64,000 nt of DNA from Bacteroidota bacterium (GTDB lineage: Bacteria; Bacteroidota; Bacteroidia; B-17B0; Aurantibacillaceae), in NCBI GenBank assembly GCA_030692515.1, contig JAUXZS010000020.1, positions 310,001 to 374,000 on the forward strand, in the 5' to 3' direction. Within the stretch, counting starts at the first letter, position 1, and each line of letters begins with the position of its first letter. The position numbers were made by a program, and so were the translations under genes. Under the pieces are notes generated by a model. It was not told the DNA's origin. It searched no databases and saw nothing but the letters and a program-made list of their open reading frames with translations. Shown here in pieces: positions 1 through 64,000 of the stretch.

Positions 1-359
1 TTATCTTTTTTATATAATTCCTTTGCAGCGTTTAATAAATTTACGGTGCCAATAACATTTGTCATCACAAACTCTAATGGGTTGGTGATACTTCTATCAA
101 CATGACTTTCGGCTGCTAAATGCACAACCGCATTGTATTGTTCTTTTTCGAATAAAGCGTTTATAAAAGCAGCATCTACAATATCTCCTTTTATGAATTT
201 ATAATTTGGTTTATTTTCAATATCAGTAATGTTGGCTAAATTTCCTGCGTAGGTTAATTTATCTAAATTATGAATAGTATAATTTGGGTATTTGTTTGCG
301 AATAAACGCACAACATGCGAACCAATAAAACCTGCAGCACCTGTAATAAGAATTTTCAT
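1..359 (-). CDS. rfbB: dTDP-glucose 4,6-dehydratase, N-terminal part (cut by window edge)
   Basis: The first 119 residues are visible; the rest lies before base 1. The frame opens with ATG at 357-359 and has no stop inside the window. The N-terminus carries the NAD-binding glycine motif GAAGFIGSH and the LDKLTYAGNL segment typical of RfbB, followed by HLAAESHVDRSI. The family converts dTDP-glucose to dTDP-4-keto-6-deoxyglucose in the cytoplasm, feeding rhamnose and other deoxysugars of surface polysaccharides. It is the last visible gene of a minus-strand operon, 20 nt after the dehydrogenase stop. A related UDP-sugar 4,6-dehydratase is possible, but the LDKLTYAGN block favours RfbB. Confidence 0.85.
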   Translation of the reverse strand, partial: MKILITGAAGFIGSHVVRLFANKYPNYTIHNLDKLTYAGNLANITDIENKPNYKFIKGDIVDAAFINALFEKEQYNAVVHLAAESHVDRSITNPLEFVMTNVIGTVNLLNAAKELYKKD

Positions 360-379
360 TTTCTAAAATTAAAATTAGT

Positions 380-1672
380 TTAAAGACTCCAATAGGTTAA
401 ACCCTTTATTTTGTCCTTGTACATTCCTTTTATATCAACTAAAACACCTTTATTTGAGAGAATAGATTTAAAAAATTTCTCGTCTAACGGTTTGTATTCT
501 TTATGATTTACGGCAACAATAACACCATCATAACCTTTACCTAATTTATTTAAACCAAAACCATATTCGTGTTTTAATTCATCGCTGTCAGCATTTGGAT
601 CAACAATTTCAACTTTAACACCAAAGGATTTTAGCTCTTTTACAATATCGGCAACTTTTGAATTACGAATATCGCTTACATCTTCTTTAAAGGTTGCGCC
701 CATTACCAAAACTTTTGATTTTGATAAGTTTTTTCCAGCGGCAACAATTCTTTTAACGCAAGTTTTAGCAACATAAAAACCCATGCTATCATTTACGTAA
801 CGCCCGCTATTAATAACACGCGCGTGATAACCCATTTCTTCTGCTTTATAGGTTAAGTAATAAGGGTCAACACCAATACAATGTCCACCAACTAAACCAG
901 GAGAAAATTTTAAGAAATTCCATTTTGTTCCGGCAGCCTCCAAAACGTCATAAGTATTAATTCCTATTCTAGAAAAAATAATTGATAACTCATTCATCAA
1001 TGCAATATTTACGTCGCGTTGCGTGTTTTCAATAATTTTTGCAGCTTCGGCAACTTTTATGCTTGATGCACGGTGCGTTCCAGGCTCAACAATTATTTCG
1101 TAAGTTTTAGCAATATTCTCTAAACTTTCTTTATCACAACCCGATACAATTTTTAAAATTTTAGTAATGGTATGTTCTTTATCTCCTGGATTAATACGCT
1201 CGGGCGAATAACCCACTTTAAAATCTTTTACAAATTTTAAACCAGAATATTGCTCTAAAACAGGAATACAATCCTCCTCGGTACAACCAGGATAAACAGT
1301 AGATTCATATACTACATAATCACCTTTTTTAAGCACTTTACCAACCGTTGTTGATGCACCAATTAAAGGTTTTAAGTCAGGTAAATTATGTTCGTCTATT
1401 GGTGTAGGAACAGCGATGATAAAAAAGTTAGCCTTTTTTAAATCTTCTAATTTGTGAGTAAAGGAAATATCAGAACCTGCAAAATCTTTTTTAGTTAATT
1501 CCTGACTTGGGTCTATTCCCTTTTTCATCATATTAACGCGTTTTTCGTTAATATCAAAACCTATTACTTTTACTTTTTTTGCAAATGCAAGGGCAATTGG
1601 TAAACCTACATACCCTAAGCCAATAACGGCAACTGTAGCTTCCTTCTTTAAAATCTTATTGTAAATACTCAT
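380..1672 (-). CDS. UDP-N-acetylglucosamine/galactosamine 6-dehydrogenase (TviB/WbpO-like nucleotide-sugar dehydrogenase)
   Basis: The 430-residue protein has the UDP-glucose/GDP-mannose dehydrogenase fold. An N-terminal Rossmann motif GLGYVGLP lies at about residues 18-25, there is a central helical dimerisation domain, and the catalytic cysteine is C265 in the GGHCIGVDPYY motif. The C-terminal UDP-binding domain contains MGATFKEDVSDIRNSK. The family oxidises C6 of a UDP-N-acetylhexosamine with two NAD+ to a uronic acid. The Vi-antigen type is favoured over UDP-glucose dehydrogenase because of the N-terminal sequence and because the two genes before it in the operon act on the resulting UDP-GlcNAcA. 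The exact substrate cannot be proven from sequence. Confidence 0.9.
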   Translation of the reverse strand: MSIYNKILKKEATVAVIGLGYVGLPIALAFAKKVKVIGFDINEKRVNMMKKGIDPSQELTKKDFAGSDISFTHKLEDLKKANFFIIAVPTPIDEHNLPDLKPLIGASTTVGKVLKKGDYVVYESTVYPGCTEEDCIPVLEQYSGLKFVKDFKVGYSPERINPGDKEHTITKILKIVSGCDKESLENIAKTYEIIVEPGTHRASSIKVAEAAKIIENTQRDVNIALMNELSIIFSRIGINTYDVLEAAGTKWNFLKFSPGLVGGHCIGVDPYYLTYKAEEMGYHARVINSGRYVNDSMGFYVAKTCVKRIVAAGKNLSKSKVLVMGATFKEDVSDIRNSKVADIVKELKSFGVKVEIVDPNADSDELKHEYGFGLNKLGKGYDGVIVAVNHKEYKPLDEKFFKSILSNKGVLVDIKGMYKDKIKGLTYWSL

Positions 1673-1690
1673 ATATTAAATTCTAATTTT

Positions 1691-2737
1691 CTAAACTGTA
1701 ACTTCTTTAACTTCTTTTATAACGTTTGCTGGCCTTAAGGCATATATACGTTCAATTATATCTACAACCTTCAATCCTTCTAAAGCATTTGTGGATATTT
1801 TATTTTTTCCTTTTAAAGTATCTACAACATTTTCGATAACATTATGATGATTGTTAGCGGAACCTTTGTAAGCACCGTAATCATTAGCAGGATTAGTTTC
1901 ATTTAAAATTGGCATAGTATAATCTTTTATATTACACACATCAATTTGATCCATATACTGACCGCCAACTTTAACGCTTCCTTTACTTCCAACAATGGTT
2001 AACGACGATTCTAAATTTTTATCCCAAACAGCTGTAGAGTAATTCACACAGCCCATACCACCATTTACAAAATCAAAACTTACAAATCCACTATCTTCAA
2101 ATGCTGTGGTTTTTTGATGATTAAAATCTGCAAATTTCGCTTGAATATTTGTGATATCACCAAATACCCAATACATAATATCTATCCAATGACTGAATTG
2201 AGTGAATAATGTTCCGCCATCTAAATCCTGAGTTCCTTTCCAATTATCTGGTTTATAATAACGCTCATCACGATTCCAATAGCAGTTTAATTGAACCATA
2301 TAAATATCGCCAATAATTTTTTTCTCAACCACTTCTTTTAACCAAACACTAGGAGGAGAATATCGATTTTGCATAACACAAAAAACGGTTTTATGGTGAT
2401 GCAAGGCAGTAAAAATTACTTTCTCACAATCGGCTTTGGTTAATGCCATTGGTTTTTCTACTACCACATGTTTATCGGCATCTAGCGCTTTTAATGCATG
2501 TATAGCGTGTAATCCATTTGGAGTACAAACATTAACCACCTCAACCTCTGGATGAGCGGCAATTAATTCATCAATAGAATTATAAAATTTTTCCTGTAGA
2601 TTATCTAAACCCAATTTTTCTTTTGGAAGTGAGTCACAAACTGCTATTAACTCGCAATCAGGATTTCTACGAATCATCTCTGCATGGCGTTTACCAATAT
2701 GCCCTTGCCCAATTACTGCAAACTTTATTTTATTCAT
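1691..2737 (-). CDS. Gfo/Idh/MocA-family oxidoreductase, probably UDP-GlcNAcA 3-dehydrogenase (WlbA/WbpB-like)
   Basis: The 348-residue protein begins with a Rossmann glycine motif (GQGHIG, residues 10-15) and has the EKPMAL motif typical of Gfo/Idh/MocA enzymes, followed by the alpha/beta substrate domain. Its start codon abuts the stop of the acetyltransferase gene, and the nucleotide-sugar dehydrogenase follows 18 nt downstream. In the Bordetella/Pseudomonas pathway a protein of this family oxidises C3 of UDP-GlcNAcA so that an aminotransferase can add nitrogen. That role is inferred from the neighbours; the family itself is clear. Confidence 0.85.
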   Translation of the reverse strand: MNKIKFAVIGQGHIGKRHAEMIRRNPDCELIAVCDSLPKEKLGLDNLQEKFYNSIDELIAAHPEVEVVNVCTPNGLHAIHALKALDADKHVVVEKPMALTKADCEKVIFTALHHHKTVFCVMQNRYSPPSVWLKEVVEKKIIGDIYMVQLNCYWNRDERYYKPDNWKGTQDLDGGTLFTQFSHWIDIMYWVFGDITNIQAKFADFNHQKTTAFEDSGFVSFDFVNGGMGCVNYSTAVWDKNLESSLTIVGSKGSVKVGGQYMDQIDVCNIKDYTMPILNETNPANDYGAYKGSANNHHNVIENVVDTLKGKNKISTNALEGLKVVDIIERIYALRPANVIKEVKEVTV

Positions 2738-3322
2738 TTAACTTATACGTTTTACAGTGTTATTTTCTAATTTATATTTTTGGCTGCTCTCTTTGCAAAT
2801 TGCAAAACCTTCCTTATCAAATTCTAATCTATGTCCATACTCGCTCATCCAGCCTATTTGACGAGATGGATTTCCAACAACCAAAGCATAATCTGGTATG
2901 TGTTTAGTAACAACAGTGCCTGCGCCGATAAAGGCAAATTTTCCTATATCATGACCACAAACAATTGTTGCATTTGCCCCTATTGAAGCCCCTTTGCCAA
3001 CATGTGTTTTAGCATACTCTGATTTACGATTAATTGCACTCCGTGGATTAATTACGTTGGTAAATACCATACTAGGCCCTAAAAATACGTCGTCATCACA
3101 AGTTACACCTGTGTAAATAGAAATATTATTTTGAGCTTTAACGTTACTACCAAGCACTACTCCGGGTGATACAACAACATTTTGACCAAGATTACAATTT
3201 TTGCCCAATTTGCAATTAGGCATAATATGCGAAAAGTGCCAAATTTTAGTACCCTCACCAATCTCACAACCTTCGTCGATAACCGCAGTTGGATGTGCAA
3301 AATAATTTTTAGTTTCCATCAT
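2738..3322 (-). CDS. UDP-2-acetamido-3-amino-glucuronate N-acetyltransferase (WlbB/WbpD-like)
   Basis: The 194-residue left-handed beta-helix acyltransferase is full of hexapeptide repeats (for example IGEGTKIWHFSHI and GKNCNLGQNVVVSPGVVLG). Segments such as TGVTCDDDVFLGPSMVF and TNVINPRSA are characteristic of WlbB/WbpD. This family acetylates the C3 amino group of UDP-GlcNAc3NA to give the diacetamido uronic acid used in O-antigen and surface glycans. It is the first gene of the minus-strand operon. Two ATG codons are adjacent at the start (3322 and 3319). The aminotransferase that should act before it is not in the window. Confidence 0.9.
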   Translation of the reverse strand: MMETKNYFAHPTAVIDEGCEIGEGTKIWHFSHIMPNCKLGKNCNLGQNVVVSPGVVLGSNVKAQNNISIYTGVTCDDDVFLGPSMVFTNVINPRSAINRKSEYAKTHVGKGASIGANATIVCGHDIGKFAFIGAGTVVTKHIPDYALVVGNPSRQIGWMSEYGHRLEFDKEGFAICKESSQKYKLENNTVKRIS

Positions 3323-3333
3323 AAAAAGGATTA

Positions 3334-3341
3334 CAAAAATA
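3334..3341 (-). promoter_or_regulatory. Candidate -7 box of the sugar operon
   Basis: On the minus strand these bases read TATTTTTG, matching the Bacteroidota -7 consensus TAnnTTTG. The box lies 11 nt upstream of the first ATG. No clear TTTG -33 element sits at the usual distance, so support is partial. Confidence 0.35.
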
Positions 3342-3419
3342 ATAAAATTGGGGGGATAGAAAAATATAATTTGAGTTTTAATTTATCCCACAAATAAAGC
3401 CAAAAGAACAATATTTTAA

Positions 3420-3427
3420 TATATTTG
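3420..3427 (+). promoter_or_regulatory. Candidate -7 box of the YfhO gene
   Basis: The bases read TATATTTG, an exact TAnnTTTG match ending 17 nt before the ATG at 3445. A -33 TTTG is not obvious. The box is divergent from the candidate at 3334-3341. Confidence 0.4.
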
Positions 3428-3444
3428 TCGTTGCAGAAATTATT

Positions 3445-6111
3445 ATGAAATTTAACTACAAAAATTACCTCCCACATGGCTTAGCCATTGTTGTTTTCGC
3501 CATTATTACCTTAATTTATTTTAAACCATTATTTAGTGGAAAAGAATTAAAACAAGATGATATCTCGCGTCACAAAGGTATGAGTAAGGAAATTGTAGAT
3601 TATCGAAATGCTCATAATAATGCCGAGCCTTTATGGACAAACTCTATGTTCGGCGGAATGCCAGCGTACCAAATATCCACAAAATACCCAGGTAATTGGA
3701 TTGGAAAATTAGATAATGTCTTTAAACTTTACATACCTCTTCCTGCTGGCTATTTATTTTTATATTGTTTAGGCTTTTTTATTTTACTGTTGTGTTTAGA
3801 TGTTAACCCTTGGTTGGCGCTAATTGGAGGCTTAGCCTATGGCTTAAGCTCTTACTTTTTAATTATATTAGAAGCAGGACATAACTCAAAAGCCAATGCT
3901 TTAGGCTATTTACCGGCATTATTAGGTGGCGTTATTTTACTTTTTAGAGGTAAGCCTTGGCTTGGTTTATCAATAACGGCCCTATTTACAGCCATGGAAT
4001 TAAATGCTAATCACGTTCAAATATCTTATTATGGTTACATTTTAATTGGCTTTGTAATTGCTGGCTATTTTTTCTCTCATTTAAAACAAAAACAATTGCC
4101 TGTGTTTTTTAAAGGCTTGGCTTTATTTTTAATTGCGACGTTAATTGGAGTATTGCCCAATTATGGCAGTTTAGCAACTACAAACGAATATGGTAAATAT
4201 AGCACAAGAGGAAAATCGGAGTTGACTATAAATAAAAATATGGTTGAGGATGATAAAACTCCTCTAAGCCTTGATAACGGCGGTAATGCGAAAATTGCAA
4301 AAGTTAAGGGGGATGAATCGTTAGCTAAAAAACATGAGAAAAATAGCACTACTGGTTTAGATGAAGATTACGCAACACAATGGAGTTATGGTATTGGCGA
4401 AACCTTTACTTTTTTAATTCCAGATTTTAAAGGTGGTGCAAGCGCAAGTGTTAGAAGTGCCGATGGTAACGCATTAAAAAAAGTAAATGCTGATTTTAAA
4501 GAACAAGTAGCAAGTAGCAGCGCTTATTTTGGTGACCAACCTTTTACAAGTGGGCCTGTTTATATTGGCGCTATTATTATTCTTCTGGCGATGTTGGGCA
4601 TGTTTGTTGTAAAGAACACTATTAAATGGCCAATATTTTTAGCAACTGCCTTAACAATAGCTTTAGGCTGGGGTAGCAACTTTATGGGTCTTACTGATTT
4701 TTTCATGCACAATGTACCCGGCTATAATAAATTTAGGGCTGTAAGTATGATTATGGTAATTGCAGAACTAACCTTGCCATTACTCGCCATCTTAGCCTTA
4801 AATGAAATTATTAAAATAAAAAATTGGGATGATAAAATTAAATTAGGCTTAATTAAAAAAGAAGTATCCCTTAAAAAATTAGTGATTATTTCCGTTTCTG
4901 TAGTTGGTGGGTTTTGTGCGGTAAGTTACTTAATGCCAGATGCTGTTAACACATTTCATGCATACGGCGAAGAACAATCAATCATACAACAAGCAGTTAG
5001 AGCAGGTAATCCGGAAAACCAAGTAAGACCCTATGTAGCTCAATTAATGCCACAATTAGAAATTGCACGTAAAGCCATTTTTAAAGCGGATGCTTTGCGC
5101 TCACTAATCTTTATAATTTTAGGTTTTGGCGCATTGTTTTTATACTTCACTAATAAATTAAAAAAAGAATTATTTTTTGCAGCTATAGGTATTTTTATTG
5201 CAATAGATCTTTGGACTGTAGCCGCAAGGTATTTAAATGATAAATCATTTGTAACCAAAGAACAAAATCAACAAAGTTTAGTTGCCAAAACTGCTGCGGA
5301 TGAGGAAATATTAAAAGACAAAGATATAGACTACCGTGTTTTAAATTTAACAGTAAGTACATTTAATGACGCGGCAACTTCTTATTACCACAAATCAATT
5401 GGTGGATACCATGGAGCTAAATTGAAAAAGTATGCAGAGCTAATTGAATTTCATATCGACAAAGAAATAAATTCTTTTTACCAAGATGCAGGAAAAGCTT
5501 TTTCAAGCGATAGTGCTATGCGTGTTTTATTTAGCAGTTTAAATGTCATTAATATGTTAAACACTAAATATTTTATTATTCCTGGTGGTGGAGAAAACCG
5601 CACCGAAATTCCATTAAAAAATCCTGAAGCAAATGGAAATGCTTGGTTTGTAAATACAATTTATACAGTTCCAAATGCTGATGATGAAATTGTTGGATTA
5701 GGAAAAATTAATACTAAAACACAAGCCATTATGCAAACTACTTTCAAAACAGAGCTTGGATTAATAAACACTTATAGTGGTGAAGGCACAATTAAATTAT
5801 TATCCTATCAGCCAAATGAACTAGTTTATGAAAGCGAAACAAAAGCAGATGAGTTTGCTGTATTTTCGGAAATTTATTACCCAAAAGGTTGGAATGCATA
5901 TATTGATGGTCAATTAAAACCTTATGCGGGTGTTAATTATGTATTAAGAGGGATGCAAATTCCTGCCGGTAAACATAAAATAGAATTTAAGTTTGAACCT
6001 AAAACCTATACAACCGGAAATACAATTGCCATGATAGGTTCAATACTAATGTTAATTACAGTTGGTGTTGGCTTTTATTTAAACAAAAAGAACAATGTTA
6101 TTGTTAGTTAA
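3445..6111 (+). CDS. YfhO-family polytopic membrane protein (GT-C-like)
   Basis: The 888-residue integral membrane protein has an N-terminal transmembrane helix, then many hydrophobic segments across about residues 95-270 and 370-480, another cluster around 545-590, and a C-terminal anchor (AMIGSILMLITVGVGFYL). Loop motifs such as NSMFGGMPAYQI and AGHNSKANALGYLPALLGG are typical of the YfhO family. Members are regarded as GT-C-type lipid-linked sugar transferases that decorate cell-wall or surface polymers; substrate and reaction are unknown here. The gene is monocistronic, transcribed away from the sugar operon, and followed by thioredoxin after 102 nt. Confidence 0.85.
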   Translation: MKFNYKNYLPHGLAIVVFAIITLIYFKPLFSGKELKQDDISRHKGMSKEIVDYRNAHNNAEPLWTNSMFGGMPAYQISTKYPGNWIGKLDNVFKLYIPLPAGYLFLYCLGFFILLLCLDVNPWLALIGGLAYGLSSYFLIILEAGHNSKANALGYLPALLGGVILLFRGKPWLGLSITALFTAMELNANHVQISYYGYILIGFVIAGYFFSHLKQKQLPVFFKGLALFLIATLIGVLPNYGSLATTNEYGKYSTRGKSELTINKNMVEDDKTPLSLDNGGNAKIAKVKGDESLAKKHEKNSTTGLDEDYATQWSYGIGETFTFLIPDFKGGASASVRSADGNALKKVNADFKEQVASSSAYFGDQPFTSGPVYIGAIIILLAMLGMFVVKNTIKWPIFLATALTIALGWGSNFMGLTDFFMHNVPGYNKFRAVSMIMVIAELTLPLLAILALNEIIKIKNWDDKIKLGLIKKEVSLKKLVIISVSVVGGFCAVSYLMPDAVNTFHAYGEEQSIIQQAVRAGNPENQVRPYVAQLMPQLEIARKAIFKADALRSLIFIILGFGALFLYFTNKLKKELFFAAIGIFIAIDLWTVAARYLNDKSFVTKEQNQQSLVAKTAADEEILKDKDIDYRVLNLTVSTFNDAATSYYHKSIGGYHGAKLKKYAELIEFHIDKEINSFYQDAGKAFSSDSAMRVLFSSLNVINMLNTKYFIIPGGGENRTEIPLKNPEANGNAWFVNTIYTVPNADDEIVGLGKINTKTQAIMQTTFKTELGLINTYSGEGTIKLLSYQPNELVYESETKADEFAVFSEIYYPKGWNAYIDGQLKPYAGVNYVLRGMQIPAGKHKIEFKFEPKTYTTGNTIAMIGSILMLITVGVGFYLNKKNNVIVS

Positions 6112-6213
6112 AAGGAGATAAGATTTAAGAATTTAGATTTAATATTTAGGAACAAACCAGTAACTTTAAAATAGAAACAAGAAATAATTACAAATAAATT
6201 AAAACACAAGATT

Positions 6214-6531
6214 ATGGCATTAGAAATTACAGACGCAAACTTTGAAGAGTTAGTATTAAAAAGCGAAAAACCAGTATTAATAGATTTTTGGGCAGAATGG
6301 TGTGGACCATGTAGAATGGTTGGACCAGTAGTTGAAGAGTTAGCTAAAGAATATGAAGGCAAAGCTGTTATAGGAAAAGTTAATGTAGATTTAAACTCAG
6401 GCATTAGTGCAAAATATGGTATTAGAAATATCCCTACTCTTTTATATTTTAAAGGTGGAGAAGTTGTAGATAAACAAGTTGGTGTAGTACCTAAAGCTGC
6501 ATTAGCGGCAAAGTTAGACGCACAAATGTAA
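6214..6531 (+). CDS. trxA: Thioredoxin
   Basis: The 105-residue single-domain thioredoxin has the redox motif WCGPC (about residues 29-33) in the context DFWAEWCGPCRM, the cis-proline region IRNIPTLLYFKGG, and no signal peptide, so it is cytoplasmic. It reduces protein disulfides with electrons from thioredoxin reductase, which is not in this window. Length and motifs match TrxA throughout. It is followed closely by a strong terminator, so it is the end of its transcript. Confidence 0.97.
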   Translation: MALEITDANFEELVLKSEKPVLIDFWAEWCGPCRMVGPVVEELAKEYEGKAVIGKVNVDLNSGISAKYGIRNIPTLLYFKGGEVVDKQVGVVPKAALAAKLDAQM

Positions 6532-6551
6532 TCTTAACTAAACAAAATATT

Positions 6552-6584
6552 AAAGCCCAATCAAATAATGATTGGGCTTTTTTT
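6552..6584 (+). terminator. Rho-independent terminator after trxA
   Basis: A perfect 12-bp stem (6552-6563 with 6569-6580, core AGCCCAATCA) with a 5-nt loop runs into a T tract ending at 6584. It lies 21 nt after the trxA stop. Confidence 0.9.
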
Positions 6585-6611
6585 ATAAACTCAAGAGTAA
6601 CTTCAAAAAAA

Positions 6612-6965
6612 TTATTCAGCATAAATTTTCAACTCGTATCTATTTGGTGCCTTTTTGGGCGAAACTAAAGTTGTTACTTCACCAGAAATTAATAGTGTAT
6701 CAATTTTGGCTGTTACATAAAAAAAATAATTGTCGCTTGCAAGATTCTCAAAAGAAACTTGCCCAAAAGAATTTCCAGTGACACTTAAATCATAACTAGA
6801 TAAAGGAATGTTGGGATTTTTTGTAACCCCTTTTTTCATATAAAAAACGGGATTGGAAACTACTTTTCCATCATTTGTAACTGTAATTAGGACTACCCCA
6901 TCCACATTTTTCTTTTTACAACTTAAAACAAAAAGTAAACAAACAATTGCCAGAACCTGTTTCAT
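6612..6965 (-). CDS. Small secreted lipoprotein of unknown function
   Basis: The 117-residue protein has a lipoprotein signal peptide with lipobox VLSC (cysteine about residue 16) followed by lysines. The mature part resembles a short beta-sandwich (VLITVTNDGKVVSNPVFYMKKG and later beta-like strands), as in small carboxypeptidase-like or Ig-like domains of Bacteroidota lipoproteins, but I recognise no named family. It is convergent with trxA. The real-gene call rests on the clean signal peptide and isolated full-length frame. Confidence 0.65.
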   Translation of the reverse strand: MKQVLAIVCLLFVLSCKKKNVDGVVLITVTNDGKVVSNPVFYMKKGVTKNPNIPLSSYDLSVTGNSFGQVSFENLASDNYFFYVTAKIDTLLISGEVTTLVSPKKAPNRYELKIYAE

Positions 6966-7388
6966 ACAATAAAGGTATTAATTTTTTTATATTTTTAATT
7001 AAAATTTAATCTTTCATTTCTCTTACACGCATAAATTTACATTTACATCGTCAATTTTAATTTTAAAAATTGATGAAGATAAACCGCACGCTTCATTTTT
7101 CAATTTTTTATTATTCAAAACAATTAAAGATAGCGAAAAAAACATCAAAATTTTAAAATAAATGGTCTACATTGGAAATTATTTAGCAAAGGTGAAAAAC
7201 CTAAATCTGAACCAACAACAACAGTTTTAAAGCCATTTAAGACTGCTCTAACAAAAGCGAATCTTATCACCATAATTTACTAACCTGTAAAATAAATCAT
7301 AAATGTCAATAATAACTAAAATCTAAAATTGAAAAAATAAAAAAACCCTCAAAATAAATCGAGGGTTTTTTTAAACAAAAAAGGTTTA
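6966..7388. other. Intergenic gap, AT-rich, with one orphan open fragment
   Basis: The 423-bp gap contains the terminator of the downstream macroglobulin gene at its right end. Plus-strand bases 7134-7283 form an open stretch of 49 codons with a protein-like composition (for example GLHWKLFSKGEKPKSEPTT) but no start codon, so it may be a gene remnant. Nothing else is recognisable. Confidence 0.4.
7335..7370 (-). terminator. Terminator downstream of the alpha-2-macroglobulin gene
   Basis: A 10-bp stem AAAAACCCTC / GAGGGTTTTT (7341-7350 with 7361-7370) has a 10-nt loop. Read on the minus strand it is followed by T-rich sequence. It lies 19 nt beyond the stop of the 7389-13613 gene. Confidence 0.8.
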
Positions 7389-10300
7389 TTATTTTTCTAC
7401 TTTTACTCTTACTCCTTCGCTATGGCTAGTAAATTCTGGGGCGTACATACATTGAATGGTTGTTACACCATTACTAAAATCACCATAATGATTAACAACT
7501 AATGGATATTCAAATACATAAGTTCCTTTATTTAAATAAGAGAAAAAGAAATTGGTAGCTGCGTCGCGAGTGCTTTCATAATAGCCCAATCCATCTTGAT
7601 ATTTGTATCCACTAAAAACATTTGTTGGTTCAAATCCTGCAGCGCGCATATCTTTCATGTGAACGTAACTCATATCTCTATCAACACGTAACTCAATTCT
7701 AACTTTTATTTTATCTCCCGGCTTAAGTTTTGTGCTTGCTAATATAGGCTCTATCACAATTCCGCTAGCGGTATTTTTTTGTAAGAATAATTGTTTCTTT
7801 AATTTGAGCGGCGTTTCATGTGGCGTTATTTTATCTAACTGCTCAAAATATTGCCAGTACATTGCTCCATAACTAACGCCTACATCTTTCTTAACCACTT
7901 TTACTTTCCCCATACTCTCTGGTTTTATATCACTTCCACTCCATGTCTTTTTAAAATAACCAGTTCCAGGTTCAGCCCCTAAAGATTTATCATTTTTAGG
8001 GTCTAACTTAATATCGCCAACTGTTATTTCCACATTTGGTTCGGTTGCTAACCAATCAGTTCCTTTTAACAATAACGCATAAACAGCTTCTGTAGTTGCA
8101 CGAGTTGTTCCCCAATGTTGCGTTTGTTTACTTTTAATTAACCATGTTTTTAAATCATCTACCGATTTTGTATCATTATTTATTTCGTCAAATGCTTCAA
8201 TCATTAATGCCTGCATTTCAATTGGAGCTTCGTACCAGTAGTAACCATAATTTTCTTTCCAGTACATTCCCATCTCTTCACTATTAATGCTATTTTCCTT
8301 TAATGATTTTAAAATATCTTTTGGCGTTTTAATATCTCCAAATCTATTTAAGCTCAAGGCAATCATACCTTGCATATATCGTCCATTATCCAACCAATAT
8401 TTTTGCTCTTGCGCTTTGTAATATTCAAAGTATTCAACGTTTCGTTTATCTCTATCAATATCTTTATAAAAACTACGCATATATAAATATTGAATGGCAT
8501 TATAACTCAAATGATTTTCGGTTTTATATTTTGGGTTATACTTTTTCATGTATTCATACTCTTCACGCATTCGGTTATCACAATACTTAACAGCCTTGTA
8601 CAACATACTCCACACCTCAGAATTATCGCGCACTTTAACTACACCTAAATTATTTAAGTGCCCAAAACCACAAGTAATATGTTGCGTGATATACCAATCA
8701 TCAGGCATTCCATCAAACCACATAAAACCGCCATTAGAACTTTGTTTTTTCATTAACTTTTTTAGCGCCGAATTGGTTTCATGACTCATTCTGTTTAAAT
8801 CAAACAATAAGCCAACTCGTTTTTTATTTTCACTCTCGCTTTTCGATTGTAATACCCAAGGAGTTTCTTCTAACACAACGGCTTTTAATTCTTGATTTTT
8901 TTCAAGGTTAGATAAAAAAGCATCTGGACTAGAAGATTTCCACGCGTCAAAAATTGACTTTATTTTTGGTTTAGAATTTACAACATAGGTTGCCAAACTA
9001 TTTGCATAATAACGAGAAAAAGTTTGTTCAGCGCATTCATAAGGATATTCCATTAAGTATGGAAGCGCTTGAATAGCATACCACGCAGGATTTGCAGTAA
9101 ATTCTAAAGTGTAAGCATGATTTTTAAGCGTTGTAGACTTATTGTTTTGATTCGTGAATTTTGTAAAATTAAATTCTTTTGTTTGATTGCTTCTTATAGG
9201 CATTGGCATACTTTCTGTTACCAACATTCTGTTTGTTAAAACAGGTACAGCAACTTCTTCGCCATCAGAAAAATTTCCTGCCTTAGCAATAACTTTATAC
9301 TTTATGGCGGAATAACCTTCCGGAATATTTAAATTCCATTCGATAGAAGTACTTAAACCTTTTTTAACCGTAAATGTACGCGAGCCGATATTTGGAAAAG
9401 GTCCACTAACTGCTTCAATTATTTTTGTAGAAATTTCTTGCTCAGTTAATGCATCAAACAATTTTAACTCAGCCATTCCAGATAATTCTTTTTCGGATAA
9501 ATTAGCAATTTTAGAAATGAAAGTTATTTTATCGCCCTCTCTAAAAAAACGTGGCGCATTAGGTTGTACCATTAAATCTTTTTGGGTAACAACTTCTTTT
9601 TGAAATTGTCCAGACTTCAAATCTTTAGTATGGGCAAGTCCCATCACTTTCCATTTAGTTAAACTTTCTGGAACTGTAAATTTGATGATTATTTCTCCTT
9701 TTTCGTTTGTTTGTAATTCCGGAAAAAAGAACGCTGTTTCATTAAAATTAGAGCGTGCTTTTACCTCACCTAATCCTTCTCCTCCACTTTTATCCACTCC
9801 CTTAGATTCTCCAGTAGCAGCATTTCTTGTAGTTACAAGTCCGCTAAGATTATCTTTTGCTCCACCGGCTTTATCTTCACTTTCTTCTTTTGGAGAGTTG
9901 GCATCCATTTTACCTGAATTCTTAGATTTCTCTGCCGACTTTTTTGGCATATTTTGACCTTCTTCATCAGCAGCAGTTGATGGCATAGCCGTTGTTTCGC
10001 TCATCACATAATCTCCATCATCGTATCCTCCTCTATAATAACGATTATTATAAAAATTTAAACCATAGTAATTTAAACGATCATAATATCGTGAAGGCAA
10101 ATACTCATAAGGTCGTGTTATATTATTAAGTTCGCTTGAATTAACTTGTTTATCAGTACTTGCAGTCCATTGCATGGTAGAATAATAACTTTGAAAAATA
10201 TTAAAATTCCAATAGTTTGGTTTAAAAGCATCCAACGAAGCATCGTACATACTTGCCACCATTTCTGCGGCAACCTTTTCTCCTTTTTTATCTTTAATAA

Positions 10301-13300
10301 TTAATTTCCATTCTTCTGCTTGTCCGGGTAATAATTTATTCCTAAAAGTTTCGAATTGTATGTCTAATTCTTTATTAGTATAAGGCACATAAATTATTTG
10401 AGAGTTGGAATAAAAACGATTGTTTCTAATAAAAGAAGTTTGAACAACCAGGTTTCCTCTGTCTGCTTCCTCCACTTTTATTTCATTTAATTTCATACTA
10501 GCAGCTTGCACTTTAGATGAAAGTAATTGACCCTGACGCTCAACTTCCAATAAATAATTAGTATTTGGATAAGCTGAATTATAAATAAAATTAACAGATT
10601 CACCTGGCTCGGCTGTTGTTTTATCAATATAATACCACTCAGGTAAAAGTTCTGGCATTTCAGTTCCGTTTTTATTAAAAACTGTGATATAACAAAAAGC
10701 AACAATTTCTTCGCCAAACTTATCTTTACAATTAGCTTCAATTTTATAGTTTCCGGCCTTTAAACTTTTAATTTCAGTAGCAAGATCGTATTCTGTTTTT
10801 GTTCCAGTATCAAAAGTTTTATCAATTACTTTGGTATCTTTTTCCCATTTATATTTATTTGTTTCATCGGCATATAAATCAAGCGGGAATTTTTTATAAT
10901 ATTCATCTTTATTTAAAATATGTCTGTCTGGTTGGGTCCACAGTCGACTTCTAAAAACTTTTTGAGGTTGTTTTAATCTATAAACAGCAAATGTTCCTTT
11001 AGTAGATTCTGCCACACCATTTAAATTAGTGGTGGTAATACGAATAGGTTTAGAGTTATTTTGTTCAATAACTTCCTCGCCAAAAACACTTAATTGTAAA
11101 GCTTGATAACCAACCGTAACATAACAACTTGTGCTATGAGTCTCGCCATTTATATCTGTAACATCCGCACTAATTTCGTAATTGTAGGTTGCATAACTTT
11201 TTTTAGAAACAGATTCATCTGCAAGAGCTTTAAATTTAATCATGTATGTGCCAGTATCATTTGTGGTAATTTCACCATTAGTAATTTCAACTTCTGATGA
11301 TGCAGCAGAATAATATGGCCGATACCACCAATACCAATATGGATAATTAACGCGGCGAACAACTCTGTATTTAACCTGAGCTCCATCAATAAAATTGCCG
11401 GCATAGGCCTTTGCAAATCCGCTAACCGTTACTTCATCATTTATTCTATAACTTCCTTTAACTGGATTAAACTGAGTTTCAAATTTAGGACGTTTATAAT
11501 CTTCAACTGAAATGTAAGAACTGCTATAACCATCTGTAATGCTCATTTGTCCATTTAACCCTCCTTGAGGAGCAATAAATGTTCCATTTACAGTACCATA
11601 TTCATTAGTAACTAAATTTAAAGAGCCCACTTTTTGATAATTTACATCGTAAAAAGTAACTGTAACAGGGTAATTTGTTTTTAATTTATGGTTTTTGCCA
11701 GCTGTACTTTCTAAAACAATGCCTTTAAAATAAACTGCTTGTCCAGGACGATAAATAGCTCTATCAGTAAAAATATGTGAGCTTATTCTTGTTTGTAAAT
11801 CTTTATATGGCTTATAGGTATAATAACTATTATTATTGTAGTAACTATCTTTTCCATTTATAAACTCAATAAAAAATTGTCTCTCGTTGGCAGAACCACT
11901 GCTAATATTTAAAAATCCTTTTTCATCTGTCTTGTAAGTTGCTCCTTTTCTAATAACATAATCTCGCGCTTTATAGTCGTAATTTTCGTACCAAAGTTGG
12001 GCTGTAATATTTGCTAAAGGCTCTCCAGTTTGGCGATTCAAAGCATAAAAATCATAAGAGCCATCTTCTTTACGTCTTTCTTTAGAAGCAATATCAGAAA
12101 TAATGCACGTTGAATATGCGGACAAATTATTTTCATACTTAAAATCTTCATTTAAAGAACTTAAAATAACATAGTAGCCATTTTCCAAATCAGGTAAAAC
12201 AATTTCAGTATTATGCGATTGAAAATCTTTATCATCCACTAAGTTTTGAGTAAATGTTTTAGCTGTTGGGAAAGACAAAAATTTCTCATACAATTCTTTA
12301 CCATATTTTTTTCGAATTAATAATCGCAATTCCTGATTATTCGTTTTGACTATTCTATAAAAAACTTTATTTATGTTTTGCGAAGTAACCAAAGCTCTAA
12401 AAGATTTATTAGGCTCATTAACTTCTTCTATAATTAGATTATAATTTTTTGATTGAATTGTATAAATTAAATTTTTACACTCCAAGGCTCCATAAGATTT
12501 AGGATATTTGAGTATAGCTGCTTCGCAAATTTCTACTGCAGTTTTTTTATACCATTTAAAATTATCGTTTAATAATGGCTTGTACTCATGAGCATTATTA
12601 TTATACCAAGATGCCATTTTAAAATCAATTTCAGTTACCCTTTCGTTTTTAGAAAATTTATCTTGTAAAAACTTTAAAGAACTAAAATACAAAGTATCCT
12701 TTTTTGGATTTTGAGAATTAACATGAACATAATTTAATCTTAACAACTCTAAATCAATTAACGCATCCGATTTATCATCATTAATATGAAATAAGGTAAG
12801 ATCTTGAATTAATTTTAATGCATAATATTTTAGCTCTAATGAATCTGAAGGATTGGTAATTTTTACTTTCACAAATTCAGAAAATGGTTTTGCTAAATCT
12901 TCGTTATTTACATTAAACTGAGAGGATGGTCTTGAAACATCGGGCTCTGAATTCATGAAAAAAGAAAGAGCACGATGCGCTAAAAAATCATATAAGGTAG
13001 GGCGCCATGAACGACAATCCCGAGTTCCTTTATTTAATACATCATCATAAATATCAATTTTTGTTCTTTTTAAACTATCTACATTTTCTAAAGAGGCCTT
13101 ATAATTTACTATAACAGCATTTGTAATTGTTTTAAGATCCCAAGTTTCAATATCATCATTCTTAAAACCAACAGTTGTGGTTCTATTATAAAATTTCCAA
13201 CGGTTATTTTGAAAATATTGCCAAAAAGCATCGGCTAAAATACTTTGTAATACCGGTTTTATTGGGTATTTGGCCTCCTTAGCCTCATCCCGTAATTTAA

Positions 13301-13613
13301 AAATAGATTTCTCTAAAGAAAACTCCTCCTTGTAGCTTTCAAATTTCATTCGGTTAAGCACAGCTTTTACAAATTGAGCTGAATTATTTTCTGCCTTAGC
13401 TTTATCATAAATAACCTCAACTATTTTTAAAGCGCTTTCTGTTAGTCCTTTATTCTGACAGCTATCTACCTTTTTCCATAATTTAAGGTAAGAATCGCCT
13501 TTACTGTATAAAATCATCTCTTTTTTTGGAGAAAAATTATAAAACAAACCTAGACTAAATGCAGCCGAAGCAAGCATAATAATTAAAAAACTGATTGATT
13601 TTTTGTTAATCAT
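7389..13613 (-). CDS. Bacterial alpha-2-macroglobulin family protein with thioester motif
   Basis: The 2074-residue protein begins with a hydrophobic N-terminal helix (about residues 6-26) without a lipobox cysteine. A long helical N-terminal part precedes MG-type domains, including the family hallmark TDRAIYRPGQ near residue 616. A charged, low-complexity segment lies at about residues 1204-1280, followed by the A2M domain and the thioester motif CAEQ at residues 1527-1530 in the context YECAEQTFSRYY. The terpenoid-cyclase-like and receptor-binding regions follow. Such proteins are thought to trap proteases in the periplasm or at the surface. The family is often encoded next to penicillin-binding protein 1C; no pbpC is adjacent here. 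The exported location is inferred from the N-terminus. Confidence 0.92.
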   Translation of the reverse strand: MINKKSISFLIIMLASAAFSLGLFYNFSPKKEMILYSKGDSYLKLWKKVDSCQNKGLTESALKIVEVIYDKAKAENNSAQFVKAVLNRMKFESYKEEFSLEKSIFKLRDEAKEAKYPIKPVLQSILADAFWQYFQNNRWKFYNRTTTVGFKNDDIETWDLKTITNAVIVNYKASLENVDSLKRTKIDIYDDVLNKGTRDCRSWRPTLYDFLAHRALSFFMNSEPDVSRPSSQFNVNNEDLAKPFSEFVKVKITNPSDSLELKYYALKLIQDLTLFHINDDKSDALIDLELLRLNYVHVNSQNPKKDTLYFSSLKFLQDKFSKNERVTEIDFKMASWYNNNAHEYKPLLNDNFKWYKKTAVEICEAAILKYPKSYGALECKNLIYTIQSKNYNLIIEEVNEPNKSFRALVTSQNINKVFYRIVKTNNQELRLLIRKKYGKELYEKFLSFPTAKTFTQNLVDDKDFQSHNTEIVLPDLENGYYVILSSLNEDFKYENNLSAYSTCIISDIASKERRKEDGSYDFYALNRQTGEPLANITAQLWYENYDYKARDYVIRKGATYKTDEKGFLNISSGSANERQFFIEFINGKDSYYNNNSYYTYKPYKDLQTRISSHIFTDRAIYRPGQAVYFKGIVLESTAGKNHKLKTNYPVTVTFYDVNYQKVGSLNLVTNEYGTVNGTFIAPQGGLNGQMSITDGYSSSYISVEDYKRPKFETQFNPVKGSYRINDEVTVSGFAKAYAGNFIDGAQVKYRVVRRVNYPYWYWWYRPYYSAASSEVEITNGEITTNDTGTYMIKFKALADESVSKKSYATYNYEISADVTDINGETHSTSCYVTVGYQALQLSVFGEEVIEQNNSKPIRITTTNLNGVAESTKGTFAVYRLKQPQKVFRSRLWTQPDRHILNKDEYYKKFPLDLYADETNKYKWEKDTKVIDKTFDTGTKTEYDLATEIKSLKAGNYKIEANCKDKFGEEIVAFCYITVFNKNGTEMPELLPEWYYIDKTTAEPGESVNFIYNSAYPNTNYLLEVERQGQLLSSKVQAASMKLNEIKVEEADRGNLVVQTSFIRNNRFYSNSQIIYVPYTNKELDIQFETFRNKLLPGQAEEWKLIIKDKKGEKVAAEMVASMYDASLDAFKPNYWNFNIFQSYYSTMQWTASTDKQVNSSELNNITRPYEYLPSRYYDRLNYYGLNFYNNRYYRGGYDDGDYVMSETTAMPSTAADEEGQNMPKKSAEKSKNSGKMDANSPKEESEDKAGGAKDNLSGLVTTRNAATGESKGVDKSGGEGLGEVKARSNFNETAFFFPELQTNEKGEIIIKFTVPESLTKWKVMGLAHTKDLKSGQFQKEVVTQKDLMVQPNAPRFFREGDKITFISKIANLSEKELSGMAELKLFDALTEQEISTKIIEAVSGPFPNIGSRTFTVKKGLSTSIEWNLNIPEGYSAIKYKVIAKAGNFSDGEEVAVPVLTNRMLVTESMPMPIRSNQTKEFNFTKFTNQNNKSTTLKNHAYTLEFTANPAWYAIQALPYLMEYPYECAEQTFSRYYANSLATYVVNSKPKIKSIFDAWKSSSPDAFLSNLEKNQELKAVVLEETPWVLQSKSESENKKRVGLLFDLNRMSHETNSALKKLMKKQSSNGGFMWFDGMPDDWYITQHITCGFGHLNNLGVVKVRDNSEVWSMLYKAVKYCDNRMREEYEYMKKYNPKYKTENHLSYNAIQYLYMRSFYKDIDRDKRNVEYFEYYKAQEQKYWLDNGRYMQGMIALSLNRFGDIKTPKDILKSLKENSINSEEMGMYWKENYGYYWYEAPIEMQALMIEAFDEINNDTKSVDDLKTWLIKSKQTQHWGTTRATTEAVYALLLKGTDWLATEPNVEITVGDIKLDPKNDKSLGAEPGTGYFKKTWSGSDIKPESMGKVKVVKKDVGVSYGAMYWQYFEQLDKITPHETPLKLKKQLFLQKNTASGIVIEPILASTKLKPGDKIKVRIELRVDRDMSYVHMKDMRAAGFEPTNVFSGYKYQDGLGYYESTRDAATNFFFSYLNKGTYVFEYPLVVNHYGDFSNGVTTIQCMYAPEFTSHSEGVRVKVEK

Positions 13614-13750
13614 AATGTATCTTTTTTATTTGAGATGCTTATAAATCTAAAATTCCATAAGCAAATACTAAAATAATCCAAAAAATGATAATAAAATAGT
13701 GAAAAAATCAATCAAAAAAGGCGATATTAGTAGCAATCAAACACAAATTT

Positions 13751-14275
13751 ATGGAAGGATTAATTGAAGTTTTAAAAATATTTTTACCGGCTTTGGCTGT
13801 ATTTGCAGCGGCATTTTTTATTGTACAACGGTTTTTAGATAACGACCAGAAAAGACGAGATCACGAACTTAAAAAAAGTTCTCAATCACTAGTAACTCCC
13901 ATAAAATTACAGGCTTACGAACGCATTATCATTTTCCTTGAGAGAATACATCCAAATACAATGGTAGTAAGAGTTAACAAACATGGAATGACTGCTCAGC
14001 AATTTCATGTTGAACTTGTAAAGACGGTTAAAAGCGAATACGAACATAATTTATCGCAACAAATTTATGTAAGCTACAATGCCTGGGAATTAGTTAAAAC
14101 AGCTAAAGAGGAAATCATTAAACTAATTAATATCTCTGCAACAAAAGTCCCACACGACAATAGTAGCAACGATTTAGCAATGATGTTATTAAACATTACC
14201 GCAAACTTAGAAAAAAAATTGCCTAATGAAGTTGCGATTGATTATGTAAAAAAAGAAGTTAGTCAGATTTTTTAA
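13751..14275 (+). CDS. Conserved membrane-anchored protein of unknown function upstream of mutA
   Basis: The 174-residue protein has one N-terminal transmembrane helix (about residues 10-28), a charged stretch, and a soluble helical domain with the block LQAYERIIIFLERIHPNTMV. From memory this domain is widespread in Bacteroidota and often encoded next to methylmalonyl-CoA mutase, but its function is not established. Only 10 nt separate it from the mutase small subunit, so co-transcription is likely. It starts 137 nt from the divergent macroglobulin gene. Confidence 0.75.
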   Translation: MEGLIEVLKIFLPALAVFAAAFFIVQRFLDNDQKRRDHELKKSSQSLVTPIKLQAYERIIIFLERIHPNTMVVRVNKHGMTAQQFHVELVKTVKSEYEHNLSQQIYVSYNAWELVKTAKEEIIKLINISATKVPHDNSSNDLAMMLLNITANLEKKLPNEVAIDYVKKEVSQIF

Positions 14276-14285
14276 ATTATTTAGA

Positions 14286-15590
14286 ATGCAAAAATTATTT
14301 ACCGACTTTGCTCCAACAACAGCTGCCGATTGGAAAAATCAATTAATTAAAGACCTTAAAGGAGAGCCGTACGAAAATTTGGTTTGGAAAAACGAGAATG
14401 GATTTGATATTCAACCATTTTATACCGCTGAAAGCCTCATTGAAAATTACGAGCCTGCATTTACCCATAGCGATTGGGATATTTGCAGTCACAAAAAAAA
14501 CAATAACTCAAAAGAACTTAATGCCCAGTTATTGCAAGACCTAGACCGTGGTGCAAGTTCTATCTCAATTAATGCAGACGAGATAGATTTTGAAATTGCT
14601 TTAAAAGACATTCAATTAAATTTTATTCAATCAACCTATTATTTAAATGAAGCAGATGCAAACGCGTTAAAAATTTATTTAGAAAAACACTATAACTTAA
14701 ACGACTTAAACATTACGTTATTCGCGCAAAATCTTTCTTCACAAAAAGATTTAGATAATTGGCAAAAGGTTGTTTCTAGTTTTAAAGATTTTAAAAACAT
14801 AAAAACAAATAGTGTAAATATTTTACCTTTTCATAATCAAAATTGTTTAGCCTATTATGAAGTTGCAATTGCGCTTTCCTATTTAACTGAATATTTACAA
14901 GCTTTTAAATCAAACGGAGACGATGTTAAGTTTGTAATAAAAACCGGTGTGAATTCTGATTATTTTATTCAAATTTCAAAGCTACGAGCAATTCATAGGT
15001 GTTGGAAAGTATTAAGAGCAGAATATAATTTAAACACCGATTTACATTTAATAATTGAAACTAGTTTAACCAACAAATCTATTTCGGATAAATACAATAA
15101 TTTATTGCGCACTACAGTAGAAGCTATGGCCGCAATTGCAGGAGGTTGTAACGAATTAATAGTAACAGAATTTGATGTTTTATTTCCTGAAAATGAAAAA
15201 TTATCTTCAAGAATGGCCATCAATCAACAATTAATTTTAAAGGATGAAAGTTATTTAAATTCAATGGCAGACATTTCTTGTGGCTCATATTATATAGAAA
15301 GCATTACTGATGCCATTGCAATTAAAGCAATAGAAACATTTAAACGTTTTGAAAAAGAAGGCGGGTATTTTAAATGCATCGAAAAAAATATTTTTTCACA
15401 AGAAATTGAAATCCAATCCAAACATCGAAACGAATTATTTAAAGAAGGTAAACAATTAGCAATTGGTGTAAATAAATTCAAAAACGAAAAAGAAAAAATC
15501 ACTATTTCAAAAGAAAAAATTGAAGAATTAAAACATCTTCCACTAAACAACGCCATTTTAAATTTTGAACTCGAAAACTTCTTCAAGTAA
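14286..15590 (+). CDS. mutA: Methylmalonyl-CoA mutase small (beta) subunit
   Basis: The 434-residue protein aligns in outline with the catalytic-barrel half of MutB ([32 protein letters not shown], and [15 protein letters not shown] near the end of the barrel). It lacks a C-terminal cobalamin domain and the DxHxxG motif, as expected for the non-catalytic subunit. It pairs with MutB to form the heterodimeric mutase that interconverts methylmalonyl-CoA and succinyl-CoA in propionate metabolism. The stop codon is one base before the mutB start, so the subunits are translationally coupled. Confidence 0.93.
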
Positions 15591-15591
15591 T

Positions 15592-17718
15592 ATGCGAAAA
15601 GATATAAGTCATTTAAACTATACTCCAAAAGGAGAAACTGTTTTTCCAAAAGAAGAAGTATTTGTAACCGCCGAACAAATTGAAGTTGAAAAAAATTTAC
15701 ATTTCAACAACATTAAAAATTTTGAACATTTAAGTTATGCTGCAGGATTGCCTCCATTTTTAAGAGGCCCATATGCAAGTATGTACATTAAAAATCCCTG
15801 GACAATTCGTCAATACGCTGGATTTAGTACCGCCGAAGATAGTAATGCTTTTTATAAAAGAAATTTGGCTGCAGGGCAAAAAGGTTTATCAGTTGCTTTT
15901 GATTTAGCTACACACCGTGGTTACGATAGCGATAATGAACGTGTTGAGGGTGATGTTGGAAAAGCCGGTGTTGCAATTGATAGTATTTTAGACATGAAAA
16001 TATTATTTGACAGTATTCCCTTAGATGATATGAGCGTCTCTATGACTATGAATGGTGCTGTATTGCCAATTTTAGCATTTTATATTGTTGCTGCCAAAGA
16101 ACAAGGCGTTAGTCTTGAAAAATTAACGGGAACTATTCAAAATGATATTCTAAAAGAATTCATGGTGCGCAACACTTATATATATCCACCTTCACCAAGC
16201 ATGAAAATTATTGCAGACATTTTTGAGTATACTTCTAAAAACATGCCAAAGTTTAATTCTATTTCAATTAGTGGCTACCACATGCAAGAAGCTGGTGCAA
16301 CTGCCGATATTGAATTAGCTTATACTTTAGCCGATGGTTTAGAATATTTAAGAACAGGAATTAATTCTGGTTTAGATATCGACGCCTTTGCTCCGCGTTT
16401 ATCTTTTTTCTGGGCAATTGGTATGAACCATTATATGGAAATTGCTAAAATGCGTGCGGCAAGAATGTTATGGGCTAAAATTGTAAAACAATTTAATCCA
16501 AAAAATAATAAATCACTTGCGCTTAGAACTCATTGTCAAACAAGCGGATGGAGTTTAACAGAACAAGACCCTTACAATAACGTTACCCGTACTTGTGTTG
16601 AAGCCCTTGCTGCTGCATTGGGACATACACAAAGCTTACATACAAATGCTTTAGATGAAGCCATAGCTCTACCAACAGACTTTAGTGCTCGTATTGCTCG
16701 TAACACACAATTAGTTTTACAACACGAAACAAATATTTGTAAAGTAGTAGATCCTTGGGGTGGCAGTTATCATGTTGAAAAACTAACCAATGAAATTGCA
16801 CATAAAGCATGGGAATTAATTGAGGAAGTTGAAAAACTAGGTGGTATGGCAAAAGCTATTGAAACCGGAATTCCTAAAATGAGAATTGAAGAAGCTGCTG
16901 CAAGAAAACAAGCAAGAATTGATGGTGGAAAAGATATAATTGTTGGCGTTAATAGATTTAAAGTGGATGATGATACACCAATGGAAATTTTAGATGTTGA
17001 TAATACTAAAGTAAGAACGCAACAACTTGAACGTTTAAAAAAACTAAAAGCAGAACGTGATAATACAAAAGTTGAAAATGCTTTAAATGCCTTAACAGAA
17101 GCTGCTCAGTCAGGAAATGGGAATTTACTTGAATTAGCGGTTAATGCTGCAGAATGCAGATGTACATTAGGAGAAATTTCCTCTGCACTAGAGAAAGTTT
17201 ACGGCAGATATAAAGCTCAAATAAAGTCAATCTCAGGAGTTTATAGTAAAGAAATAAAAATGGATAAAGATTTTTCTAAAGCTAAAGAATTGGCAGATAA
17301 ATTTGCCACTATTGATGGAAGACGTCCAAGAATAATGGTTGCTAAAATGGGTCAAGATGGACATGACAGAGGTGCAAAAGTGATTGCAACAAGTTTTGCA
17401 GACATGGGTTTTGATGTTGATATTGGTCCGTTATTTCAAACGCCTGCCGAAGCAGCAAAACAAGCAGTAGAAAACGATGTACATATTTTAGGTATATCGA
17501 GTTTGGCTGCAGGGCACAAAACACTAGTACCACAAGTAATTGCTGAATTAAAAAAATACGGTAGAGAAGACATAATGATTGTAGCTGGTGGAGTTATACC
17601 ACAACAAGATTATGATTTTTTACATAAGGCGGGTGTGTCCTTTATCTTTGGACCAGGAACAGTTATTAGTAAAAGTGCTATTGATGTTCTAGAGAAATTA
17701 ATAAAGTTATACTCTTAA
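15592..17718 (+). CDS. mutB: Methylmalonyl-CoA mutase large (alpha) subunit
   Basis: The 708-residue catalytic subunit has a TIM-barrel domain ([47 protein letters not shown]) followed by a C-terminal cobalamin-binding domain. That domain contains [11 protein letters not shown], where H591 of the DxHxxG motif is the expected lower axial ligand to cobalt. The ATG at 15592 is chosen over an in-frame TTG at 15565 because homologues start near [10 protein letters not shown] and the longer form would overlap mutA. The enzyme needs adenosylcobalamin; no cobalamin riboswitch was seen upstream. The stop codon lies inside the first repeat of the regulatory box of the next gene. Confidence 0.97.
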
Positions 17719-17750
17719 GAATCTCTTTAGAATTATGAATTAGCTTTACT
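17714..17750 (+). promoter_or_regulatory. Three-part repeat box upstream of the response-regulator gene
   Basis: The segment reads CTTAAGA (17714-17720), 4 nt, CTTTAGA (17725-17731), 12 nt, CTTTACT (17744-17750). The first two are an 11-bp direct repeat, the spacing typical of OmpR/PhoB-family binding sites. The third overlaps TAGCTTTA (17741-17748), close to the TAnnTTTG -7 box. The same architecture with the same spacings occurs at 19687-19723. The ATG of the regulator gene lies 2 nt downstream, implying a nearly leaderless transcript if this promoter is real. Confidence 0.55.
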
Positions 17751-17752
17751 TA

Positions 17753-18430
17753 ATGAAAATATTATTAATAGAGGATGAACCCGAATTGAGAAAATCAATT
17801 AAACAATACCTTCATCAAGAAGGCTATTTGATTGAGTCGGCTTCTGATTTTATTAAAGCACAAGAAAAAGTTAATGTTTACCAATATGATTGTATTTTAG
17901 TTGATATTACACTGCCTAATGGCAGCGGACTAGATATAGTAAAGCAATTAAAAGATGCCAATTCTAAAGCCGGTATCATTATTATATCTGCTAAAAACTC
18001 ATTAGATGATAGAATTAAAGGCTTAGACCTTGGCGCAGATGATTATTTGCCTAAACCATTTGATTTAGCAGAACTAAATGCACGCATTAAAGCGTTAAAC
18101 AGAAGAAGAAATTTTGATGGTAATAAATCTATAATCGTAAATGAAATTTCAATTATTCCCGAAGAAAGAACAGTAAAAGTAAATGACCAATTAGTAAACC
18201 TAACAACCAAAGAATACGAATTACTTTTGTTTTTTATAAGTAATAAAAACAGGGTTGTATCAAAAAATTCCATCGCCGAGCATTTATGGGGCGATGATTC
18301 AGACCAATTGGATAGTCACGATTTTATTTATGTACACTTAAAAAATCTCCGAAAAAAATTAGCAGATAAAGGTTGCGAAGATTATGTACAAACAATTTAC
18401 GGCATAGGATATAATTTTAAAATTAATTAA
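17753..18430 (+). CDS. OmpR-family response regulator
   Basis: The 225-residue protein has an N-terminal receiver domain (acidic pair E7/D8 after KILLI, phosphoacceptor D51 in ILVDITLPNGSG, conserved lysine in YLPKPFDLAEL). A C-terminal winged-helix output domain follows (LTTKEYELLLFFISNKNRVV, DFIYVHLKNLRKKL, YVQTIYGIGYNF). It is a DNA-binding partner of the kinase encoded next, whose start overlaps its stop by one base. The 11-bp direct repeats in front of this gene and of the PepSY gene are candidate binding sites, suggesting autoregulation. The stimulus is unknown. Confidence 0.95.
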   Translation: MKILLIEDEPELRKSIKQYLHQEGYLIESASDFIKAQEKVNVYQYDCILVDITLPNGSGLDIVKQLKDANSKAGIIIISAKNSLDDRIKGLDLGADDYLPKPFDLAELNARIKALNRRRNFDGNKSIIVNEISIIPEERTVKVNDQLVNLTTKEYELLLFFISNKNRVVSKNSIAEHLWGDDSDQLDSHDFIYVHLKNLRKKLADKGCEDYVQTIYGIGYNFKIN

Positions 18431-19686
18431 TGAAATTAATAACTAAAACCATACTGTATTATTTGTTAATTAGTTTGCCACTAATAATTATAGCCGGTTT
18501 TTTATCCTATCATTTAATTCGTTCAGAGCTGAGAGATGGGACAGATGAAATGTTATGGAAAGAAAAATTACACAACGAAAACATTTTAAAATTACAACCA
18601 GAAATAAAAAAAACCTATTTAAGCTTGGATAGTTTATCTATGATTTCGCCTACCCTATTTCATAAGGACCAATACGTATTTTCAGACACTACTATTTTTG
18701 ATGTCGCCGAAAATGAGAACGTAAATTATCGTTTATTAAAAAGTTTTTTAAACACAAACAATCAAACTTATTTAATTGTAGTAGCCAAACCTACTTTTGA
18801 GGAAGAAGAACTCCTAGAAGGCTTATTTACATCCTTTGCTATAATTGTTGGGTTTTTAATGCTGGCGTTTTTTGCTGTTAATTGGTTTTTATCTAAAACA
18901 TTATGGAAACCGTTTTATAAAACCATCAGTAAATTAAATGAATACAATCTTCAAAATCATTCTAATGAAAACTTTAGCGCTTCTAATACAAAAGAGTTTA
19001 ATCAGTTAAATACTGCATTAAATAAAATGACTGAAAAAATCCACTCCGATTTTCTATTGCAAAAAGAATTTACAGAAAACGCTTCTCACGAAATGCAAAC
19101 GCCTTTAGCTATCATTAAGGCGAATATAAATTTGCTAATGCAATCGCCAAACCTTAAAGCCGAGGAAATGGACCAATTACAAGCTATAGACAATACCACA
19201 AAAAAACTAGCTTCACTAAATAAAGCACTTCTACTATTAGCTAAAATTGAAAATAATCAATTTAAAGAAATTTCTGAGGTTAGCATAAAAGACATATTAA
19301 ATAAAGTCTTAGCGCATTTTGAAGATCGTTTAATGGCTAAGAACATTCTCATTGAACACAAAATCATTTCTGATATAAAAGTAAAAATGAATTCTACTCT
19401 TGCTGAAATTCTGATTACTAACCTCATTCAAAATGCAATCCGACATAACACTACTGGTGGAAAAATAATTCTTGAAACAGAAAACAATTCATTAATAATT
19501 TCGAACTCTGGCGAAGCTTTAAAAATTAATACCGATGAGCTTTTTACAAGATTTAAAAAGAATGATGCGTCAAAAGAATCAATTGGACTTGGATTATCGA
19601 TTGTAAAAAGTATAACTGAACTTTATAATTATAAAATTGAATACAACTATAAAAATTTATTTCATGAATTTAATTTACAGTTCTAG
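18430..19686 (+). CDS. Sensor histidine kinase of the OmpR-type two-component system
   Basis: The 418-residue inner-membrane kinase has transmembrane helices at about residues 8-28 and 136-157, enclosing a periplasmic sensor of roughly 105 residues with no recognised domain. A HAMP-like linker, HisKA with phosphoacceptor H220 in ENASHEMQTPL, and HATPase with N-box NLIQNAIRHN and G-box IGLGLSIVKS follow. It should phosphorylate the regulator at 17753-18430, to which it is translationally coupled (overlap of one base). The first repeat of the box before the PepSY gene begins directly after its stop codon. Confidence 0.95.
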   Translation: MKLITKTILYYLLISLPLIIIAGFLSYHLIRSELRDGTDEMLWKEKLHNENILKLQPEIKKTYLSLDSLSMISPTLFHKDQYVFSDTTIFDVAENENVNYRLLKSFLNTNNQTYLIVVAKPTFEEEELLEGLFTSFAIIVGFLMLAFFAVNWFLSKTLWKPFYKTISKLNEYNLQNHSNENFSASNTKEFNQLNTALNKMTEKIHSDFLLQKEFTENASHEMQTPLAIIKANINLLMQSPNLKAEEMDQLQAIDNTTKKLASLNKALLLLAKIENNQFKEISEVSIKDILNKVLAHFEDRLMAKNILIEHKIISDIKVKMNSTLAEILITNLIQNAIRHNTTGGKIILETENNSLIISNSGEALKINTDELFTRFKKNDASKESIGLGLSIVKSITELYNYKIEYNYKNLFHEFNLQF

Positions 19687-19723
19687 CTTTAGAATTACTT
19701 TAGATTCTCAATGTAGCTTTACT
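19687..19723 (+). promoter_or_regulatory. Three-part repeat box upstream of the PepSY gene (same design as 17714-17750)
   Basis: The segment reads CTTTAGA (19687-19693), 4 nt, CTTTAGA (19698-19704), 12 nt, CTTTACT (19717-19723). The first two form a perfect 11-bp direct repeat. The third again sits within TAGCTTTACT, a near match to the -7 consensus, 25 nt before the ATG. Spacing is identical to the box before the response-regulator gene, so both are likely bound by the same factor, most simply that regulator. Confidence 0.6.
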
Positions 19724-19748
19724 CTATAAACTAATAAAATATAAAAAT

Positions 19749-20213
19749 ATGAAAACTATCATCACAGCAGCAGTCTTAGTATTTGCAATAAATACCTTAA
19801 GCGCACAAAAAATTAAAGAAGCAGAAGTTCCAAAAGCAGTAACTGAATCATTTGCAAAAAATTTTCCTGGCTCTAAAGCAAAAGAATGGGAAAAAGAAAA
19901 AGATTTGTTTGAAGCAGAATTCGACCTTAAAAAAGTGGAGACCTCAGCAACATTTAGTGCTGATGGAAAATTAATGGAAACTGAAAGCGAAATTGCAACA
20001 AGTGCATTACCAAAGGCAGTTACAGAATATATTACTAAAAATTATCCTAGTTATAAATTATCAGAAGCCTCTAAAATTACTGATGCTTCGGGAAAAGTTT
20101 CTTATGAAGCCGAAATTAAAAAAGGTAAAGAAGAAATTGATTTAATTTTTGATTCGAATGGTACATTCATTAAAAAAGAAGTGGAAGAACATGATACAAA
20201 AGACAAAGATTAA
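19749..20213 (+). CDS. PepSY-like periplasmic protein, probable target of the adjacent two-component system
   Basis: The 154-residue protein has a Sec signal peptide ending near SAQ (about residue 20). Two related repeats follow, each starting with a VPKAVTESFAKNFPG or LPKAVTEYITKNYPS motif and continuing into beta strands (WEKEKDLFEAEFD, KVSYEAEIKKGKEE), as in the PepSY-like/DUF2874 fold common in Bacteroidota. The tail is acidic. These proteins are often regulated by neighbouring two-component systems; biochemical function is unknown. A strong terminator follows at once. Confidence 0.8.
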   Translation: MKTIITAAVLVFAINTLSAQKIKEAEVPKAVTESFAKNFPGSKAKEWEKEKDLFEAEFDLKKVETSATFSADGKLMETESEIATSALPKAVTEYITKNYPSYKLSEASKITDASGKVSYEAEIKKGKEEIDLIFDSNGTFIKKEVEEHDTKDKD

Positions 20214-20232
20214 TTTCTTAACTAAATAATTT

Positions 20233-20268
20233 AAAAAAAGCCTTTGCTTAATCGCAAAGGCTTTTTTT
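20233..20268 (+). terminator. Rho-independent terminator after the PepSY gene
   Basis: A 15-bp stem (20233-20247 with 20254-20268, core GCCTTTGC) with a 6-nt loop ends in T7. It lies 20 nt after the stop codon. Confidence 0.92.
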
Positions 20269-20300
20269 ATTACGGCTAAGCGAACTTTACATAGGGCCTT

Positions 20301-20426
20301 TTAAAATTTTGCGTAAAAAAAATCGTTATGATTCAAAGGCGTTGGCTTCTGTGGAGATGATTTTTGCATCTCGCGAAGCGCTTAAATCATCAGCTTGAAA
20401 CATAACGATTTTTAGCAAAATTTTAA
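20301..20426. repeat. Long inverted repeat in the 439-bp gap, about 32-36 bp arms
   Basis: The left arm 20301-20336 and right arm 20395-20426 are reverse complements apart from a few bases; the shared cores are AAAATTTTGC and AATCGTTATG. The 58-nt middle folds further (for example GATGATTT near 20356 against AAATCATC near 20384). There is no coding frame. It could be a MITE-like remnant or a structured RNA. Confidence 0.65.
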
Positions 20427-20431
20427 TAAGC

Positions 20432-20642
20432 CTTGATTTTTTTGTTACTTTTTTGATCAAGCAAAAAAGTTAGACGAAAATCATGGCGAAACCTTGAAAA
20501 TATTTTTTTTTGAAATCCCTCTTACTCCATTTTTTCAAAGGGAGAAATAAATTGATTTTATTTTCAAAACTGATTCTCACTCTGAGAGGGGTCGTAGAGT
20601 TGTAAACTAGACTGATTCACAAAGTTTCGACTCCTCTCAACT
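20432..20642. repeat. Hairpin (CTTGAT..ATCAAG type) and degenerate interspersed repeats
   Basis: A perfect 9-bp stem ACTTTTTTG (20447-20455) pairs with 20462-20470, preceded by CCTTGATTTTTTTGTTAC. A related unit occurs at 50060-50136. Further right, 20621-20641 resembles the 28-bp repeat found at 34753 and 34926 with small differences. The remainder of the gap up to 20652 has no gene. Confidence 0.55.
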
Positions 20643-20652
20643 AATAATTAAC

Positions 20653-21165
20653 TTATTTTTGTTTTTCCTCTACCATTACATCACCCATTAATTTTGGTTG
20701 TGGTTGTGGCTTTGGTTTAGTTTTAGGGGTATTATTTGTGCTTTTCACTCTGCCCTTAATCATAGTTTTTTGAGTAGTATCCTTAGTACACTTCTTAACA
20801 GTATCTTGAGGCACATAAGCCACTTTTCCCATTTTTATATGGCTATTGTTATTTGTTTGTCCGTACCCAAATAAATTAAAACCAAATACAAAAAAAGCAA
20901 TCAGAGCAAACTTTTGAAAATATTTCCAATTTTTAAATTGATTAAAAAAATGATCGAAACTCATTTCGTTTAATTGCTCTTCTTCAAATCTTCCGCAAAC
21001 AGAAGTTGAATCTGTTTTTTCTTTAAAAAAATCTTTTATCTGAGAAATAGTTTTGTTACTAAAATCAACAACGTTTTTTTGACAAGAAAGACAAAAAGCA
21101 CCTTTATCATTTGGTGTCATCTTATCCCAATTCTCATGGCAGGGTTCATTTATCGAAATTTTCAT
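20653..21165 (-). CDS. Cys-box membrane protein of unknown function
   Basis: The 170-residue protein has an N-terminal cytoplasmic box with C9, C25 and C28 (EPCHENWDKMTPNDKGAFCL then SCQKNVVDFS). This pattern is widespread in Bacteroidota and looks able to bind a metal. One transmembrane helix follows (about residues 82-102, KFALIAFFVFGFNLFGYG) and then a proline/lysine-rich tail (TKPKPQPQPK). No enzyme domain is visible. The N-terminal box is often seen in small membrane proteins that later carry carboxypeptidase-like or TonB-like domains; that part is absent here. Confidence 0.7.
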   Translation of the reverse strand: MKISINEPCHENWDKMTPNDKGAFCLSCQKNVVDFSNKTISQIKDFFKEKTDSTSVCGRFEEEQLNEMSFDHFFNQFKNWKYFQKFALIAFFVFGFNLFGYGQTNNNSHIKMGKVAYVPQDTVKKCTKDTTQKTMIKGRVKSTNNTPKTKPKPQPQPKLMGDVMVEEKQK

Positions 21166-21319
21166 ATACTATGTTTTATATTAAGATGCAATAGAAAGAT
21201 TTATTCCATAAAAACATCCAAATTTAATGGCAGTTAATCCACTTTTAAAAAGATATTATCTAAATTTGAGTTATCATTAATTTACAATTAGAAATTAAGA
21301 AGCGTCTTACATTAAAATT

Positions 21320-22630
21320 TTGGCTAAAAAAACTTATATATTTTTTTTATTACTTTTCTCCAAAAGTATTTACACACAAATACCTTACACAAGTTATTTT
21401 ACCGGTGATACCGCAAACGTTATTAAAACTACCCAATTAAGGGTTTGTTTAATGGGAGGGGCAACAGAAGATGACAACGCCATGAAATGGTTTTTAAATG
21501 GCAGCGGAGGTGGTGATATTGTTGTACTTAGAGTTACTGGAACAAACGGATATAACAATTATCTATTTACTACCCTTGGGATTCCTGTAAACTCTGTTGA
21601 AACATTAGTAATTCCAAGCATTTCAGCTGCAAACCACCCATATGTGCGCAGAAGAATTAGGGAGGCCGAAGCTGTTTTTATTGCTGGAGGGAATCAATTT
21701 GATTATGTTACCTATTGGAAAAATACTGCTGTTGATACTGCCCTAAATTATCTTATAAACACTAAAAAAACACCAATTGGTGGCACTAGTGCGGGGATGG
21801 CTATTCAGGGACAAGCATATTATTCTGCCGCATTTGGCTCTGTAACTTCTTCGGCTGCATTATCTAACCCATACAACAGTGCTGTAACTATTGGCAATAA
21901 TGATTTCATAAAAAACCCTTTTCTCAAACGTGTAATAACCGACACACATTATGATAATCCTGATCGACGTGGGAGGCAAACAACATTTTTGGCACGTTTA
22001 TTTCAAGACAGCGCAAAAGCTTTTTATGGTATTGCCTGCGATGAGTACACGGCAGTTTGTTTTGACAGCTCCGGTATTGCAAAAGTTTATGGTGGTTTTC
22101 CTACCTATGACGATAACGCCTACTTCATTCAACCAAATTGCATTTTACCAAATATTCCAGAAAATTGTAGCGCTAATAATTCTTTAACATGGAACCGATC
22201 TGGGCAGGCATTAAAAGTTTATGCCGTTAAAGGAACCTCATTAGGTGCAGGGACTTTTGATTTAAAAAATTGGCAAAATCCAAATGCAACCGGTGGTAAT
22301 TGGCAGGATTGGTTTGCCATAAATGGGACTTTTTCTGTCACAAATAATGCATCTCCAATTATTTGCTTAACAACAGATATGAAAATCAACTCGGTTCAAA
22401 CTTTTCAAATATATCCAAATCCAGCTAATACCTATTTTAAAATTTATTCAGTTAGAAGTTTTCCACTGCAATTAAAAATTAGAGATGGTGTAGGGAACTT
22501 AATTCTTGAAAAGATTATATTATCAGAACAAGAAATGATTGATATTAGTGAATTTGAAAAAGGAATTTACATTTTAGAGTTGAAAGGAAGTTTAAACGAG
22601 ATTTATTATAAAAAAATGATAAAGGAATAA
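21320..22630 (+). CDS. Secreted cyanophycinase-like (peptidase S51) protein with T9SS sorting domain
   Basis: The 436-residue protein has a signal peptide (about residues 3-20) and an S51-type domain with the nucleophile motif GGTSAGMA (about residues 153-160), preceded by VFIAGGNQFDYV, as in cyanophycinase and dipeptidase E relatives. The last roughly 75 residues form a type A sorting domain (QIYPNPANTYFKIYS ... GIYILELKG), so the protein should leave through the type IX system. The only start that keeps the signal peptide is TTG at 21320; the first in-frame ATG would remove it. The substrate is unknown: cyanophycin or another beta-linked aspartyl peptide is possible. Confidence 0.82.
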   Translation: MAKKTYIFFLLLFSKSIYTQIPYTSYFTGDTANVIKTTQLRVCLMGGATEDDNAMKWFLNGSGGGDIVVLRVTGTNGYNNYLFTTLGIPVNSVETLVIPSISAANHPYVRRRIREAEAVFIAGGNQFDYVTYWKNTAVDTALNYLINTKKTPIGGTSAGMAIQGQAYYSAAFGSVTSSAALSNPYNSAVTIGNNDFIKNPFLKRVITDTHYDNPDRRGRQTTFLARLFQDSAKAFYGIACDEYTAVCFDSSGIAKVYGGFPTYDDNAYFIQPNCILPNIPENCSANNSLTWNRSGQALKVYAVKGTSLGAGTFDLKNWQNPNATGGNWQDWFAINGTFSVTNNASPIICLTTDMKINSVQTFQIYPNPANTYFKIYSVRSFPLQLKIRDGVGNLILEKIILSEQEMIDISEFEKGIYILELKGSLNEIYYKKMIKE

Positions 22631-22726
22631 TTACTGATTAAATTTACAGTGTAATTCTAAAAAAATATCTAAAATTAAAAGAAGTAATTCGTTCTTTTTT
22701 AGTGCGTATAAAAAGTTATTTAATAA

Positions 22727-22759
22727 AAAACCCGTTTTAGAACTACTAAAACGGGTTTT
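22727..22759. terminator. Bidirectional terminator between the S51 gene and accC
   Basis: A perfect 14-bp stem (22727-22740 with 22746-22759, core AAAACCCGTTTTAG) has a 5-nt loop and is flanked by A and T tracts. It lies 15 nt beyond the accC stop and 96 nt beyond the S51 gene, and can serve both strands. Confidence 0.85.
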
Positions 22760-22774
22760 AAAATATACTTAATC

Positions 22775-24115
22775 TTATGCTTTAAAATCCCAAGTCTCCA
22801 TAAACTTGGTAGTATAATTTCCCGCTTTAAAGTCTTCGTTTTGCATTAATTTAATATGAAAGGGAATAGTTGTTTTAACACCTTCAATTACATACTCGCT
22901 TAAAGCACGGTGCATTTTTGCAATAGCTTCTTCGCGTGTTTGTGCTACAGTAATTAATTTACCAACCATACTATCGTAATTTGGTGGTATTCTGTAACCA
23001 CTATATACATGTGAGTCTACACGAATACCATGCCCACCCGGTGTATGTAAAGTTGTTATCGTTCCCGGTGAAGGTGTGAAGTTCTTAAAGGGGTCTTCCG
23101 CATTAATACGGCACTCAATAGCGTGCAATTGCGGGTAATAATTTTTTCCTGAAATTGGAACACCTGCAGCAACTAAAATTTGTTCACGTATTAAATCGTA
23201 ATTGATTACTTCTTCTGTAATAGGATGCTCCACCTGAATACGTGTATTCATTTCCATAAAATAAAAATTACGGTGTTTGTCAACCAAAAACTCGATTGTA
23301 CCTACTCCTTCGTAACCAATAGATAATGCTGCTTTAACGGCTGCATCGCCCATTAATTCTCTTAATTCTGGCGTCATAAATGGCGAAGGTGTTTCTTCCA
23401 CTAATTTTTGGTGACGACGTTGAATAGAACAATCACGCTCACTTAAATGACAAGCTTTTCCATGTTGATCACCAACAATTTGTATTTCAATATGACGAGG
23501 CTCTTCAATATATTTTTCCATGTACATAGCACCATTACCAAATGCAGCGGTAGCTTCATGTACAGCGCTATCCCATGCAGCATGAAATTCTTCTTCCTTC
23601 CAAATAATACGCATCCCTTTACCTCCACCACCAGCGGTAGCTTTAATAATAACAGGGTATTTAATATCTTTTGCTAATTCCATTCCTTGGTCTGCACTAT
23701 CTAATAAACCAACAGAACCCGGAACACAAGGTACGCCAGCAGCAATCATTGTAGCTTTAGCATTACTCTTATCACCCATTTGGTTAATCATCTCCGGACT
23801 AGCACCAATAAATTTTATTTTGTTTTGGCGACAAATCTCAGAAAATTTAGCATTCTCACTTAAGAATCCATAACCTGGGTGAATTGCGTCGGCATTAGTA
23901 ATTTCAGCGGCAGCAATAATACTTGCCATATTTAAATAGCTGTCTTTACTTGGAGGTGGTCCAATACAAACTGCTTCGTCAGCAAATTTAACGTGTAATG
24001 AATCTTTATCAGCAGTTGAATAAACAGCCACTGTTTTTATTCCCATTTCGCGGCATGTACGAATTACCCTTAAAGCAATTTCACCACGATTGGCGATTAA
24101 TATTTTTTTAAACAT
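22775..24115 (-). CDS. accC: Acetyl-CoA carboxylase, biotin carboxylase subunit
   Basis: The 446-residue protein has the canonical N-terminus [24 protein letters not shown], the ATP-grasp glycine loop [13 protein letters not shown], catalytic-site blocks [16 protein letters not shown] and [15 protein letters not shown], and the C-terminal domain. It carboxylates biotin on the carrier protein using ATP and bicarbonate, the first half of malonyl-CoA synthesis. It follows accB after about 100 nt on the same strand, a normal accBC order. That spacer carries an 11-bp inverted repeat (24145-24155 with 24189-24199). Confidence 0.97.
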
Positions 24116-24215
24116 CTTTTTGAAATTTTAAATTAATAAATTTTAAATGTTGAATTAGCTGAATGATAATAACAAAGCGCCATTTTTCATTCAACATTTT
24201 GCATTTAACATTTCG

Positions 24216-24707
24216 TTAAGATGGATCTACTAAAAATAAAGGTTGATCATATTCTACTGGGGTAGAATCATTCACTAAAACTTTCACAATTTTACCTTTA
24301 ATATCACTTTCAATTTCGTTAAAAAGTTTCATGGCTTCAATTATGCACACTGGGTTCCCAGGAACAATCTCGTCGCCAATGTTAACAAAAGAAGGCTTAT
24401 CTGGCCCTGTAGAACGATAGAACGTACCTATCATAGGAGATTTAATAGTAATGTATTTAGACTCCTCTGATGAATTTGAAACCGGAGGAGTTGATTTGAT
24501 TTCGTTAGTTACTGCTGGTGCTACAACGTTAGCTACTGGTGCTGTAACTGCAGGTGCCGCATAAACAGGTGCAGCTTGCATTACAACGGGAGGTGCACTT
24601 TTTGGAGTTCTTATTACAATTTTAATTTCCTTTGTTTCAAGCTCAACTTCGCTTACTCCACTTTTAGAAACAAATTTTATTAAATCCTGAATTTCATTTA
24701 ATTTCAT
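24216..24707 (-). CDS. accB: Acetyl-CoA carboxylase, biotin carboxyl carrier protein
   Basis: The 163-residue protein has an N-terminal conserved block (KLNEIQDLIKFVSKSGVSEVELE), an alanine/proline/valine-rich linker, and a C-terminal biotinyl domain with the attachment motif EAMKLFN, biotinylated lysine K127. The ATG at 24707 is chosen over an in-frame upstream ATG at 24767 because homologues start at MKLNEIQDL and the extra 20 residues have no family match. It carries biotin between AccC and the carboxyltransferase, which is not in this window. Confidence 0.95.
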   Translation of the reverse strand: MKLNEIQDLIKFVSKSGVSEVELETKEIKIVIRTPKSAPPVVMQAAPVYAAPAVTAPVANVVAPAVTNEIKSTPPVSNSSEESKYITIKSPMIGTFYRSTGPDKPSFVNIGDEIVPGNPVCIIEAMKLFNEIESDIKGKIVKVLVNDSTPVEYDQPLFLVDPS

Positions 24708-24733
24708 GTTAAATTGTTTTTTAGTTAGTGGGG

Positions 24734-24741
24734 CAAAAATA
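24734..24741 (-). promoter_or_regulatory. Candidate -7 box of accBC
   Basis: On the minus strand the bases read TATTTTTG followed by C, an exact match to the Bacteroidota -7 consensus, 26 nt before the chosen accB ATG. It lies inside the longer accB frame, which supports the shorter start. No good -33 box was found. Confidence 0.4.
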
Positions 24742-24837
24742 ATGGTATTTTTATATAAAAAAAGCATTTTTTAGCTTGTTTCTTAACAAAAAGCTATATT
24801 TCTCATCATTTTCGTCAAAAAACCCTCATTTTTCGAC

Positions 24838-24865
24838 AAAAAAAAAGCTACCAAAAGGTAGCTTT
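24838..24865 (-). terminator. Terminator after the barrel-protein gene
   Basis: A 9-bp stem AAAGCTACC / GGTAGCTTT (24844-24852 with 24857-24865) has a 4-nt loop. Read on the minus strand it ends in a run of T. It lies 17 nt after the stop of the gene at 24883. Confidence 0.85.
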
Positions 24866-24882
24866 CATATACTTAAAGTTTA

Positions 24883-25767
24883 TTAAAATAAAAGGCCAAT
24901 ATTAATTCTTATAGCTCTCATAAAATAACCTTGATTTAATGGGTCATAAACAGCTGGCTGAGTAGCTTTAACAAGATATTTTGAATCTTTTCTCATTAAA
25001 TTTGTGAAAGACTGGAAATAATTTACAGAAAACATTAAGGAGGTGCTTCCGCCCAATCTATATTCAGTACCTAAGCCTAAATTCATTCCAAGTCTTAAAG
25101 GCACTAACGACGCATCTTTACTTAGGTTAATATTTGCTTTTGATAAATCCTCATCCGGTACATATGCGGTTGTAGTTGACGTACCATTTACAGTTGCTTT
25201 TATCCCACTAACGTATGTGTCATTACCCTTAATGCCCGCTCTAATACCTAATTCTCCACCAAATACTGCAAAATATCTAGCGCCACTATATTCTTCTGTC
25301 ATCATTTTTAACAAAAACGGAATGGTTACCATAGTAGTTTTATATTTTCTGTCTTTTAAAATTACTTGAGTATTACCATTTGCTAATTGCACTTCGGATG
25401 AAAATTTTCCATCTTTCGATTCAACATATTCCCCTTCGCTAGTTAAAACAGCGTTAATATTAAAGGTTGGATCATTTCTATAATTAATATATCCTCCTTC
25501 AAAATCACCACCAATTCCTGTACTAAAATGTATAATTTTTGACAACTTAAATTCCATAATCATCCCAAAGCCAAAGCCAAAATATGCTCCGGCACCAGTA
25601 GAATTGTTATTGTCGCTTTTATACCATGTTGGTTCTGGTGTAGCTCTAATTCCAAAACGAAATTTTTTATCGAAATCAGATTGCTTTTCAGAAGGAGCCT
25701 CTTGAGCTTTTAGTGAAATGCTTAATAAGCAAAGTGAAATAAAAGTGAATAGTATTTTTTTCATCAT
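24883..25767 (-). CDS. Outer-membrane beta-barrel protein (PorT-like family)
   Basis: The 294-residue protein has a Sec signal peptide (cleavage about residue 21, after SLKAQ) followed by alternating beta strands (FRFGIRATPEPTWYKSDNN, GFGFGMIMEFKLSKIIHFSTGIG, LGMNLGLGTEYRLGGSTSLMFSVNYFQSF). It ends in IRINIGLLF, with the terminal phenylalanine typical of outer-membrane barrels. It resembles the outer-membrane beta-barrel/PorT group; a specific transport role is not evident. It is divergent from gldB, with 44 nt between the starts. Confidence 0.8.
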   Translation of the reverse strand: MMKKILFTFISLCLLSISLKAQEAPSEKQSDFDKKFRFGIRATPEPTWYKSDNNNSTGAGAYFGFGFGMIMEFKLSKIIHFSTGIGGDFEGGYINYRNDPTFNINAVLTSEGEYVESKDGKFSSEVQLANGNTQVILKDRKYKTTMVTIPFLLKMMTEEYSGARYFAVFGGELGIRAGIKGNDTYVSGIKATVNGTSTTTAYVPDEDLSKANINLSKDASLVPLRLGMNLGLGTEYRLGGSTSLMFSVNYFQSFTNLMRKDSKYLVKATQPAVYDPLNQGYFMRAIRINIGLLF

Positions 25768-25811
25768 TATTTTATTTAATAATTAACTTTACAAATATAA
25801 AAATTTACTTC

Positions 25812-26828
25812 ATGTATAAAAGAATTCTTTTTTTACCAATTTTCATCTTACTTTTTACAGGTTGTAAAAACAATGATTTGGATATTGATATTTCTAATAT
25901 TGATGTTAAACCACTAAAGGTATTGAGATTGGAAGATGATGTTTTTTCATTAAATGCCCTTAATTTTGAAGTAAAAAATAAAGAGATATCTTCAAAATAC
26001 GGCTCCTTTTACGAGCACTATGTTGCCCGCTTTCTTAATTCAGGGGCGAACAAAGACAGTTTATACAAACCCGCTATCTTAAATTTTATTAATGATAAAG
26101 ACATGCATGAAACATACCTTTATGTAAAAAAAATATATCCAAACAAAAATATAGAAGAGATAAATGTTGAATTAACAAAATGTGTTAAGCGTTTTAAATA
26201 CCACTTCCCTAAAAGAAAACTTCCAACCAAATTAATCACCTGCACAACCGGCTATAATTATGCAGTAGCCTATACTGATAGTGCTTTAGTTTTAGGATTG
26301 GACATGTATTTAAACGACACAACTAAGTTTTACAAGATGCTTAATACACCTTTGTACCAGTTAAAAACAATGAACGAGCATTATATTTTACCTAACCTTG
26401 CCAAAGGATGGTTGTTAACTGAATTTGATAATGAACAACCAGTTAACACTCTTATTTATCACACTATTTTTTACGGGAAATTATTTTATACAATTAACGC
26501 TTTGCTACCAAATACCGAAGACAGTTTAATAATAGGATATAGCAATAAACAATTAAATTATTGTTTAAAGAACGAGAAAAATTTATGGGGATATTTTGCT
26601 GAAAAAAATAGACTTTATGAGAATAATTTAAAAACGGTACAAGAACTTACAAGCGATGGGCCATTTACAGGTTCTATAAGTAAAGAGTGTCCGCCACGCA
26701 TTGCCATGTGGGTGGGCCTACAAATTGTACGAAGCTATATGAAAAATAATAAGGGTGCTACTTTAGAACAACTCATGAATGAAAAAGATGCGCAATTAAT
26801 TTTAAGTAAAAGTAAGTATAGACCATAA
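25812..26828 (+). CDS. gldB: GldB-family gliding motility lipoprotein
   Basis: The 338-residue protein has a lipoprotein signal peptide with cysteine C18 (lipobox FTGC), then a domain matching GldB: KPLKVLRLEDDVFSL, YGSFYEHYVARFLNSG, CPPRIAMWVGLQIVRSYMKNN near the C-terminus. GldB is needed for gliding in Flavobacterium johnsoniae and is linked to the T9SS/gliding machinery, but homologues occur in non-gliding Bacteroidota, so motility is not proven. The three T9SS-type proteins in this window are consistent with a functioning system. The gene stands alone, followed by a palindromic repeat array. Confidence 0.85.
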   Translation: MYKRILFLPIFILLFTGCKNNDLDIDISNIDVKPLKVLRLEDDVFSLNALNFEVKNKEISSKYGSFYEHYVARFLNSGANKDSLYKPAILNFINDKDMHETYLYVKKIYPNKNIEEINVELTKCVKRFKYHFPKRKLPTKLITCTTGYNYAVAYTDSALVLGLDMYLNDTTKFYKMLNTPLYQLKTMNEHYILPNLAKGWLLTEFDNEQPVNTLIYHTIFYGKLFYTINALLPNTEDSLIIGYSNKQLNYCLKNEKNLWGYFAEKNRLYENNLKTVQELTSDGPFTGSISKECPPRIAMWVGLQIVRSYMKNNKGATLEQLMNEKDAQLILSKSKYRP

Positions 26829-26918
26829 CTTACCTATTAACCACTAAGAACACAAAGTTGTACTAAGATTTTTAGTAACAACTATTTTTTCAAATTTTAA
26901 AAAATTGATTTTTATTTC

Positions 26919-27118
26919 GTCCCTCTGGGACTAAGATCTATTTGCTTTTTTCCCTATAAATATTTAATCCCTAAAGGGATTAAATACAGTCGGTTTAACT
27001 ATTTTGGTGTCCCGTAGGGACAAAATAAATGTAGAAATATTTTTAAAAATAAAAAGTCCCGTTAGGGACTTAATAAAATATAAAACCGAAACAAACTATT
27101 AATAGTCCTAGCGGGGCT
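26919..27118. repeat. Array of five small palindromes (GTCCC-n-GGGAC type)
   Basis: Units lie at 26919-26931, 26961-26986 (arms TATTTAATCCC / GGGATTAAATA), 27009-27021, 27054-27071 (AAGTCCC-GTTA-GGGACTT) and 27104-27118 (imperfect). They share the centre CCC-n3/4-GGG and are 30-45 bp apart. They fill the 296-bp gap between gldB and topA. The pattern resembles REP-like palindromes; no transposase gene is nearby. Confidence 0.75.
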
Positions 27119-27124
27119 AAATAT

Positions 27125-29824
27125 TTATTTTTTCTTAACCGCTTTCTTTTTTGCAGAAGATTTTTTAATCACTTTTTTTATTACTGCTTTGTTTGCCACT
27201 GCCTTCTTTACTGGTGTTGCTTTTTTTGACGCCGCTTTCTTTAAAGTTGTTGTTTTTGCTATCACTTTTTTTGCGGGTAAACTTTTAACAACCGCTTTTT
27301 TTGCAGGCGATTTCTTAGCAGCTTTTTTTGCGCCTTTTTTATCAAAAGCTTTAGGCACTTGTGCCACAATCATTTTCTTTACCTCTTCTAAATCTAATTT
27401 TGCCAACTCTTCTGGAGTATATTTACCACCACCTTCTTTTATTAGTTTTAAAACAAGTTTTCCAAATTTAATAATTGGTCCCCAACGAGCATTTTCAATT
27501 GCTATTTTTTCTTCCGGCCAATTTTGAATATAACGGTTTGCTTCTTTCTCTAATTTTTTTTCGATTAATTCATCCATATCACTTTGCGATAAATTATCAA
27601 AATCATATGCGCGAGGAACATTAATAAATAATCCTTCGTATTTAATAAATGGCCCAAAACGACCTTTACCTTTAGTGATAGGTTTACCATCATAATGCGC
27701 AACTGGCGCATCTGCTAATTGTTTTTCCTTAATAATTGCAATTGCTCCTTCCATATCCAAACTTAAAGGATCAATTGTTCTTGGTATTGAAATAAAAGAT
27801 TCATCTAATTTAATATAAGGACCAAAACGACCAACACCAATTACTACTTCTTTACCTTCATAGGTACCTAAATTTAAAGGGAGTTTAAATAAATCTAAAG
27901 CTTCTTCTAGTGTAATAGTTTCAATACTTTGTTGTTTGCGTAAACTTGCAAAGCGTGGTTTTTCTTCCGAACCTTCAATAGTTTCACCAATTTGTGCTAA
28001 TGGTCCAAAGCGACCAATACGTACAATTATTGGTTTACCAGAAACTGGGTCAACCCCTAAAGAACGTTCACCACTCGCGCGCTCACTATTTTCAGTTGTA
28101 GTTTCAACAGTTTTATGAAATGGCGTATAAAAGTTTTTCAACATTTTTTGCCAATCTAAATTTCCTTCTGCTATTTCATCAAACTCTTCTTCAACTTTAG
28201 CGGTAAAATGAAAATCTAAAATATTTGGGAAATACTGCAATAAAAAATCATTAACTACCATACCAATATCGGTCGGAAACAACTTTGATTTCTCTGCTCC
28301 GGTATTTTCAGTTTTAGTTTCTTTTTTAATAGTTTGATTAGCTAAAATTAGTTGCGTAAAATTTCTTGGCGTTCCTTCTCTATCAGTTTTTTCAACATAA
28401 TTACGTTTTTGAACGGTGCTTATTGTTGGTGCGTATGTACTCGGACGACCAATACCCAACTCCTCCAACTTCTTCACCAAACTAGCTTCAGTATATCTTG
28501 CAGGGTGATGTGTAAAACGTTGAGTTGCCGTAATTTCTTGACTTACTAATTTTTCTCCAACTTTCATTGGTGGCAAAATTGATGAATTTTCTTCGTCAGA
28601 ATCTTCATCATCAGTTCCTTCCATATATACTTTTAAGAAACCGTCAAATTTTAAAACTTCTCCTTGAGCAACAAATAATTCTGTAGCACCGCTAATTTTT
28701 ACTTTAGCTGTAGTTTTTTCTAATTCCGCATCGCTCATTTGAGAAGCAATTGTACGCTTCCAGATTAAGTCATATAAACGTTGTTCATTACGCTCCCCCT
28801 CAATTACAGACCTATCAATATAAGTAGGGCGAATAGCTTCGTGAGCCTCTTGCGCACCTTTACTCTTAGTTTTAAATTTACGGGGGTTAAAATATTTAGC
28901 GCCATAATTTGCATTAATTGCTTTACTGGCTTGTTCCATGGCTGTCTCCGATAAATTTACAGAGTCAGTTCTCATATAAGTTATTTTACCGGCTTCGTAT
29001 AAACGTTGCGCCACTTGCATAGTTTGAGCAACCGAAAAACCCAATTTACGAGCTGCTTCTTGTTGTAATGTAGAGGTAGTAAATGGTGCAGAAGGCGAAC
29101 GTTTCGCAGGTTTGGTCTCTAAACTTTCAATAGTATAAGCGGCCGCTTTACACTTTTCCAAAAATGCTTGGGCTTCAGCTTCTGTACTAAAACGTTTGTC
29201 TAGTTCAGCTTTTAAAATGCCGCTCCCAACTTTAAATAATGCAGATACTTTAAATGCAGAAGTAGATTTAAATTGTTGAATCTCTCTTTCGCGCTCAACA
29301 ATTAATCTAACTGCAACAGATTGAACACGACCAGCTGATAAACTCGGACGAATTTTACGCCATAAAATGGGTGATAATTCAAAACCAACCAATCTATCTA
29401 ATACCCTACGTGCTTGTTGTGCATTTACAAGGTTAATATCAATTTCCCTGGGATTCTCAATTGCCTTTAATATGGCGGGCTTAGTAATTTCATGAAAAAC
29501 AATACGTTTTGTATTCTTTTTTGTTAAGCCTAAGGTTTCATATAAATGCCAACTAATTGCCTCTCCCTCACGGTCCTCATCGGATGCTAGCCAAACCATA
29601 TCGGCTCCTTTTGATAGTTTTCTTAATTCAGCAATTACTTTTTCCTTTTCGGGCTGAACTTCATAAGTTGGCGTAAAGTTATTTTCAATATCAACACCAA
29701 ATCCCTTTTTCACTAAATCTCTAATGTGCCCAAAGCTTGATTTAACTGTAAAATCTTTTCCTAAAAATCCTTCAATTGTTTTGGCTTTCGCCGGGGACTC
29801 AACTATAACTAAATTTTTCGCCAT
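27125..29824 (-). CDS. topA: DNA topoisomerase I with long lysine/alanine-rich tail
   Basis: The 899-residue type IA topoisomerase has an N-terminal TOPRIM domain (LVIVESPAKAKTIEGFLG, ASDEDREGEAISWH) and the active-site tyrosine Y283 in YMRTDS. Four C-terminal GRFGP-type repeats follow (IGRFGPLAQIGE, VGRFGPYIKLDE, KGRFGPFIKYEG, ARWGPIIKFG). It lacks the Cys4 zinc fingers of the E. coli enzyme. The last 75 or so residues are a histone-H1-like tail of KKA/AKK repeats. It relaxes negative supercoils; the tail probably adds DNA binding. The short hairpin in its leader (29861-29879) is too weak to call. Confidence 0.97.
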   Translation of the reverse strand: MAKNLVIVESPAKAKTIEGFLGKDFTVKSSFGHIRDLVKKGFGVDIENNFTPTYEVQPEKEKVIAELRKLSKGADMVWLASDEDREGEAISWHLYETLGLTKKNTKRIVFHEITKPAILKAIENPREIDINLVNAQQARRVLDRLVGFELSPILWRKIRPSLSAGRVQSVAVRLIVEREREIQQFKSTSAFKVSALFKVGSGILKAELDKRFSTEAEAQAFLEKCKAAAYTIESLETKPAKRSPSAPFTTSTLQQEAARKLGFSVAQTMQVAQRLYEAGKITYMRTDSVNLSETAMEQASKAINANYGAKYFNPRKFKTKSKGAQEAHEAIRPTYIDRSVIEGERNEQRLYDLIWKRTIASQMSDAELEKTTAKVKISGATELFVAQGEVLKFDGFLKVYMEGTDDEDSDEENSSILPPMKVGEKLVSQEITATQRFTHHPARYTEASLVKKLEELGIGRPSTYAPTISTVQKRNYVEKTDREGTPRNFTQLILANQTIKKETKTENTGAEKSKLFPTDIGMVVNDFLLQYFPNILDFHFTAKVEEEFDEIAEGNLDWQKMLKNFYTPFHKTVETTTENSERASGERSLGVDPVSGKPIIVRIGRFGPLAQIGETIEGSEEKPRFASLRKQQSIETITLEEALDLFKLPLNLGTYEGKEVVIGVGRFGPYIKLDESFISIPRTIDPLSLDMEGAIAIIKEKQLADAPVAHYDGKPITKGKGRFGPFIKYEGLFINVPRAYDFDNLSQSDMDELIEKKLEKEANRYIQNWPEEKIAIENARWGPIIKFGKLVLKLIKEGGGKYTPEELAKLDLEEVKKMIVAQVPKAFDKKGAKKAAKKSPAKKAVVKSLPAKKVIAKTTTLKKAASKKATPVKKAVANKAVIKKVIKKSSAKKKAVKKK

Positions 29825-30052
29825 GTATATATATAGTATTAAACTGTAAGATTACTTATTAAAAAGCTCAAAAAAGAGCCGTTTTATCCTTTTATTTCAG
29901 TTTTCAGACTGTTCTAAAAGTTTGCAAAGGAAAAAAATAAATAACACAAATTCCAAAAATTTCATTTTTTCGTCTATTATTTTAAAAAAACCCATGAAAA
30001 ATGTTAAAAATATGTCAATTTGGCATAAAATCGTTAATTTTGTGAATTCAAA

Positions 30053-31495
30053 ATGAACTTAGAAGAAAAAATAATAGACGAAAGTATTCAAGGCAAACCT
30101 TTAATGGTTGATTCAAAAAATACCGCCATCAAAACAAAAAAAATGTTTTTGGAGAGCTACGGATGCGCCATGAATTTTAGCGATAGCGAAATTGTTGCTT
30201 CAATTTTAATGGACAATGGGTATTCTACAACTCTTAATTATGAGGAAGCCGATATTATTTTTGTTAATACATGCGCTATTAGAGACAATGCCGAGCAAAA
30301 AGTTCGTAATAGATTAAACGATTTTAAACGTGTAAAACAAAAAAATCCTAAAGCGCTTGTTGGTGTATTAGGTTGTATGGCAGAACGTTTAAAATCTCAA
30401 TTTTTAGAGCAAGAAAAACTCGTTGATATTGTTGTTGGTCCTGATTCATATCGCGATTTACCGAATTTAATAGAAGAAGCCGAAGATGGTCACAAAGCAA
30501 TTAACGTAATATTAAGTAAAGAAGAAACTTATGCCGACCTAACGCCTGTTAGATTGGGTACAAACGGAGTAACCGCATATATCAGTATTATGCGTGGATG
30601 CGATAATATGTGTAGCTTTTGTGTTGTGCCTTTTACCCGTGGAAGAGAAAGAAGCAGAGACCCCGAAAGTATTGTTGCCGAAGCAAAAGATTTAGTTGAA
30701 AAAGGATATAAAGAAGTTACTTTATTAGGACAAAATGTAGATAGCTATTTATATAGTGGTGGCGGTTTAAAAAAAGAAACTTTAACAGAAGAACAAAAAA
30801 AATTAGCAACCAATTTTGCACAGTTATTAGAAAGAGTTGCATTAGTTAGTCCAGATTTAAGAATTCGTTTTTCTACATCACATCCTAAAGATATGGGAGA
30901 TGATGTGTTAGAAGTAATTGCTAAACACGAAAATATTTGTAAATACATTCATTTACCAGTACAAAGCGGAAACAGCCGTATTTTAGAAGCAATGAACCGC
31001 GGTTACACAAGAGAATGGTATTTAAATAGAATTGCAGCCATTAATAAAATAATACCAGAATGTGGAATAAGTACTGATATCATAACAGGATTTTGCACCG
31101 AAACAGAAGAAGAACATCAAGACACTTTAAGTTTATTAAGAGAAGTAAAATACGATTATGCATTTTTATTTATGTATAACGAACGACCAAAAACTTTAGC
31201 CGAAAGAAAATTTAAAGACGATGTACCTGATGCCATAAAAAGCAGAAGACAAAGTGAGATTGTTGCAATTCAACGCGAAAACAGTGCAATTAAAACTAAA
31301 GCCGGCGTTGGTAAAGTTCATAAGGTTTTAATTGAAGGCTTTTCAAAAAAATCGGATGATATGTTTATGGGAAGAAATACTCAAAACACCGTAATTGTTT
31401 TTCCTAAATTAAATTATAAAAAAGGAGATTATGTAAATGTATTGGTAACTAGCTGCACATCGTCAACAATGATTGGCGAAATAGTAAGCCACTAA
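30053..31495 (+). CDS. miaB: tRNA-2-methylthio-N6-dimethylallyladenosine synthase
   Basis: The 480-residue methylthiotransferase has an N-terminal MTTase domain with three conserved cysteines ([33 protein letters not shown]), a radical-SAM domain with C183, C187 and C190 in [10 protein letters not shown], and a C-terminal TRAM domain. It adds a methylthio group to i6A37 of tRNAs using two iron-sulfur clusters. It precedes the sigma-54 activator, lptE and secG, an order common in Bacteroidota. A box TAATTTTG at 30035-30042 matches -7 but lies only 10 nt before the ATG and lacks a properly spaced -33 element. Confidence 0.96.
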
Positions 31496-31565
31496 TTTCA
31501 CTAATTACACGAAATAATAACTAAAAAATTAAATAAAAATTAGTGGTAATTCGTGTAATTCGTGG
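31489..31565. repeat. Inverted repeat spanning the miaB stop and the intergenic gap
   Basis: CACTAATTACACGAA (31499-31513) pairs with 31550-31564 with one mismatch. Related half-copies flank it on both sides (CCACTAATT at 31489 and TTAGTGG at 31540-31546). The loop is A-rich. This AATTCGTG-type unit looks like an interspersed repeat and could act as a weak terminator or an RNA-stability hairpin. Confidence 0.6.
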
Positions 31566-31580
31566 CAAAAAACAGTATAA

Positions 31581-32795
31581 ATGAACACACAAGATATAAA
31601 ACAAAAATTCGGAATTATAGGCAGTAACCCTCTTCTTGAAAGAGCTGTGGATATAGCTCGTCAGGTGGCGCCTACTGATTTGAACGTTGTTATTAGTGGC
31701 GAAAGCGGAACAGGTAAAGAAGTTTTTCCACAAATAATTCATCAAAATAGCGCACGCAAACACGGGCAATACATTGCAGTAAATTGTGGCGCTATACCAG
31801 AAGGCACCATCGATAGCGAATTGTTTGGTCACGAAAAAGGTGCGTTTACGGGTGCTACAGAAGCTCGTAAAGGTTATTTTGAAGTAGCTAACGGTGGTAC
31901 CATTTTTTTGGATGAAGTTGGTGAATTGCCATTTGCCACTCAAGCAAGATTATTACGCGTTTTAGAAAGCGGAGAATATATTAAAGTAGGAAGTAGTAAA
32001 GTTTTAAAAACAGATGTTAGAGTTGTAGCCGCTACCAATATTAATTTTTATCAAGCCTTAGAAAAAGAAAAGTTTAGACCCGATTTATATTACCGTTTAA
32101 ATACTGTTCCGATTTATCTGCCACCATTAAGAGAACGCAAAGAAGATATTCATTTGCTATTTAGAAAGTTTGCTAATGATTTTGCTGCCAAATATCGTAT
32201 GCCGGTTATTAAATTAACTCAGGATGCCGAGCAGGTTTTAATAAATTACTATTGGCCCGGAAATATTCGTCAACTAAAAAATATTGCGGAACAAATTTCT
32301 ATTATTGAAAAAAACAGAGAAATAAATGCAGACTTGCTTTTAAAATATTTACCGCAATACAATTCAAGCAATGTACCTTCAGTTTTAAGAACAGATGGCT
32401 CTAGCTTTGAAAGCTCTGATAAAGATATTATTTTTAAAGTTTTAAGAGATACTCGTGCCGACTTAAACGATTTGAAAAAAGTAGTTTATGATTTAGTTTC
32501 TGCTGCAACCGGAAAAATTGGCGGCATAAATTCAGAAGATGTTCAAATAATAAATAGAATATACAAAGGTGGTGAAATTGGTAAAGACAGCGCTGCTTTA
32601 AGCATTCAGAGTGGTAATTCTAACGCTCAAGTAATTGAAGTTGAAGAAACTTTATCACTTCAAGATAAAGAAATTGATATGATTAAAAAAGCTTTGCGTA
32701 AACATAAAGGCAAACGTAAATATGCTGCCAAAGAACTAGGTATTAGCGAAAGAACCTTGTACAGAAAAATTAACGAATATAAAATAGAAGAATAG
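31581..32795 (+). CDS. Sigma-54-dependent activator without receiver domain
   Basis: The 404-residue protein starts directly with an AAA+ sigma-54 interaction domain: Walker A GESGTGKE (residues 40-47), the sigma-54 contact loop GAFTGA (87-92), Walker B region GGTIFLDEVGELP, and arginine fingers in FRPDLYYRLNTVPIYLPPLRER. It ends in a Fis-type helix-turn-helix (AAKELGISERTLYRKINEYK). No N-terminal sensory domain exists, so activity must be set by expression level or a partner. The retained GAFTGA loop predicts true RNAP-sigma-54 activation. The gene sits between miaB and lptE. Confidence 0.93.
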   Translation: MNTQDIKQKFGIIGSNPLLERAVDIARQVAPTDLNVVISGESGTGKEVFPQIIHQNSARKHGQYIAVNCGAIPEGTIDSELFGHEKGAFTGATEARKGYFEVANGGTIFLDEVGELPFATQARLLRVLESGEYIKVGSSKVLKTDVRVVAATNINFYQALEKEKFRPDLYYRLNTVPIYLPPLRERKEDIHLLFRKFANDFAAKYRMPVIKLTQDAEQVLINYYWPGNIRQLKNIAEQISIIEKNREINADLLLKYLPQYNSSNVPSVLRTDGSSFESSDKDIIFKVLRDTRADLNDLKKVVYDLVSAATGKIGGINSEDVQIINRIYKGGEIGKDSAALSIQSGNSNAQVIEVEETLSLQDKEIDMIKKALRKHKGKRKYAAKELGISERTLYRKINEYKIEE

Positions 32796-32807
32796 TTGCT
32801 TACATAA

Positions 32808-33308
32808 ATGCGTAATTTATTTTTATATATAATTTTATTAGCCTTTGCTTTTACTTCTTGTAAAACAAAAGTATCGTTAAGCGGCGCAACCATTCCGCCG
32901 GAAGCAAAAACAATTAGCGTTGGTTTTTTTACTAATAATACCAGTTTAGGTTTACCCAGTTTATCGCAACGTTTTACCGAAAAATTAAGGGATGTTGTTT
33001 CGCAACAAACCAATCTTGCCCTAATCAAACAAAATGGTGACTTACAATTTGAAGGATATATTTCTGACTATAATGTTTCGCCAATTGCAATCTCTGCCGA
33101 TCAAGCAAGTCAAAACAGAATGACAATTTCTGTAAATGTAAAATATATTAATAAATTTGAAGAAGCGAAAAATTTTGAACAAACTTTTACGCGTTTTAAA
33201 GATGTGGCAAGTGATAAAAATATTTCGAGTATAGAGCCCGAATTAGTGACTGAAATTTACAGACAACTAACTGAGGATATTTTTAATCGCGCGTTTAATA
33301 ACTGGTAA
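32808..33308 (+). CDS. lptE: LptE-family LPS-assembly lipoprotein
   Basis: The 166-residue lipoprotein has a signal peptide with cysteine C18 (lipobox FTSC), followed by the LptE-like fold: SVGFFTNNTSLGLPSLSQRFTEKL, GDLQFEGYISDYNVSPIA, RMTISVNVKYIN, and an acidic C-terminal helix ending LTEDIFNRAFNNW. It should plug the LptD barrel in the outer membrane for LPS export. It lies 12 nt after the sigma-54 activator and one base before the next gene, so it is inside an operon. Confidence 0.88.
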   Translation: MRNLFLYIILLAFAFTSCKTKVSLSGATIPPEAKTISVGFFTNNTSLGLPSLSQRFTEKLRDVVSQQTNLALIKQNGDLQFEGYISDYNVSPIAISADQASQNRMTISVNVKYINKFEEAKNFEQTFTRFKDVASDKNISSIEPELVTEIYRQLTEDIFNRAFNNW

Positions 33309-33309
33309 A

Positions 33310-34215
33310 ATGCAAGCAACCGATTTATTAAAATATATAAAAAATCCGAATTTGCTTGATAAGCAAAGCACCACTGAATTACAAAAATTAGTAAACGATT
33401 TCCCCTATTTTCAAGCAGCTCATTTATTATTAAGCATGTCTGCCAAAAAATGGGACGCTTCTATTTACCAACAAAGTCTTAAAAAAACCGCCATCGTTGC
33501 AACCAACCGTGCGCATCTATTTCAATTAATTCATAATATTGAAAATTCTATAGTAGTTGAAGAAGAAATTAAAATTGTAACCGAAGAAAAAGAAATCGAG
33601 TTAAAAAACACTGCCGAAGATATAAAACATGAACTAGATATATTAAAAGCTACAGATGTTGTTACAGAAATTATAAATGAAGAAATAGTTGTTGAAGTAA
33701 AAAAAACTCTTACACCAGAAGAAGTTTTTGAAAAAGAAATTGAAAAAGAAGTTGTAGAATCTTTTATAGAAACCGAAGTTTTAAAAACTCAAGAATTTTA
33801 TTATCCGGTTTCCACTCAAGAACAACCCGAAAACTTTAGTGATTGGCTATTATTTTTGAAGAAAAATAACGGACAACCTTATCAAAAAATTGAAGAGAAA
33901 GTAATCGCCGAAAAAGAGAAAAATAAAATCATCACCAAAAGAGAAAAAAATAAAGCTTTAATTGATAAAATAATTGATAGCAATCCAGGCTTAATCCGAA
34001 ATAAAGAAGAACCTAAATTTTATGCTCCTGATACTAAAGCAAAAGAGAGTCTGATTGAGAACGAACACCTTGTTACGGAGACTTTAGCTAAAATTTATGC
34101 TTTGCAAGGTAGTGTAAATAAGGCAGTTAGGGCTTATGAGATATTAAGTTTGAAATTTCCACAAAAAAGTGCTTACTTTGCATCCCTGATTCAAAAATTA
34201 AAAAATAACCAATAA
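33310..34215 (+). CDS. TPR-like cytoplasmic protein of unknown function in the lptE-secG operon
   Basis: The 301-residue protein has a conserved N-terminal helical block (LLKYIKNPNLL, ELQKLVNDFPYFQAAHLLLS), a long acidic, low-complexity middle rich in Glu, Val and Lys (about residues 75-150), and a C-terminal single TPR-like repeat (LAKIYALQGSVNKAVRAYEILSLKFPQKSAYF). There is no signal peptide or membrane segment. Homologues next to secG are common in Bacteroidota; function is not known. The gene is tightly packed between lptE (1 nt) and secG (10 nt). Confidence 0.75.
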   Translation: MQATDLLKYIKNPNLLDKQSTTELQKLVNDFPYFQAAHLLLSMSAKKWDASIYQQSLKKTAIVATNRAHLFQLIHNIENSIVVEEEIKIVTEEKEIELKNTAEDIKHELDILKATDVVTEIINEEIVVEVKKTLTPEEVFEKEIEKEVVESFIETEVLKTQEFYYPVSTQEQPENFSDWLLFLKKNNGQPYQKIEEKVIAEKEKNKIITKREKNKALIDKIIDSNPGLIRNKEEPKFYAPDTKAKESLIENEHLVTETLAKIYALQGSVNKAVRAYEILSLKFPQKSAYFASLIQKLKNNQ

Positions 34216-34225
34216 AAAATACAAC

Positions 34226-34570
34226 ATGATCTTTTCAATTTTAATTATAATAGTTTGCATTTTACTAATATTAGTAGTGTTAGTTCAAAACTCTAAAGGT
34301 GGCGGAATTCAAAGTCAATTTGGTGCTGCAACTCAAATTATGGGTGTTAAGCGTGGTACTGAGTTTATCGAAAAAGCAACTTGGGGCTTAGCAATGGTTT
34401 TAATTTTATTAAGCATTTTAATGGCTCCAAAAAGCAGCATGACACCAACAACTACTAGCGAAGAAAGTGGTTCATTGGCTAAAAAGAGAGCAGGAACTGC
34501 AGTTGCAACTCCTCAACCTCAACAAGCTGCACCAGTACAACAAGGTGCACCAGCTGAACAACCAAAATAA
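34226..34570 (+). CDS. secG: Preprotein translocase subunit SecG
   Basis: The 114-residue protein has two transmembrane helices (about residues 2-20 and 52-70) around the SecG signature VLVQNSKGGGIQSQFG, and a glutamine/proline/alanine-rich tail. It is the small partner of SecYE in the inner-membrane export channel. It ends the miaB-sigma54-lptE-TPR-secG cluster, with a terminator 20 nt downstream. Confidence 0.93.
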   Translation: MIFSILIIIVCILLILVVLVQNSKGGGIQSQFGAATQIMGVKRGTEFIEKATWGLAMVLILLSILMAPKSSMTPTTTSEESGSLAKKRAGTAVATPQPQQAAPVQQGAPAEQPK

Positions 34571-34589
34571 TTAATACTCAAACATATTT

Positions 34590-34622
34590 AAAAGCCATCC
34601 TCAAAAAAGGGTGGCTTTTTTT
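34590..34622 (+). terminator. Rho-independent terminator after secG
   Basis: An 11-bp stem (34590-34600, AAAAGCCATCC, with 34609-34619, one T-G pair) with an 8-nt A-rich loop runs into T7. Confidence 0.9.
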
Positions 34623-34660
34623 ATGAAGCTCTCTCGTCCTGGAATAAGCCATCGAGTAAA

Positions 34661-34691
34661 GACCTTGAAGGTTTTGGAAACCTTCAAGGTC
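34661..34691. repeat. Perfect palindrome with 14-bp arms (GACCTTGAAGGTTT)
   Basis: 34661-34674 pairs perfectly with 34678-34691 around a 3-nt loop. A half-copy (ACCTTGAAGGTCTAAAA) lies at 34977-34992. The unit is an interspersed palindrome within the 519-bp gap between secG and the aspartate kinase gene. Confidence 0.8.
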
Positions 34692-34752
34692 TAAACTAGA
34701 TTAAATATCAAATTAATTTCGATGGGCTCAATGACCGATATCGGTTGCTGAG

Positions 34753-34953
34753 AAGGTTTCGACTCCGCTCAACCTGACATAGAAACGTCATTACGAGCGA
34801 TAGCACGGCAATCTGCTCTAACTTGAGTTGTTCTCGATATGCTTCACTCTGTTGTGCTACTCGAACTAACAGTGCAATAGTCATCCTGAGGGGATTCGAA
34901 GAGTTTTAAATATATTTTCATCATCAAGGTTTCGACTCCGCTCAACCTGACAT
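34753..34953. repeat. Two identical 28-bp direct repeats with other interspersed-repeat fragments between
   Basis: 34753-34780 and 34926-34953 are identical over 28 bp (core TTTCGACTCCGCTCAACCTG). Between them lie a CGTCATTACGAGCG-type unit (34786-34814), a TTCTCGATATGCTTCAC ... CTACTCGAAC unit (34830-34867) and a TCATCCTGAGGGGATTCG unit (34883-34900). All look like members of the short, GC-richer interspersed repeats frequent between Bacteroidota genes. The rest of the gap (34623-35068) shows no gene. Confidence 0.75.
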
Positions 34954-35068
34954 TTATTTAATATTTGTTCTTAAAACCTTGAAGGTCTAAAACCACATTT
35001 AACGCTTTTAAACATCCCTAATGTTAACACATATTTAAGTTTAATCCCGTTTAATTTATTTGTCTTAT

Positions 35069-35076
35069 TACCTTTG
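35069..35076 (+). promoter_or_regulatory. Candidate -7 box of the aspartate kinase gene
   Basis: The bases read TACCTTTG, an exact TAnnTTTG match ending 13 nt before the ATG at 35090. No convincing -33 box was found; the leader would be under 10 nt. Confidence 0.3.
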
Positions 35077-35089
35077 TTTAAAATTAGTT

Positions 35090-36361
35090 ATGCAGGTTTT
35101 TAAATTTGGTGGCGCATCGGTTAAAGATGCAGATGCAGTAAAAAATGTTGCTGCAATTTTAAAAAAACAGGCCAACCAATCTACCATTGTTGTTATTTCT
35201 GCAATGGGAAAAACCACCAATAAATTAGAGCAATTAGTTAATGCCTATTTTTATAAAGAAGGTGATATTCCTACAATATTAAACGAACTTAAAATTTTCC
35301 ACCTTTCTATTTTAAATCAATTAATACCAACAAAAAATCATACTATTTATGATGACATTGAAAATGTTTTTGTTGAATTATTATGGGCAATTGAAGAAGA
35401 AACATCAGGTTCATACAATTATCATTATGATCAATTAGTTTCGCAAGGCGAAGTGTTAGCCACAAAAATTGTTTCGGCTTATTTAAACGAGATAGATATA
35501 AAAAACAAATGGCTCGATGTTCGTGGCTTTATTCAAACTGATAATTCTTACAGAGAAGGAAAAGTAGATTATGAATTAAGTCAGTATTTAGTTAAAACAG
35601 AATTACTCCCAATTTTTAATTCGCATAATATTATTATTACGCAGGGCTTTATTGGCGGCACCTCCGAAAACTTTACAACCACACTCGGACGAGAAGGAAG
35701 TGATTATACCGCTGCCCTACTCGCTTTTTTTACAGATGCCAAACAAGTTATTATTTGGAAAGATGTACCGGGTGTTTTAAATGCCGATCCAAAATATTTT
35801 AAAAACGCAAAAAAAATTGACGAATTAAATTATCACGATGCCATTGAATTAACTTACTATGGCGCATCGGTAATTCATCCAAAAACAATTAAACCTTTAC
35901 AAAACAAAAACATTCCGCTCTTTGTAAAATCATTTATAAATCCGCAAGAACCCGGTACAGTTATAAAAGATAGTGAACAAAGAAGTAATGCAACCTCTTA
36001 TATTTTTAAAGTAGATCAAATCCTTTTATCTATTCAACCAAAAGATTTTAGTTTTATTGCCGAAGAAAATTTAAGCAACATCTTTACTATTTTTTCAAAA
36101 TATAATGTTCATGTTAACATGATGCAGAACTCTGCCATTAGTTTTAGTGTTTGCACTGATTATGACGAACATAAAATTGAACCACTATTAATTGACCTTC
36201 AAGTAGAATTTAAAGTTCTTTATAATAAAAATGTAGAGTTAATGACTGTTCGTAATTACGACCAAGATATTATTACTAACCTAACAGAAAATAAACTCGT
36301 AATAATTGAACAACGCAGTAGAAATACTCTGCAAATGGTTATGAAGGAAGAAAAAGATTAA
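35090..36361 (+). CDS. lysC: Aspartate kinase (monofunctional)
   Basis: The 423-residue protein has the N-terminal signature VFKFGGASVKDADAV, the kinase blocks TQGFIGGTSENFTTTLGREGSDYTAALLA and DVPGVLNADPK, GASVIHPKTIKPL, and two C-terminal ACT-type regulatory domains (for example YNVHVNMMQNSAISFSVC). It phosphorylates aspartate, the first step to lysine, threonine and methionine; the ACT domains predict feedback control. The ATG at 35090 is used because it gives the usual MQVFKFGG start; an upstream TTG at 35060 is unlikely. Confidence 0.93.
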   Translation: MQVFKFGGASVKDADAVKNVAAILKKQANQSTIVVISAMGKTTNKLEQLVNAYFYKEGDIPTILNELKIFHLSILNQLIPTKNHTIYDDIENVFVELLWAIEEETSGSYNYHYDQLVSQGEVLATKIVSAYLNEIDIKNKWLDVRGFIQTDNSYREGKVDYELSQYLVKTELLPIFNSHNIIITQGFIGGTSENFTTTLGREGSDYTAALLAFFTDAKQVIIWKDVPGVLNADPKYFKNAKKIDELNYHDAIELTYYGASVIHPKTIKPLQNKNIPLFVKSFINPQEPGTVIKDSEQRSNATSYIFKVDQILLSIQPKDFSFIAEENLSNIFTIFSKYNVHVNMMQNSAISFSVCTDYDEHKIEPLLIDLQVEFKVLYNKNVELMTVRNYDQDIITNLTENKLVIIEQRSRNTLQMVMKEEKD

Positions 36362-36462
36362 GCCTCACCCTTACATCCCTCTCCAAAGGAGAGGGAAACA
36401 AAAAAAAATAAACAAACTCAGATTGAAGTCCTTCTCCTTTGGAGAAGGATTTAGGATGAGGC
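36362..36462. repeat. Pair of inverted 33-34-bp repeats, each with an internal palindrome
   Basis: The left copy is 36362-36395 and the right copy 36430-36462 in inverted orientation. Each contains a CTCC-AAAGGAG-type centre (left CTCTCCAAAGGAGAG; right TTCTCCTTTGGAGAA). The copies differ at a few bases and one indel. They sit exactly between the convergent ends of lysC and rsmG and may act as a bidirectional terminator. Confidence 0.8.
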
Positions 36463-36470
36463 TGCACGTC

Positions 36471-37094
36471 TTACATCTTATAATAAACAACCTTTTTAGT
36501 TTCAAAAAATTCTTCGTCGAAGTAATCTTTTAAATTATAAAATTTTGAATGGGCATAAAACTTCCCGAATTCGGCTTCTAAATCTCCGCCCTTTAAATAT
36601 AAAATACCATTAGGTAAATCATTAATATTATCTCTTAAAATTTTACCCTTTACCCAACTATAAAACACAGGAAATTCTGTTACGGCTCTACTTACCACAA
36701 AATCAAATTTCCCTATAATTTCTTCGGCTCTTGAATGTTTGCCTATTACATTGGTTAATTTTAAACCTGCTGCTACCTCATTAACCACTTTTATTTTTTT
36801 ACCAATACTATCTACCAATAAAAAATCAGAGTCTGGAAATAAAATAGCTAAAGGTATTCCCGGAAAACCACCACCGGTGCCAACATCTAAAATTTTTGTA
36901 CCGGGCTTAAACGAAATTACTTTTGCTATTCCTAATGAATGTAATACATGGCGTTCGTATAACAAATCAATATCTTTTCGCGAAATAACATTTATTTGAT
37001 TATTCCACAAAGTATACAAATCAAACAACTGCTCAAATTGTGCCAATTGAGTGCTTGTTAAATCTGGAAAATATTTTGTGATAATTGAAAGCAC
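36471..37094 (-). CDS. rsmG: 16S rRNA (guanine-527 N7) methyltransferase
   Basis: The 207-residue SAM-dependent methyltransferase has the RsmG signatures NVISRKDIDLLYERHVLHSLG, the SAM loop ILDVGTGGGFPGIPLAILFP, VDSIGKKIKVV and FVVSRAVTEFP. It methylates G527 of 16S rRNA. It follows the ECF sigma gene on the same strand with a one-base gap. There is no insertion or truncation. Confidence 0.95.
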   Translation of the reverse strand: MLSIITKYFPDLTSTQLAQFEQLFDLYTLWNNQINVISRKDIDLLYERHVLHSLGIAKVISFKPGTKILDVGTGGGFPGIPLAILFPDSDFLLVDSIGKKIKVVNEVAAGLKLTNVIGKHSRAEEIIGKFDFVVSRAVTEFPVFYSWVKGKILRDNINDLPNGILYLKGGDLEAEFGKFYAHSKFYNLKDYFDEEFFETKKVVYYKM

Positions 37095-37095
37095 C

Positions 37096-37716
37096 TTAAA
37101 TTTTTTCGTTTCTGTTTTTTAAAGCATGAAATAATAAATCGCGCGCCCTAAATAATTGTGCTTTAATAGTTCCTATTGGTAAATTTAAACGTTGCGAAAT
37201 TTCTTCATGACTCATTTCCTGAAAATAAAAAAGCTCAATCATCTCTTTGTATTTAGGTTTAAGATTCTCAACTAACAACCTAACCAAATCCACTTTTTGT
37301 TTTCTAATAAAATGTTCTTCAGGGTCTAAAGTATTCGATTTAATATTGCCTGCATGGTCCGAATTTTCATCGTTGGTTTTATTATCTATCGAAATAGAAT
37401 ACTTCTGTTTTTTTCTTCTAATAAAATCAATGGCATTGTTACTTGCAATCTTAAAAAGCCAAGTGCTAAAAGCAAAATCCGGACTATAATGGTCTAATTT
37501 TTTAAAAGCCCTTCCAAATGCTTCAATCGTTAAATCCTCAGCGTCATCTTTATTGTTACACATCTTTAGCATCATAAAGAAAACGCTCTCTCTATAACGA
37601 TGTAACAATTCAGCATAAGCTTTTTGGTCCCCCTTATCTAAGGCAGATCTTACCAATCTATAATCATAAACAGCCTTGGTGGTTAAATGCTGTTCTTTAT
37701 CGCTTAGTTCGTCCAC
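37096..37716 (-). CDS. ECF-type RNA polymerase sigma factor
   Basis: The 206-residue protein has sigma-70 region 2 (YAELLHRYRESVFFMMLKM, DLTIEAFGRAFKKL, FSTWLFKIASNNAIDFIRRKK) and region 4.2 (YKEMIELFYFQEMSHEEISQRL, IGTIKAQLFRARDLLFHAL). No anti-sigma factor is adjacent, so control is not evident. Its 5' end overlaps the glycosyltransferase gene by 13 bases and its stop precedes rsmG by one base, so the three genes form an operon. Confidence 0.93.
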   Translation of the reverse strand: MDELSDKEQHLTTKAVYDYRLVRSALDKGDQKAYAELLHRYRESVFFMMLKMCNNKDDAEDLTIEAFGRAFKKLDHYSPDFAFSTWLFKIASNNAIDFIRRKKQKYSISIDNKTNDENSDHAGNIKSNTLDPEEHFIRKQKVDLVRLLVENLKPKYKEMIELFYFQEMSHEEISQRLNLPIGTIKAQLFRARDLLFHALKNRNEKI

Positions 37717-38846
37717 TTATTGGGTTTATTAAATCGTTTAGCTATGTGAAAGATAGGATAAATAAATAAAAGAATCAACTCATATATTACACTTCCTAAT
37801 AATAAATCATTCTCATTTAACTTTTTTGTGATTTTATTTAAAAAAATCCACTGAAAAATCATCTTTAAAAGCAAAATAATCGGAATTAATAAAAGCGTTT
37901 TAAATGTAAATGCTAAGGCAATTAAAGAGATGTAAAAATAATATTGCGAGAAATATGAAAAGCCAATTTTTGTTTTTGATGAAGAGCTATACAAAGGGGC
38001 AGTGCTTAAATGCCTGGCTTTTTGTAAACGCCACTCTCTAAATGTTTTTTTTGCGACCGAATAAGTAATGGCATTACTATCTACACAAACATTTACATTT
38101 TTTGCATTGGCCGCTTGGTTTACAAATAAATCATCATCGCCAGAATTAATGTGGTAATGTTTTGAAAAACCTTTTTGTGCATAAAACAACTCTTTTGTGT
38201 AAGCCATGTTTCTGCCAACACCCATATAGGGCTTACCTTTAATTGCGCCCGATAAATAATTAACGGCAATCATAAAAGCATCAAAGCGTATTAATTTATT
38301 TAAAAATCCTTTTTGCTTTTCATAAGCACCGTAACCCAAAACAACTTCTTTATTTACGGCAAAGCCCATTGCCATTTCTTTTAACCATTGGTTTGAGGAT
38401 GGATAACAATCGGCATCTGTAAACACTAATAAATTATTTTTTGTTGCTTTAATGCCAACTAAAACAGCAAACTTTTTTCCATGTTTATAGTAACCATCTT
38501 CTTTAATAGAAACTTTTTTAAGATTTGGGAAAATCTTTGCGAACTCATCTATCACATTTTCTGTATTATCCCAGCTGCAATCATTTACAACAATCACTTC
38601 AAAATCAGGATAATCTTGCGTTAATATTTTAGGTAAAAACTCCGTTAAATTATCGTCTTCATTTTTAGCACAAATTATAAGCGAAACTGGCTCTAATTTT
38701 TCACTGCTTGCCAAACGCGTAGTTTTAAGTAAACCAACAGGCAAACAGTTGATGATATAATTAATTACTATAAACACAAATCCTAGTGCAGCTAAAACAG
38801 TCAACAACTCCGACAAACCAAATTCTTTAAATTCCGGGAAAAACAT
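37704..38846 (-). CDS. Membrane-anchored family 2 glycosyltransferase
   Basis: The 380-residue protein has an N-terminal transmembrane helix (about residues 13-35), a GT2 domain with SLIICAKNEDDNL, VIVVNDCSWDNT, the nucleotide/metal motif TDADCYP and SGDDDLFVNQ, then a REWRLQKARHLS block in the position of QxxRW. Two or more C-terminal transmembrane helices follow (about residues 300-335). It should transfer sugar from a nucleotide donor at the inner membrane. Donor and product are unknown. It is the first gene of the ECF sigma / rsmG operon. Confidence 0.9.
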   Translation of the reverse strand: MFFPEFKEFGLSELLTVLAALGFVFIVINYIINCLPVGLLKTTRLASSEKLEPVSLIICAKNEDDNLTEFLPKILTQDYPDFEVIVVNDCSWDNTENVIDEFAKIFPNLKKVSIKEDGYYKHGKKFAVLVGIKATKNNLLVFTDADCYPSSNQWLKEMAMGFAVNKEVVLGYGAYEKQKGFLNKLIRFDAFMIAVNYLSGAIKGKPYMGVGRNMAYTKELFYAQKGFSKHYHINSGDDDLFVNQAANAKNVNVCVDSNAITYSVAKKTFREWRLQKARHLSTAPLYSSSSKTKIGFSYFSQYYFYISLIALAFTFKTLLLIPIILLLKMIFQWIFLNKITKKLNENDLLLGSVIYELILLFIYPIFHIAKRFNKPNKWTN

Positions 38847-38851
38847 AAATG

Positions 38852-38859
38852 CAAAGTTA
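38852..38859 (-). promoter_or_regulatory. Candidate -7 box of the glycosyltransferase operon
   Basis: On the minus strand the bases read TAACTTTG. A TTTG lies 16 nt upstream (38876-38879 on the minus strand). The box is only 5 nt before the ATG, so the transcript would be essentially leaderless. Confidence 0.3.
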
Positions 38860-38885
38860 TTACCTATGCAAGAGGCAAATTAAGA

Positions 38886-38893
38886 TATCTTTG
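38886..38893 (+). promoter_or_regulatory. Candidate -7 box of the HAD phosphatase gene
   Basis: The bases read TATCTTTG, an exact TAnnTTTG match, 25 nt before the ATG at 38919. A -33 box is not clear. It is divergent from the candidate at 38852-38859. Confidence 0.4.
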
Positions 38894-38918
38894 TATTTAT
38901 TAAACAAAATAATTAACA

Positions 38919-39584
38919 ATGCTAAGTGCAATAAAAGCAGTTATTTTTGACATGGACGGGGTAATAATTGATAGCGAACCCCTATGGCGAAGAGCTATGG
39001 TAAAGGGTTTTAACCATTATGGCCTGCCAATTTCTGAAGATGATTGCCGCTCAACAATGGGCATGAGAATAAACGAAGTGGTAGATTTTTGGGTAAAAGA
39101 GCATTCAATTACAAAATTTACAAGTCCCCAAATTGAAGCCACCATTATGGCTAATTTATTTGAATTGATAGAACTTGAGGGCAAGCCAATTAATGGGGTT
39201 TTAGAATTGTTCGCATTTTGTAAAGAGCATAAACTAAAAATAGGCTTAGCAACATCTTCGTCCGAAAAATTAATGGCTGCTGTTTTAAATAAATTAGATT
39301 TAAATACCGTTTTTGATTCTGCGGTTTCGGCGCAACATTTAAAGTATGCTAAACCAAACCCCGAAGTATTTTTACTTTGCGCCAATAATCTGGGTATTAA
39401 CCCAAATAATTGTTTGGTTATTGAAGATTCAATAAACGGTGCTATTGCTGCTAAAGCAGCCCAAATGAAACTGATTGTTGTGCCCGATGAAGGAACTAAA
39501 CATCAAGAAAAATTTGCCATTGCAGATTACACGCTAAATAATATGACAGAAGTATTAACATTATTTAAATCGCTACTCAAATGA
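38919..39584 (+). CDS. HAD-family phosphatase (hexose-phosphate phosphatase / beta-phosphoglucomutase group)
   Basis: The 221-residue protein has HAD motif I at the N-terminus (VIFDMDGVIIDSEPL, nucleophile D11 and acid D13), motif II GLATSSS, motif III lysine in KYAKPNPEVF and motif IV VIEDSINGA. A helical cap follows motif I. The EPLWRRAM and GMRINEVVDFWV segments resemble 2-deoxyglucose-6-phosphate/hexitol phosphatases such as HxpB. The physiological substrate is uncertain. It stands alone, 98 nt before tgt. Confidence 0.9.
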   Translation: MLSAIKAVIFDMDGVIIDSEPLWRRAMVKGFNHYGLPISEDDCRSTMGMRINEVVDFWVKEHSITKFTSPQIEATIMANLFELIELEGKPINGVLELFAFCKEHKLKIGLATSSSEKLMAAVLNKLDLNTVFDSAVSAQHLKYAKPNPEVFLLCANNLGINPNNCLVIEDSINGAIAAKAAQMKLIVVPDEGTKHQEKFAIADYTLNNMTEVLTLFKSLLK

Positions 39585-39682
39585 CAAATGACGCAGGACT
39601 CAAGATATAAGACATCAAAACCTCTATCTTTTGAACTTTCTAAACTTTTAAACTTTACAACTTAATATTATCTTTAAGCACC

Positions 39683-40813
39683 TTGAAATTTAACCTTTTA
39701 CATACCGACAAAAACTCTAAAGCCAGAGTTGGCACACTTGATACAGACCACGGCCAAATAGAAACTCCAATTTTTATGCCCGTTGGCACCGCAGGAACAG
39801 TTAAGGCTGTTCATCAACGCGAATTAAAAGAGGATATTAAAGCCCAAATTATTTTAGGCAACACTTACCATTTATATTTAAGACCGGGATTGGATGTAAT
39901 ATCTAATGCTGGCGGTTTACATAAATTTAATGGCTGGGATAAACCTATTTTAACGGATAGCGGTGGTTATCAAATTTTTTCTTTATCAAACCAACGTAAA
40001 TTAAGCGAAGAAGGGGCTACGTTTAAAAGTCATATTGATGGCAGTAAACATTTTTTTTCGCCAGAAGGTGTAATGGATATTCAGCGCACAATTGGCGCAG
40101 ATATTATTATGGCTTTTGACGAGTGCACGCCCTACCCTTGCGATTTTAAATACGCTAAAAATTCTTTGGCACTAACACACCGTTGGTTAGATAGATGCGT
40201 TACACGATTTAACGAAACCGAACCAAAATATGGTTACACGCAAGCGTTATTTCCTATTGTGCAAGGCAGTGTGTATAAGGATTTAAGAATTGAATCTGCA
40301 GAATTTATTGCTTCTAAAAATTGTTTTGGTAATGCTATTGGTGGCTTAAGTGTTGGCGAACCTGCCGAAGAAATGTATGCTATGACGGAAGTTGTAACCA
40401 ATATTTTACCAAAAGATAAACCGCGTTATTTAATGGGTGTTGGTACACCGGTAAATATTTTAGAATGTATTGCTTTGGGTATTGATATGTTTGATTGTGT
40501 ATTACCAACGCGTAATGCACGTCATGGTTTATTATTTACCGAGAAAGGTATTATTAATATTAAAAACGAAAAATGGAAAAACGATTTTTCGGTGTTGGAT
40601 GAAAACGGAACAACCTTTGTTGACTCTGCTTACTCTAAAGCTTACTTAAGACATTTATTAGTTTGCGAAGAAATTTTAGCGGCCCAAATTGCCAGCATAC
40701 ATAATTTAGGTTTTTATTTACGCTTGGTTAAAGAAGCCCGCACAAGAATACTAGATGGCTCTTTTATGGAATGGAAAAATAAAATGGTAATACAATTAGC
40801 GCAGCGTTTATAA
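39683..40813 (+). CDS. tgt: tRNA-guanine transglycosylase (queuine/preQ1 insertion)
   Basis: The 376-residue TIM-barrel enzyme has PIFMPVGTAGTVKAV, ILGNTYHLYLRPG, the catalytic aspartate region LTDSGGYQIFSL, VQGSVYKDLR, IGGLSVGEP, and DMFDCVLPTRNARHG with the second aspartate. It exchanges guanine 34 of certain tRNAs for preQ1. The start is TTG at 39683, giving the usual MKFNLL. The CxCxxC zinc ligands expected before the last helices are absent: the corresponding stretch reads VLDENGTTFVDSAYSKAYLR. The LptF/G permease gene follows after 3 nt. Confidence 0.95.
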   Translation: MKFNLLHTDKNSKARVGTLDTDHGQIETPIFMPVGTAGTVKAVHQRELKEDIKAQIILGNTYHLYLRPGLDVISNAGGLHKFNGWDKPILTDSGGYQIFSLSNQRKLSEEGATFKSHIDGSKHFFSPEGVMDIQRTIGADIIMAFDECTPYPCDFKYAKNSLALTHRWLDRCVTRFNETEPKYGYTQALFPIVQGSVYKDLRIESAEFIASKNCFGNAIGGLSVGEPAEEMYAMTEVVTNILPKDKPRYLMGVGTPVNILECIALGIDMFDCVLPTRNARHGLLFTEKGIINIKNEKWKNDFSVLDENGTTFVDSAYSKAYLRHLLVCEEILAAQIASIHNLGFYLRLVKEARTRILDGSFMEWKNKMVIQLAQRL

Positions 40814-40816
40814 AAA

Positions 40817-41938
40817 ATGTTTTTAAAAAAATTAGATATTTATATATTAAAAAAGTTTTTAAGTACTTTCTTTTTTTCTATTACCCTAATTTTATTAATT
40901 TTTATTGTATTTGATATAAAAGAAAAAATTCAAACATTTACCAATGGTAATATTCCCTTAAAAGAAATTATTTTTGATTACTATTTAATGTTTGTGCCTT
41001 ATTTCGGCAATTTTTTCTCGCCCCTATTTGCTTTTATTGCTGTTATTTTTTTTACATCCAAAATGGCGCATCAGTCAGAGTTTATTGCCATATTAAGCAG
41101 CGGCACAAGTTTTAAACGCATTATGCGACCTTATATTATTGGCGCATTAATTCTTTCTTTGTCTTCTTTATTTCTTAATCACTTTATAATTCCTAAAGCG
41201 GTAAAACGTAAAATTAGTTTTGAAGATAAGTGGATAAACAATTCTTATAACAACGAAGAACATAACATTCACAAAAAAATTGGGGCCAACCGTTTGTTGT
41301 ATATAGAGAGTTATGATAACAGAATTAATACCGCAACAAAAGTGAGTATAGAGGATATCGTTAACAACAAACAAACTTATTTTTTAAGTGCCGATAATAT
41401 GCGTTGGGATAGCCTTTCGCGAGAATGGTTATTAACCAATGTTTATGAGCGCAGAGTAATTGTGCAAGACAGGTTAGATACTTTAAAAAACCAGAAACCA
41501 ATTTTTAAACAAACCAATACTTTTACGCCAAGCAAAAAAATAAAAATACCCTTTACGCCAAACGATATGTGGCGCTACGATAGTAAAAAAGAAGTAATGC
41601 CTTATTTTGAATTAAAAGAATACATTATTCGCGAAAAAATGAAGGGCTCTAACCAAATAGAATTTTTTGAGGTAGAACAATATCGGCGTTCATCCTTTCC
41701 CTTTGCAACACTTATACTTACTATTATTGGTGTGTGCGTATCATCCCGTAAAGTAAGGGGCGGTGTGGGTTTACAAATTGCCTTGGGTTTATTATTAAGT
41801 TGCATTTACATTATGCTCATGTATGTTTTTACAGCCATAGCCACCACAGGTTTTGCACCTGCTATGTTAGCAGTGTGGACACCCAATATCATCTTTTCTT
41901 TTGTGGCACTTTATTTTTACAAAACTGCTCAGAAGTAA
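40817..41938 (+). CDS. LptF/LptG-family LPS-export permease
   Basis: The 373-residue protein has three N-terminal transmembrane helices (about residues 12-33, 50-75 and 98-118), a periplasmic beta-jellyroll-like middle, and three C-terminal helices (about 295-365) ending VALYFYKTAQK. N-terminal LDIYILKKFLSTFFF and SEFIAILSSGTSFKRIMRPY are typical of YjgP/YjgQ proteins. It should be a membrane half of the LptB2FG transporter that extracts LPS. It is coupled to tgt by a 3-nt gap. F and G cannot be told apart here. Confidence 0.92.
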   Translation: MFLKKLDIYILKKFLSTFFFSITLILLIFIVFDIKEKIQTFTNGNIPLKEIIFDYYLMFVPYFGNFFSPLFAFIAVIFFTSKMAHQSEFIAILSSGTSFKRIMRPYIIGALILSLSSLFLNHFIIPKAVKRKISFEDKWINNSYNNEEHNIHKKIGANRLLYIESYDNRINTATKVSIEDIVNNKQTYFLSADNMRWDSLSREWLLTNVYERRVIVQDRLDTLKNQKPIFKQTNTFTPSKKIKIPFTPNDMWRYDSKKEVMPYFELKEYIIREKMKGSNQIEFFEVEQYRRSSFPFATLILTIIGVCVSSRKVRGGVGLQIALGLLLSCIYIMLMYVFTAIATTGFAPAMLAVWTPNIIFSFVALYFYKTAQK

Positions 41939-42073
41939 TTTCTCTTAGAGCCAACAATTATTTATTTTATTTTATTTTATATATTTGATATACAAATATG
42001 CATTTTTACAACTGAATAAACAGTTATAATAACATTAGCAAAAAATAGTACTTAATCAATAAAGACAGCAACA

Positions 42074-42481
42074 ATGAGAAAATTCATATTTCTTTTGCTC
42101 ACAATAGCAACAATAACATGCTGCGGACAAACACGTGCTAGAAAAACACGCAGCGATAAAGGAGGTACTCATAAACATTCGTCTTCGTATTACTCGAAAC
42201 ATGGTTATGGGACAAGTTCATCCTCGCATAATAAAAATCATACAACATCAACAAATCATCATTCAACTTCATCAAACCCTAAACATAATGCGAAAACCGA
42301 TACTATTTCTAGTGGTAGTATAAAAGCATCAAACACGCAATCGGTTTCAAGCAGCCCTACTTTGGAAGAAATACGTAATGCAAGGTATACTAAAAACTTA
42401 ATTTTTGGTGGCTGTGTGGTAGTGCTTCTTATCATTATACTGGCGATTAGTTTAAGTAAAAAGAAAAAAATTAATAAATAA
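42074..42481 (+). CDS. Small His/Ser-rich secreted or membrane protein, unknown
   Basis: The 135-residue protein has an N-terminal signal peptide (about residues 1-18, ending at CCGQ), then a 65-residue low-complexity region rich in Ser, His, Lys, Thr and Asn (KHSSSYYSKHGYGTSSSSHN). A C-terminal transmembrane helix (about residues 109-128, LIFGGCVVVLLIIILAISL) precedes a KKKK tail. It ends 3 nt before the potassium-channel gene, so co-transcription is likely. The His-rich part could bind metal; this is only a guess. Confidence 0.6.
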   Translation: MRKFIFLLLTIATITCCGQTRARKTRSDKGGTHKHSSSYYSKHGYGTSSSSHNKNHTTSTNHHSTSSNPKHNAKTDTISSGSIKASNTQSVSSSPTLEEIRNARYTKNLIFGGCVVVLLIIILAISLSKKKKINK

Positions 42482-42484
42482 ATT

Positions 42485-43165
42485 ATGACCTTAGAGACTA
42501 AAGAAGAAAATAAAGAAAGTTTAGGTTTCCTAAATTTGCTTATTCTATTATTATCCTTTTATGTTTTAATTGCATTATTAGTAGATACACTATTTAAGCT
42601 TCCACCTGAAATTTCTAAACTATTAAATTACATTGATAATATTATTTGCATTGTGTTCCTACTCGACTTCTCCATTCGTTTTAGAAAAGCAGAAAACAAA
42701 TTAGCTTTCATGAAATGGGGCTGGATTGATTTAATTGCAAGTATTCCTACTTTTGATTTTATGCGCGCTGGCAGACTTCTAAGAGTAATACGTTTAATTA
42801 GACTCTTTCGTGCATATAGATCAGCTAAGCATATTGTTCAACACGTATTCAAAAATAAAATTCAAGGCACTTTAACTTCAGTAGCTATAATTGCTGTATT
42901 AATGCTTTTATTTTCTTCGATTGCAATTCTTCAATTTGAAACTGAACCAGAAAGTAATATCAAAACTGCCGAAGATGCAATTTGGTGGTCATATGTAACT
43001 ATAACAACCGTTGGTTACGGCGATAAATATCCAGTAACAACAGAAGGTAGAGTAATTGCAGTAATATTAATTACAGTTGGGGTTGGACTTTTTGGAACAT
43101 TTACTGCGTTTGTCTCTTCGTGGTTCGTAAAAAGCAATCAGCAGATTTCCGAAAGGGAAGAATAA
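42485..43165 (+). CDS. Voltage-gated-like potassium channel
   Basis: The 226-residue membrane protein has S1 (about residues 15-36), S2/S3 segments, an S4-like helix with regularly spaced arginines (MRAGRLLRVIRLIRLFRAYR), S5 (about 135-155), the selectivity filter TVGYGD in TITTVGYGDKYPV, and S6 (about 195-220). The filter predicts potassium selectivity. The short tail has no RCK or cyclic-nucleotide domain. It is likely co-transcribed with the preceding His/Ser-rich gene. Confidence 0.9.
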   Translation: MTLETKEENKESLGFLNLLILLLSFYVLIALLVDTLFKLPPEISKLLNYIDNIICIVFLLDFSIRFRKAENKLAFMKWGWIDLIASIPTFDFMRAGRLLRVIRLIRLFRAYRSAKHIVQHVFKNKIQGTLTSVAIIAVLMLLFSSIAILQFETEPESNIKTAEDAIWWSYVTITTVGYGDKYPVTTEGRVIAVILITVGVGLFGTFTAFVSSWFVKSNQQISEREE

Positions 43166-43203
43166 CAAAACTAGGAAAACAAAAATAATTTATAATTAAA
43201 AAA

Positions 43204-43737
43204 ATGACTGAGAGAAAAGTAGTTTTATATATTTCGATGAGCTTAGATGGTTATATTGCAACTAAAGATAATGAGCTTGACTTTTTATCGCTTGTAGTAA
43301 AAGAAGGGGAAGATTATGGCTATTTAGATTTTGTAAAAACAATAGATACAGTGATTATTGGCAGAAAAACTTATGATAAGGTAATTGCCATGGGTTATGA
43401 ATATCCTCACAGAGACAAAGATGTTTATATTATAACAAGAACAGAAAAACCAGCAATTGGTACTTTTAAATTTTATACCGGCAATCTTAAAAACCTTGTT
43501 ACAAAATTAAAACAAGAGGAAGGCAAAAATATTTATTGTGATGGGGGCGCAGAAATTGCCAACGAACTCATAAAAAATAATTTAATAGATGAATATATTA
43601 TTTCGGTAATTCCGATTTTACTTGGCGATGGAATTAAACTTTTTAAAGATGGTAGACCCGAACAGAAACTAGAACTTATTTCAACCAAACAATATGATAC
43701 GGGCTTGGTTCAGCTTCGTTACGAACGTGCAGTTTAG
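43204..43737 (+). CDS. RibD C-terminal / dihydrofolate-reductase-like protein
   Basis: The 177-residue protein has the DHFR-like fold of the RibD C-terminal family: VVLYISMSLDGYIATKDNELDFL, TVIIGRKTYDKV, a lysine/glutamate-rich loop, IYCDGGAEIANELIKNNLIDEYIISVIPILLGDGI. It should bind NADPH, but the substrate is unknown; such stand-alone copies are common and probably not in riboflavin synthesis. The fic promoter begins 10 nt after its stop. Confidence 0.88.
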   Translation: MTERKVVLYISMSLDGYIATKDNELDFLSLVVKEGEDYGYLDFVKTIDTVIIGRKTYDKVIAMGYEYPHRDKDVYIITRTEKPAIGTFKFYTGNLKNLVTKLKQEEGKNIYCDGGAEIANELIKNNLIDEYIISVIPILLGDGIKLFKDGRPEQKLELISTKQYDTGLVQLRYERAV

Positions 43738-43746
43738 TAGGATAAT

Positions 43747-43777
43747 TTTGAACTTTACAAAAAAAAGGCTATTTTTG
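43747..43777 (+). promoter_or_regulatory. Promoter of the fic gene (TTTG-N19-TATTTTTG)
   Basis: A perfect Bacteroidota promoter: -33 TTTG at 43747-43750, 19-nt spacer, -7 TATTTTTG at 43770-43777. The predicted start near 43781-43782 falls inside the first operator palindrome. Confidence 0.75.
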
Positions 43778-43799
43778 ATAGTATCAAATGATAGTATCA
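43775..43799 (+). promoter_or_regulatory. Twin-palindrome operator before fic
   Basis: TGATAGTATCA occurs twice, at 43776-43786 and 43789-43799, separated by AA. Each unit is an odd palindrome (TGATA-G-TATCA), with centres 13 bp apart. The pair overlaps the predicted transcription start and abuts the ATG at 43800. The same pair recurs at 48313-48336 after a degraded promoter. Confidence 0.7.
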
Positions 43800-44753
43800 A
43801 TGAAACCTCCTTACGACATTAGCCCAAAAATTTTAAAATTAATAAGCTCAATTTCCGAAAAAATTGGAGAGGTAAATGCTAACTATCTCAGCAAACAATC
43901 GCCCCAACTGCGAAAACAAAATAGAATTAAAACCATTCATTCTTCTTTACAAATAGAGGGCAATACATTAACAGAAGAACAAATAACCGCGTTAATCGAA
44001 AACAAAAGAGTAATTGGTCCGCAGAAAGATGTTGTAGAGGTTTTAAACGCTATTAAAGTATATGACAAGCTAAACAACTACGAATTTTTATCTGAAAAAA
44101 GTTTTCTAACTGCACATCAAAATTTAATGACCGGATTAATTAACAAGTCTGGCGAGTACAGAAAACAAGGCGTTGGAATAGTTAAAGGAACTAAATTAGA
44201 ACATGTTGCTCCGCCCTATAAAAATGTTCCTTATTTAATGAAAGACTTATTTAAATATCTTAAAGATACAAATGAACTTACTTTAATAAAAAGTTGTGTT
44301 TTTCATTACGAAATGGAATTTATTCATCCCTTTATTGATGGTAATGGAAGAATGGGCAGATTATGGCAAACATTAATTTTAATGTCGGAGTATCCAATTT
44401 TTGAGTTCTTACCATTTGAAACATTAATAAGTAAAACACAAAAAGATTATTATAAATCACTTGCTGTCAGCGATAAACTAGGAAAATCAACTATTTTTAT
44501 TGAGTACATGCTTAACGTTATTAACCAATCCTTAGAAAGCCTATTGTCCTACAATAATCGGATTTTAAAAGATACAGATAGATTAGAGCATTTCATTTCT
44601 TTACAAATAAAATCATTTACGCGCAAAGATTATATGAATGTGTTTAAGGACATATCGTCGGCAACAGCAAGTAGAGATTTAAAAAAAGGAATTGTCTTAA
44701 AACTGTTTAAAAGTGCTGGTACTATGAATAAGACCGAGTACCTTTTAAAATAA
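43800..44753 (+). CDS. Fic-family protein with inhibitory helix and C-terminal winged helix
   Basis: The 317-residue protein has an N-terminal domain with SSLQIEGNTL, matching the class II inhibitory motif (S/T)xxxE(G/N) with E53. The Fic core carries the complete active-site motif HPFIDGNGRMGR (H176). A C-terminal winged-helix-like region (TRKDYMNVFKDISSATASRDL, about residues 270-300) follows. It should transfer AMP, or another nucleotide part, to target proteins when inhibition is relieved. The ATG at 43800 is preferred over one at 43788 because the duplicated operator at 48284-48337 ends at exactly this point. The C-terminal domain may bind the operator (inference). Confidence 0.9.
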   Translation: MKPPYDISPKILKLISSISEKIGEVNANYLSKQSPQLRKQNRIKTIHSSLQIEGNTLTEEQITALIENKRVIGPQKDVVEVLNAIKVYDKLNNYEFLSEKSFLTAHQNLMTGLINKSGEYRKQGVGIVKGTKLEHVAPPYKNVPYLMKDLFKYLKDTNELTLIKSCVFHYEMEFIHPFIDGNGRMGRLWQTLILMSEYPIFEFLPFETLISKTQKDYYKSLAVSDKLGKSTIFIEYMLNVINQSLESLLSYNNRILKDTDRLEHFISLQIKSFTRKDYMNVFKDISSATASRDLKKGIVLKLFKSAGTMNKTEYLLK

Positions 44754-44828
44754 TTACTTTTTCTAAGACAAAGAATTCTTAAAACACAAAAATTTATTAT
44801 AACATCTTAATTAGATTAAAAAAATAAA

Positions 44829-45385
44829 ATGGAAGTCGTTTTTTTTGAAACACCGGCAGAATTTAGAAAATGGTTAAAAAAAACCATAAATCAAAAACAG
44901 AACTTATTGTGGGTTATTATAAAGTGGCTAGCGGCAAAGCATCCATGACTTGGTCGCAATCGGTTGATCAAGCACTTTGTTTTGGCTGGATAGATGGCGT
45001 AAGAAAATCAATAGATGAAGAAAGTTATTGCATTCGTTTTACACCAAGAAGGCCTACAAGTATTTGGAGCGCAATAAATATTAATAAAATTAAAGAACTT
45101 ACCGAAGCAGGTCTTATGACTCCAGAAGGACAAAAAGCTTTTGCATTAAAGAACGAAAATAAATCGAAACTATATGCTTACGAAAAAGAACCAATAAGTC
45201 TTGCACCGAACTATGAAAAACAATTTAAAAAAAATAAACAAGCTTGGGATTTTTTTATGAAACAAGCGCCCTCTTATAAAAAAGTAATACTAAATTGGAT
45301 AATGGCTGCAAAACAAGAAAAAACGAGGCAATCACGTCTTGAAAAAACCATAAAAACAAGCGAGCAACAAAAAAGAATTTTATAA
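44829..45385 (+). pseudogene. YdeI/OmdA-family (OmpD-associated) protein, frameshifted at an A8 run
   Basis: ATG at 44829 begins MEVVFFETPAEFRKWLKK, the normal family start. The frame then leaves at a run of eight A (44876-44883). The rest of the family sequence (NHKSKTELIVGYYKVASGK, SQSVDQALCFGWIDGVRKS, YCIRFTPRRPTSIWSAININK) continues in another frame to 45385. One extra A would restore a protein of about 185 residues. Without it, frame one stops near 44948. This is either a true mutation, a homopolymer sequencing error, or a slippage site. The family is linked to stress and heavy-metal responses; its biochemical function is unknown. Confidence 0.8.
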
Positions 45386-45394
45386 TAAATAATT

Positions 45395-45934
45395 ATGCTA
45401 ACCGAAAATACATTATCAGTAGTAAACTCATTTCATACCGACCTAAAAGTTGCAATAGAATTAGTTTATGATAAATGTGGTTTTGAATTTAATAAGCCCA
45501 AACTAAATCTAGAAAGTATAGAATATGGCGCTTGCTCCTTTGAACTTAACAAAAACAAAATTATTCATAGAGTCTCTAAAATCACACCAACAAAAGCCGG
45601 GCAGTTTGTAACAATTTGGAAAAGAAAGCAAGACGGAATAACCGAGCCCTATTCTATTTTAGACGATTTTGATTTTATTATTATAACTGCTAGAAGCGGC
45701 GAAAATTTCGGACAGTTTATTTTTCCAAAAGCGGTTTTAGCAGAAAAAGGAATTATTACCAAAAAAGATAAAGAAGGAAAGCGCGGAATACGTGTATATC
45801 CACCTTGGGACAAAGCAACAAATAACCAAGCACTAAAAACTCAAACTTGGCAAACGAACTATTTTTTAATAATTAAAAACAATAACTTAACGGATCTTGA
45901 ATTGGCACAAAAATTATTTACAACAACTAGTTAA
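45395..45934 (+). CDS. MepB-family protein
   Basis: The 179-residue protein matches MepB: LESIEYGACSFELNKNKIIHRVSKITPTKAGQFVTIWKRK, ILDDFDFIIITARSGENFGQFIFPKAVL, KRGIRVYPPWDKATNNQALKTQ. MepB was first named next to the staphylococcal mepRA operon, but its function is unknown. There is no signal peptide. It starts 9 nt after the frameshifted YdeI/OmdA gene, so they may share a transcript. Confidence 0.88.
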   Translation: MLTENTLSVVNSFHTDLKVAIELVYDKCGFEFNKPKLNLESIEYGACSFELNKNKIIHRVSKITPTKAGQFVTIWKRKQDGITEPYSILDDFDFIIITARSGENFGQFIFPKAVLAEKGIITKKDKEGKRGIRVYPPWDKATNNQALKTQTWQTNYFLIIKNNNLTDLELAQKLFTTTS

Positions 45935-45996
45935 ATAACTGACAAGAAAAAACTGGTAAAGTGAATGAACTTATTCCTTAACTAAAATTTACGATT

Positions 45997-46506
45997 ATGA
46001 AAACATTTAAATTTTTTTGTCTCTTAACAATTTTAATTTTTGTTGAAAGCTGCAATAACCCATCAGTAAATGAGCAAACAAATAATGCTCCTGATATTTC
46101 ATCAAAAAACTATGTAAGCACAGCCGTGCTTATGAATGACTGGGATTGTCCAGATAATATTGATTTTCCAGCTATAGATATAAAATCGTGGAACCAAGTG
46201 CCAATAGTTAATGGCAGACTTCCAACCTATGAAGAAACACAAAACGGAACGGCGCTGCTTTATATTGATAAAAATGTAAACCCAGATTTACAAGAGGCCA
46301 AGCCTTATGATATGATGTTACCAAAATTGGCTTACTTTACTAATCCAAGAACTAAAAAAGAAGAAATTGTAATTGTTATTCAAATTGTAGAATTTACAAA
46401 TTTTATTTGGGTGGGTTTTCGTTATTTAACAGGAGGAAATGGAGCTTCTAAATTTAAAGAGTTTCGTTTTTTAAGCGATAGCGAAGTTGAAAATGCAGTG
46501 AAATAA
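45997..46506 (+). CDS. Small lipoprotein of unknown function
   Basis: The 169-residue protein has a lipoprotein signal peptide with lipobox VESC (C19). The mature part begins with a polar linker and continues with a compact domain (AVLMNDWDCPDNIDFPAIDIKSWNQVP, MLPKLAYFTNPRTKKEEIVIVIQIVEF). No named family is recognised. It lies alone between mepB and a T9SS-type protein. Confidence 0.7.
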   Translation: MKTFKFFCLLTILIFVESCNNPSVNEQTNNAPDISSKNYVSTAVLMNDWDCPDNIDFPAIDIKSWNQVPIVNGRLPTYEETQNGTALLYIDKNVNPDLQEAKPYDMMLPKLAYFTNPRTKKEEIVIVIQIVEFTNFIWVGFRYLTGGNGASKFKEFRFLSDSEVENAVK

Positions 46507-46591
46507 TAACCTTTTTGCGGCCTTTATCATTTAAGACATTTACATAACGCAAGAAATTTCCTACATTAGATTTAATTTTATAAATTTAAGT

Positions 46592-47566
46592 ATGAAAAAA
46601 CTCTTCCTTGCAGCCACACTTTTTTTGTTCATGGGAGTTTCATACTCTCAAAAATACCAACCAATTGATTCAACATTAGTTTGGAATACCAGCAACTCGA
46701 TGAGAATTGCTAGTGGGTTTTGTTGTTATGTTAACGAAGATGCAAGCTTTCAATTTAAAGGATTTGTTTTAAATAATGGTAATACATGGTTGAAGTTATT
46801 CGAGTCGGCACTTTATACTCGTGTTGCTTGTTTTCCACAATGTACTGACGGAACTGTGCCGGGTAATTTTACTAACAGTTTTCGTGGTTACTTAATGAAT
46901 GATAGTGTAAATAAAAAAGTTTATTTCACATCCACACTTACTGCAAATTATACACCAACAACAAGTAATATTGTTTATGACTTTGATAATAAAAATATTG
47001 GAGATAGTTTAAACTGGAAACCTATTTTATCACCTTTTTCGATGCCCAATATTCCTAAATTCAAAATACTAACAATAGATTCATTCTCATTCGCTGGAAA
47101 ATATCATAAGCGATATAGCGTGGTAAATAACACTATATTCAGCCCTACAAGAATCATTTATGTAATGGAAGGTATGGGTAGTTCACTTGGCCCATGGAAT
47201 TCAATTTTTACAGATTTCGAATTTAATTCATCACTAACTTGTTTTTCTAAACCTCAAAACGCAGTAAGTGTTACAAGCTACACTAATTTTGTTCCTACCT
47301 CAGCTCCATACTGTGCAACGATAAATGTTGTACCTGAATTTGAAACTGCCATTTTTACTGTTTATCCTAATCCGGTAAAAAATTTAATAAATTTAGAAAA
47401 TATTAATGTCAACTCCATTTCAATATTTGATGTAGTTGGTAAACTTGTAATTGAACAATCAGAAATTCATGGCTCAATCAACGTTGAAAGTTTACTGCCT
47501 GGAACTTATTTTTTAAAAATAAGAACCAATAACAGGATTTATTCTTCAAAATTTATAAAGGAATAA
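46592..47566 (+). CDS. Secreted protein with T9SS type A sorting domain
   Basis: The 324-residue protein has a Sec signal peptide (cleavage near residue 20, after SYSQ), a beta-rich middle with six or more cysteines that I cannot assign, and a C-terminal sorting domain from about residue 252 (TVYPNPVKNLINLENI, SIFDVVGKLVIEQ, LPGTYFLKIRTNN, ending SSKFIKE). It should cross the outer membrane by the type IX system. The function of the 230-residue passenger is unknown. Confidence 0.8.
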   Translation: MKKLFLAATLFLFMGVSYSQKYQPIDSTLVWNTSNSMRIASGFCCYVNEDASFQFKGFVLNNGNTWLKLFESALYTRVACFPQCTDGTVPGNFTNSFRGYLMNDSVNKKVYFTSTLTANYTPTTSNIVYDFDNKNIGDSLNWKPILSPFSMPNIPKFKILTIDSFSFAGKYHKRYSVVNNTIFSPTRIIYVMEGMGSSLGPWNSIFTDFEFNSSLTCFSKPQNAVSVTSYTNFVPTSAPYCATINVVPEFETAIFTVYPNPVKNLINLENINVNSISIFDVVGKLVIEQSEIHGSINVESLLPGTYFLKIRTNNRIYSSKFIKE

Positions 47567-47756
47567 ATTGTAAGTTCTTAATCCATTTCCTTGAAATATC
47601 GTTTTAAAAATTTATTTTGATAATCTTAAAGTATATATAAAATATTTTGCTGATTGGATGAAAAAATAGATTATTTGAAAATCATAAACCCTAATTTTCT
47701 ATTGCAAGAGAAAATGTCAGCTAAGAAACCTAATGGGTTTTAAGCTATAAGAATTC

Positions 47757-48182
47757 TTAATTTATTACTATTTGCTTGTCCGATTTTTTTAAGGCCAAAG
47801 CAATACAACTTGGATTCATGTCACATGTACGAAATCCTTCGGGTGGTGGCATTAAAACCACTACAATTTTACTGTCAGTTTCAAGGATATAATCAACAGT
47901 TAGTTTAAAAGAACCAGAAGTAAGAATTTTAAAAACCACAACAATCATTTCCTTGTCAAAATCAAATCTAAAATCCTTTGGGTACGATCCATAAGTTTGA
48001 TAATAAAAATCAAAATACTCGTGAACATTATTTACAACAAGCGGTGGCTTTTCTTTATATTCATATCTACCTTCCATAACTATTTTATAAGAAATTGTAT
48101 CTGAAATATCAATATCCATTTGCCCTTTAAAGCAATTGGCTAATAAGCATAGGAATAAAACGAATAAGACATTAATTTTCAT
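47757..48182 (-). CDS. Secreted protein, weakly PrcB-like
   Basis: The 141-residue protein has an N-terminal signal peptide (about residues 1-20). The C-terminal half (FDKEMIVVVFKILTSGSFKLT, KIVVVLMPPPEGFRTCDMNPS) resembles the PrcB C-terminal domain in strand pattern and in the polar loop before the last strand. Support is weak, so the family is tentative. It is convergent with the T9SS-type gene; no terminator was identified between them. Confidence 0.6.
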   Translation of the reverse strand: MKINVLFVLFLCLLANCFKGQMDIDISDTISYKIVMEGRYEYKEKPPLVVNNVHEYFDFYYQTYGSYPKDFRFDFDKEMIVVVFKILTSGSFKLTVDYILETDSKIVVVLMPPPEGFRTCDMNPSCIALALKKSDKQIVIN

Positions 48183-48658
48183 TCTAAAATAGTTTATACT
48201 AATTTAATAAATTAAATGCAATAACTAGTAAGGTTTTGAGCACTTAACATAAATTAAGGTAACAAAACCTTAGCAACAATAACTTTGAACTTTACATAAA
48301 AAAGCCAGTTTTTGATAGTATCAAATGATAGTATCAACAAGCCCCAATTTTTTCTACTAAACTATAAGTAGTAATTTCCTAAAAGTAAAAAAAGTATCTA
48401 TGTTGTTATTAATTACTATCGCTTAAGTAGAAAACAACATTTCAAATTTAAAACCATTGAAGTGAAATAAAACAACTATCATTGTGCAATGAAAAATTTG
48501 ATGCTAAACATATTTCGGTATATTTGATAAAGAGTTTTTTTTTAAGTACCAGAGAAAAAATTGAAGCTTTTATCTTAGCGAGAACTTAGCCTTAAGCATT
48601 AACTAAAAAAAATAACTAAAAGTGCGGTGTCAGCACCTAAATCACTGACAAAAATAAA
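48183..48658. other. Intergenic gap holding the orphan fic operator copy
   Basis: The 476-bp gap contains the degraded promoter/operator copy (48284-48337) and no gene. A 12-codon frame (48325-48360) follows the copy and stops at once. Near the YCII start, 48625-48636 forms a small GGTG / CACC hairpin. The remainder is AT-rich without visible features. Confidence 0.6.
48284..48337 (+). repeat. Second copy of the fic promoter/operator, without a fic gene
   Basis: The 54 bases match 43747-43800 at 50 positions in the same orientation. Both TGATAGTATCA palindromes are intact (48313-48323 and 48326-48336). The -33 TTTG is kept at the same spacing, but the -7 box has changed from TATTTTTG to AGTTTTTG. 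Similarity ends just where the fic coding sequence would start. Confidence 0.85.
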
Positions 48659-49000
48659 ATGAAAAAATTTATTGTAATTTATCACACGCCACCAGAAGCA
48701 GTTAAACAAATGGAAAATGTAAGTCAAGAAGATCAAGCAAAGGGAATGGAGGGTTGGATGACTTGGGCAAAAAAATGTGGTGACAATCTTGTTGATATGG
48801 GAGCCCCTCTTATAAACGGAATTCAACTTAGTCCTGATGGAAAAACAAATCCAAGTAATAAAAATGTAAATGGTTATTCTATTTTACTTGCCGAAAATAT
48901 GAATGAAGCAACTGCACTTCTAAAAGGACATCCACACTTAGGATGGAATTCTGAATGCACAATTGAAGTACATGAAACCATGCCTCTTCCTGGTATGTAA
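48659..49000 (+). CDS. YCII-related domain protein
   Basis: The 113-residue cytoplasmic protein has the YCII-like ferredoxin fold: KKFIVIYHTPPEAVKQM, EGWMTWAKKCGDNLVDMGAPLINGIQL, NGYSILLAENMNEATALLKGHPHL, ending EVHETMPLPGM. The family includes small dimeric proteins of unknown reaction, sometimes enzyme-like with a conserved His (here the GHPHLGW loop). It stands alone in its transcript. Confidence 0.85.
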   Translation: MKKFIVIYHTPPEAVKQMENVSQEDQAKGMEGWMTWAKKCGDNLVDMGAPLINGIQLSPDGKTNPSNKNVNGYSILLAENMNEATALLKGHPHLGWNSECTIEVHETMPLPGM

Positions 49001-49139
49001 GATAATACACACACCTTTGTTTTTTACGAATTTTGGATGAGATGATATTTTAATTCTCTCCAAAATTCGTGGGAACTAAAAAAATGTTATTCACGCTAAA
49101 GAGTTATGCTACAGAAATGCGCTCCTCAAAATAATTGAA

Positions 49140-49571
49140 ATGAAAAAAATAACTTACCTCCTACTTTTCTTTCTACTTTCTATTTCGGGCTTTGCACAAA
49201 AACCATGCGACGATAGAAGTGACTCCGTAAAAAAAATTGTTCTTAATAATGCAAAATTGATTAGTGAGCTTATCGCTAACTTTCCGGCCAATGAATACAA
49301 TAAGATGATTGATTATGTTTCGGTTGAAATAAAATGCACTAGTAATGGAAAAGAAATAACTGCAGAAGGACTAAGCGATACTTTAAATTTAGAACAAAAA
49401 AATATTCTAAAAACTGCCGACATAGGTTCGAGAATAAAAATAAAAATTAAGTTCAAATATAAAGACTCTAAAAACGATGACTATGGTAGCTCAAGAAAAA
49501 TTAAAGAAATGAAATATGAAGTAAAAGCCTCTACGCTTGCGCCAAGTGGATTGCCGCCATGTAATTGTTAA
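49140..49571 (+). CDS. Small secreted protein of unknown function
   Basis: The 143-residue protein has a clear Sec signal peptide (LLLFFLLSISGFAQ, cleavage about residue 19). The mature part has cysteines near both ends (C23 and the terminal PPCNC), which may form disulfides, and otherwise shows a mixed helix/strand pattern. No known domain was recognised. It borders the large structured gap on its right. Confidence 0.65.
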   Translation: MKKITYLLLFFLLSISGFAQKPCDDRSDSVKKIVLNNAKLISELIANFPANEYNKMIDYVSVEIKCTSNGKEITAEGLSDTLNLEQKNILKTADIGSRIKIKIKFKYKDSKNDDYGSSRKIKEMKYEVKASTLAPSGLPPCNC

Positions 49572-49754
49572 AGATTTTAAGTAAGATAAATTTACTTAAT
49601 AAATTAAGATATATATTTCCTGCAGAAATATTTACAACACCCTAAATTTTTGGTTTTTTATTGTCACTTTTGGCGCTCAAAAGTAACCAAAAAGCTTTTG
49701 ACCTTTTGGAGGAGATTTTAATTTTGGCGATTTAGAGGCAGCCAAAATAAAACC

Positions 49755-49816
49755 GTTGCCTGTCTAAACGCTTGTCTGTATGCTGAATCAACTAACCGCA
49801 GAGTTTAGACAGCAAC
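49755..49816. repeat. Strong stem-loop within the 49572-50175 gap
   Basis: The left arm 49755-49769 (GTTGCC + TGTCTAAAC) pairs with 49803-49816 (GTTTAGACAGCAAC) with one bulged C; the loop is 33 nt. Confidence 0.75.
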
Positions 49817-50059
49817 TATCTCTGCAAAAGCCCAAAATAACATTGCGTTGAAAAACTGTGCGCTATAACATTTATTTTCTAAATTGACTTTTTTGAGACT
49901 TGACTTCTTAGCATGCAGCTACGTCTTGGAGAGTGCGGCTGCTAACGGCGATTTGGTGCAGGAACTTGCAAAGCAAGTAGCCAGCATGTGTAAAGCAATT
50001 TTTCGTTAGGTGGGTGTTGAATTTAGCAAACAATACGAAAAATTCAGGTTGGCAAATCG

Positions 50060-50136
50060 CCTTGATTTCTTTTGTTACACTTCGCACAAGCCGGCCTAAT
50101 GCAAAACGCATTATCCTCATCAAGGAAGAAAAGTAA
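50060..50136. repeat. CCTTGAT / ATCAAGG hairpin with inner AATGC-GCATT stem, related to 20432-20470
   Basis: CCTTGATTTCTTTTGTTAC begins at 50060 and ATCAAGGAAGAAAAGTAA at 50119. The same outer sequences occur at 20432-20471, where the inner part is only a few bases. Here about 40 extra nt, with a perfect AATGC-AAAAC-GCATT stem (50098-50112), lie between them. Confidence 0.6.
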
Positions 50137-50175
50137 GGCTAAAAACAGAAATTCGTCTTTTTGAGACTCTACTAA

Positions 50176-52269
50176 TTAATACCCCAATAAACTTTCAATT
50201 GCTGCTTCTACTTTATCAGCATTTGGCAACATTGTTTTTTCTAAAATAGAATTTAAAGGAATAGCCGGTAAATTTTCGGCACCAATAACTTTTACAGGCG
50301 CATCTAAAGCTTGAAAACAATTTTCGCTAATACGCGCAGCAATGCTTTGCGCAAAACCATTATGTACTGGCTCTTCGGTTAACACCATTACTTTATTATG
50401 CAAACGTGAACTTTCAAAAATACATTGTTCGTCAATTGGTGCAAGGGTTCTTAAATCAATAATTTCTACTTGTCCCTCAAATTTTTTGGCGGCTGCTTTA
50501 GCCCAATAAACGCCCATACCATAAGTAATAATGCTTAATGATTTTCCGGCTTTTATATTTTCTTCGCTGGCTTCAATTACCTTGCGCGCTTTTCCGAATG
50601 GAATAATATAATCTTCATCGGGCTCAATTGTTTTTGCATCTTCGGTGCCTTTAATTTTACTCCAATACAAACCTTTGTGTTCTAACATCACAACGGGATT
50701 TGGATCGTAGTATGCAGACTTCATTAAACCTTTTAAATCTGCACCGGTACTTGGATAAGCAATTTTTATTCCTTTTATATTTACTAAAACACTTTCTACA
50801 CTACTAGAATGATATGGCCCACCACTTCCGTAAGCACCAATTGGCACACGTAGTATCATGCTTACAGGCCATTTACCGTTTGTTAAATAACAACTTCTGC
50901 TAACCTCAGTAAATAATTGGTTTAAGCCTGGCCAAATATAATCTGCAAACTGTACTTCAACAATTGGCTTTAGGCCAACTGCGCTCATACCAACCGTAGA
51001 ACCTACTATAAAGGCTTCTTGAATGGGTGTATTAAAAACTCTGTGTATACCAAATTGTTGAGAAAGCGTTGCGGCTTCTCTAAATACGCCTCCTAATCTT
51101 GCGCCTACATCTTGTCCGTATAACAAACACTCCGGATGTTTGGTCATTAATTCTCTAATGGCAAATAAAGCGCTATCAACCATAACTGTTGGCTGTTTGC
51201 CGGCAGGAGAACGTTCACCTTTTTCTTCGGTAACCGGTGTTTCGGCAAACTCATGCAAAAATAAATCTTCTGGTCTAGGATCCTCTTCTAATAACGCTTT
51301 TTGATAATCTGCTTCAACTAACTCTTTTGCATTCTCTTCCATCAATTTAATTTCAGAGGCATCAACACCAGCAATAATTAATTGATTTCTTAAACGAGGT
51401 AATGGGTCGCGCTTAGCAGCCTCTTCCAAATCATCACGGTACCATTCTTTACGCACACCACTTGTGTGATGGTTTAGTAATGGCACTTTTGCGTGAATAA
51501 GCATTGGTCTGCGCTCTGTGCGAATAATATCTAAACACTCTTGTATTGTATTATAACTCAAAATAAAATCAGAACCATCAATTGTTCTGGTTTCTAATCC
51601 CTTAAATCCCTTAGCAAACTCAGTAATATCTTGCGCGCGGAATTCTTCAGAATGAGCACTTATATCCCACTCGTTATCCTGCACAAAATATAAAATTGGT
51701 AATTGTTTTAAAACTGCCATTTGAAAAGCTTCAGAAACCTCGCCCTCTGTACAGCTGGCATCACCTAAAGAACAAACAGCAACAGGTTTATCTCCTTTAT
51801 AATCGGGAGCAATATTTGTATTTTCCATGTATTGCATACCCATTGCAATACCGGTTGTTGGTATAGCCTGCATTCCGGTAGCACTTGATTGGTGCGGAAT
51901 TTTTGGCATATTATCTCTTCTTAAACTTGGGTGACAATAATAAGTTCTCCCACCCGAGAAAGGATCGTTACGCTTTGCCAATAATTGCAACATTAACTCA
52001 AAAGGCTGCATACCAATTGCTAACAGAATACTATCATCGCGGTAATACGGACTAACAAAATCTTGGGGTAAAAGTTGTAATCCAAGTGCAAGCTGCACGG
52101 CTTCATGTCCACGACTTGTAGCATGAACATATTTGGCTGTTATTTCTTTATTTGCCTCATATAATTCAGACATACTTTTAGCCGTACACATAAGTGAAAA
52201 AGCTTGTTTAAGAATATCTAAAGGTATTTTAGTTTTCACTGCAGTTGCTTTTAACGTAAAATCGTCCAT
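50176..52269 (-). CDS. Fused E1 (alpha-beta) component of a branched-chain-type 2-oxoacid dehydrogenase
   Basis: The 697-residue protein joins an N-terminal E1-alpha domain to a C-terminal E1-beta domain. The alpha part has the thiamine-diphosphate motif GDASCTEGE (G169) ending in DNEWDIS (N199). The beta part starts near residue 360 (VDSALFAIRELMTKHPECLLYGQDVG) and has the YDPNPVMLEHKG and YGMGVYWA segments. It decarboxylates 2-oxoacids and passes the acyl group to a lipoyl E2, which is not in the window. Fused E1 proteins of this length are usual in Bacteroidota. Branched-chain oxoacids are the likeliest substrates. Confidence 0.9.
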   Translation of the reverse strand: MDDFTLKATAVKTKIPLDILKQAFSLMCTAKSMSELYEANKEITAKYVHATSRGHEAVQLALGLQLLPQDFVSPYYRDDSILLAIGMQPFELMLQLLAKRNDPFSGGRTYYCHPSLRRDNMPKIPHQSSATGMQAIPTTGIAMGMQYMENTNIAPDYKGDKPVAVCSLGDASCTEGEVSEAFQMAVLKQLPILYFVQDNEWDISAHSEEFRAQDITEFAKGFKGLETRTIDGSDFILSYNTIQECLDIIRTERRPMLIHAKVPLLNHHTSGVRKEWYRDDLEEAAKRDPLPRLRNQLIIAGVDASEIKLMEENAKELVEADYQKALLEEDPRPEDLFLHEFAETPVTEEKGERSPAGKQPTVMVDSALFAIRELMTKHPECLLYGQDVGARLGGVFREAATLSQQFGIHRVFNTPIQEAFIVGSTVGMSAVGLKPIVEVQFADYIWPGLNQLFTEVSRSCYLTNGKWPVSMILRVPIGAYGSGGPYHSSSVESVLVNIKGIKIAYPSTGADLKGLMKSAYYDPNPVVMLEHKGLYWSKIKGTEDAKTIEPDEDYIIPFGKARKVIEASEENIKAGKSLSIITYGMGVYWAKAAAKKFEGQVEIIDLRTLAPIDEQCIFESSRLHNKVMVLTEEPVHNGFAQSIAARISENCFQALDAPVKVIGAENLPAIPLNSILEKTMLPNADKVEAAIESLLGY

Positions 52270-52423
52270 TTTAAATGTTTAGAGATTTTAAAAATAGGAA
52301 AAAATATCTCCAAATCATAGAAAAATAGCCCTGTATTTAACATCAGGTAATTAACAGTCATATGTACAAAATTGCTTTTTATTTCCCGAATAGACTTGCT
52401 GTAATAGATTATTTTTATAGTAT

Positions 52424-52963
52424 ATGTTGGGTTTTAGATATAATACGCTGTTAATTGTTAGCATTCTCTTGTTTGGCTATGGTTGTAGACATAAAAAAGA
52501 TGCGATTAAAACTGTAAATAAACCTAAATCTAATGTTGTTTCCGGTTCAGCTGCTTTTAAAGAAAAGATGGGGCTAACCAATAAGGAAATAAAAGACAAT
52601 AAATTATATTCCTTTATAAACGACTGGTACGGAACCCCTTACAAGTATGGAGGCTGCGAGAAATCAGGAGTTGATTGCAGTTGTTTTACTATTAATTTAT
52701 TTGAAAAAGTATATAATAAAAAAATGCCTCGCACAGCTTCAGAAATTTACAAAGAAACTGAAAAAATAAAAATCGAAAAAGCACAAGAAGGTGATTTAAT
52801 TTTTTTTAAAATTAACAGCAAATCTATTACACATGTTGGTGTTTATCTTCGCGACAATAAATTTGTGCATGCCAGCACCACCAGAGGCGTATTAGTAAAC
52901 AGTTTGACAGAAACTTATTATCAAAAATACTTTTACGCGGCAGGTAAGTTAAAAAACAAATGA
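52424..52963 (+). CDS. NlpC/P60-family lipoprotein (cell-wall endopeptidase)
   Basis: The 179-residue protein has a lipoprotein-type signal with C21, a polar linker, and an NlpC/P60 domain: WYGTPYKYGGCEKSGVDCSCF with catalytic C85 in DCS, QEGDLIFFKI, and the histidine in ITHVGVYLRDNKFVHASTTRGV. It should cleave peptide crosslinks of peptidoglycan from the outer or inner membrane. The stop overlaps the next gene by four bases (ATGA), so the two are translationally coupled. Confidence 0.9.
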   Translation: MLGFRYNTLLIVSILLFGYGCRHKKDAIKTVNKPKSNVVSGSAAFKEKMGLTNKEIKDNKLYSFINDWYGTPYKYGGCEKSGVDCSCFTINLFEKVYNKKMPRTASEIYKETEKIKIEKAQEGDLIFFKINSKSITHVGVYLRDNKFVHASTTRGVLVNSLTETYYQKYFYAAGKLKNK

Positions 52964-54108
52964 TAGAAGGCTTAACAATTCCAATTCATCAGCGTTTATT
53001 ATTGATTAGAGTTACAGTTTGCATCTCGCTAGTAATTTCTGTTTTATTATCATTTAATTTATGGGCTGGAGATAGAATTTTTCCTTATGCCAGTGTAATT
53101 AATATAGATTTTATAAGGTCGCCTTTTGATTATTTGGTGATTGGTTTTTTTCTGATTTTTATTGTTGGCTCTTTATTTTTAAAAAAACACAGACTCTTAA
53201 TTTTTGTGGCATTAATAATCGCAACATTTTTGGTATTAGTGGATATGAATCGTTTACAGCCTTGGTTTTACATTTACTGTACATTTTTATTTGTTGTAAT
53301 GTTTTATAATGGCAGAGTTGATGATGCTAATAAATTTACCTCGTTTTTTATTGTTCTTCAGCTAGTGTTTTGCTCTATTTATATATTTAATGGCATTAGT
53401 CAACTAAATTCGTTTTTTACACAAACAGATTTTTCTGATGTAATTTCTCCTTTACAAAAAATGATGAGTGAGCGCCAATTTATATTTATAAAAAAAATAG
53501 GTTTGTTTATTCCCTATATTTTAATTTTTATAGGACTGGGCTTATTAATACGACCAACAAGATACCTCGCCATAACATTTGCAATTATCTTACATGCATT
53601 ATTGATTATTTTTTTATTCCCTTCAAAAACAAATCAAAATTACGCCCTCTGGTTTAGTAATGTGGCATTTATTCCAATACTATTATTACTTTTTTCCGGC
53701 AAAACAAAACAGAGGTATTATAGCCCTACTCTTTTATTGCAGTTCCCATTATTTTACTTAATCATTATTTTATTTTGGATAATGCCCTGCTTTAATCAAA
53801 AAAATCTTTGGCCAGATAATTTATCGGGCAATTTTAAAAGCGGAAACATGAATGCCGTTGAAATTAAATTCACTAAAACCGTTTTAGATAAACTACCTAA
53901 CTATGTTAAATATTTCTGTGTTGAAAACCAAAATATGTTTGTTTTAGATTATAACGAATGGTGCCGACATGAACTAAAGACCAATTGCTACCGCGAAACC
54001 ATTACATTTAACAACATTTATAGCTTCATTAAAAACAAAAGTCAGGCAACTGTTAATGAATTACAAATGGTTGTAAAGCCAAGGCAAAATATATTGTTTA
54101 AACCATAA
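52960..54108 (+). CDS. HTTM-like integral membrane protein
   Basis: The 382-residue membrane protein has about eight hydrophobic segments up to residue 280, arranged like the HTTM (vitamin K-dependent carboxylase-like) membrane domain, and a soluble C-terminal tail with several cysteines (YFCVENQNMF, DYNEWCRHELKTNCYRE). There is no catalytic signature that proves carboxylase activity. It is coupled to the NlpC/P60 gene by ATGA overlap. Function is unknown. Confidence 0.65.
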   Translation: MIEGLTIPIHQRLLLIRVTVCISLVISVLLSFNLWAGDRIFPYASVINIDFIRSPFDYLVIGFFLIFIVGSLFLKKHRLLIFVALIIATFLVLVDMNRLQPWFYIYCTFLFVVMFYNGRVDDANKFTSFFIVLQLVFCSIYIFNGISQLNSFFTQTDFSDVISPLQKMMSERQFIFIKKIGLFIPYILIFIGLGLLIRPTRYLAITFAIILHALLIIFLFPSKTNQNYALWFSNVAFIPILLLLFSGKTKQRYYSPTLLLQFPLFYLIIILFWIMPCFNQKNLWPDNLSGNFKSGNMNAVEIKFTKTVLDKLPNYVKYFCVENQNMFVLDYNEWCRHELKTNCYRETITFNNIYSFIKNKSQATVNELQMVVKPRQNILFKP

Positions 54109-54124
54109 GGTAATTTTATATTTG
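54094..54124 (+). promoter_or_regulatory. Promoter of the OmpH gene
   Basis: TTG at 54094-54096, a 20-nt spacer, then TATATTTG at 54117-54124 followed by C, an excellent Bacteroidota promoter. The ATG lies 18 nt after the -7 box. The -33 element is inside the end of the preceding gene. Confidence 0.6.
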
Positions 54125-54142
54125 CATTAAATATTATTTTAA

Positions 54143-54784
54143 ATGAACAAAATTATTATAGGAGTTAACGCGTTATTAGTTATTGCAGTAGGATTTTTAT
54201 TTTACAAGCTTAATACAATGAGTTGTTCCTCATCCGAAAAACAAGAACCAGTTACTGAATCAACAACTGAGGTGAAAACTAAACCAGTTCAAGCAGTAGG
54301 TAATACACCAACAGGCAAAATTGCTTTTGTAAACATAGATGTATTAAACGACAAAAGTTTAGAGGTAATTGATTTGATTGCAGAATCAAAAAGAAAAAAG
54401 ACAAATATTGAAGCAAGTGTAGAAAATTTAAGTATGCAATACCAAAAAAAGGTAGAAGAGTTTCAAATGTCTCAAAAAGCCGGGATTGCCCCTCAAAGTG
54501 AATTAGAAGCCAAAGCAAGAGAAATTCAAGCCATCGAAAAAGAAGCTCAAAACAAACAAATACAAATGGATAATTTATCTATGGATATTGGCGAAAAAAA
54601 TGCCTCATTTCAAAAAAACGTAAAAGACTTTTTAATAAAATGGAACAACGGAAAATATGATTACATTTTATCATATAGCGATGCAGTGCCAACAATGTTA
54701 TTAGGAAATCCTACTTTAGAAATTACTGACGAAGTTGTTGAACAATTTAATGCAGAATATAAATCACGTAAAACAAAAAAATAA
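54143..54784 (+). CDS. OmpH/Skp-family periplasmic chaperone
   Basis: The 213-residue protein has an N-terminal membrane/signal segment (about residues 5-22), a linker, and an OmpH domain: GKIAFVNIDVLNDKSLEVIDLI, then a long charged coiled coil (KKTNIEASVENLSMQYQKKVEEFQ ... EIQAIEKEAQNKQIQ) and C-terminal YDYILSYSDAVPTMLLGNPTLEIT. Such proteins hold outer-membrane proteins in the periplasm. The segment could be a lipoprotein or uncleaved anchor. It is followed by the MazG-like gene after 7 nt. Confidence 0.88.
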   Translation: MNKIIIGVNALLVIAVGFLFYKLNTMSCSSSEKQEPVTESTTEVKTKPVQAVGNTPTGKIAFVNIDVLNDKSLEVIDLIAESKRKKTNIEASVENLSMQYQKKVEEFQMSQKAGIAPQSELEAKAREIQAIEKEAQNKQIQMDNLSMDIGEKNASFQKNVKDFLIKWNNGKYDYILSYSDAVPTMLLGNPTLEITDEVVEQFNAEYKSRKTKK

Positions 54785-54791
54785 TTTTAGC

Positions 54792-55184
54792 ATGAGTAAG
54801 TTATACGAAAAAATTAAATGTGTTGAAGAATTTCACGAGATTTTTAAAATAGGAAATTCTTCAGAGATGAAATTAATTGAAGAAAGAGATTATACCTTAC
54901 GATACAATTTGATTAAAGAAGAAAATGATGAGTACTTAGATGCTTGCAAAAAAGGTGATATTATTGAAATTGCCGATGCTTTAGGTGACCAACTATATAT
55001 TTTATTTGGAACCATTTTAAAACACGGCTTACAACACAAAATTGAAGAAGTTTACGACGAAATACACCGCAGTAATATGAGTAAGTTAGATGAAAAAGGT
55101 GAGCCTATTTTTAGAGAAGATGGTAAAATTTTAAAATCAAACTTATACTTTAGACCAGAAATAAAAAGGATTCTTGATAAATAA
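54792..55184 (+). CDS. MazG-like (all-alpha) nucleotide pyrophosphohydrolase
   Basis: The 130-residue protein has the all-alpha NTP-pyrophosphatase pattern: a first helix with FHEIF, then EERDYTLRYNLIKEENDEYLDAC (EExxE-type metal site) and EIADALGDQLYILFGTIL (ExxD-type site), and a C-terminal DEKGEPIFREDGKILKS segment seen in phage-like members. It likely hydrolyses a nucleoside triphosphate, possibly a damaged one. The ATG at 54792 is chosen over an in-frame upstream TTG at 54735, which would overlap ompH. Confidence 0.88.
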   Translation: MSKLYEKIKCVEEFHEIFKIGNSSEMKLIEERDYTLRYNLIKEENDEYLDACKKGDIIEIADALGDQLYILFGTILKHGLQHKIEEVYDEIHRSNMSKLDEKGEPIFREDGKILKSNLYFRPEIKRILDK

Positions 55185-55191
55185 AAATTAA

Positions 55192-55258
55192 GCCTCAGAT
55201 TTCGCTCATTCACACAGGTGATTGGTAAATAATTTACGTTTTCTTTGAAATCTGCGGC
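55192..55258. repeat. Inverted repeat GCCTCAGATTTC / GAAATCTGCGGC
   Basis: 55192-55203 pairs with 55247-55258 (11 of 12). The loop of 43 nt is AT-rich. It lies between the convergent ends of the MazG-like gene and the gene at 55269 and may terminate both. Confidence 0.6.
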
Positions 55259-55268
55259 AAAAAACTAA

Positions 55269-55625
55269 TTATTTTGACTTTTTCTTCTCCTCTAGTTGTG
55301 CCGCAGTTAAAGCCACAACAGTCATTGTAAGATTATTAGATCTACTTTCTTCCACAACAACATCATTCATTACAACATCAGCAAATTCAGGATTCTGAAT
55401 CTTTACTTTATAAGTTCCTCTATCTAAAGAAATTCTACCCAATAAACCATTGTTGCCAGAAGTTAAATTAACCTTCATTGTATCGTTAATTGTAATTTCA
55501 AAAGACCTTCTTTCAACTGGGACTTCAGCACCTTTAATGTTTTCAGCAACATAAATTCTTATGCATTGGGCTTTACAAAAAAAAGCTGCTAATGTAAAAA
55601 TGCTTATTAAAATTATCTGTTTCAT
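55269..55625 (-). CDS. Small secreted protein of unknown function
   Basis: The 118-residue protein has a Sec signal peptide (about residues 1-19) and a beta-sandwich-like mature part (CIRIYVAENIKGAEVPVERRSFEITIND, YKVKIQNPEFADVVMNDVVVEE). It resembles a small carboxypeptidase-regulatory-like fold without catalytic residues. It precedes no other gene on its strand closely. No family is named. Confidence 0.65.
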   Translation of the reverse strand: MKQIILISIFTLAAFFCKAQCIRIYVAENIKGAEVPVERRSFEITINDTMKVNLTSGNNGLLGRISLDRGTYKVKIQNPEFADVVMNDVVVEESRSNNLTMTVVALTAAQLEEKKKSK

Positions 55626-55655
55626 AAGTTTTTAATATTAAGCTAATTTAATAAT

Positions 55656-56297
55656 TTAATCAAAAGCATTGAGTATTTGATTAATAAAATTTTGCAAAAC
55701 CTCGTGTTTAAGAATTAAAATAAACGCCATTCCATATAAGGCACCCCAAAAGTGCGACTCATGGCTAATATTATCACTATAACTACTTGTTTTTTTACGG
55801 CGTATTAAATAATAACTTACTCCTAATAGTAATATTCCAGCAATCCATCCCTGCATCGGAAAAAAGAATAAAGAAATTTGACTTAAAGGACTAATCATAA
55901 TATAACAAAACATGATGGATGAAATTGCACCGCTTGCTCCAAGAGAAGAATAGTCAGGATTATTTTTATTTCTAAAATACTCTGTAAAAGATGCAGCATA
56001 AATACCTCCTGTAAATAATAAAATATAATATAATTTACCCAACTTTACATTTTCAAAAACATTTGGGTTACCAAAATAACATTCTTCTAAAGCCAAACCA
56101 AAACTATATAGCGCCAAACAATTAAATGCTAAATGCATATAATCGCCATGAATAAAGGCATGCGTTAAAAAACGATAATGCTCATTGTTATGATAAATAG
56201 AATAAGGATGAAATAGATATTTATTCATCGCGTTTCTATCGTTAAAACAGTAAATAGAAAAACCCACAATTAAGGCTAAAAATGTATACGTAATCAT
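55656..56297 (-). CDS. Rhomboid-family intramembrane serine protease
   Basis: The 213-residue polytopic protein has six predicted transmembrane helices. The rhomboid signature is complete: HAFIHGDYMHLAFN with the HxxxN pair (H55, N59), catalytic serine S122 in LGASGAIS, and catalytic histidine H182 in HESHFWGALYG. It should cut membrane proteins within the bilayer; its substrates are unknown. It is followed on the minus strand by the gene at 55269 after 30 nt and preceded by the queuosine-precursor transporter. Confidence 0.92.
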   Translation of the reverse strand: MITYTFLALIVGFSIYCFNDRNAMNKYLFHPYSIYHNNEHYRFLTHAFIHGDYMHLAFNCLALYSFGLALEECYFGNPNVFENVKLGKLYYILLFTGGIYAASFTEYFRNKNNPDYSSLGASGAISSIMFCYIMISPLSQISLFFFPMQGWIAGILLLGVSYYLIRRKKTSSYSDNISHESHFWGALYGMAFILILKHEVLQNFINQILNAFD

Positions 56298-56331
56298 AGT
56301 TTATTTTCGTTTAATTTATGCTTTAGGCAAC

Positions 56332-56988
56332 TTACTTTTTATCTGCGTTTAAAAATTTATTAATAGCAAAATGCCCGATGTAAATAAAAGGTATCAAACA
56401 AACTGCAATTATTAATTTAAAAGAATAACCCCAACTTGCATTATGTAAAAATGTATCCAAAGTCCATACCCCGGGCAATACAAAAGCCACATATTGCACA
56501 ATAAACGTATCAATTAATTGACTAACAACGGTACTTCCGGTTGCTCTTAACCAAATCATTTTATTTCCAGTTCTATTTCTAAATAACCAAAAAACATACA
56601 CATCAACTAGTTGCGAAACTAAAAAAGCAATAATACTTCCAACAATAATCCACTGACTTTGGCCAAAAACAATTCTAAAATTTTCGTCATTTACCGGACT
56701 AAACGGAACAGCATTAATATTTAATCCAACAGAAATTAAAATAAAAGTATAAGCTATTAAACCAACTGTTATATACGTTAACTTTCTTACACCTTGTTTG
56801 CCATAATGTTCATTAATTAAATCCGTTAAAATAAAAACAACCGGCCATAATATTATTCCAATACTTTGAGTAAATAATCCAAAAAACTGAATTAATTTTC
56901 CTCCAATTAATTCGGCAACAATTGCATTGGTAATAAAAAATCCGGCTAAAATTATGAAAACTAAATCTCTACGCTTGTTAAAGTCCAT
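56332..56988 (-). CDS. Queuosine precursor transporter (YhhQ/VUT family)
   Basis: The 218-residue membrane protein has about six transmembrane segments and YhhQ signatures: ELIGGKLIQFFGL, WPVVFILTDLINEHYGKQGVRKLTYI, FLVSQLVDVYVFWLFRNRTGNKMIWLRATGSTVVSQLIDT. It takes up preQ0/preQ1-type precursors, fitting the tgt gene at 39683. The ATG at 56988 is preferred over 57033 because the longer form overlaps crcB by 35 bases and its extra residues are not family-like. Confidence 0.93.
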   Translation of the reverse strand: MDFNKRRDLVFIILAGFFITNAIVAELIGGKLIQFFGLFTQSIGIILWPVVFILTDLINEHYGKQGVRKLTYITVGLIAYTFILISVGLNINAVPFSPVNDENFRIVFGQSQWIIVGSIIAFLVSQLVDVYVFWLFRNRTGNKMIWLRATGSTVVSQLIDTFIVQYVAFVLPGVWTLDTFLHNASWGYSFKLIIAVCLIPFIYIGHFAINKFLNADKK

Positions 56989-56998
56989 AAAAACTAAT

Positions 56999-57382
56999 TC
57001 AAATTGATTGTCTGCTAAAAATATAAAAAACAAACAGACTTAAAAACGTGCTAAAAACAATATTTAAAATCCCGTATAAATGTAATCCTTGTTTAAATAG
57101 CATAAAGGTTTCGTAACCAAACGTTGAAAAAGTGCTTAGGCCCCCACAAAAACCAGTTAAAATTAAAAGTTTATAGTTAGAGTTTAAAGTTTCGTCTGAT
57201 TGGTTTAACAATTGTTTAGAGTTAATAAACCATAAAGTCATTGCAAAAATTATACAAGCTACAGTATTTGAAACAAATGTTGCTACTGGCAAAGTAATAG
57301 TTGCTTTAAGAAAACCTAAACCAATTAAATACCTAAGAACACAGCCTATTCCACCACCAATAAAAACCAATAAAAAATTCAT
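56999..57382 (-). CDS. crcB: Fluoride channel (CrcB/Fluc)
   Basis: The 127-residue protein has four transmembrane segments and the Fluc signatures GGGIGCVLRYLIG near the N-terminus, GFCGGLSTFSTFGYE in helix 3 and an asparagine in SNTVACIIFA. It forms dual-topology dimers that expel fluoride. There is no fluoride riboswitch in the short upstream region. It is coupled to the queuosine-precursor transporter (10 nt). Confidence 0.95.
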   Translation of the reverse strand: MNFLLVFIGGGIGCVLRYLIGLGFLKATITLPVATFVSNTVACIIFAMTLWFINSKQLLNQSDETLNSNYKLLILTGFCGGLSTFSTFGYETFMLFKQGLHLYGILNIVFSTFLSLFVFYIFSRQSI

Positions 57383-57401
57383 TTTTTATGTTTAATTTTA
57401 T

Positions 57402-57409
57402 CAAATTTA
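57402..57409 (-). promoter_or_regulatory. Candidate -7 box of crcB
   Basis: On the minus strand the bases read TAAATTTG, an exact TAnnTTTG match, 19 nt before the crcB ATG. No -33 box was found. Confidence 0.35.
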
Positions 57410-57436
57410 AGGCATTTTATGAAAAAATAGTGGCTA

Positions 57437-57467
57437 TTTGATTTAAATTTTTGATTTTGTATATTCG
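57437..57467 (+). promoter_or_regulatory. Promoter of the leucyl aminopeptidase gene
   Basis: TTTG at 57437-57440, a 19-nt spacer, and TATATTCG at 57460-57467 (one mismatch to TAnnTTTG). The ATG at 57488 is 20 nt downstream. Confidence 0.5.
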
Positions 57468-57487
57468 TACACAAGCAAAACCTAGTT

Positions 57488-58921
57488 ATGACCCAAATTC
57501 AATTAAAAAATAAACTAAGTACAATTTTCAATATTTTAATAGTAAGCGATAAATTTGCAAATTCTCCTGATTTTTTATTTCCAAAAAACGTAAGTGACTA
57601 TATTGAACACGAACTAAAAAAAGAAGATAAAAAAAGTGTTTCGTTAAATTATTTAGGAAGATATATTTCTGTTTTAATTGTTGATAGTAAAGGAGATATT
57701 AATTCTTTAAAAGAAAAAACAAGAAAACATTCTGCAACAGTTACAGATGCATTAAACGCGCTAAAAGCAAAAGAGGTTTTTGTATACAATCAAACTAAAC
57801 TTCCTGCATTGTCAATTGCAGCAGCAGAAGGTCTTGGATTAGCAAATTACCAATTCAATCATCATGTTACAAGCAAGAAAAAACAAGTAAACACTTTAAA
57901 AACAATTACTATCGTTCATCCAACTTTAAAAGCAGATGCGATTAATGAGTTAAATATAATAATTGATGCTACAAGCAAAGCAAGAGATTTAGTAAATGAA
58001 CCTGTAAATATTTTAAATGCAACCGACCTTGCAAATGCTTTTAAAAACATGGGCAAAAATGCTGGCTTTAATGTCGACATATTAAACAAATCAAAAATCA
58101 AAAATTTAAAAATGGGTGGCTTACTTGCTGTAAATGCAGGTAGTGTAGACGAGCCAACATTTTCAATAATGGAATACAAACCCAAAAACGCAAAAAATAA
58201 AAACCCCTACGTTTTAGTTGGAAAAGGTGTTGTGTATGATACTGGTGGTTTAAGTTTAAAACCTACTCCAAATAGTATGGATTTAATGAAATGTGATATG
58301 GCTGGCGCAGCTGCTGTTGGTTGTGCGATGTATGCAATAGCCAAAGCAAAATTAAATATTCATGTTATTGGATTAGTTCCTGCTACTGATAATCGCCCAG
58401 GATTTAATGCTTTTGCTCCCGGAGATATTATTACTATGATGGATGGAACAACTGTTGAGATGCTAAATTCAGATGCTGAAGGCCGAATGATTTTAGCAGA
58501 TGCTTTACATTACGCTAAACGCTACAAGCCAGAATTAACAATCGATTTAGCTACTTTAACAGGAGCAGCCGCGGCCGCAATTGGTTCTTTCGGAATTGTT
58601 GGGATGGGTACCGCTAAACAAAAGCAAAAAGAAAAATTATATACGAGTGGTTTTAACGTTCACGAAAGAATTGCAGAATTTCCTTTTTGGGAAGAGTACG
58701 ATGAATTAATAAAAAGTGATATTGCCGATCAAAAAAATCTTGGTGGTCCTTATGGCGGTGCAATTACTGCCGGAAAATTTTTAGCAAAATATACTGATTA
58801 TCCATATTATCATTTAGATATTGCAGGCCCGGCCTTTGTTACCGCCAAAGATAGTTACCGTGGTAAAGGCGGAACTGGTTATGGTGTTAGGTTATTATTT
58901 GATTTCTTTAAAAATTTATAA
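57488..58921 (+). CDS. pepA: Leucyl aminopeptidase (M17)
   Basis: The 477-residue protein has the M17 catalytic domain: VGKGVVYDTGGLSLKP with the metal-binding lysine and aspartate, KCDMAGAAAVGCAMYA, the signature NSDAEGRMILADALHYA (N327 to R333), and LATLTGAAAAAIGS. The N-terminal domain is short and divergent, as usual. It removes N-terminal residues with two metal ions in the cytoplasm. Its stop overlaps no gene but lies one base before the next start. Confidence 0.95.
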   Translation: MTQIQLKNKLSTIFNILIVSDKFANSPDFLFPKNVSDYIEHELKKEDKKSVSLNYLGRYISVLIVDSKGDINSLKEKTRKHSATVTDALNALKAKEVFVYNQTKLPALSIAAAEGLGLANYQFNHHVTSKKKQVNTLKTITIVHPTLKADAINELNIIIDATSKARDLVNEPVNILNATDLANAFKNMGKNAGFNVDILNKSKIKNLKMGGLLAVNAGSVDEPTFSIMEYKPKNAKNKNPYVLVGKGVVYDTGGLSLKPTPNSMDLMKCDMAGAAAVGCAMYAIAKAKLNIHVIGLVPATDNRPGFNAFAPGDIITMMDGTTVEMLNSDAEGRMILADALHYAKRYKPELTIDLATLTGAAAAAIGSFGIVGMGTAKQKQKEKLYTSGFNVHERIAEFPFWEEYDELIKSDIADQKNLGGPYGGAITAGKFLAKYTDYPYYHLDIAGPAFVTAKDSYRGKGGTGYGVRLLFDFFKNL

Positions 58922-58922
58922 A

Positions 58923-60032
58923 ATGAAAAAACTATTACAATTTATTTTTTTGTTTTTATTGACAACTCCTTTTTTAGCACAAGAAGTTAAACAAGGCTTA
59001 ATTGTTGTTCATGTAGACCCAAATGGAAAATCTGAATTTCGTCAGAAAATAATGGTTTACCACTTTATAAATGGCTCTTACATTGGTAGAGATGAATTAA
59101 TTACTGTTAGTGGTAAGAAAGATGGTAAAGATAATATTCGCACAGACCTTGGCGTAAACACCTTATACAACAACCGTTATTTAATTACAGGTATTGGTAA
59201 TATTATTGACCTTAAAGATAAAAAAGTATTATTTGATGGAAGAGCAAATTTAATAAGATGCAGTAACGATAGTGCTATTTTTTACACCAACGATATTTTT
59301 AAGGGAAAATATTATTCGGTTTACAATTTTAAAACTAACCAATATGGCGAAGTAAAAAATTTAATGTTTAAACCAAAAGTTGGACAAGATGTTGAGTTTG
59401 ATAAAACAACACCGCCGTTTAAACTAAATTTTTATCCTCAAAACAAACCTAAAGTTTTATTGGTTGCCGATGCAGGTTATGGGCAATCAGGAACAAAAGA
59501 AAGTCGTGTTCCAGACCCGCCAATGTATTGGTTAGATAATTCAAACTTTGTTTATACTAACTTTAATAAAGAAAATACAGAATTGTCTTTTTATAAAGTA
59601 AATGTTGAAGCAAAAAGCAACTCTCTTATCGGAAAAATTGCCGTTAAACCCGAATCACAATTAGCACAATTACAAAAAGTAAATGATACGCAAGCCATTC
59701 TATTTTTTGGAAACAAGCAAATTTTAGTTGATTTAACTGCCAATACAGTTACCGATTTGCAATTTACAAAACCTACAAATGGTTTTAGTTTTGAATACAA
59801 AACCAATTCATATGGACACTTAGTAAAACTAAATGATAAAGATGTTGGGAAATATCATTTTCAACCAAAAAATTTTAAAACAGAAACTAATATTGCATCT
59901 TTTGTAAAAGAATTAATTATTGGCACCGAAAGCTATCAACAAGGCATGGCAGTTTGGAATTATAATAAACAAGGTTGGCAAAGCGTCGATTCAGAAGACG
60001 TGTTAACATTAGTTGGTTGGATAAAAGAATAA
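58923..60032 (+). CDS. Secreted protein of unknown function
   Basis: The 369-residue protein has a Sec signal peptide (LLQFIFLFLLTTPFLAQ, cleavage about residue 20) and a beta-rich mature part with repeated strand motifs (VVHVDPNGKSEFRQKIMVYHF, NNRYLITGIGNIIDLKDKK, FVYTNFNKENTELSFYKVNVE) that suggest a beta-propeller. The start at 58923 is chosen because it gives a signal peptide; an upstream in-frame start would lie within pepA. No named family recognised. Confidence 0.75.
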   Translation: MKKLLQFIFLFLLTTPFLAQEVKQGLIVVHVDPNGKSEFRQKIMVYHFINGSYIGRDELITVSGKKDGKDNIRTDLGVNTLYNNRYLITGIGNIIDLKDKKVLFDGRANLIRCSNDSAIFYTNDIFKGKYYSVYNFKTNQYGEVKNLMFKPKVGQDVEFDKTTPPFKLNFYPQNKPKVLLVADAGYGQSGTKESRVPDPPMYWLDNSNFVYTNFNKENTELSFYKVNVEAKSNSLIGKIAVKPESQLAQLQKVNDTQAILFFGNKQILVDLTANTVTDLQFTKPTNGFSFEYKTNSYGHLVKLNDKDVGKYHFQPKNFKTETNIASFVKELIIGTESYQQGMAVWNYNKQGWQSVDSEDVLTLVGWIKE

Positions 60033-60044
60033 AATTAATTTATC

Positions 60045-60287
60045 ATGATTCCTGAATATACAATAAACTTTACCCCAGAAAATTGCCCGCGCTGCAAAGA
60101 TGAATTCATTTGCAAACCAAAAAATTTAAGTACTTGTGATTGCATGAAAATTAGACTTTCACCCGAAGAACAAAATTTTATTAGTGAAAAATTTTCAACT
60201 TGTGTTTGCAACAAATGTTTAAAGGAAATGAAACACGAATATTTATTAAACTACCAAAAAAATAATCCTCAAAAACTTGAAGCCTAA
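60045..60287 (+). CDS. Cysteine-rich (CWC-like) small protein
   Basis: The 80-residue protein carries seven cysteines in CPRCKDEFIC, CDCMKIRL and CVCNKC, fitting the Cysteine-rich CWC family, and is likely a metal-binding cytoplasmic protein. It starts 12 nt after the preceding gene and overlaps the next by 11 bases, so all are in one transcript. Its function is not known. Confidence 0.82.
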   Translation: MIPEYTINFTPENCPRCKDEFICKPKNLSTCDCMKIRLSPEEQNFISEKFSTCVCNKCLKEMKHEYLLNYQKNNPQKLEA

Positions 60288-61263
60288 AACTATTTATTTA
60301 AAACTAGCCCTATTAGCATTCTTATATAGTTTTAATACAACGGCTCAAATATACGCGCCAGCAGTAGGACAACCCGGCACAAGCGCAATGCATAAAGATA
60401 GTTCGGCATTTATTAATTGGGTTAATTATTGCTCTGTTATTAGAGGATATCAAGATATCTCAAATTCTAGCTTAGGTTACGCAAGTGCTGGAGATAGTTC
60501 GATGGTTATTGGACAAGCCGCTACTAATGGCGTTGTTAGTTTAGGAGATGGTGGTTATGCAATTTGCACATTTCAATTTCCAATTAAAAACGGACCAGGT
60601 AATGATTTTGCAGTTTTTGAAAATAGTTTTGATGATACTTTTTTAGAATTAGCCTTTGTAGAGGTTAGTAGTGATGGTGTAAATTTTGTCCGCTTTGCTT
60701 CACATTCCTTAACAGATACAACTTCCCAAACCGGAACATTTGGAGCAACAGACGCTACTAAAATACATAATCTTGCAGGTAAGTATAGAGGCTCTTATGG
60801 CACACCTTTTGATTTGCAAGAGCTGGCAAGTAATCCTAACATAAACGCAAATTCAATAACCCACGTTAAAATAATTGATGTAATAGGTTCTGTAAATAAA
60901 CAATACGCAAAAAGAGATAGTTATAATAATATCATTAACGACCCCTGGCCTACTCCTTTTCCAAGTGGCGGTTTTGATTTAGACGCTATTGGTGTTATCA
61001 ATCAAAACACTGCTATTGGATTAAAAGAAAATATTTCTGAAAAAAATATGAGTGTATATCCAAATCCCGCAAATAAAGGAGAACAAATTAATTTTAATTC
61101 TAGTTTAGAAATTATTTCCGCAACGCTTTACACTATTGAAGGAGAAAAACTATTAAATACAAAAAATAAGTATATTAATACAACCTCAATTCCGGAAGGA
61201 ATTTACTTTTTAGAAATAACCACCACTAAAAACGCTATTACAAAAAAAATTATTATTCGTTAA
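60277..61263 (+). CDS. Secreted cell-surface protein with T9SS type A sorting domain
   Basis: The 328-residue protein begins at TTG (60277), overlapping the CWC gene by 11 bases. It has a signal peptide (about residues 8-24, ending TTAQ), a beta-sandwich passenger (GDGGYAICTFQFPIKNGPGNDFAVFENSFDD, LAFVEVSSDGVNFVRF), and a C-terminal sorting domain from about residue 250 (SVYPNPANKGEQINF, GIYFLEITTTKN, ending KKIIIR). The passenger resembles cell-surface proteins found near uptake receptors in Bacteroidota, but no function can be assigned. Confidence 0.82.
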   Translation: MKPKTIYLKLALLAFLYSFNTTAQIYAPAVGQPGTSAMHKDSSAFINWVNYCSVIRGYQDISNSSLGYASAGDSSMVIGQAATNGVVSLGDGGYAICTFQFPIKNGPGNDFAVFENSFDDTFLELAFVEVSSDGVNFVRFASHSLTDTTSQTGTFGATDATKIHNLAGKYRGSYGTPFDLQELASNPNINANSITHVKIIDVIGSVNKQYAKRDSYNNIINDPWPTPFPSGGFDLDAIGVINQNTAIGLKENISEKNMSVYPNPANKGEQINFNSSLEIISATLYTIEGEKLLNTKNKYINTTSIPEGIYFLEITTTKNAITKKIIIR

Positions 61264-61293
61264 TACAACAAATAATTATCAAGATTAATTTAT

Positions 61294-64000
61294 ATGAAAA
61301 AACTTCTTCTTGTTTTATTTTTGTTTGCTAACATTTGCTGTTATAGTCAGCTAAAGGATATAAAAATAATTATCCCGAAAGAAACAGGATTTAGTTATTA
61401 CGACTTTGTACAATTTTTTCCAAACGAAAAGTATTTTGCTGTTTGCGGTAATGCTCTTTCTATCATTAATACCGAAACTTCAGAAGTTATTGATGAATAT
61501 GATTTAAGCTATGGCTCAAAAAACATTTCCATTAGCCCAGATGGCAATTCCATACTTCTATCCATTAACAATGATCTATATGTATTTAGTTTCATCAATC
61601 AAAAAATAAACCTACTCTCCAAAATAAATACTGCAGAATTAATTAAAGGACTTCCTAATAGTCAATACTACTCTTCTTTGCCAATTGGTGGTTGTTTTTT
61701 TACTAATAAACCAAACGAAATTTACGCTAGCATTGGATCTTTTACACTTAAATACGATTTAGAAAAAAAAGTTTCTACTAGTTCACACGCATTTCCAATA
61801 TCAGATTATATTATTCACTCATCCTATTACCCTAAAAAAAACGAAATCATTTTAGCAAAAACATCCGGTACAATTTCAACTATCGTAAAACAATCACTCG
61901 ATGATCTTTCAAAATTTACCGAAATGATTTCCGATCCGGCAACTCCAACAAAAATAAAAGTTCGCGATTCATTAGCATTTTGTTTTACTGCTAACAAATA
62001 TTTTATTTTAAATCTTGAAACTGAAAAAATTGTACACGAAGTACGTATGCCTAAGTACGAATCGCATGGTATGTATGATAAAGCACTCCTAAAAGACATT
62101 AATAAACGTCCATCAATAACAAAACCCGATACAATTAATTTTGCAAAAGATGAATATGTTTATGACATAGATTATTTATCAAAAACCGGTACCGCCGTTT
62201 ACGCCACATTAAAAGGTGTGAAGTTTATAGACTTAAAAACAAAAAAACTAGTTAGACAAACAAAAGGACTTGCTTTGAGTTTAAAAATTTCTCCTAGGGG
62301 AAATAGAATGATAACCAATAGTTATTCTCCATACCGCTCGCTTCGTGTTTTTGATCCGACAGATATGAAATTAATTTCTGAACGACCATCCATGGGAAAT
62401 TCAATTTACTCTGCACATATCAGTCCTAATAATCGCTGGTTATACACCAACGGAACGTCCTCCGGATTTTTTTGGGACTTAACCAATTTTACAAAATATG
62501 TAGAGTTAAAAGATGTTTCAGGGAGCGACACTTCTTATATTAGCAATGTGTTTTTCTTGAACGATTCTGAAGTAGTTGTAAACTCAGGCAAAAGTTTTCA
62601 AAATTTAAACTTAACCATTTACAATATAAACAAAAAAAAATACGGTAAAACTATTAAGAAAAATGTTTACTCTATAGCTTCTGGCTTTTTAAATGGAGAA
62701 TTTTATTATGTTGATTATACAAGTTTGCACATACTAAATTTAAAAACTCTGCAAGAAGAAAAATACGAGGGTTTATTTAGTCTGGCAGCTTCGCCCATAT
62801 ACAAAGTCGTCAACTTTACAAAAAATCTGGTATTTGTTCCCGAAAGTGGAAAATATAAAATCATTAATCGAAAAACCAAAAAGATAGAATACGAAAGTAC
62901 CTCATGGTCTATGACCGCTAATGTAATTATTAGTCCGGATGAAAAATATGTTTACACAAGCAGTAACATTACAAAGAAAAAAAATATTAATGGTACCGAA
63001 ATAGACTTTCCCACAAATGCAATTGTAAAAATTGACATGACAAAAAAGGAAATTATTCAGGACTATGCACAAACATTTTATCCTTATGATTTTAAAATAA
63101 AAAATGAGGGTAAATTGATTGGCATTTGGTATGTAAAATATGATTTGGGAACTGGCTATACAGATGGTTACGAAACTGTTTATTCAGAATATGATACTGA
63201 AAGTGGAAAAGAATTATTTTCAAAAACCCTCATAAAGACTAAAGAAATTATTTCGTTTCATACAACCAGCGAAACGGGAAAATATTTTACCTTAAACAAT
63301 CCGTTTGGCGATTTTTTTAAAGTGTTTGATGAAAAAGGAGATTCGCTTATTGATTTAAAAGAATTAAAAATTTCGATGCCGAATTGTTTTTTTGTTGAAA
63401 GATTAAATCAATTAATTATTACAAGCTCTATTAACTCATTAGTTTCGTTTATTGATCTAAAGAAAAGAGAAATTATTGGTCAGCTTGCAAATGCTAAAGA
63501 CGATAATTTTTTTCTCATAACTTCCGATTTACATTATTTAGGCTCAAAAGAATTTGTAAAAAGTATTCGCTTTAAATACCAATCAGAAATCTACAGCTTC
63601 GAACAATTTGATGCATACTTAAATCAACCACATAAAGTATTAAGAGCATTTGGTTGTTCTGATAGTTCACTAATACAAGCTTATGAAACAGCGTATTTAA
63701 AACGCATGCGCATTTTAGGATTTAAACCTGATAACAAAATTAATTTTTCATCCTTGCCAACATTTCAAACAGTTAAAATGGAAGAAGAGAAACCGGGTTT
63801 TGTAAACTTTTCAATAAGCGCCAATCAAGGTAAAAACAAACTATCAAAATTAGAAGTGCATAATAATGGAACCACCATTTATTCTGAATCAATTGCAGCG
63901 GAGCAAGCCGCTCGTTACGACAAAAACTTTTCGTTTGAAACTTCTTCGGGCATCAACCGTTTTGAATTTATTATTAAAGATGAAAAAGGAATTGAAAGTC
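61294..64000 (+). CDS. WD40-like beta-propeller protein, probably with a C-terminal caspase domain beyond the window
   Basis: The open frame runs from ATG at 61294 to the window end, 902 residues, with a signal peptide (LLLVLFLFANICCYSQ). Two or more WD40-type propeller regions follow (for example SAHISPNNRWLYTNG, NVIISPDEKYVYTSS). Near residues 750-810 lies the block YQSEIYSFEQFDAYLNQPHKVLRAFG then AYETAYLKRMRILGF. In my memory this marks Bacteroidota proteins that continue into an Ig-like part and a peptidase C14 (caspase) domain. The catalytic domain is not visible, so the peptidase call is inference. Confidence 0.7.
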   Translation, partial: MKKLLLVLFLFANICCYSQLKDIKIIIPKETGFSYYDFVQFFPNEKYFAVCGNALSIINTETSEVIDEYDLSYGSKNISISPDGNSILLSINNDLYVFSFINQKINLLSKINTAELIKGLPNSQYYSSLPIGGCFFTNKPNEIYASIGSFTLKYDLEKKVSTSSHAFPISDYIIHSSYYPKKNEIILAKTSGTISTIVKQSLDDLSKFTEMISDPATPTKIKVRDSLAFCFTANKYFILNLETEKIVHEVRMPKYESHGMYDKALLKDINKRPSITKPDTINFAKDEYVYDIDYLSKTGTAVYATLKGVKFIDLKTKKLVRQTKGLALSLKISPRGNRMITNSYSPYRSLRVFDPTDMKLISERPSMGNSIYSAHISPNNRWLYTNGTSSGFFWDLTNFTKYVELKDVSGSDTSYISNVFFLNDSEVVVNSGKSFQNLNLTIYNINKKKYGKTIKKNVYSIASGFLNGEFYYVDYTSLHILNLKTLQEEKYEGLFSLAASPIYKVVNFTKNLVFVPESGKYKIINRKTKKIEYESTSWSMTANVIISPDEKYVYTSSNITKKKNINGTEIDFPTNAIVKIDMTKKEIIQDYAQTFYPYDFKIKNEGKLIGIWYVKYDLGTGYTDGYETVYSEYDTESGKELFSKTLIKTKEIISFHTTSETGKYFTLNNPFGDFFKVFDEKGDSLIDLKELKISMPNCFFVERLNQLIITSSINSLVSFIDLKKREIIGQLANAKDDNFFLITSDLHYLGSKEFVKSIRFKYQSEIYSFEQFDAYLNQPHKVLRAFGCSDSSLIQAYETAYLKRMRILGFKPDNKINFSSLPTFQTVKMEEEKPGFVNFSISANQGKNKLSKLEVHNNGTTIYSESIAAEQAARYDKNFSFETSSGINRFEFIIKDEKGIES

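What the first reader, a model, noticed from the sequence alone, without database searches (positions are those of the whole stretch)
48284..48337. Orphan second copy of the fic promoter/operator with a degraded -7 box
The copy matches 50 of 54 bases. Both palindromes are perfect while the -7 box has decayed (TA to AG), and similarity stops where fic would begin. Selection may preserve operator binding but not transcription, for example as a decoy or titration site, or it may be the scar of a lost fic gene.
Basis: partly seen in the sequence, partly recalled or inferred. Interest (0 to 1): 0.7.

Follow-up and report, generated by a model that had tools for sequence, protein, structure and literature searches.

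The report
Leftover promoter of a lost gene
A short stretch of bacterial DNA that looks like a spare on/off switch for a Fic gene is most likely the leftover front end of a Fic gene that was lost there, and comparing it with other species suggests that this group of Fic genes carries the same probable self-repression switch.

Summary
The copy is real. Window 48284-48337 matches the resident fic promoter/operator (43747-43800) at 50 of 54 bases; both 11-bp palindromes are perfect and the -7 box changed TA to AG. It is no common repeat: the assembly holds these two sites only. The twin palindrome is the conserved operator of one Fic subfamily: in 86 of 120 stretches fetched by the pattern it lies at a fic start. 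Operators without a fic occur elsewhere. In 395 class genomes 25 of 41 sites lie at a close fic and one near a distant Fic; 15 stand alone, 2 of them in genomes with a fic elsewhere. Several are visible scars: fic truncated behind the operator, or syntenic sites lacking fic. The window copy also keeps an upstream flank identical, in register, to another species' fic promoter (17/17; resident 7/17), so it is unlikely to be a mere copy of the resident promoter. Best reading: a dead promoter left by a lost fic. Selection on the operator is not shown (P = 0.087) and the decoy reading is not supported. Binding by Fic is inferred.

The parts
48266..48282 (+). Upstream flank AACCTTAGCAACAATAA of the orphan promoter; identical in register (17/17) to the fic promoter of L063, 7/17 in the resident fic promoter
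   Evidence: 48266-48287 occurs once in the window with up to 3 mismatches; TTAGCAACAATAACTTTG is the only exact match to its pattern in the genome
48284..48287 (+). -33 element TTTG of the orphan promoter
   Evidence: consensus from passages of PMC6847099
48307..48314 (+). Decayed -7 box AGTTTTTG (consensus TAHHTTTG; resident TATTTTTG)
48313..48323 (+). Operator palindrome 1 of the orphan, TGATAGTATCA
48326..48336 (+). Operator palindrome 2 of the orphan, TGATAGTATCA
48338..48658 (.). Non-coding stretch where fic would be expected; no fic remnant detected
   Evidence: HMM of 79 fic proteins finds nothing at i-E < 5 in 46801-50200; best local alignment to fic reached by 97 of 300 shuffles; no Rfam match up to E 1
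43742..43800 (+). Resident fic promoter/operator: TTTG 43747-43750, TATTTTTG 43770-43777, palindromes 43776-43786 and 43789-43799
43788..44753 (+). fic: Fic/Doc family protein with predicted C-terminal winged helix; the conserved start is Met 43800 (MKPPY), just after the operator
   Evidence: Pfam PF02661 E 7.1e-21; model with H258-267, H275-281, H287-299, E303-306, E313-316, mean pLDDT 89.3; start by comparison
43204..43737 (+). RibD_C-domain gene; its stop codon lies 4 bp before the block shared by the two promoters
48497..48526 (+). Separate -33/-7 promoter match (TTTG-N18-TATATTTG) before the next gene, so the orphan is not needed as its promoter
48659..49000 (+). 113-aa gene downstream of the orphan, no Pfam or NCBIfam match

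Best explanation
The 48266-48337 stretch is the relic of a fic promoter/operator whose gene was lost (or moved). In the living arrangement (resident copy and relatives) a Fic protein with a C-terminal winged helix is predicted to bind two adjacent TGATANTATCA palindromes. The first covers the end of the -7 box and the transcription start; the second covers the few leader bases before the start codon. Binding would block RNA polymerase, so Fic would repress itself. At 48338 the gene is gone and the -7 box has decayed, so the site should be silent. The operator is intact most likely because the loss is recent; the resident Fic could still bind it, but nothing shows that such binding is used. Shown: sequence anatomy, operator-fic linkage, scars in other species, in-register flank homology. 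Inferred: Fic binding, autorepression, and that a fic once stood exactly here. Open: whether that fic was a second copy or the former place of the resident gene.
For: Operator at a fic start in 86 of 120 stretches. TAnnTT directly before the operator in 69 of 96 fic-linked loci. In 395 class genomes: 41 operator sites against 0 for the reversed control; 25 within 400 bp of a close fic start, 1 (G187) about 90 bp from a distant Fic (26%), 15 alone, of which 2 are in genomes with a fic elsewhere. Scars: operator followed by fic start codons but not the whole gene in L048, L052, L076, L094, L103, L114, L139, L177, L186, L201, L215 and L217. Empty sites: L105 keeps both flanks of the L099 fic locus and L155 both flanks of the L144 fic locus, without fic; L065 matches the L060 fic locus over 3.5 kb and stops 4 bp after the operator, with its -7 TA changed to GA. 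Window flank 17/17 with L063 in register, resident 7/17. Winged helix predicted; CccR precedent (PMC9755527, section 10 part 1 read).
Against: No fic codon remnant was found at 48338-48658 (downstream alignment reached by 50 of 200 and 172 of 200 shuffles). No relative with fic at this syntenic site was found, so the window's own empty site is not demonstrated. The promoter core -29..-1 is closest to the resident copy (25/29), as a short local duplication would predict. The flank match rests on one locus, L063 (L117 shows a similar flank shifted by one base); when the region -110..-27 alone was aligned without fixing the register, 3 of 200 shuffles reached the L063 score. In L070 a truncated fic is followed by an OmdA gene as the resident fic is, which speaks for the resident site being the older one.
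Confidence: 0.67

Rival explanations
1. A short duplication copied only about 60-70 bp of a fic promoter to this place; no fic gene was ever there.
For: Core -29..-1 matches the resident best (25/29; of the seven other loci compared the next is L045, 22/29). No fic remnant downstream. Similarity to the resident ends one base after the operator.
Against: The orphan has 17 further upstream bases identical and in register with L063's fic promoter, which the resident lacks (7/17), so the resident in its present form cannot be the template for the whole stretch unless it lost that flank afterwards.
Confidence: 0.2
2. A selected decoy: the orphan keeps Fic-binding sites without a promoter to titrate Fic and tune its autorepression.
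For: Both palindromes perfect while two of the nearly invariant -7 positions (T-12, A-11) are changed (passages of PMC6847099). The genome does encode the cognate Fic.
Against: Perfect palindromes are not significant (P = 0.087; 0.065 on the 59-bp block). Operators standing alone elsewhere mostly lie in genomes without a close fic: 13 of 15. Of 37 genomes searched, two have a fic that the locus end had cut off; of the other 35 none has a close fic at E <= 1e-20 and one (L128's) a distant one at 31%. In 87 family genomes no other has two operator sites.
Confidence: 0.08
3. The orphan is an active, Fic-controlled promoter for an unannotated small RNA or for the 48659 gene.
For: A -7-like TAACTTTG lies at 48280-48287.
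Against: No TTTG 17-21 bases before it, and the main -7 box is broken. The 48659 gene has its own -33/-7 match at 48497-48526. No Rfam match in 48150-48700 and no + strand ORF of 70 aa or more starting between 48338 and 48658.
Confidence: 0.04

Closest known systems
CccR of Yersinia pseudotuberculosis, a class II Fic with C-terminal HTH that represses its own promoter (PMC9755527; section 10 part 1 of 2 and passages read)
   Same: Fic domain plus C-terminal DNA-binding domain; palindromic sites in its own promoter; shared TGATA core in the binding box
   Different: CccR's footprint is AGATAATCAT-N26-ATGATAATCT near -35/-10; here two complete 11-bp palindromes sit side by side over the -7 box, start site and leader. 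CccR is secreted; nothing of that kind was tested here.
Fic protein Dde_2494 of Desulfovibrio (PDB 4RGL), nearest solved structure
   Same: 262 bits over residues 5-257; best Foldseek match, 39% identity
   Different: The sequence match stops before the C-terminal winged helix; nothing in the calls tells its operator
SoFic / Sofic anti-phage Fic proteins (PADLOC model; PMC12249575, abstract read)
   Same: PADLOC SoFic model matches residues 9-283 at 150 bits
   Different: Far below NCBIfam's SoFic cut-off (54 against 550 bits); no defence function tested here
Relic promoters left by gene deletion
   Same: Promoter homology without the gene; shown here in L065, L105, L155 and in part-deleted fic loci
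   Different: The window genome also keeps an intact fic 4.5 kb away; of the other 14 class genomes with an operator standing alone only G430 has a fic elsewhere

Membership tests
Fic-HTH autorepressor (CccR-like) | Fic core with HPFx(D/E)GNGRxxR | tested here: met
   Pfam Fic E 7.1e-21; H176 P177 F178 D180 G181 N182 G183 R184 and R187 invariant in 45 sequences
Fic-HTH autorepressor (CccR-like) | N-terminal inhibitory motif of class II ([ST]xxxE[GN], motif recalled) | tested here: met
   SSLQIEGN in the protein; S49 in 90% or more, E53 and G54 invariant in 45 sequences
Fic-HTH autorepressor (CccR-like) | C-terminal HTH domain | tested here: met
   Model: H258-267, H275-281, H287-299, E303-306, E313-316. 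Prediction only; no separate search with this domain was made
Fic-HTH autorepressor (CccR-like) | Palindromic sites in its own promoter | tested here: met
   86 of 120 stretches fetched by the pattern; without that bias, by recount, 24 of 29 class genomes whose fic match is 45% or more identical. No TGATANTATCA within 300 bp upstream of 4 of 4 proteobacterial fic genes with similar core and another tail (4 of 25 plasmid records were fetched), though L250 has one near-match, TGACACTATCA
Fic-HTH autorepressor (CccR-like) | Protein binds the operator and represses | not testable with these tools
   needs gel shift/footprint and reporter
Fic-HTH autorepressor (CccR-like) | CccR's own site arrangement (10-bp inverted boxes, 26-bp spacer) | tested here: not met
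   two adjacent 11-bp palindromes, 13 bp centre to centre
Bacteroidetes housekeeping promoter (TTTG / TAHHTTTG) | intact -7 box at the orphan | tested here: not met
   AGTTTTTG at 48307-48314; resident has TATTTTTG
Scar of a lost fic | fic-type promoter homology beyond the operator, gene absent | tested here: met
   48266-48337 aligns to L063 at 85% over 73 columns, ends in register; no fic downstream
Scar of a lost fic | remnant codons, or relative with fic at the same site | tested here: inconclusive
   no remnant found; no syntenic relative found
Selected decoy/titration site | operator conserved beyond neutral expectation | tested here: inconclusive
   P = 0.087 and 0.065
Selected decoy/titration site | operators standing alone co-occur with the cognate fic | tested here: not met
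   2 of 15 such sites in 395 genomes; the window genome itself is one of the two

The most novel reading that the evidence does not exclude
Orphan twin operators are kept on purpose: they remain Fic-binding sites after the gene is gone, either titrating a resident Fic (window genome, G430) or answering Fic proteins that arrive from neighbouring cells, as CccR does, so a broken promoter with a perfect operator would be a Fic sensor or sink.
Probability: 0.06. Interest if true: 0.7.

Novelty: new member of a known kind. Interest (0 to 1): 0.4.

Why it matters
The orphan itself is a relic. The comparison it prompted shows that one Fic subfamily carries the same twin-palindrome operator over its start in many Bacteroidota and some other bacteria. 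That predicts self-repression for these proteins, gives an exact DNA target for a simple binding test, and supplies a tag for counting how often fic genes are lost, since operators left alone mark where they stood.

Tried and rejected
Common-repeat reading: rejected, two sites in the assembly. Phage-borne element: no exact match in viral contigs. Downstream fic remnant: HMM and shuffled alignments found none. Conserved gene neighbourhood at the orphan: 11 window proteins against 132 loci (L036-L167) gave one RibD_C hit (L078) and one OmdA hit (L070), neither linking the orphan to a fic site. The 48659 protein in 40 genus genomes: weak matches in 3 besides the own genome. Orphan DNA in 87 family genomes: besides the own genome and G105's fic promoter only pieces of 22-72 bases. 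The flank as a genome-wide element: with up to 3 mismatches the 18-bp pattern has 126 matches against 92 for the reversed control, the orphan alone exact. Small RNA: no Rfam match. Literature (search listings seen): the exact half-site string gave 8 papers, unrelated by title; searches for Fic autoregulation listed CccR and Sofic; a search on orphan operators and decoys listed nothing on Fic. No paper describing this operator appeared in these listings. The class II label of the window protein rests on a recalled motif.

Corrections made on checking: G187, first counted among 16 sites without fic, has a distant Fic (26%) with its start about 90 bp from the operator, so 15 stand alone. The idea that the orphan is the older fic site was withdrawn, because L070 shares the resident order fic-OmdA; the main odds were lowered from 0.70 to 0.67 and the duplication rival raised from 0.17 to 0.20 for that reason.

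The 86 'fic start' stretches include truncated genes such as L070. Of the other 34, L107 and L167 had their fic cut off by the locus end, and L051 was left out of the handles. One search kept 96 and one search kept 93 of 131 loci examined, those with a fic hit and a recognisable operator nearby. The structure alignment used the window and 44 of 74 complete fic genes found. Many genomes are incomplete; G110-G142 carry no completeness value, so 'no fic' can be a gap. Some operators without remnants may be chance, although the reversed control gave 0 in 395 genomes.

Full report
OBSERVATION. The two stretches are as described. Resident: TTTG at 43747, TATTTTTG at 43770-43777, palindromes 43776-43786 and 43789-43799, then the fic start. 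Orphan: TTTG at 48284, AGTTTTTG at 48307-48314, palindromes 48313-48323 and 48326-48336. A whole-assembly search with up to 3 mismatches finds these two sites only.

WHAT THE PALINDROMES ARE. In 87 family genomes the 24-bp pattern (up to 3 mismatches) occurs in 13. Of the 12 loci outside the own genome, 8 have a fic relative right behind the pattern (L037, L038, L039, L041, L042, L043, L045, L047) and 4 do not (L036, L040, L044, L046). The 80 titles listed are mostly Bacteroidota; fic-linked ones outside it include a Bacteriovoracaceae, a Bdellovibrionales, a Gammaproteobacteria and a Rickettsiaceae MAG. In 69 of 96 aligned fic-linked loci TAnnTT directly precedes the operator's TG, that is, the operator overlaps the end of a Bacteroidetes -7 box. 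The consensus TAHHTTTG, with T-12 and A-11 nearly invariant, is from passages of PMC6847099. Placing G at -5 puts the transcription start inside the first palindrome and the second palindrome in the leader (inference).

WHO BINDS IT. The protein is a Fic with a predicted C-terminal winged helix (helices 258-267, 275-281, 287-299, strands 303-306 and 313-316; mean pLDDT 89.3). T289 A290 S291 R292 D293 in the third of these helices are invariant in 45 operator-linked proteins. Four proteobacterial Fic proteins with a similar core (47-51% identity) but a different tail have no TGATANTATCA within 300 bp upstream, although one of them (L250) shows a single near-match, TGACACTATCA. In the class survey, which was not chosen by operator, 24 of 29 genomes with a fic match of 45% or more have the operator beside it (recount). 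So operator and protein type largely go together, which fits Fic reading its own operator. The precedent is CccR, shown by reporter, gel shift and footprint to repress its own promoter through its HTH domain (PMC9755527, section 10 part 1). Binding by the Fic studied here is not shown.

OPERATORS WITHOUT FIC ELSEWHERE. In 395 genomes of the class, the pattern with up to 1 mismatch gives 41 sites in 40 genomes and the reversed control 0. A fic search of the same 395 at E <= 1e-50 finds 37 genomes. Crossing the two: 25 sites lie within 400 bp of a fic start and 16 do not. One of the 16 (G187) proved to lie about 90 bp from a distant Fic of 26% identity. Of the remaining 15, two (G000, the window's genome, and G430) are in genomes with a close fic elsewhere. 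Of 37 genomes searched through their loci, three matched at E <= 1e-20: those of L107 and L167, whose fic the locus end had cut off (confirmed by overlap), and L128's, with a distant Fic of 31%. So operators standing alone are mostly found where no close fic was found.

SCARS. Several sites carry the first codons of fic but not the gene, in part with its tail end: L048, L076, L094, L103, L114, L139 (L048, L094 and L139 score weakly there but align as DNA to intact fic loci); L052, L177, L186, L201; L215 (start codons, then residues 264-317) and L217 (residues 1-74). Weaker candidates are L156 and L218. Three are empty sites. L105 keeps both flanks of the L099 fic locus (2-473 and 747-3005, operator at 654) without the gene. 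L155 keeps both flanks of L144 without the gene. L065 (Sphingobacterium athyrii) follows L060 (S. siyangense) for 3.5 kb and stops 4 bp after the operator, its -7 TA changed to GA. L065 is the closest parallel to the window orphan: a similar breakpoint and the same kind of -7 decay.

THE WINDOW ORPHAN. It has no fic codons that I could detect. Upstream, 48266-48282 is identical to the fic promoter of L063 at the same distance from the operator (17/17), against 7/17 for the resident and at most 10/17 for the others among 93. Without fixing the register the evidence is milder: over -110..-1 none of 200 shuffles reached the L063 score, over -110..-27 alone 3 of 200 did. The core -29..-1 is closest to the resident (25/29; L045 22/29; L063 18/29). 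So orphan and resident share a recent ancestor in the core, while only the orphan shows the L063-type flank. A lost second fic, or a moved fic, explains both. Which site is older is open: the flank would make the orphan the older one, but L070 has a truncated fic followed by an OmdA gene, the same order as at the resident site. A short promoter duplication followed by loss of the resident's flank remains possible.

SELECTION OR DECAY. Perfect palindromes among 4 differences in 54 bases have P = 0.087; on the 59-bp block P = 0.065. The palindromes are also what drew attention to the site. There is no need for selection, and none is shown. The next gene has its own -33/-7 match at 48497-48526.

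VERDICT. Real feature, most likely a relic of a lost fic. The lasting result is the conserved twin-palindrome operator of this Fic subfamily and its use as a marker of fic loss.

Noticed in passing
L099:5327-5350 and 5465-5488: Chryseobacterium polytrichastri has two twin operators 114 bp apart upstream of its fic, the only two-site stretch among the 120 apart from an overlapping repeat in L048.
   Followed up: partly
L048:6493-6529: Pedobacter sp. Hv1 carries three tandem palindromes instead of two, followed by about 16 fic codons and no fic.
   Followed up: partly
G430 C41:125213-125236 and L220 (C12:83500-86500): Second genome with an operator standing alone plus a fic elsewhere; that fic carries an operator just beyond the one-mismatch limit.
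   Followed up: partly
L219 (G187): A Fic of another subfamily (26% identity) has a one-mismatch twin operator about 90 bp before its start.
   Followed up: partly
G316 C24 and C27; G407 C28 and C8: Two genomes with two fic relatives each and no operator within one mismatch.
   Followed up: no
L189 (G467): Operator lies about 190 bp upstream of the fic match, with a partly fic-like start codon stretch in between.
   Followed up: no
window 43204-45934; L070:2224-3146: fic sits among RibD_C, OmdA and MepB-like genes, all on the + strand; L070 has a truncated fic followed by OmdA in the same order.
   Followed up: partly
window 47757-48182: Minus-strand gene left of the orphan has a weak match to dentilisin complex subunit PrcB (26 bits, cut-off 125).
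   Followed up: no
L087, L105, L155, L161, L036: Operators without fic remnants often lie close to what look like terminators (by eye).
   Followed up: no
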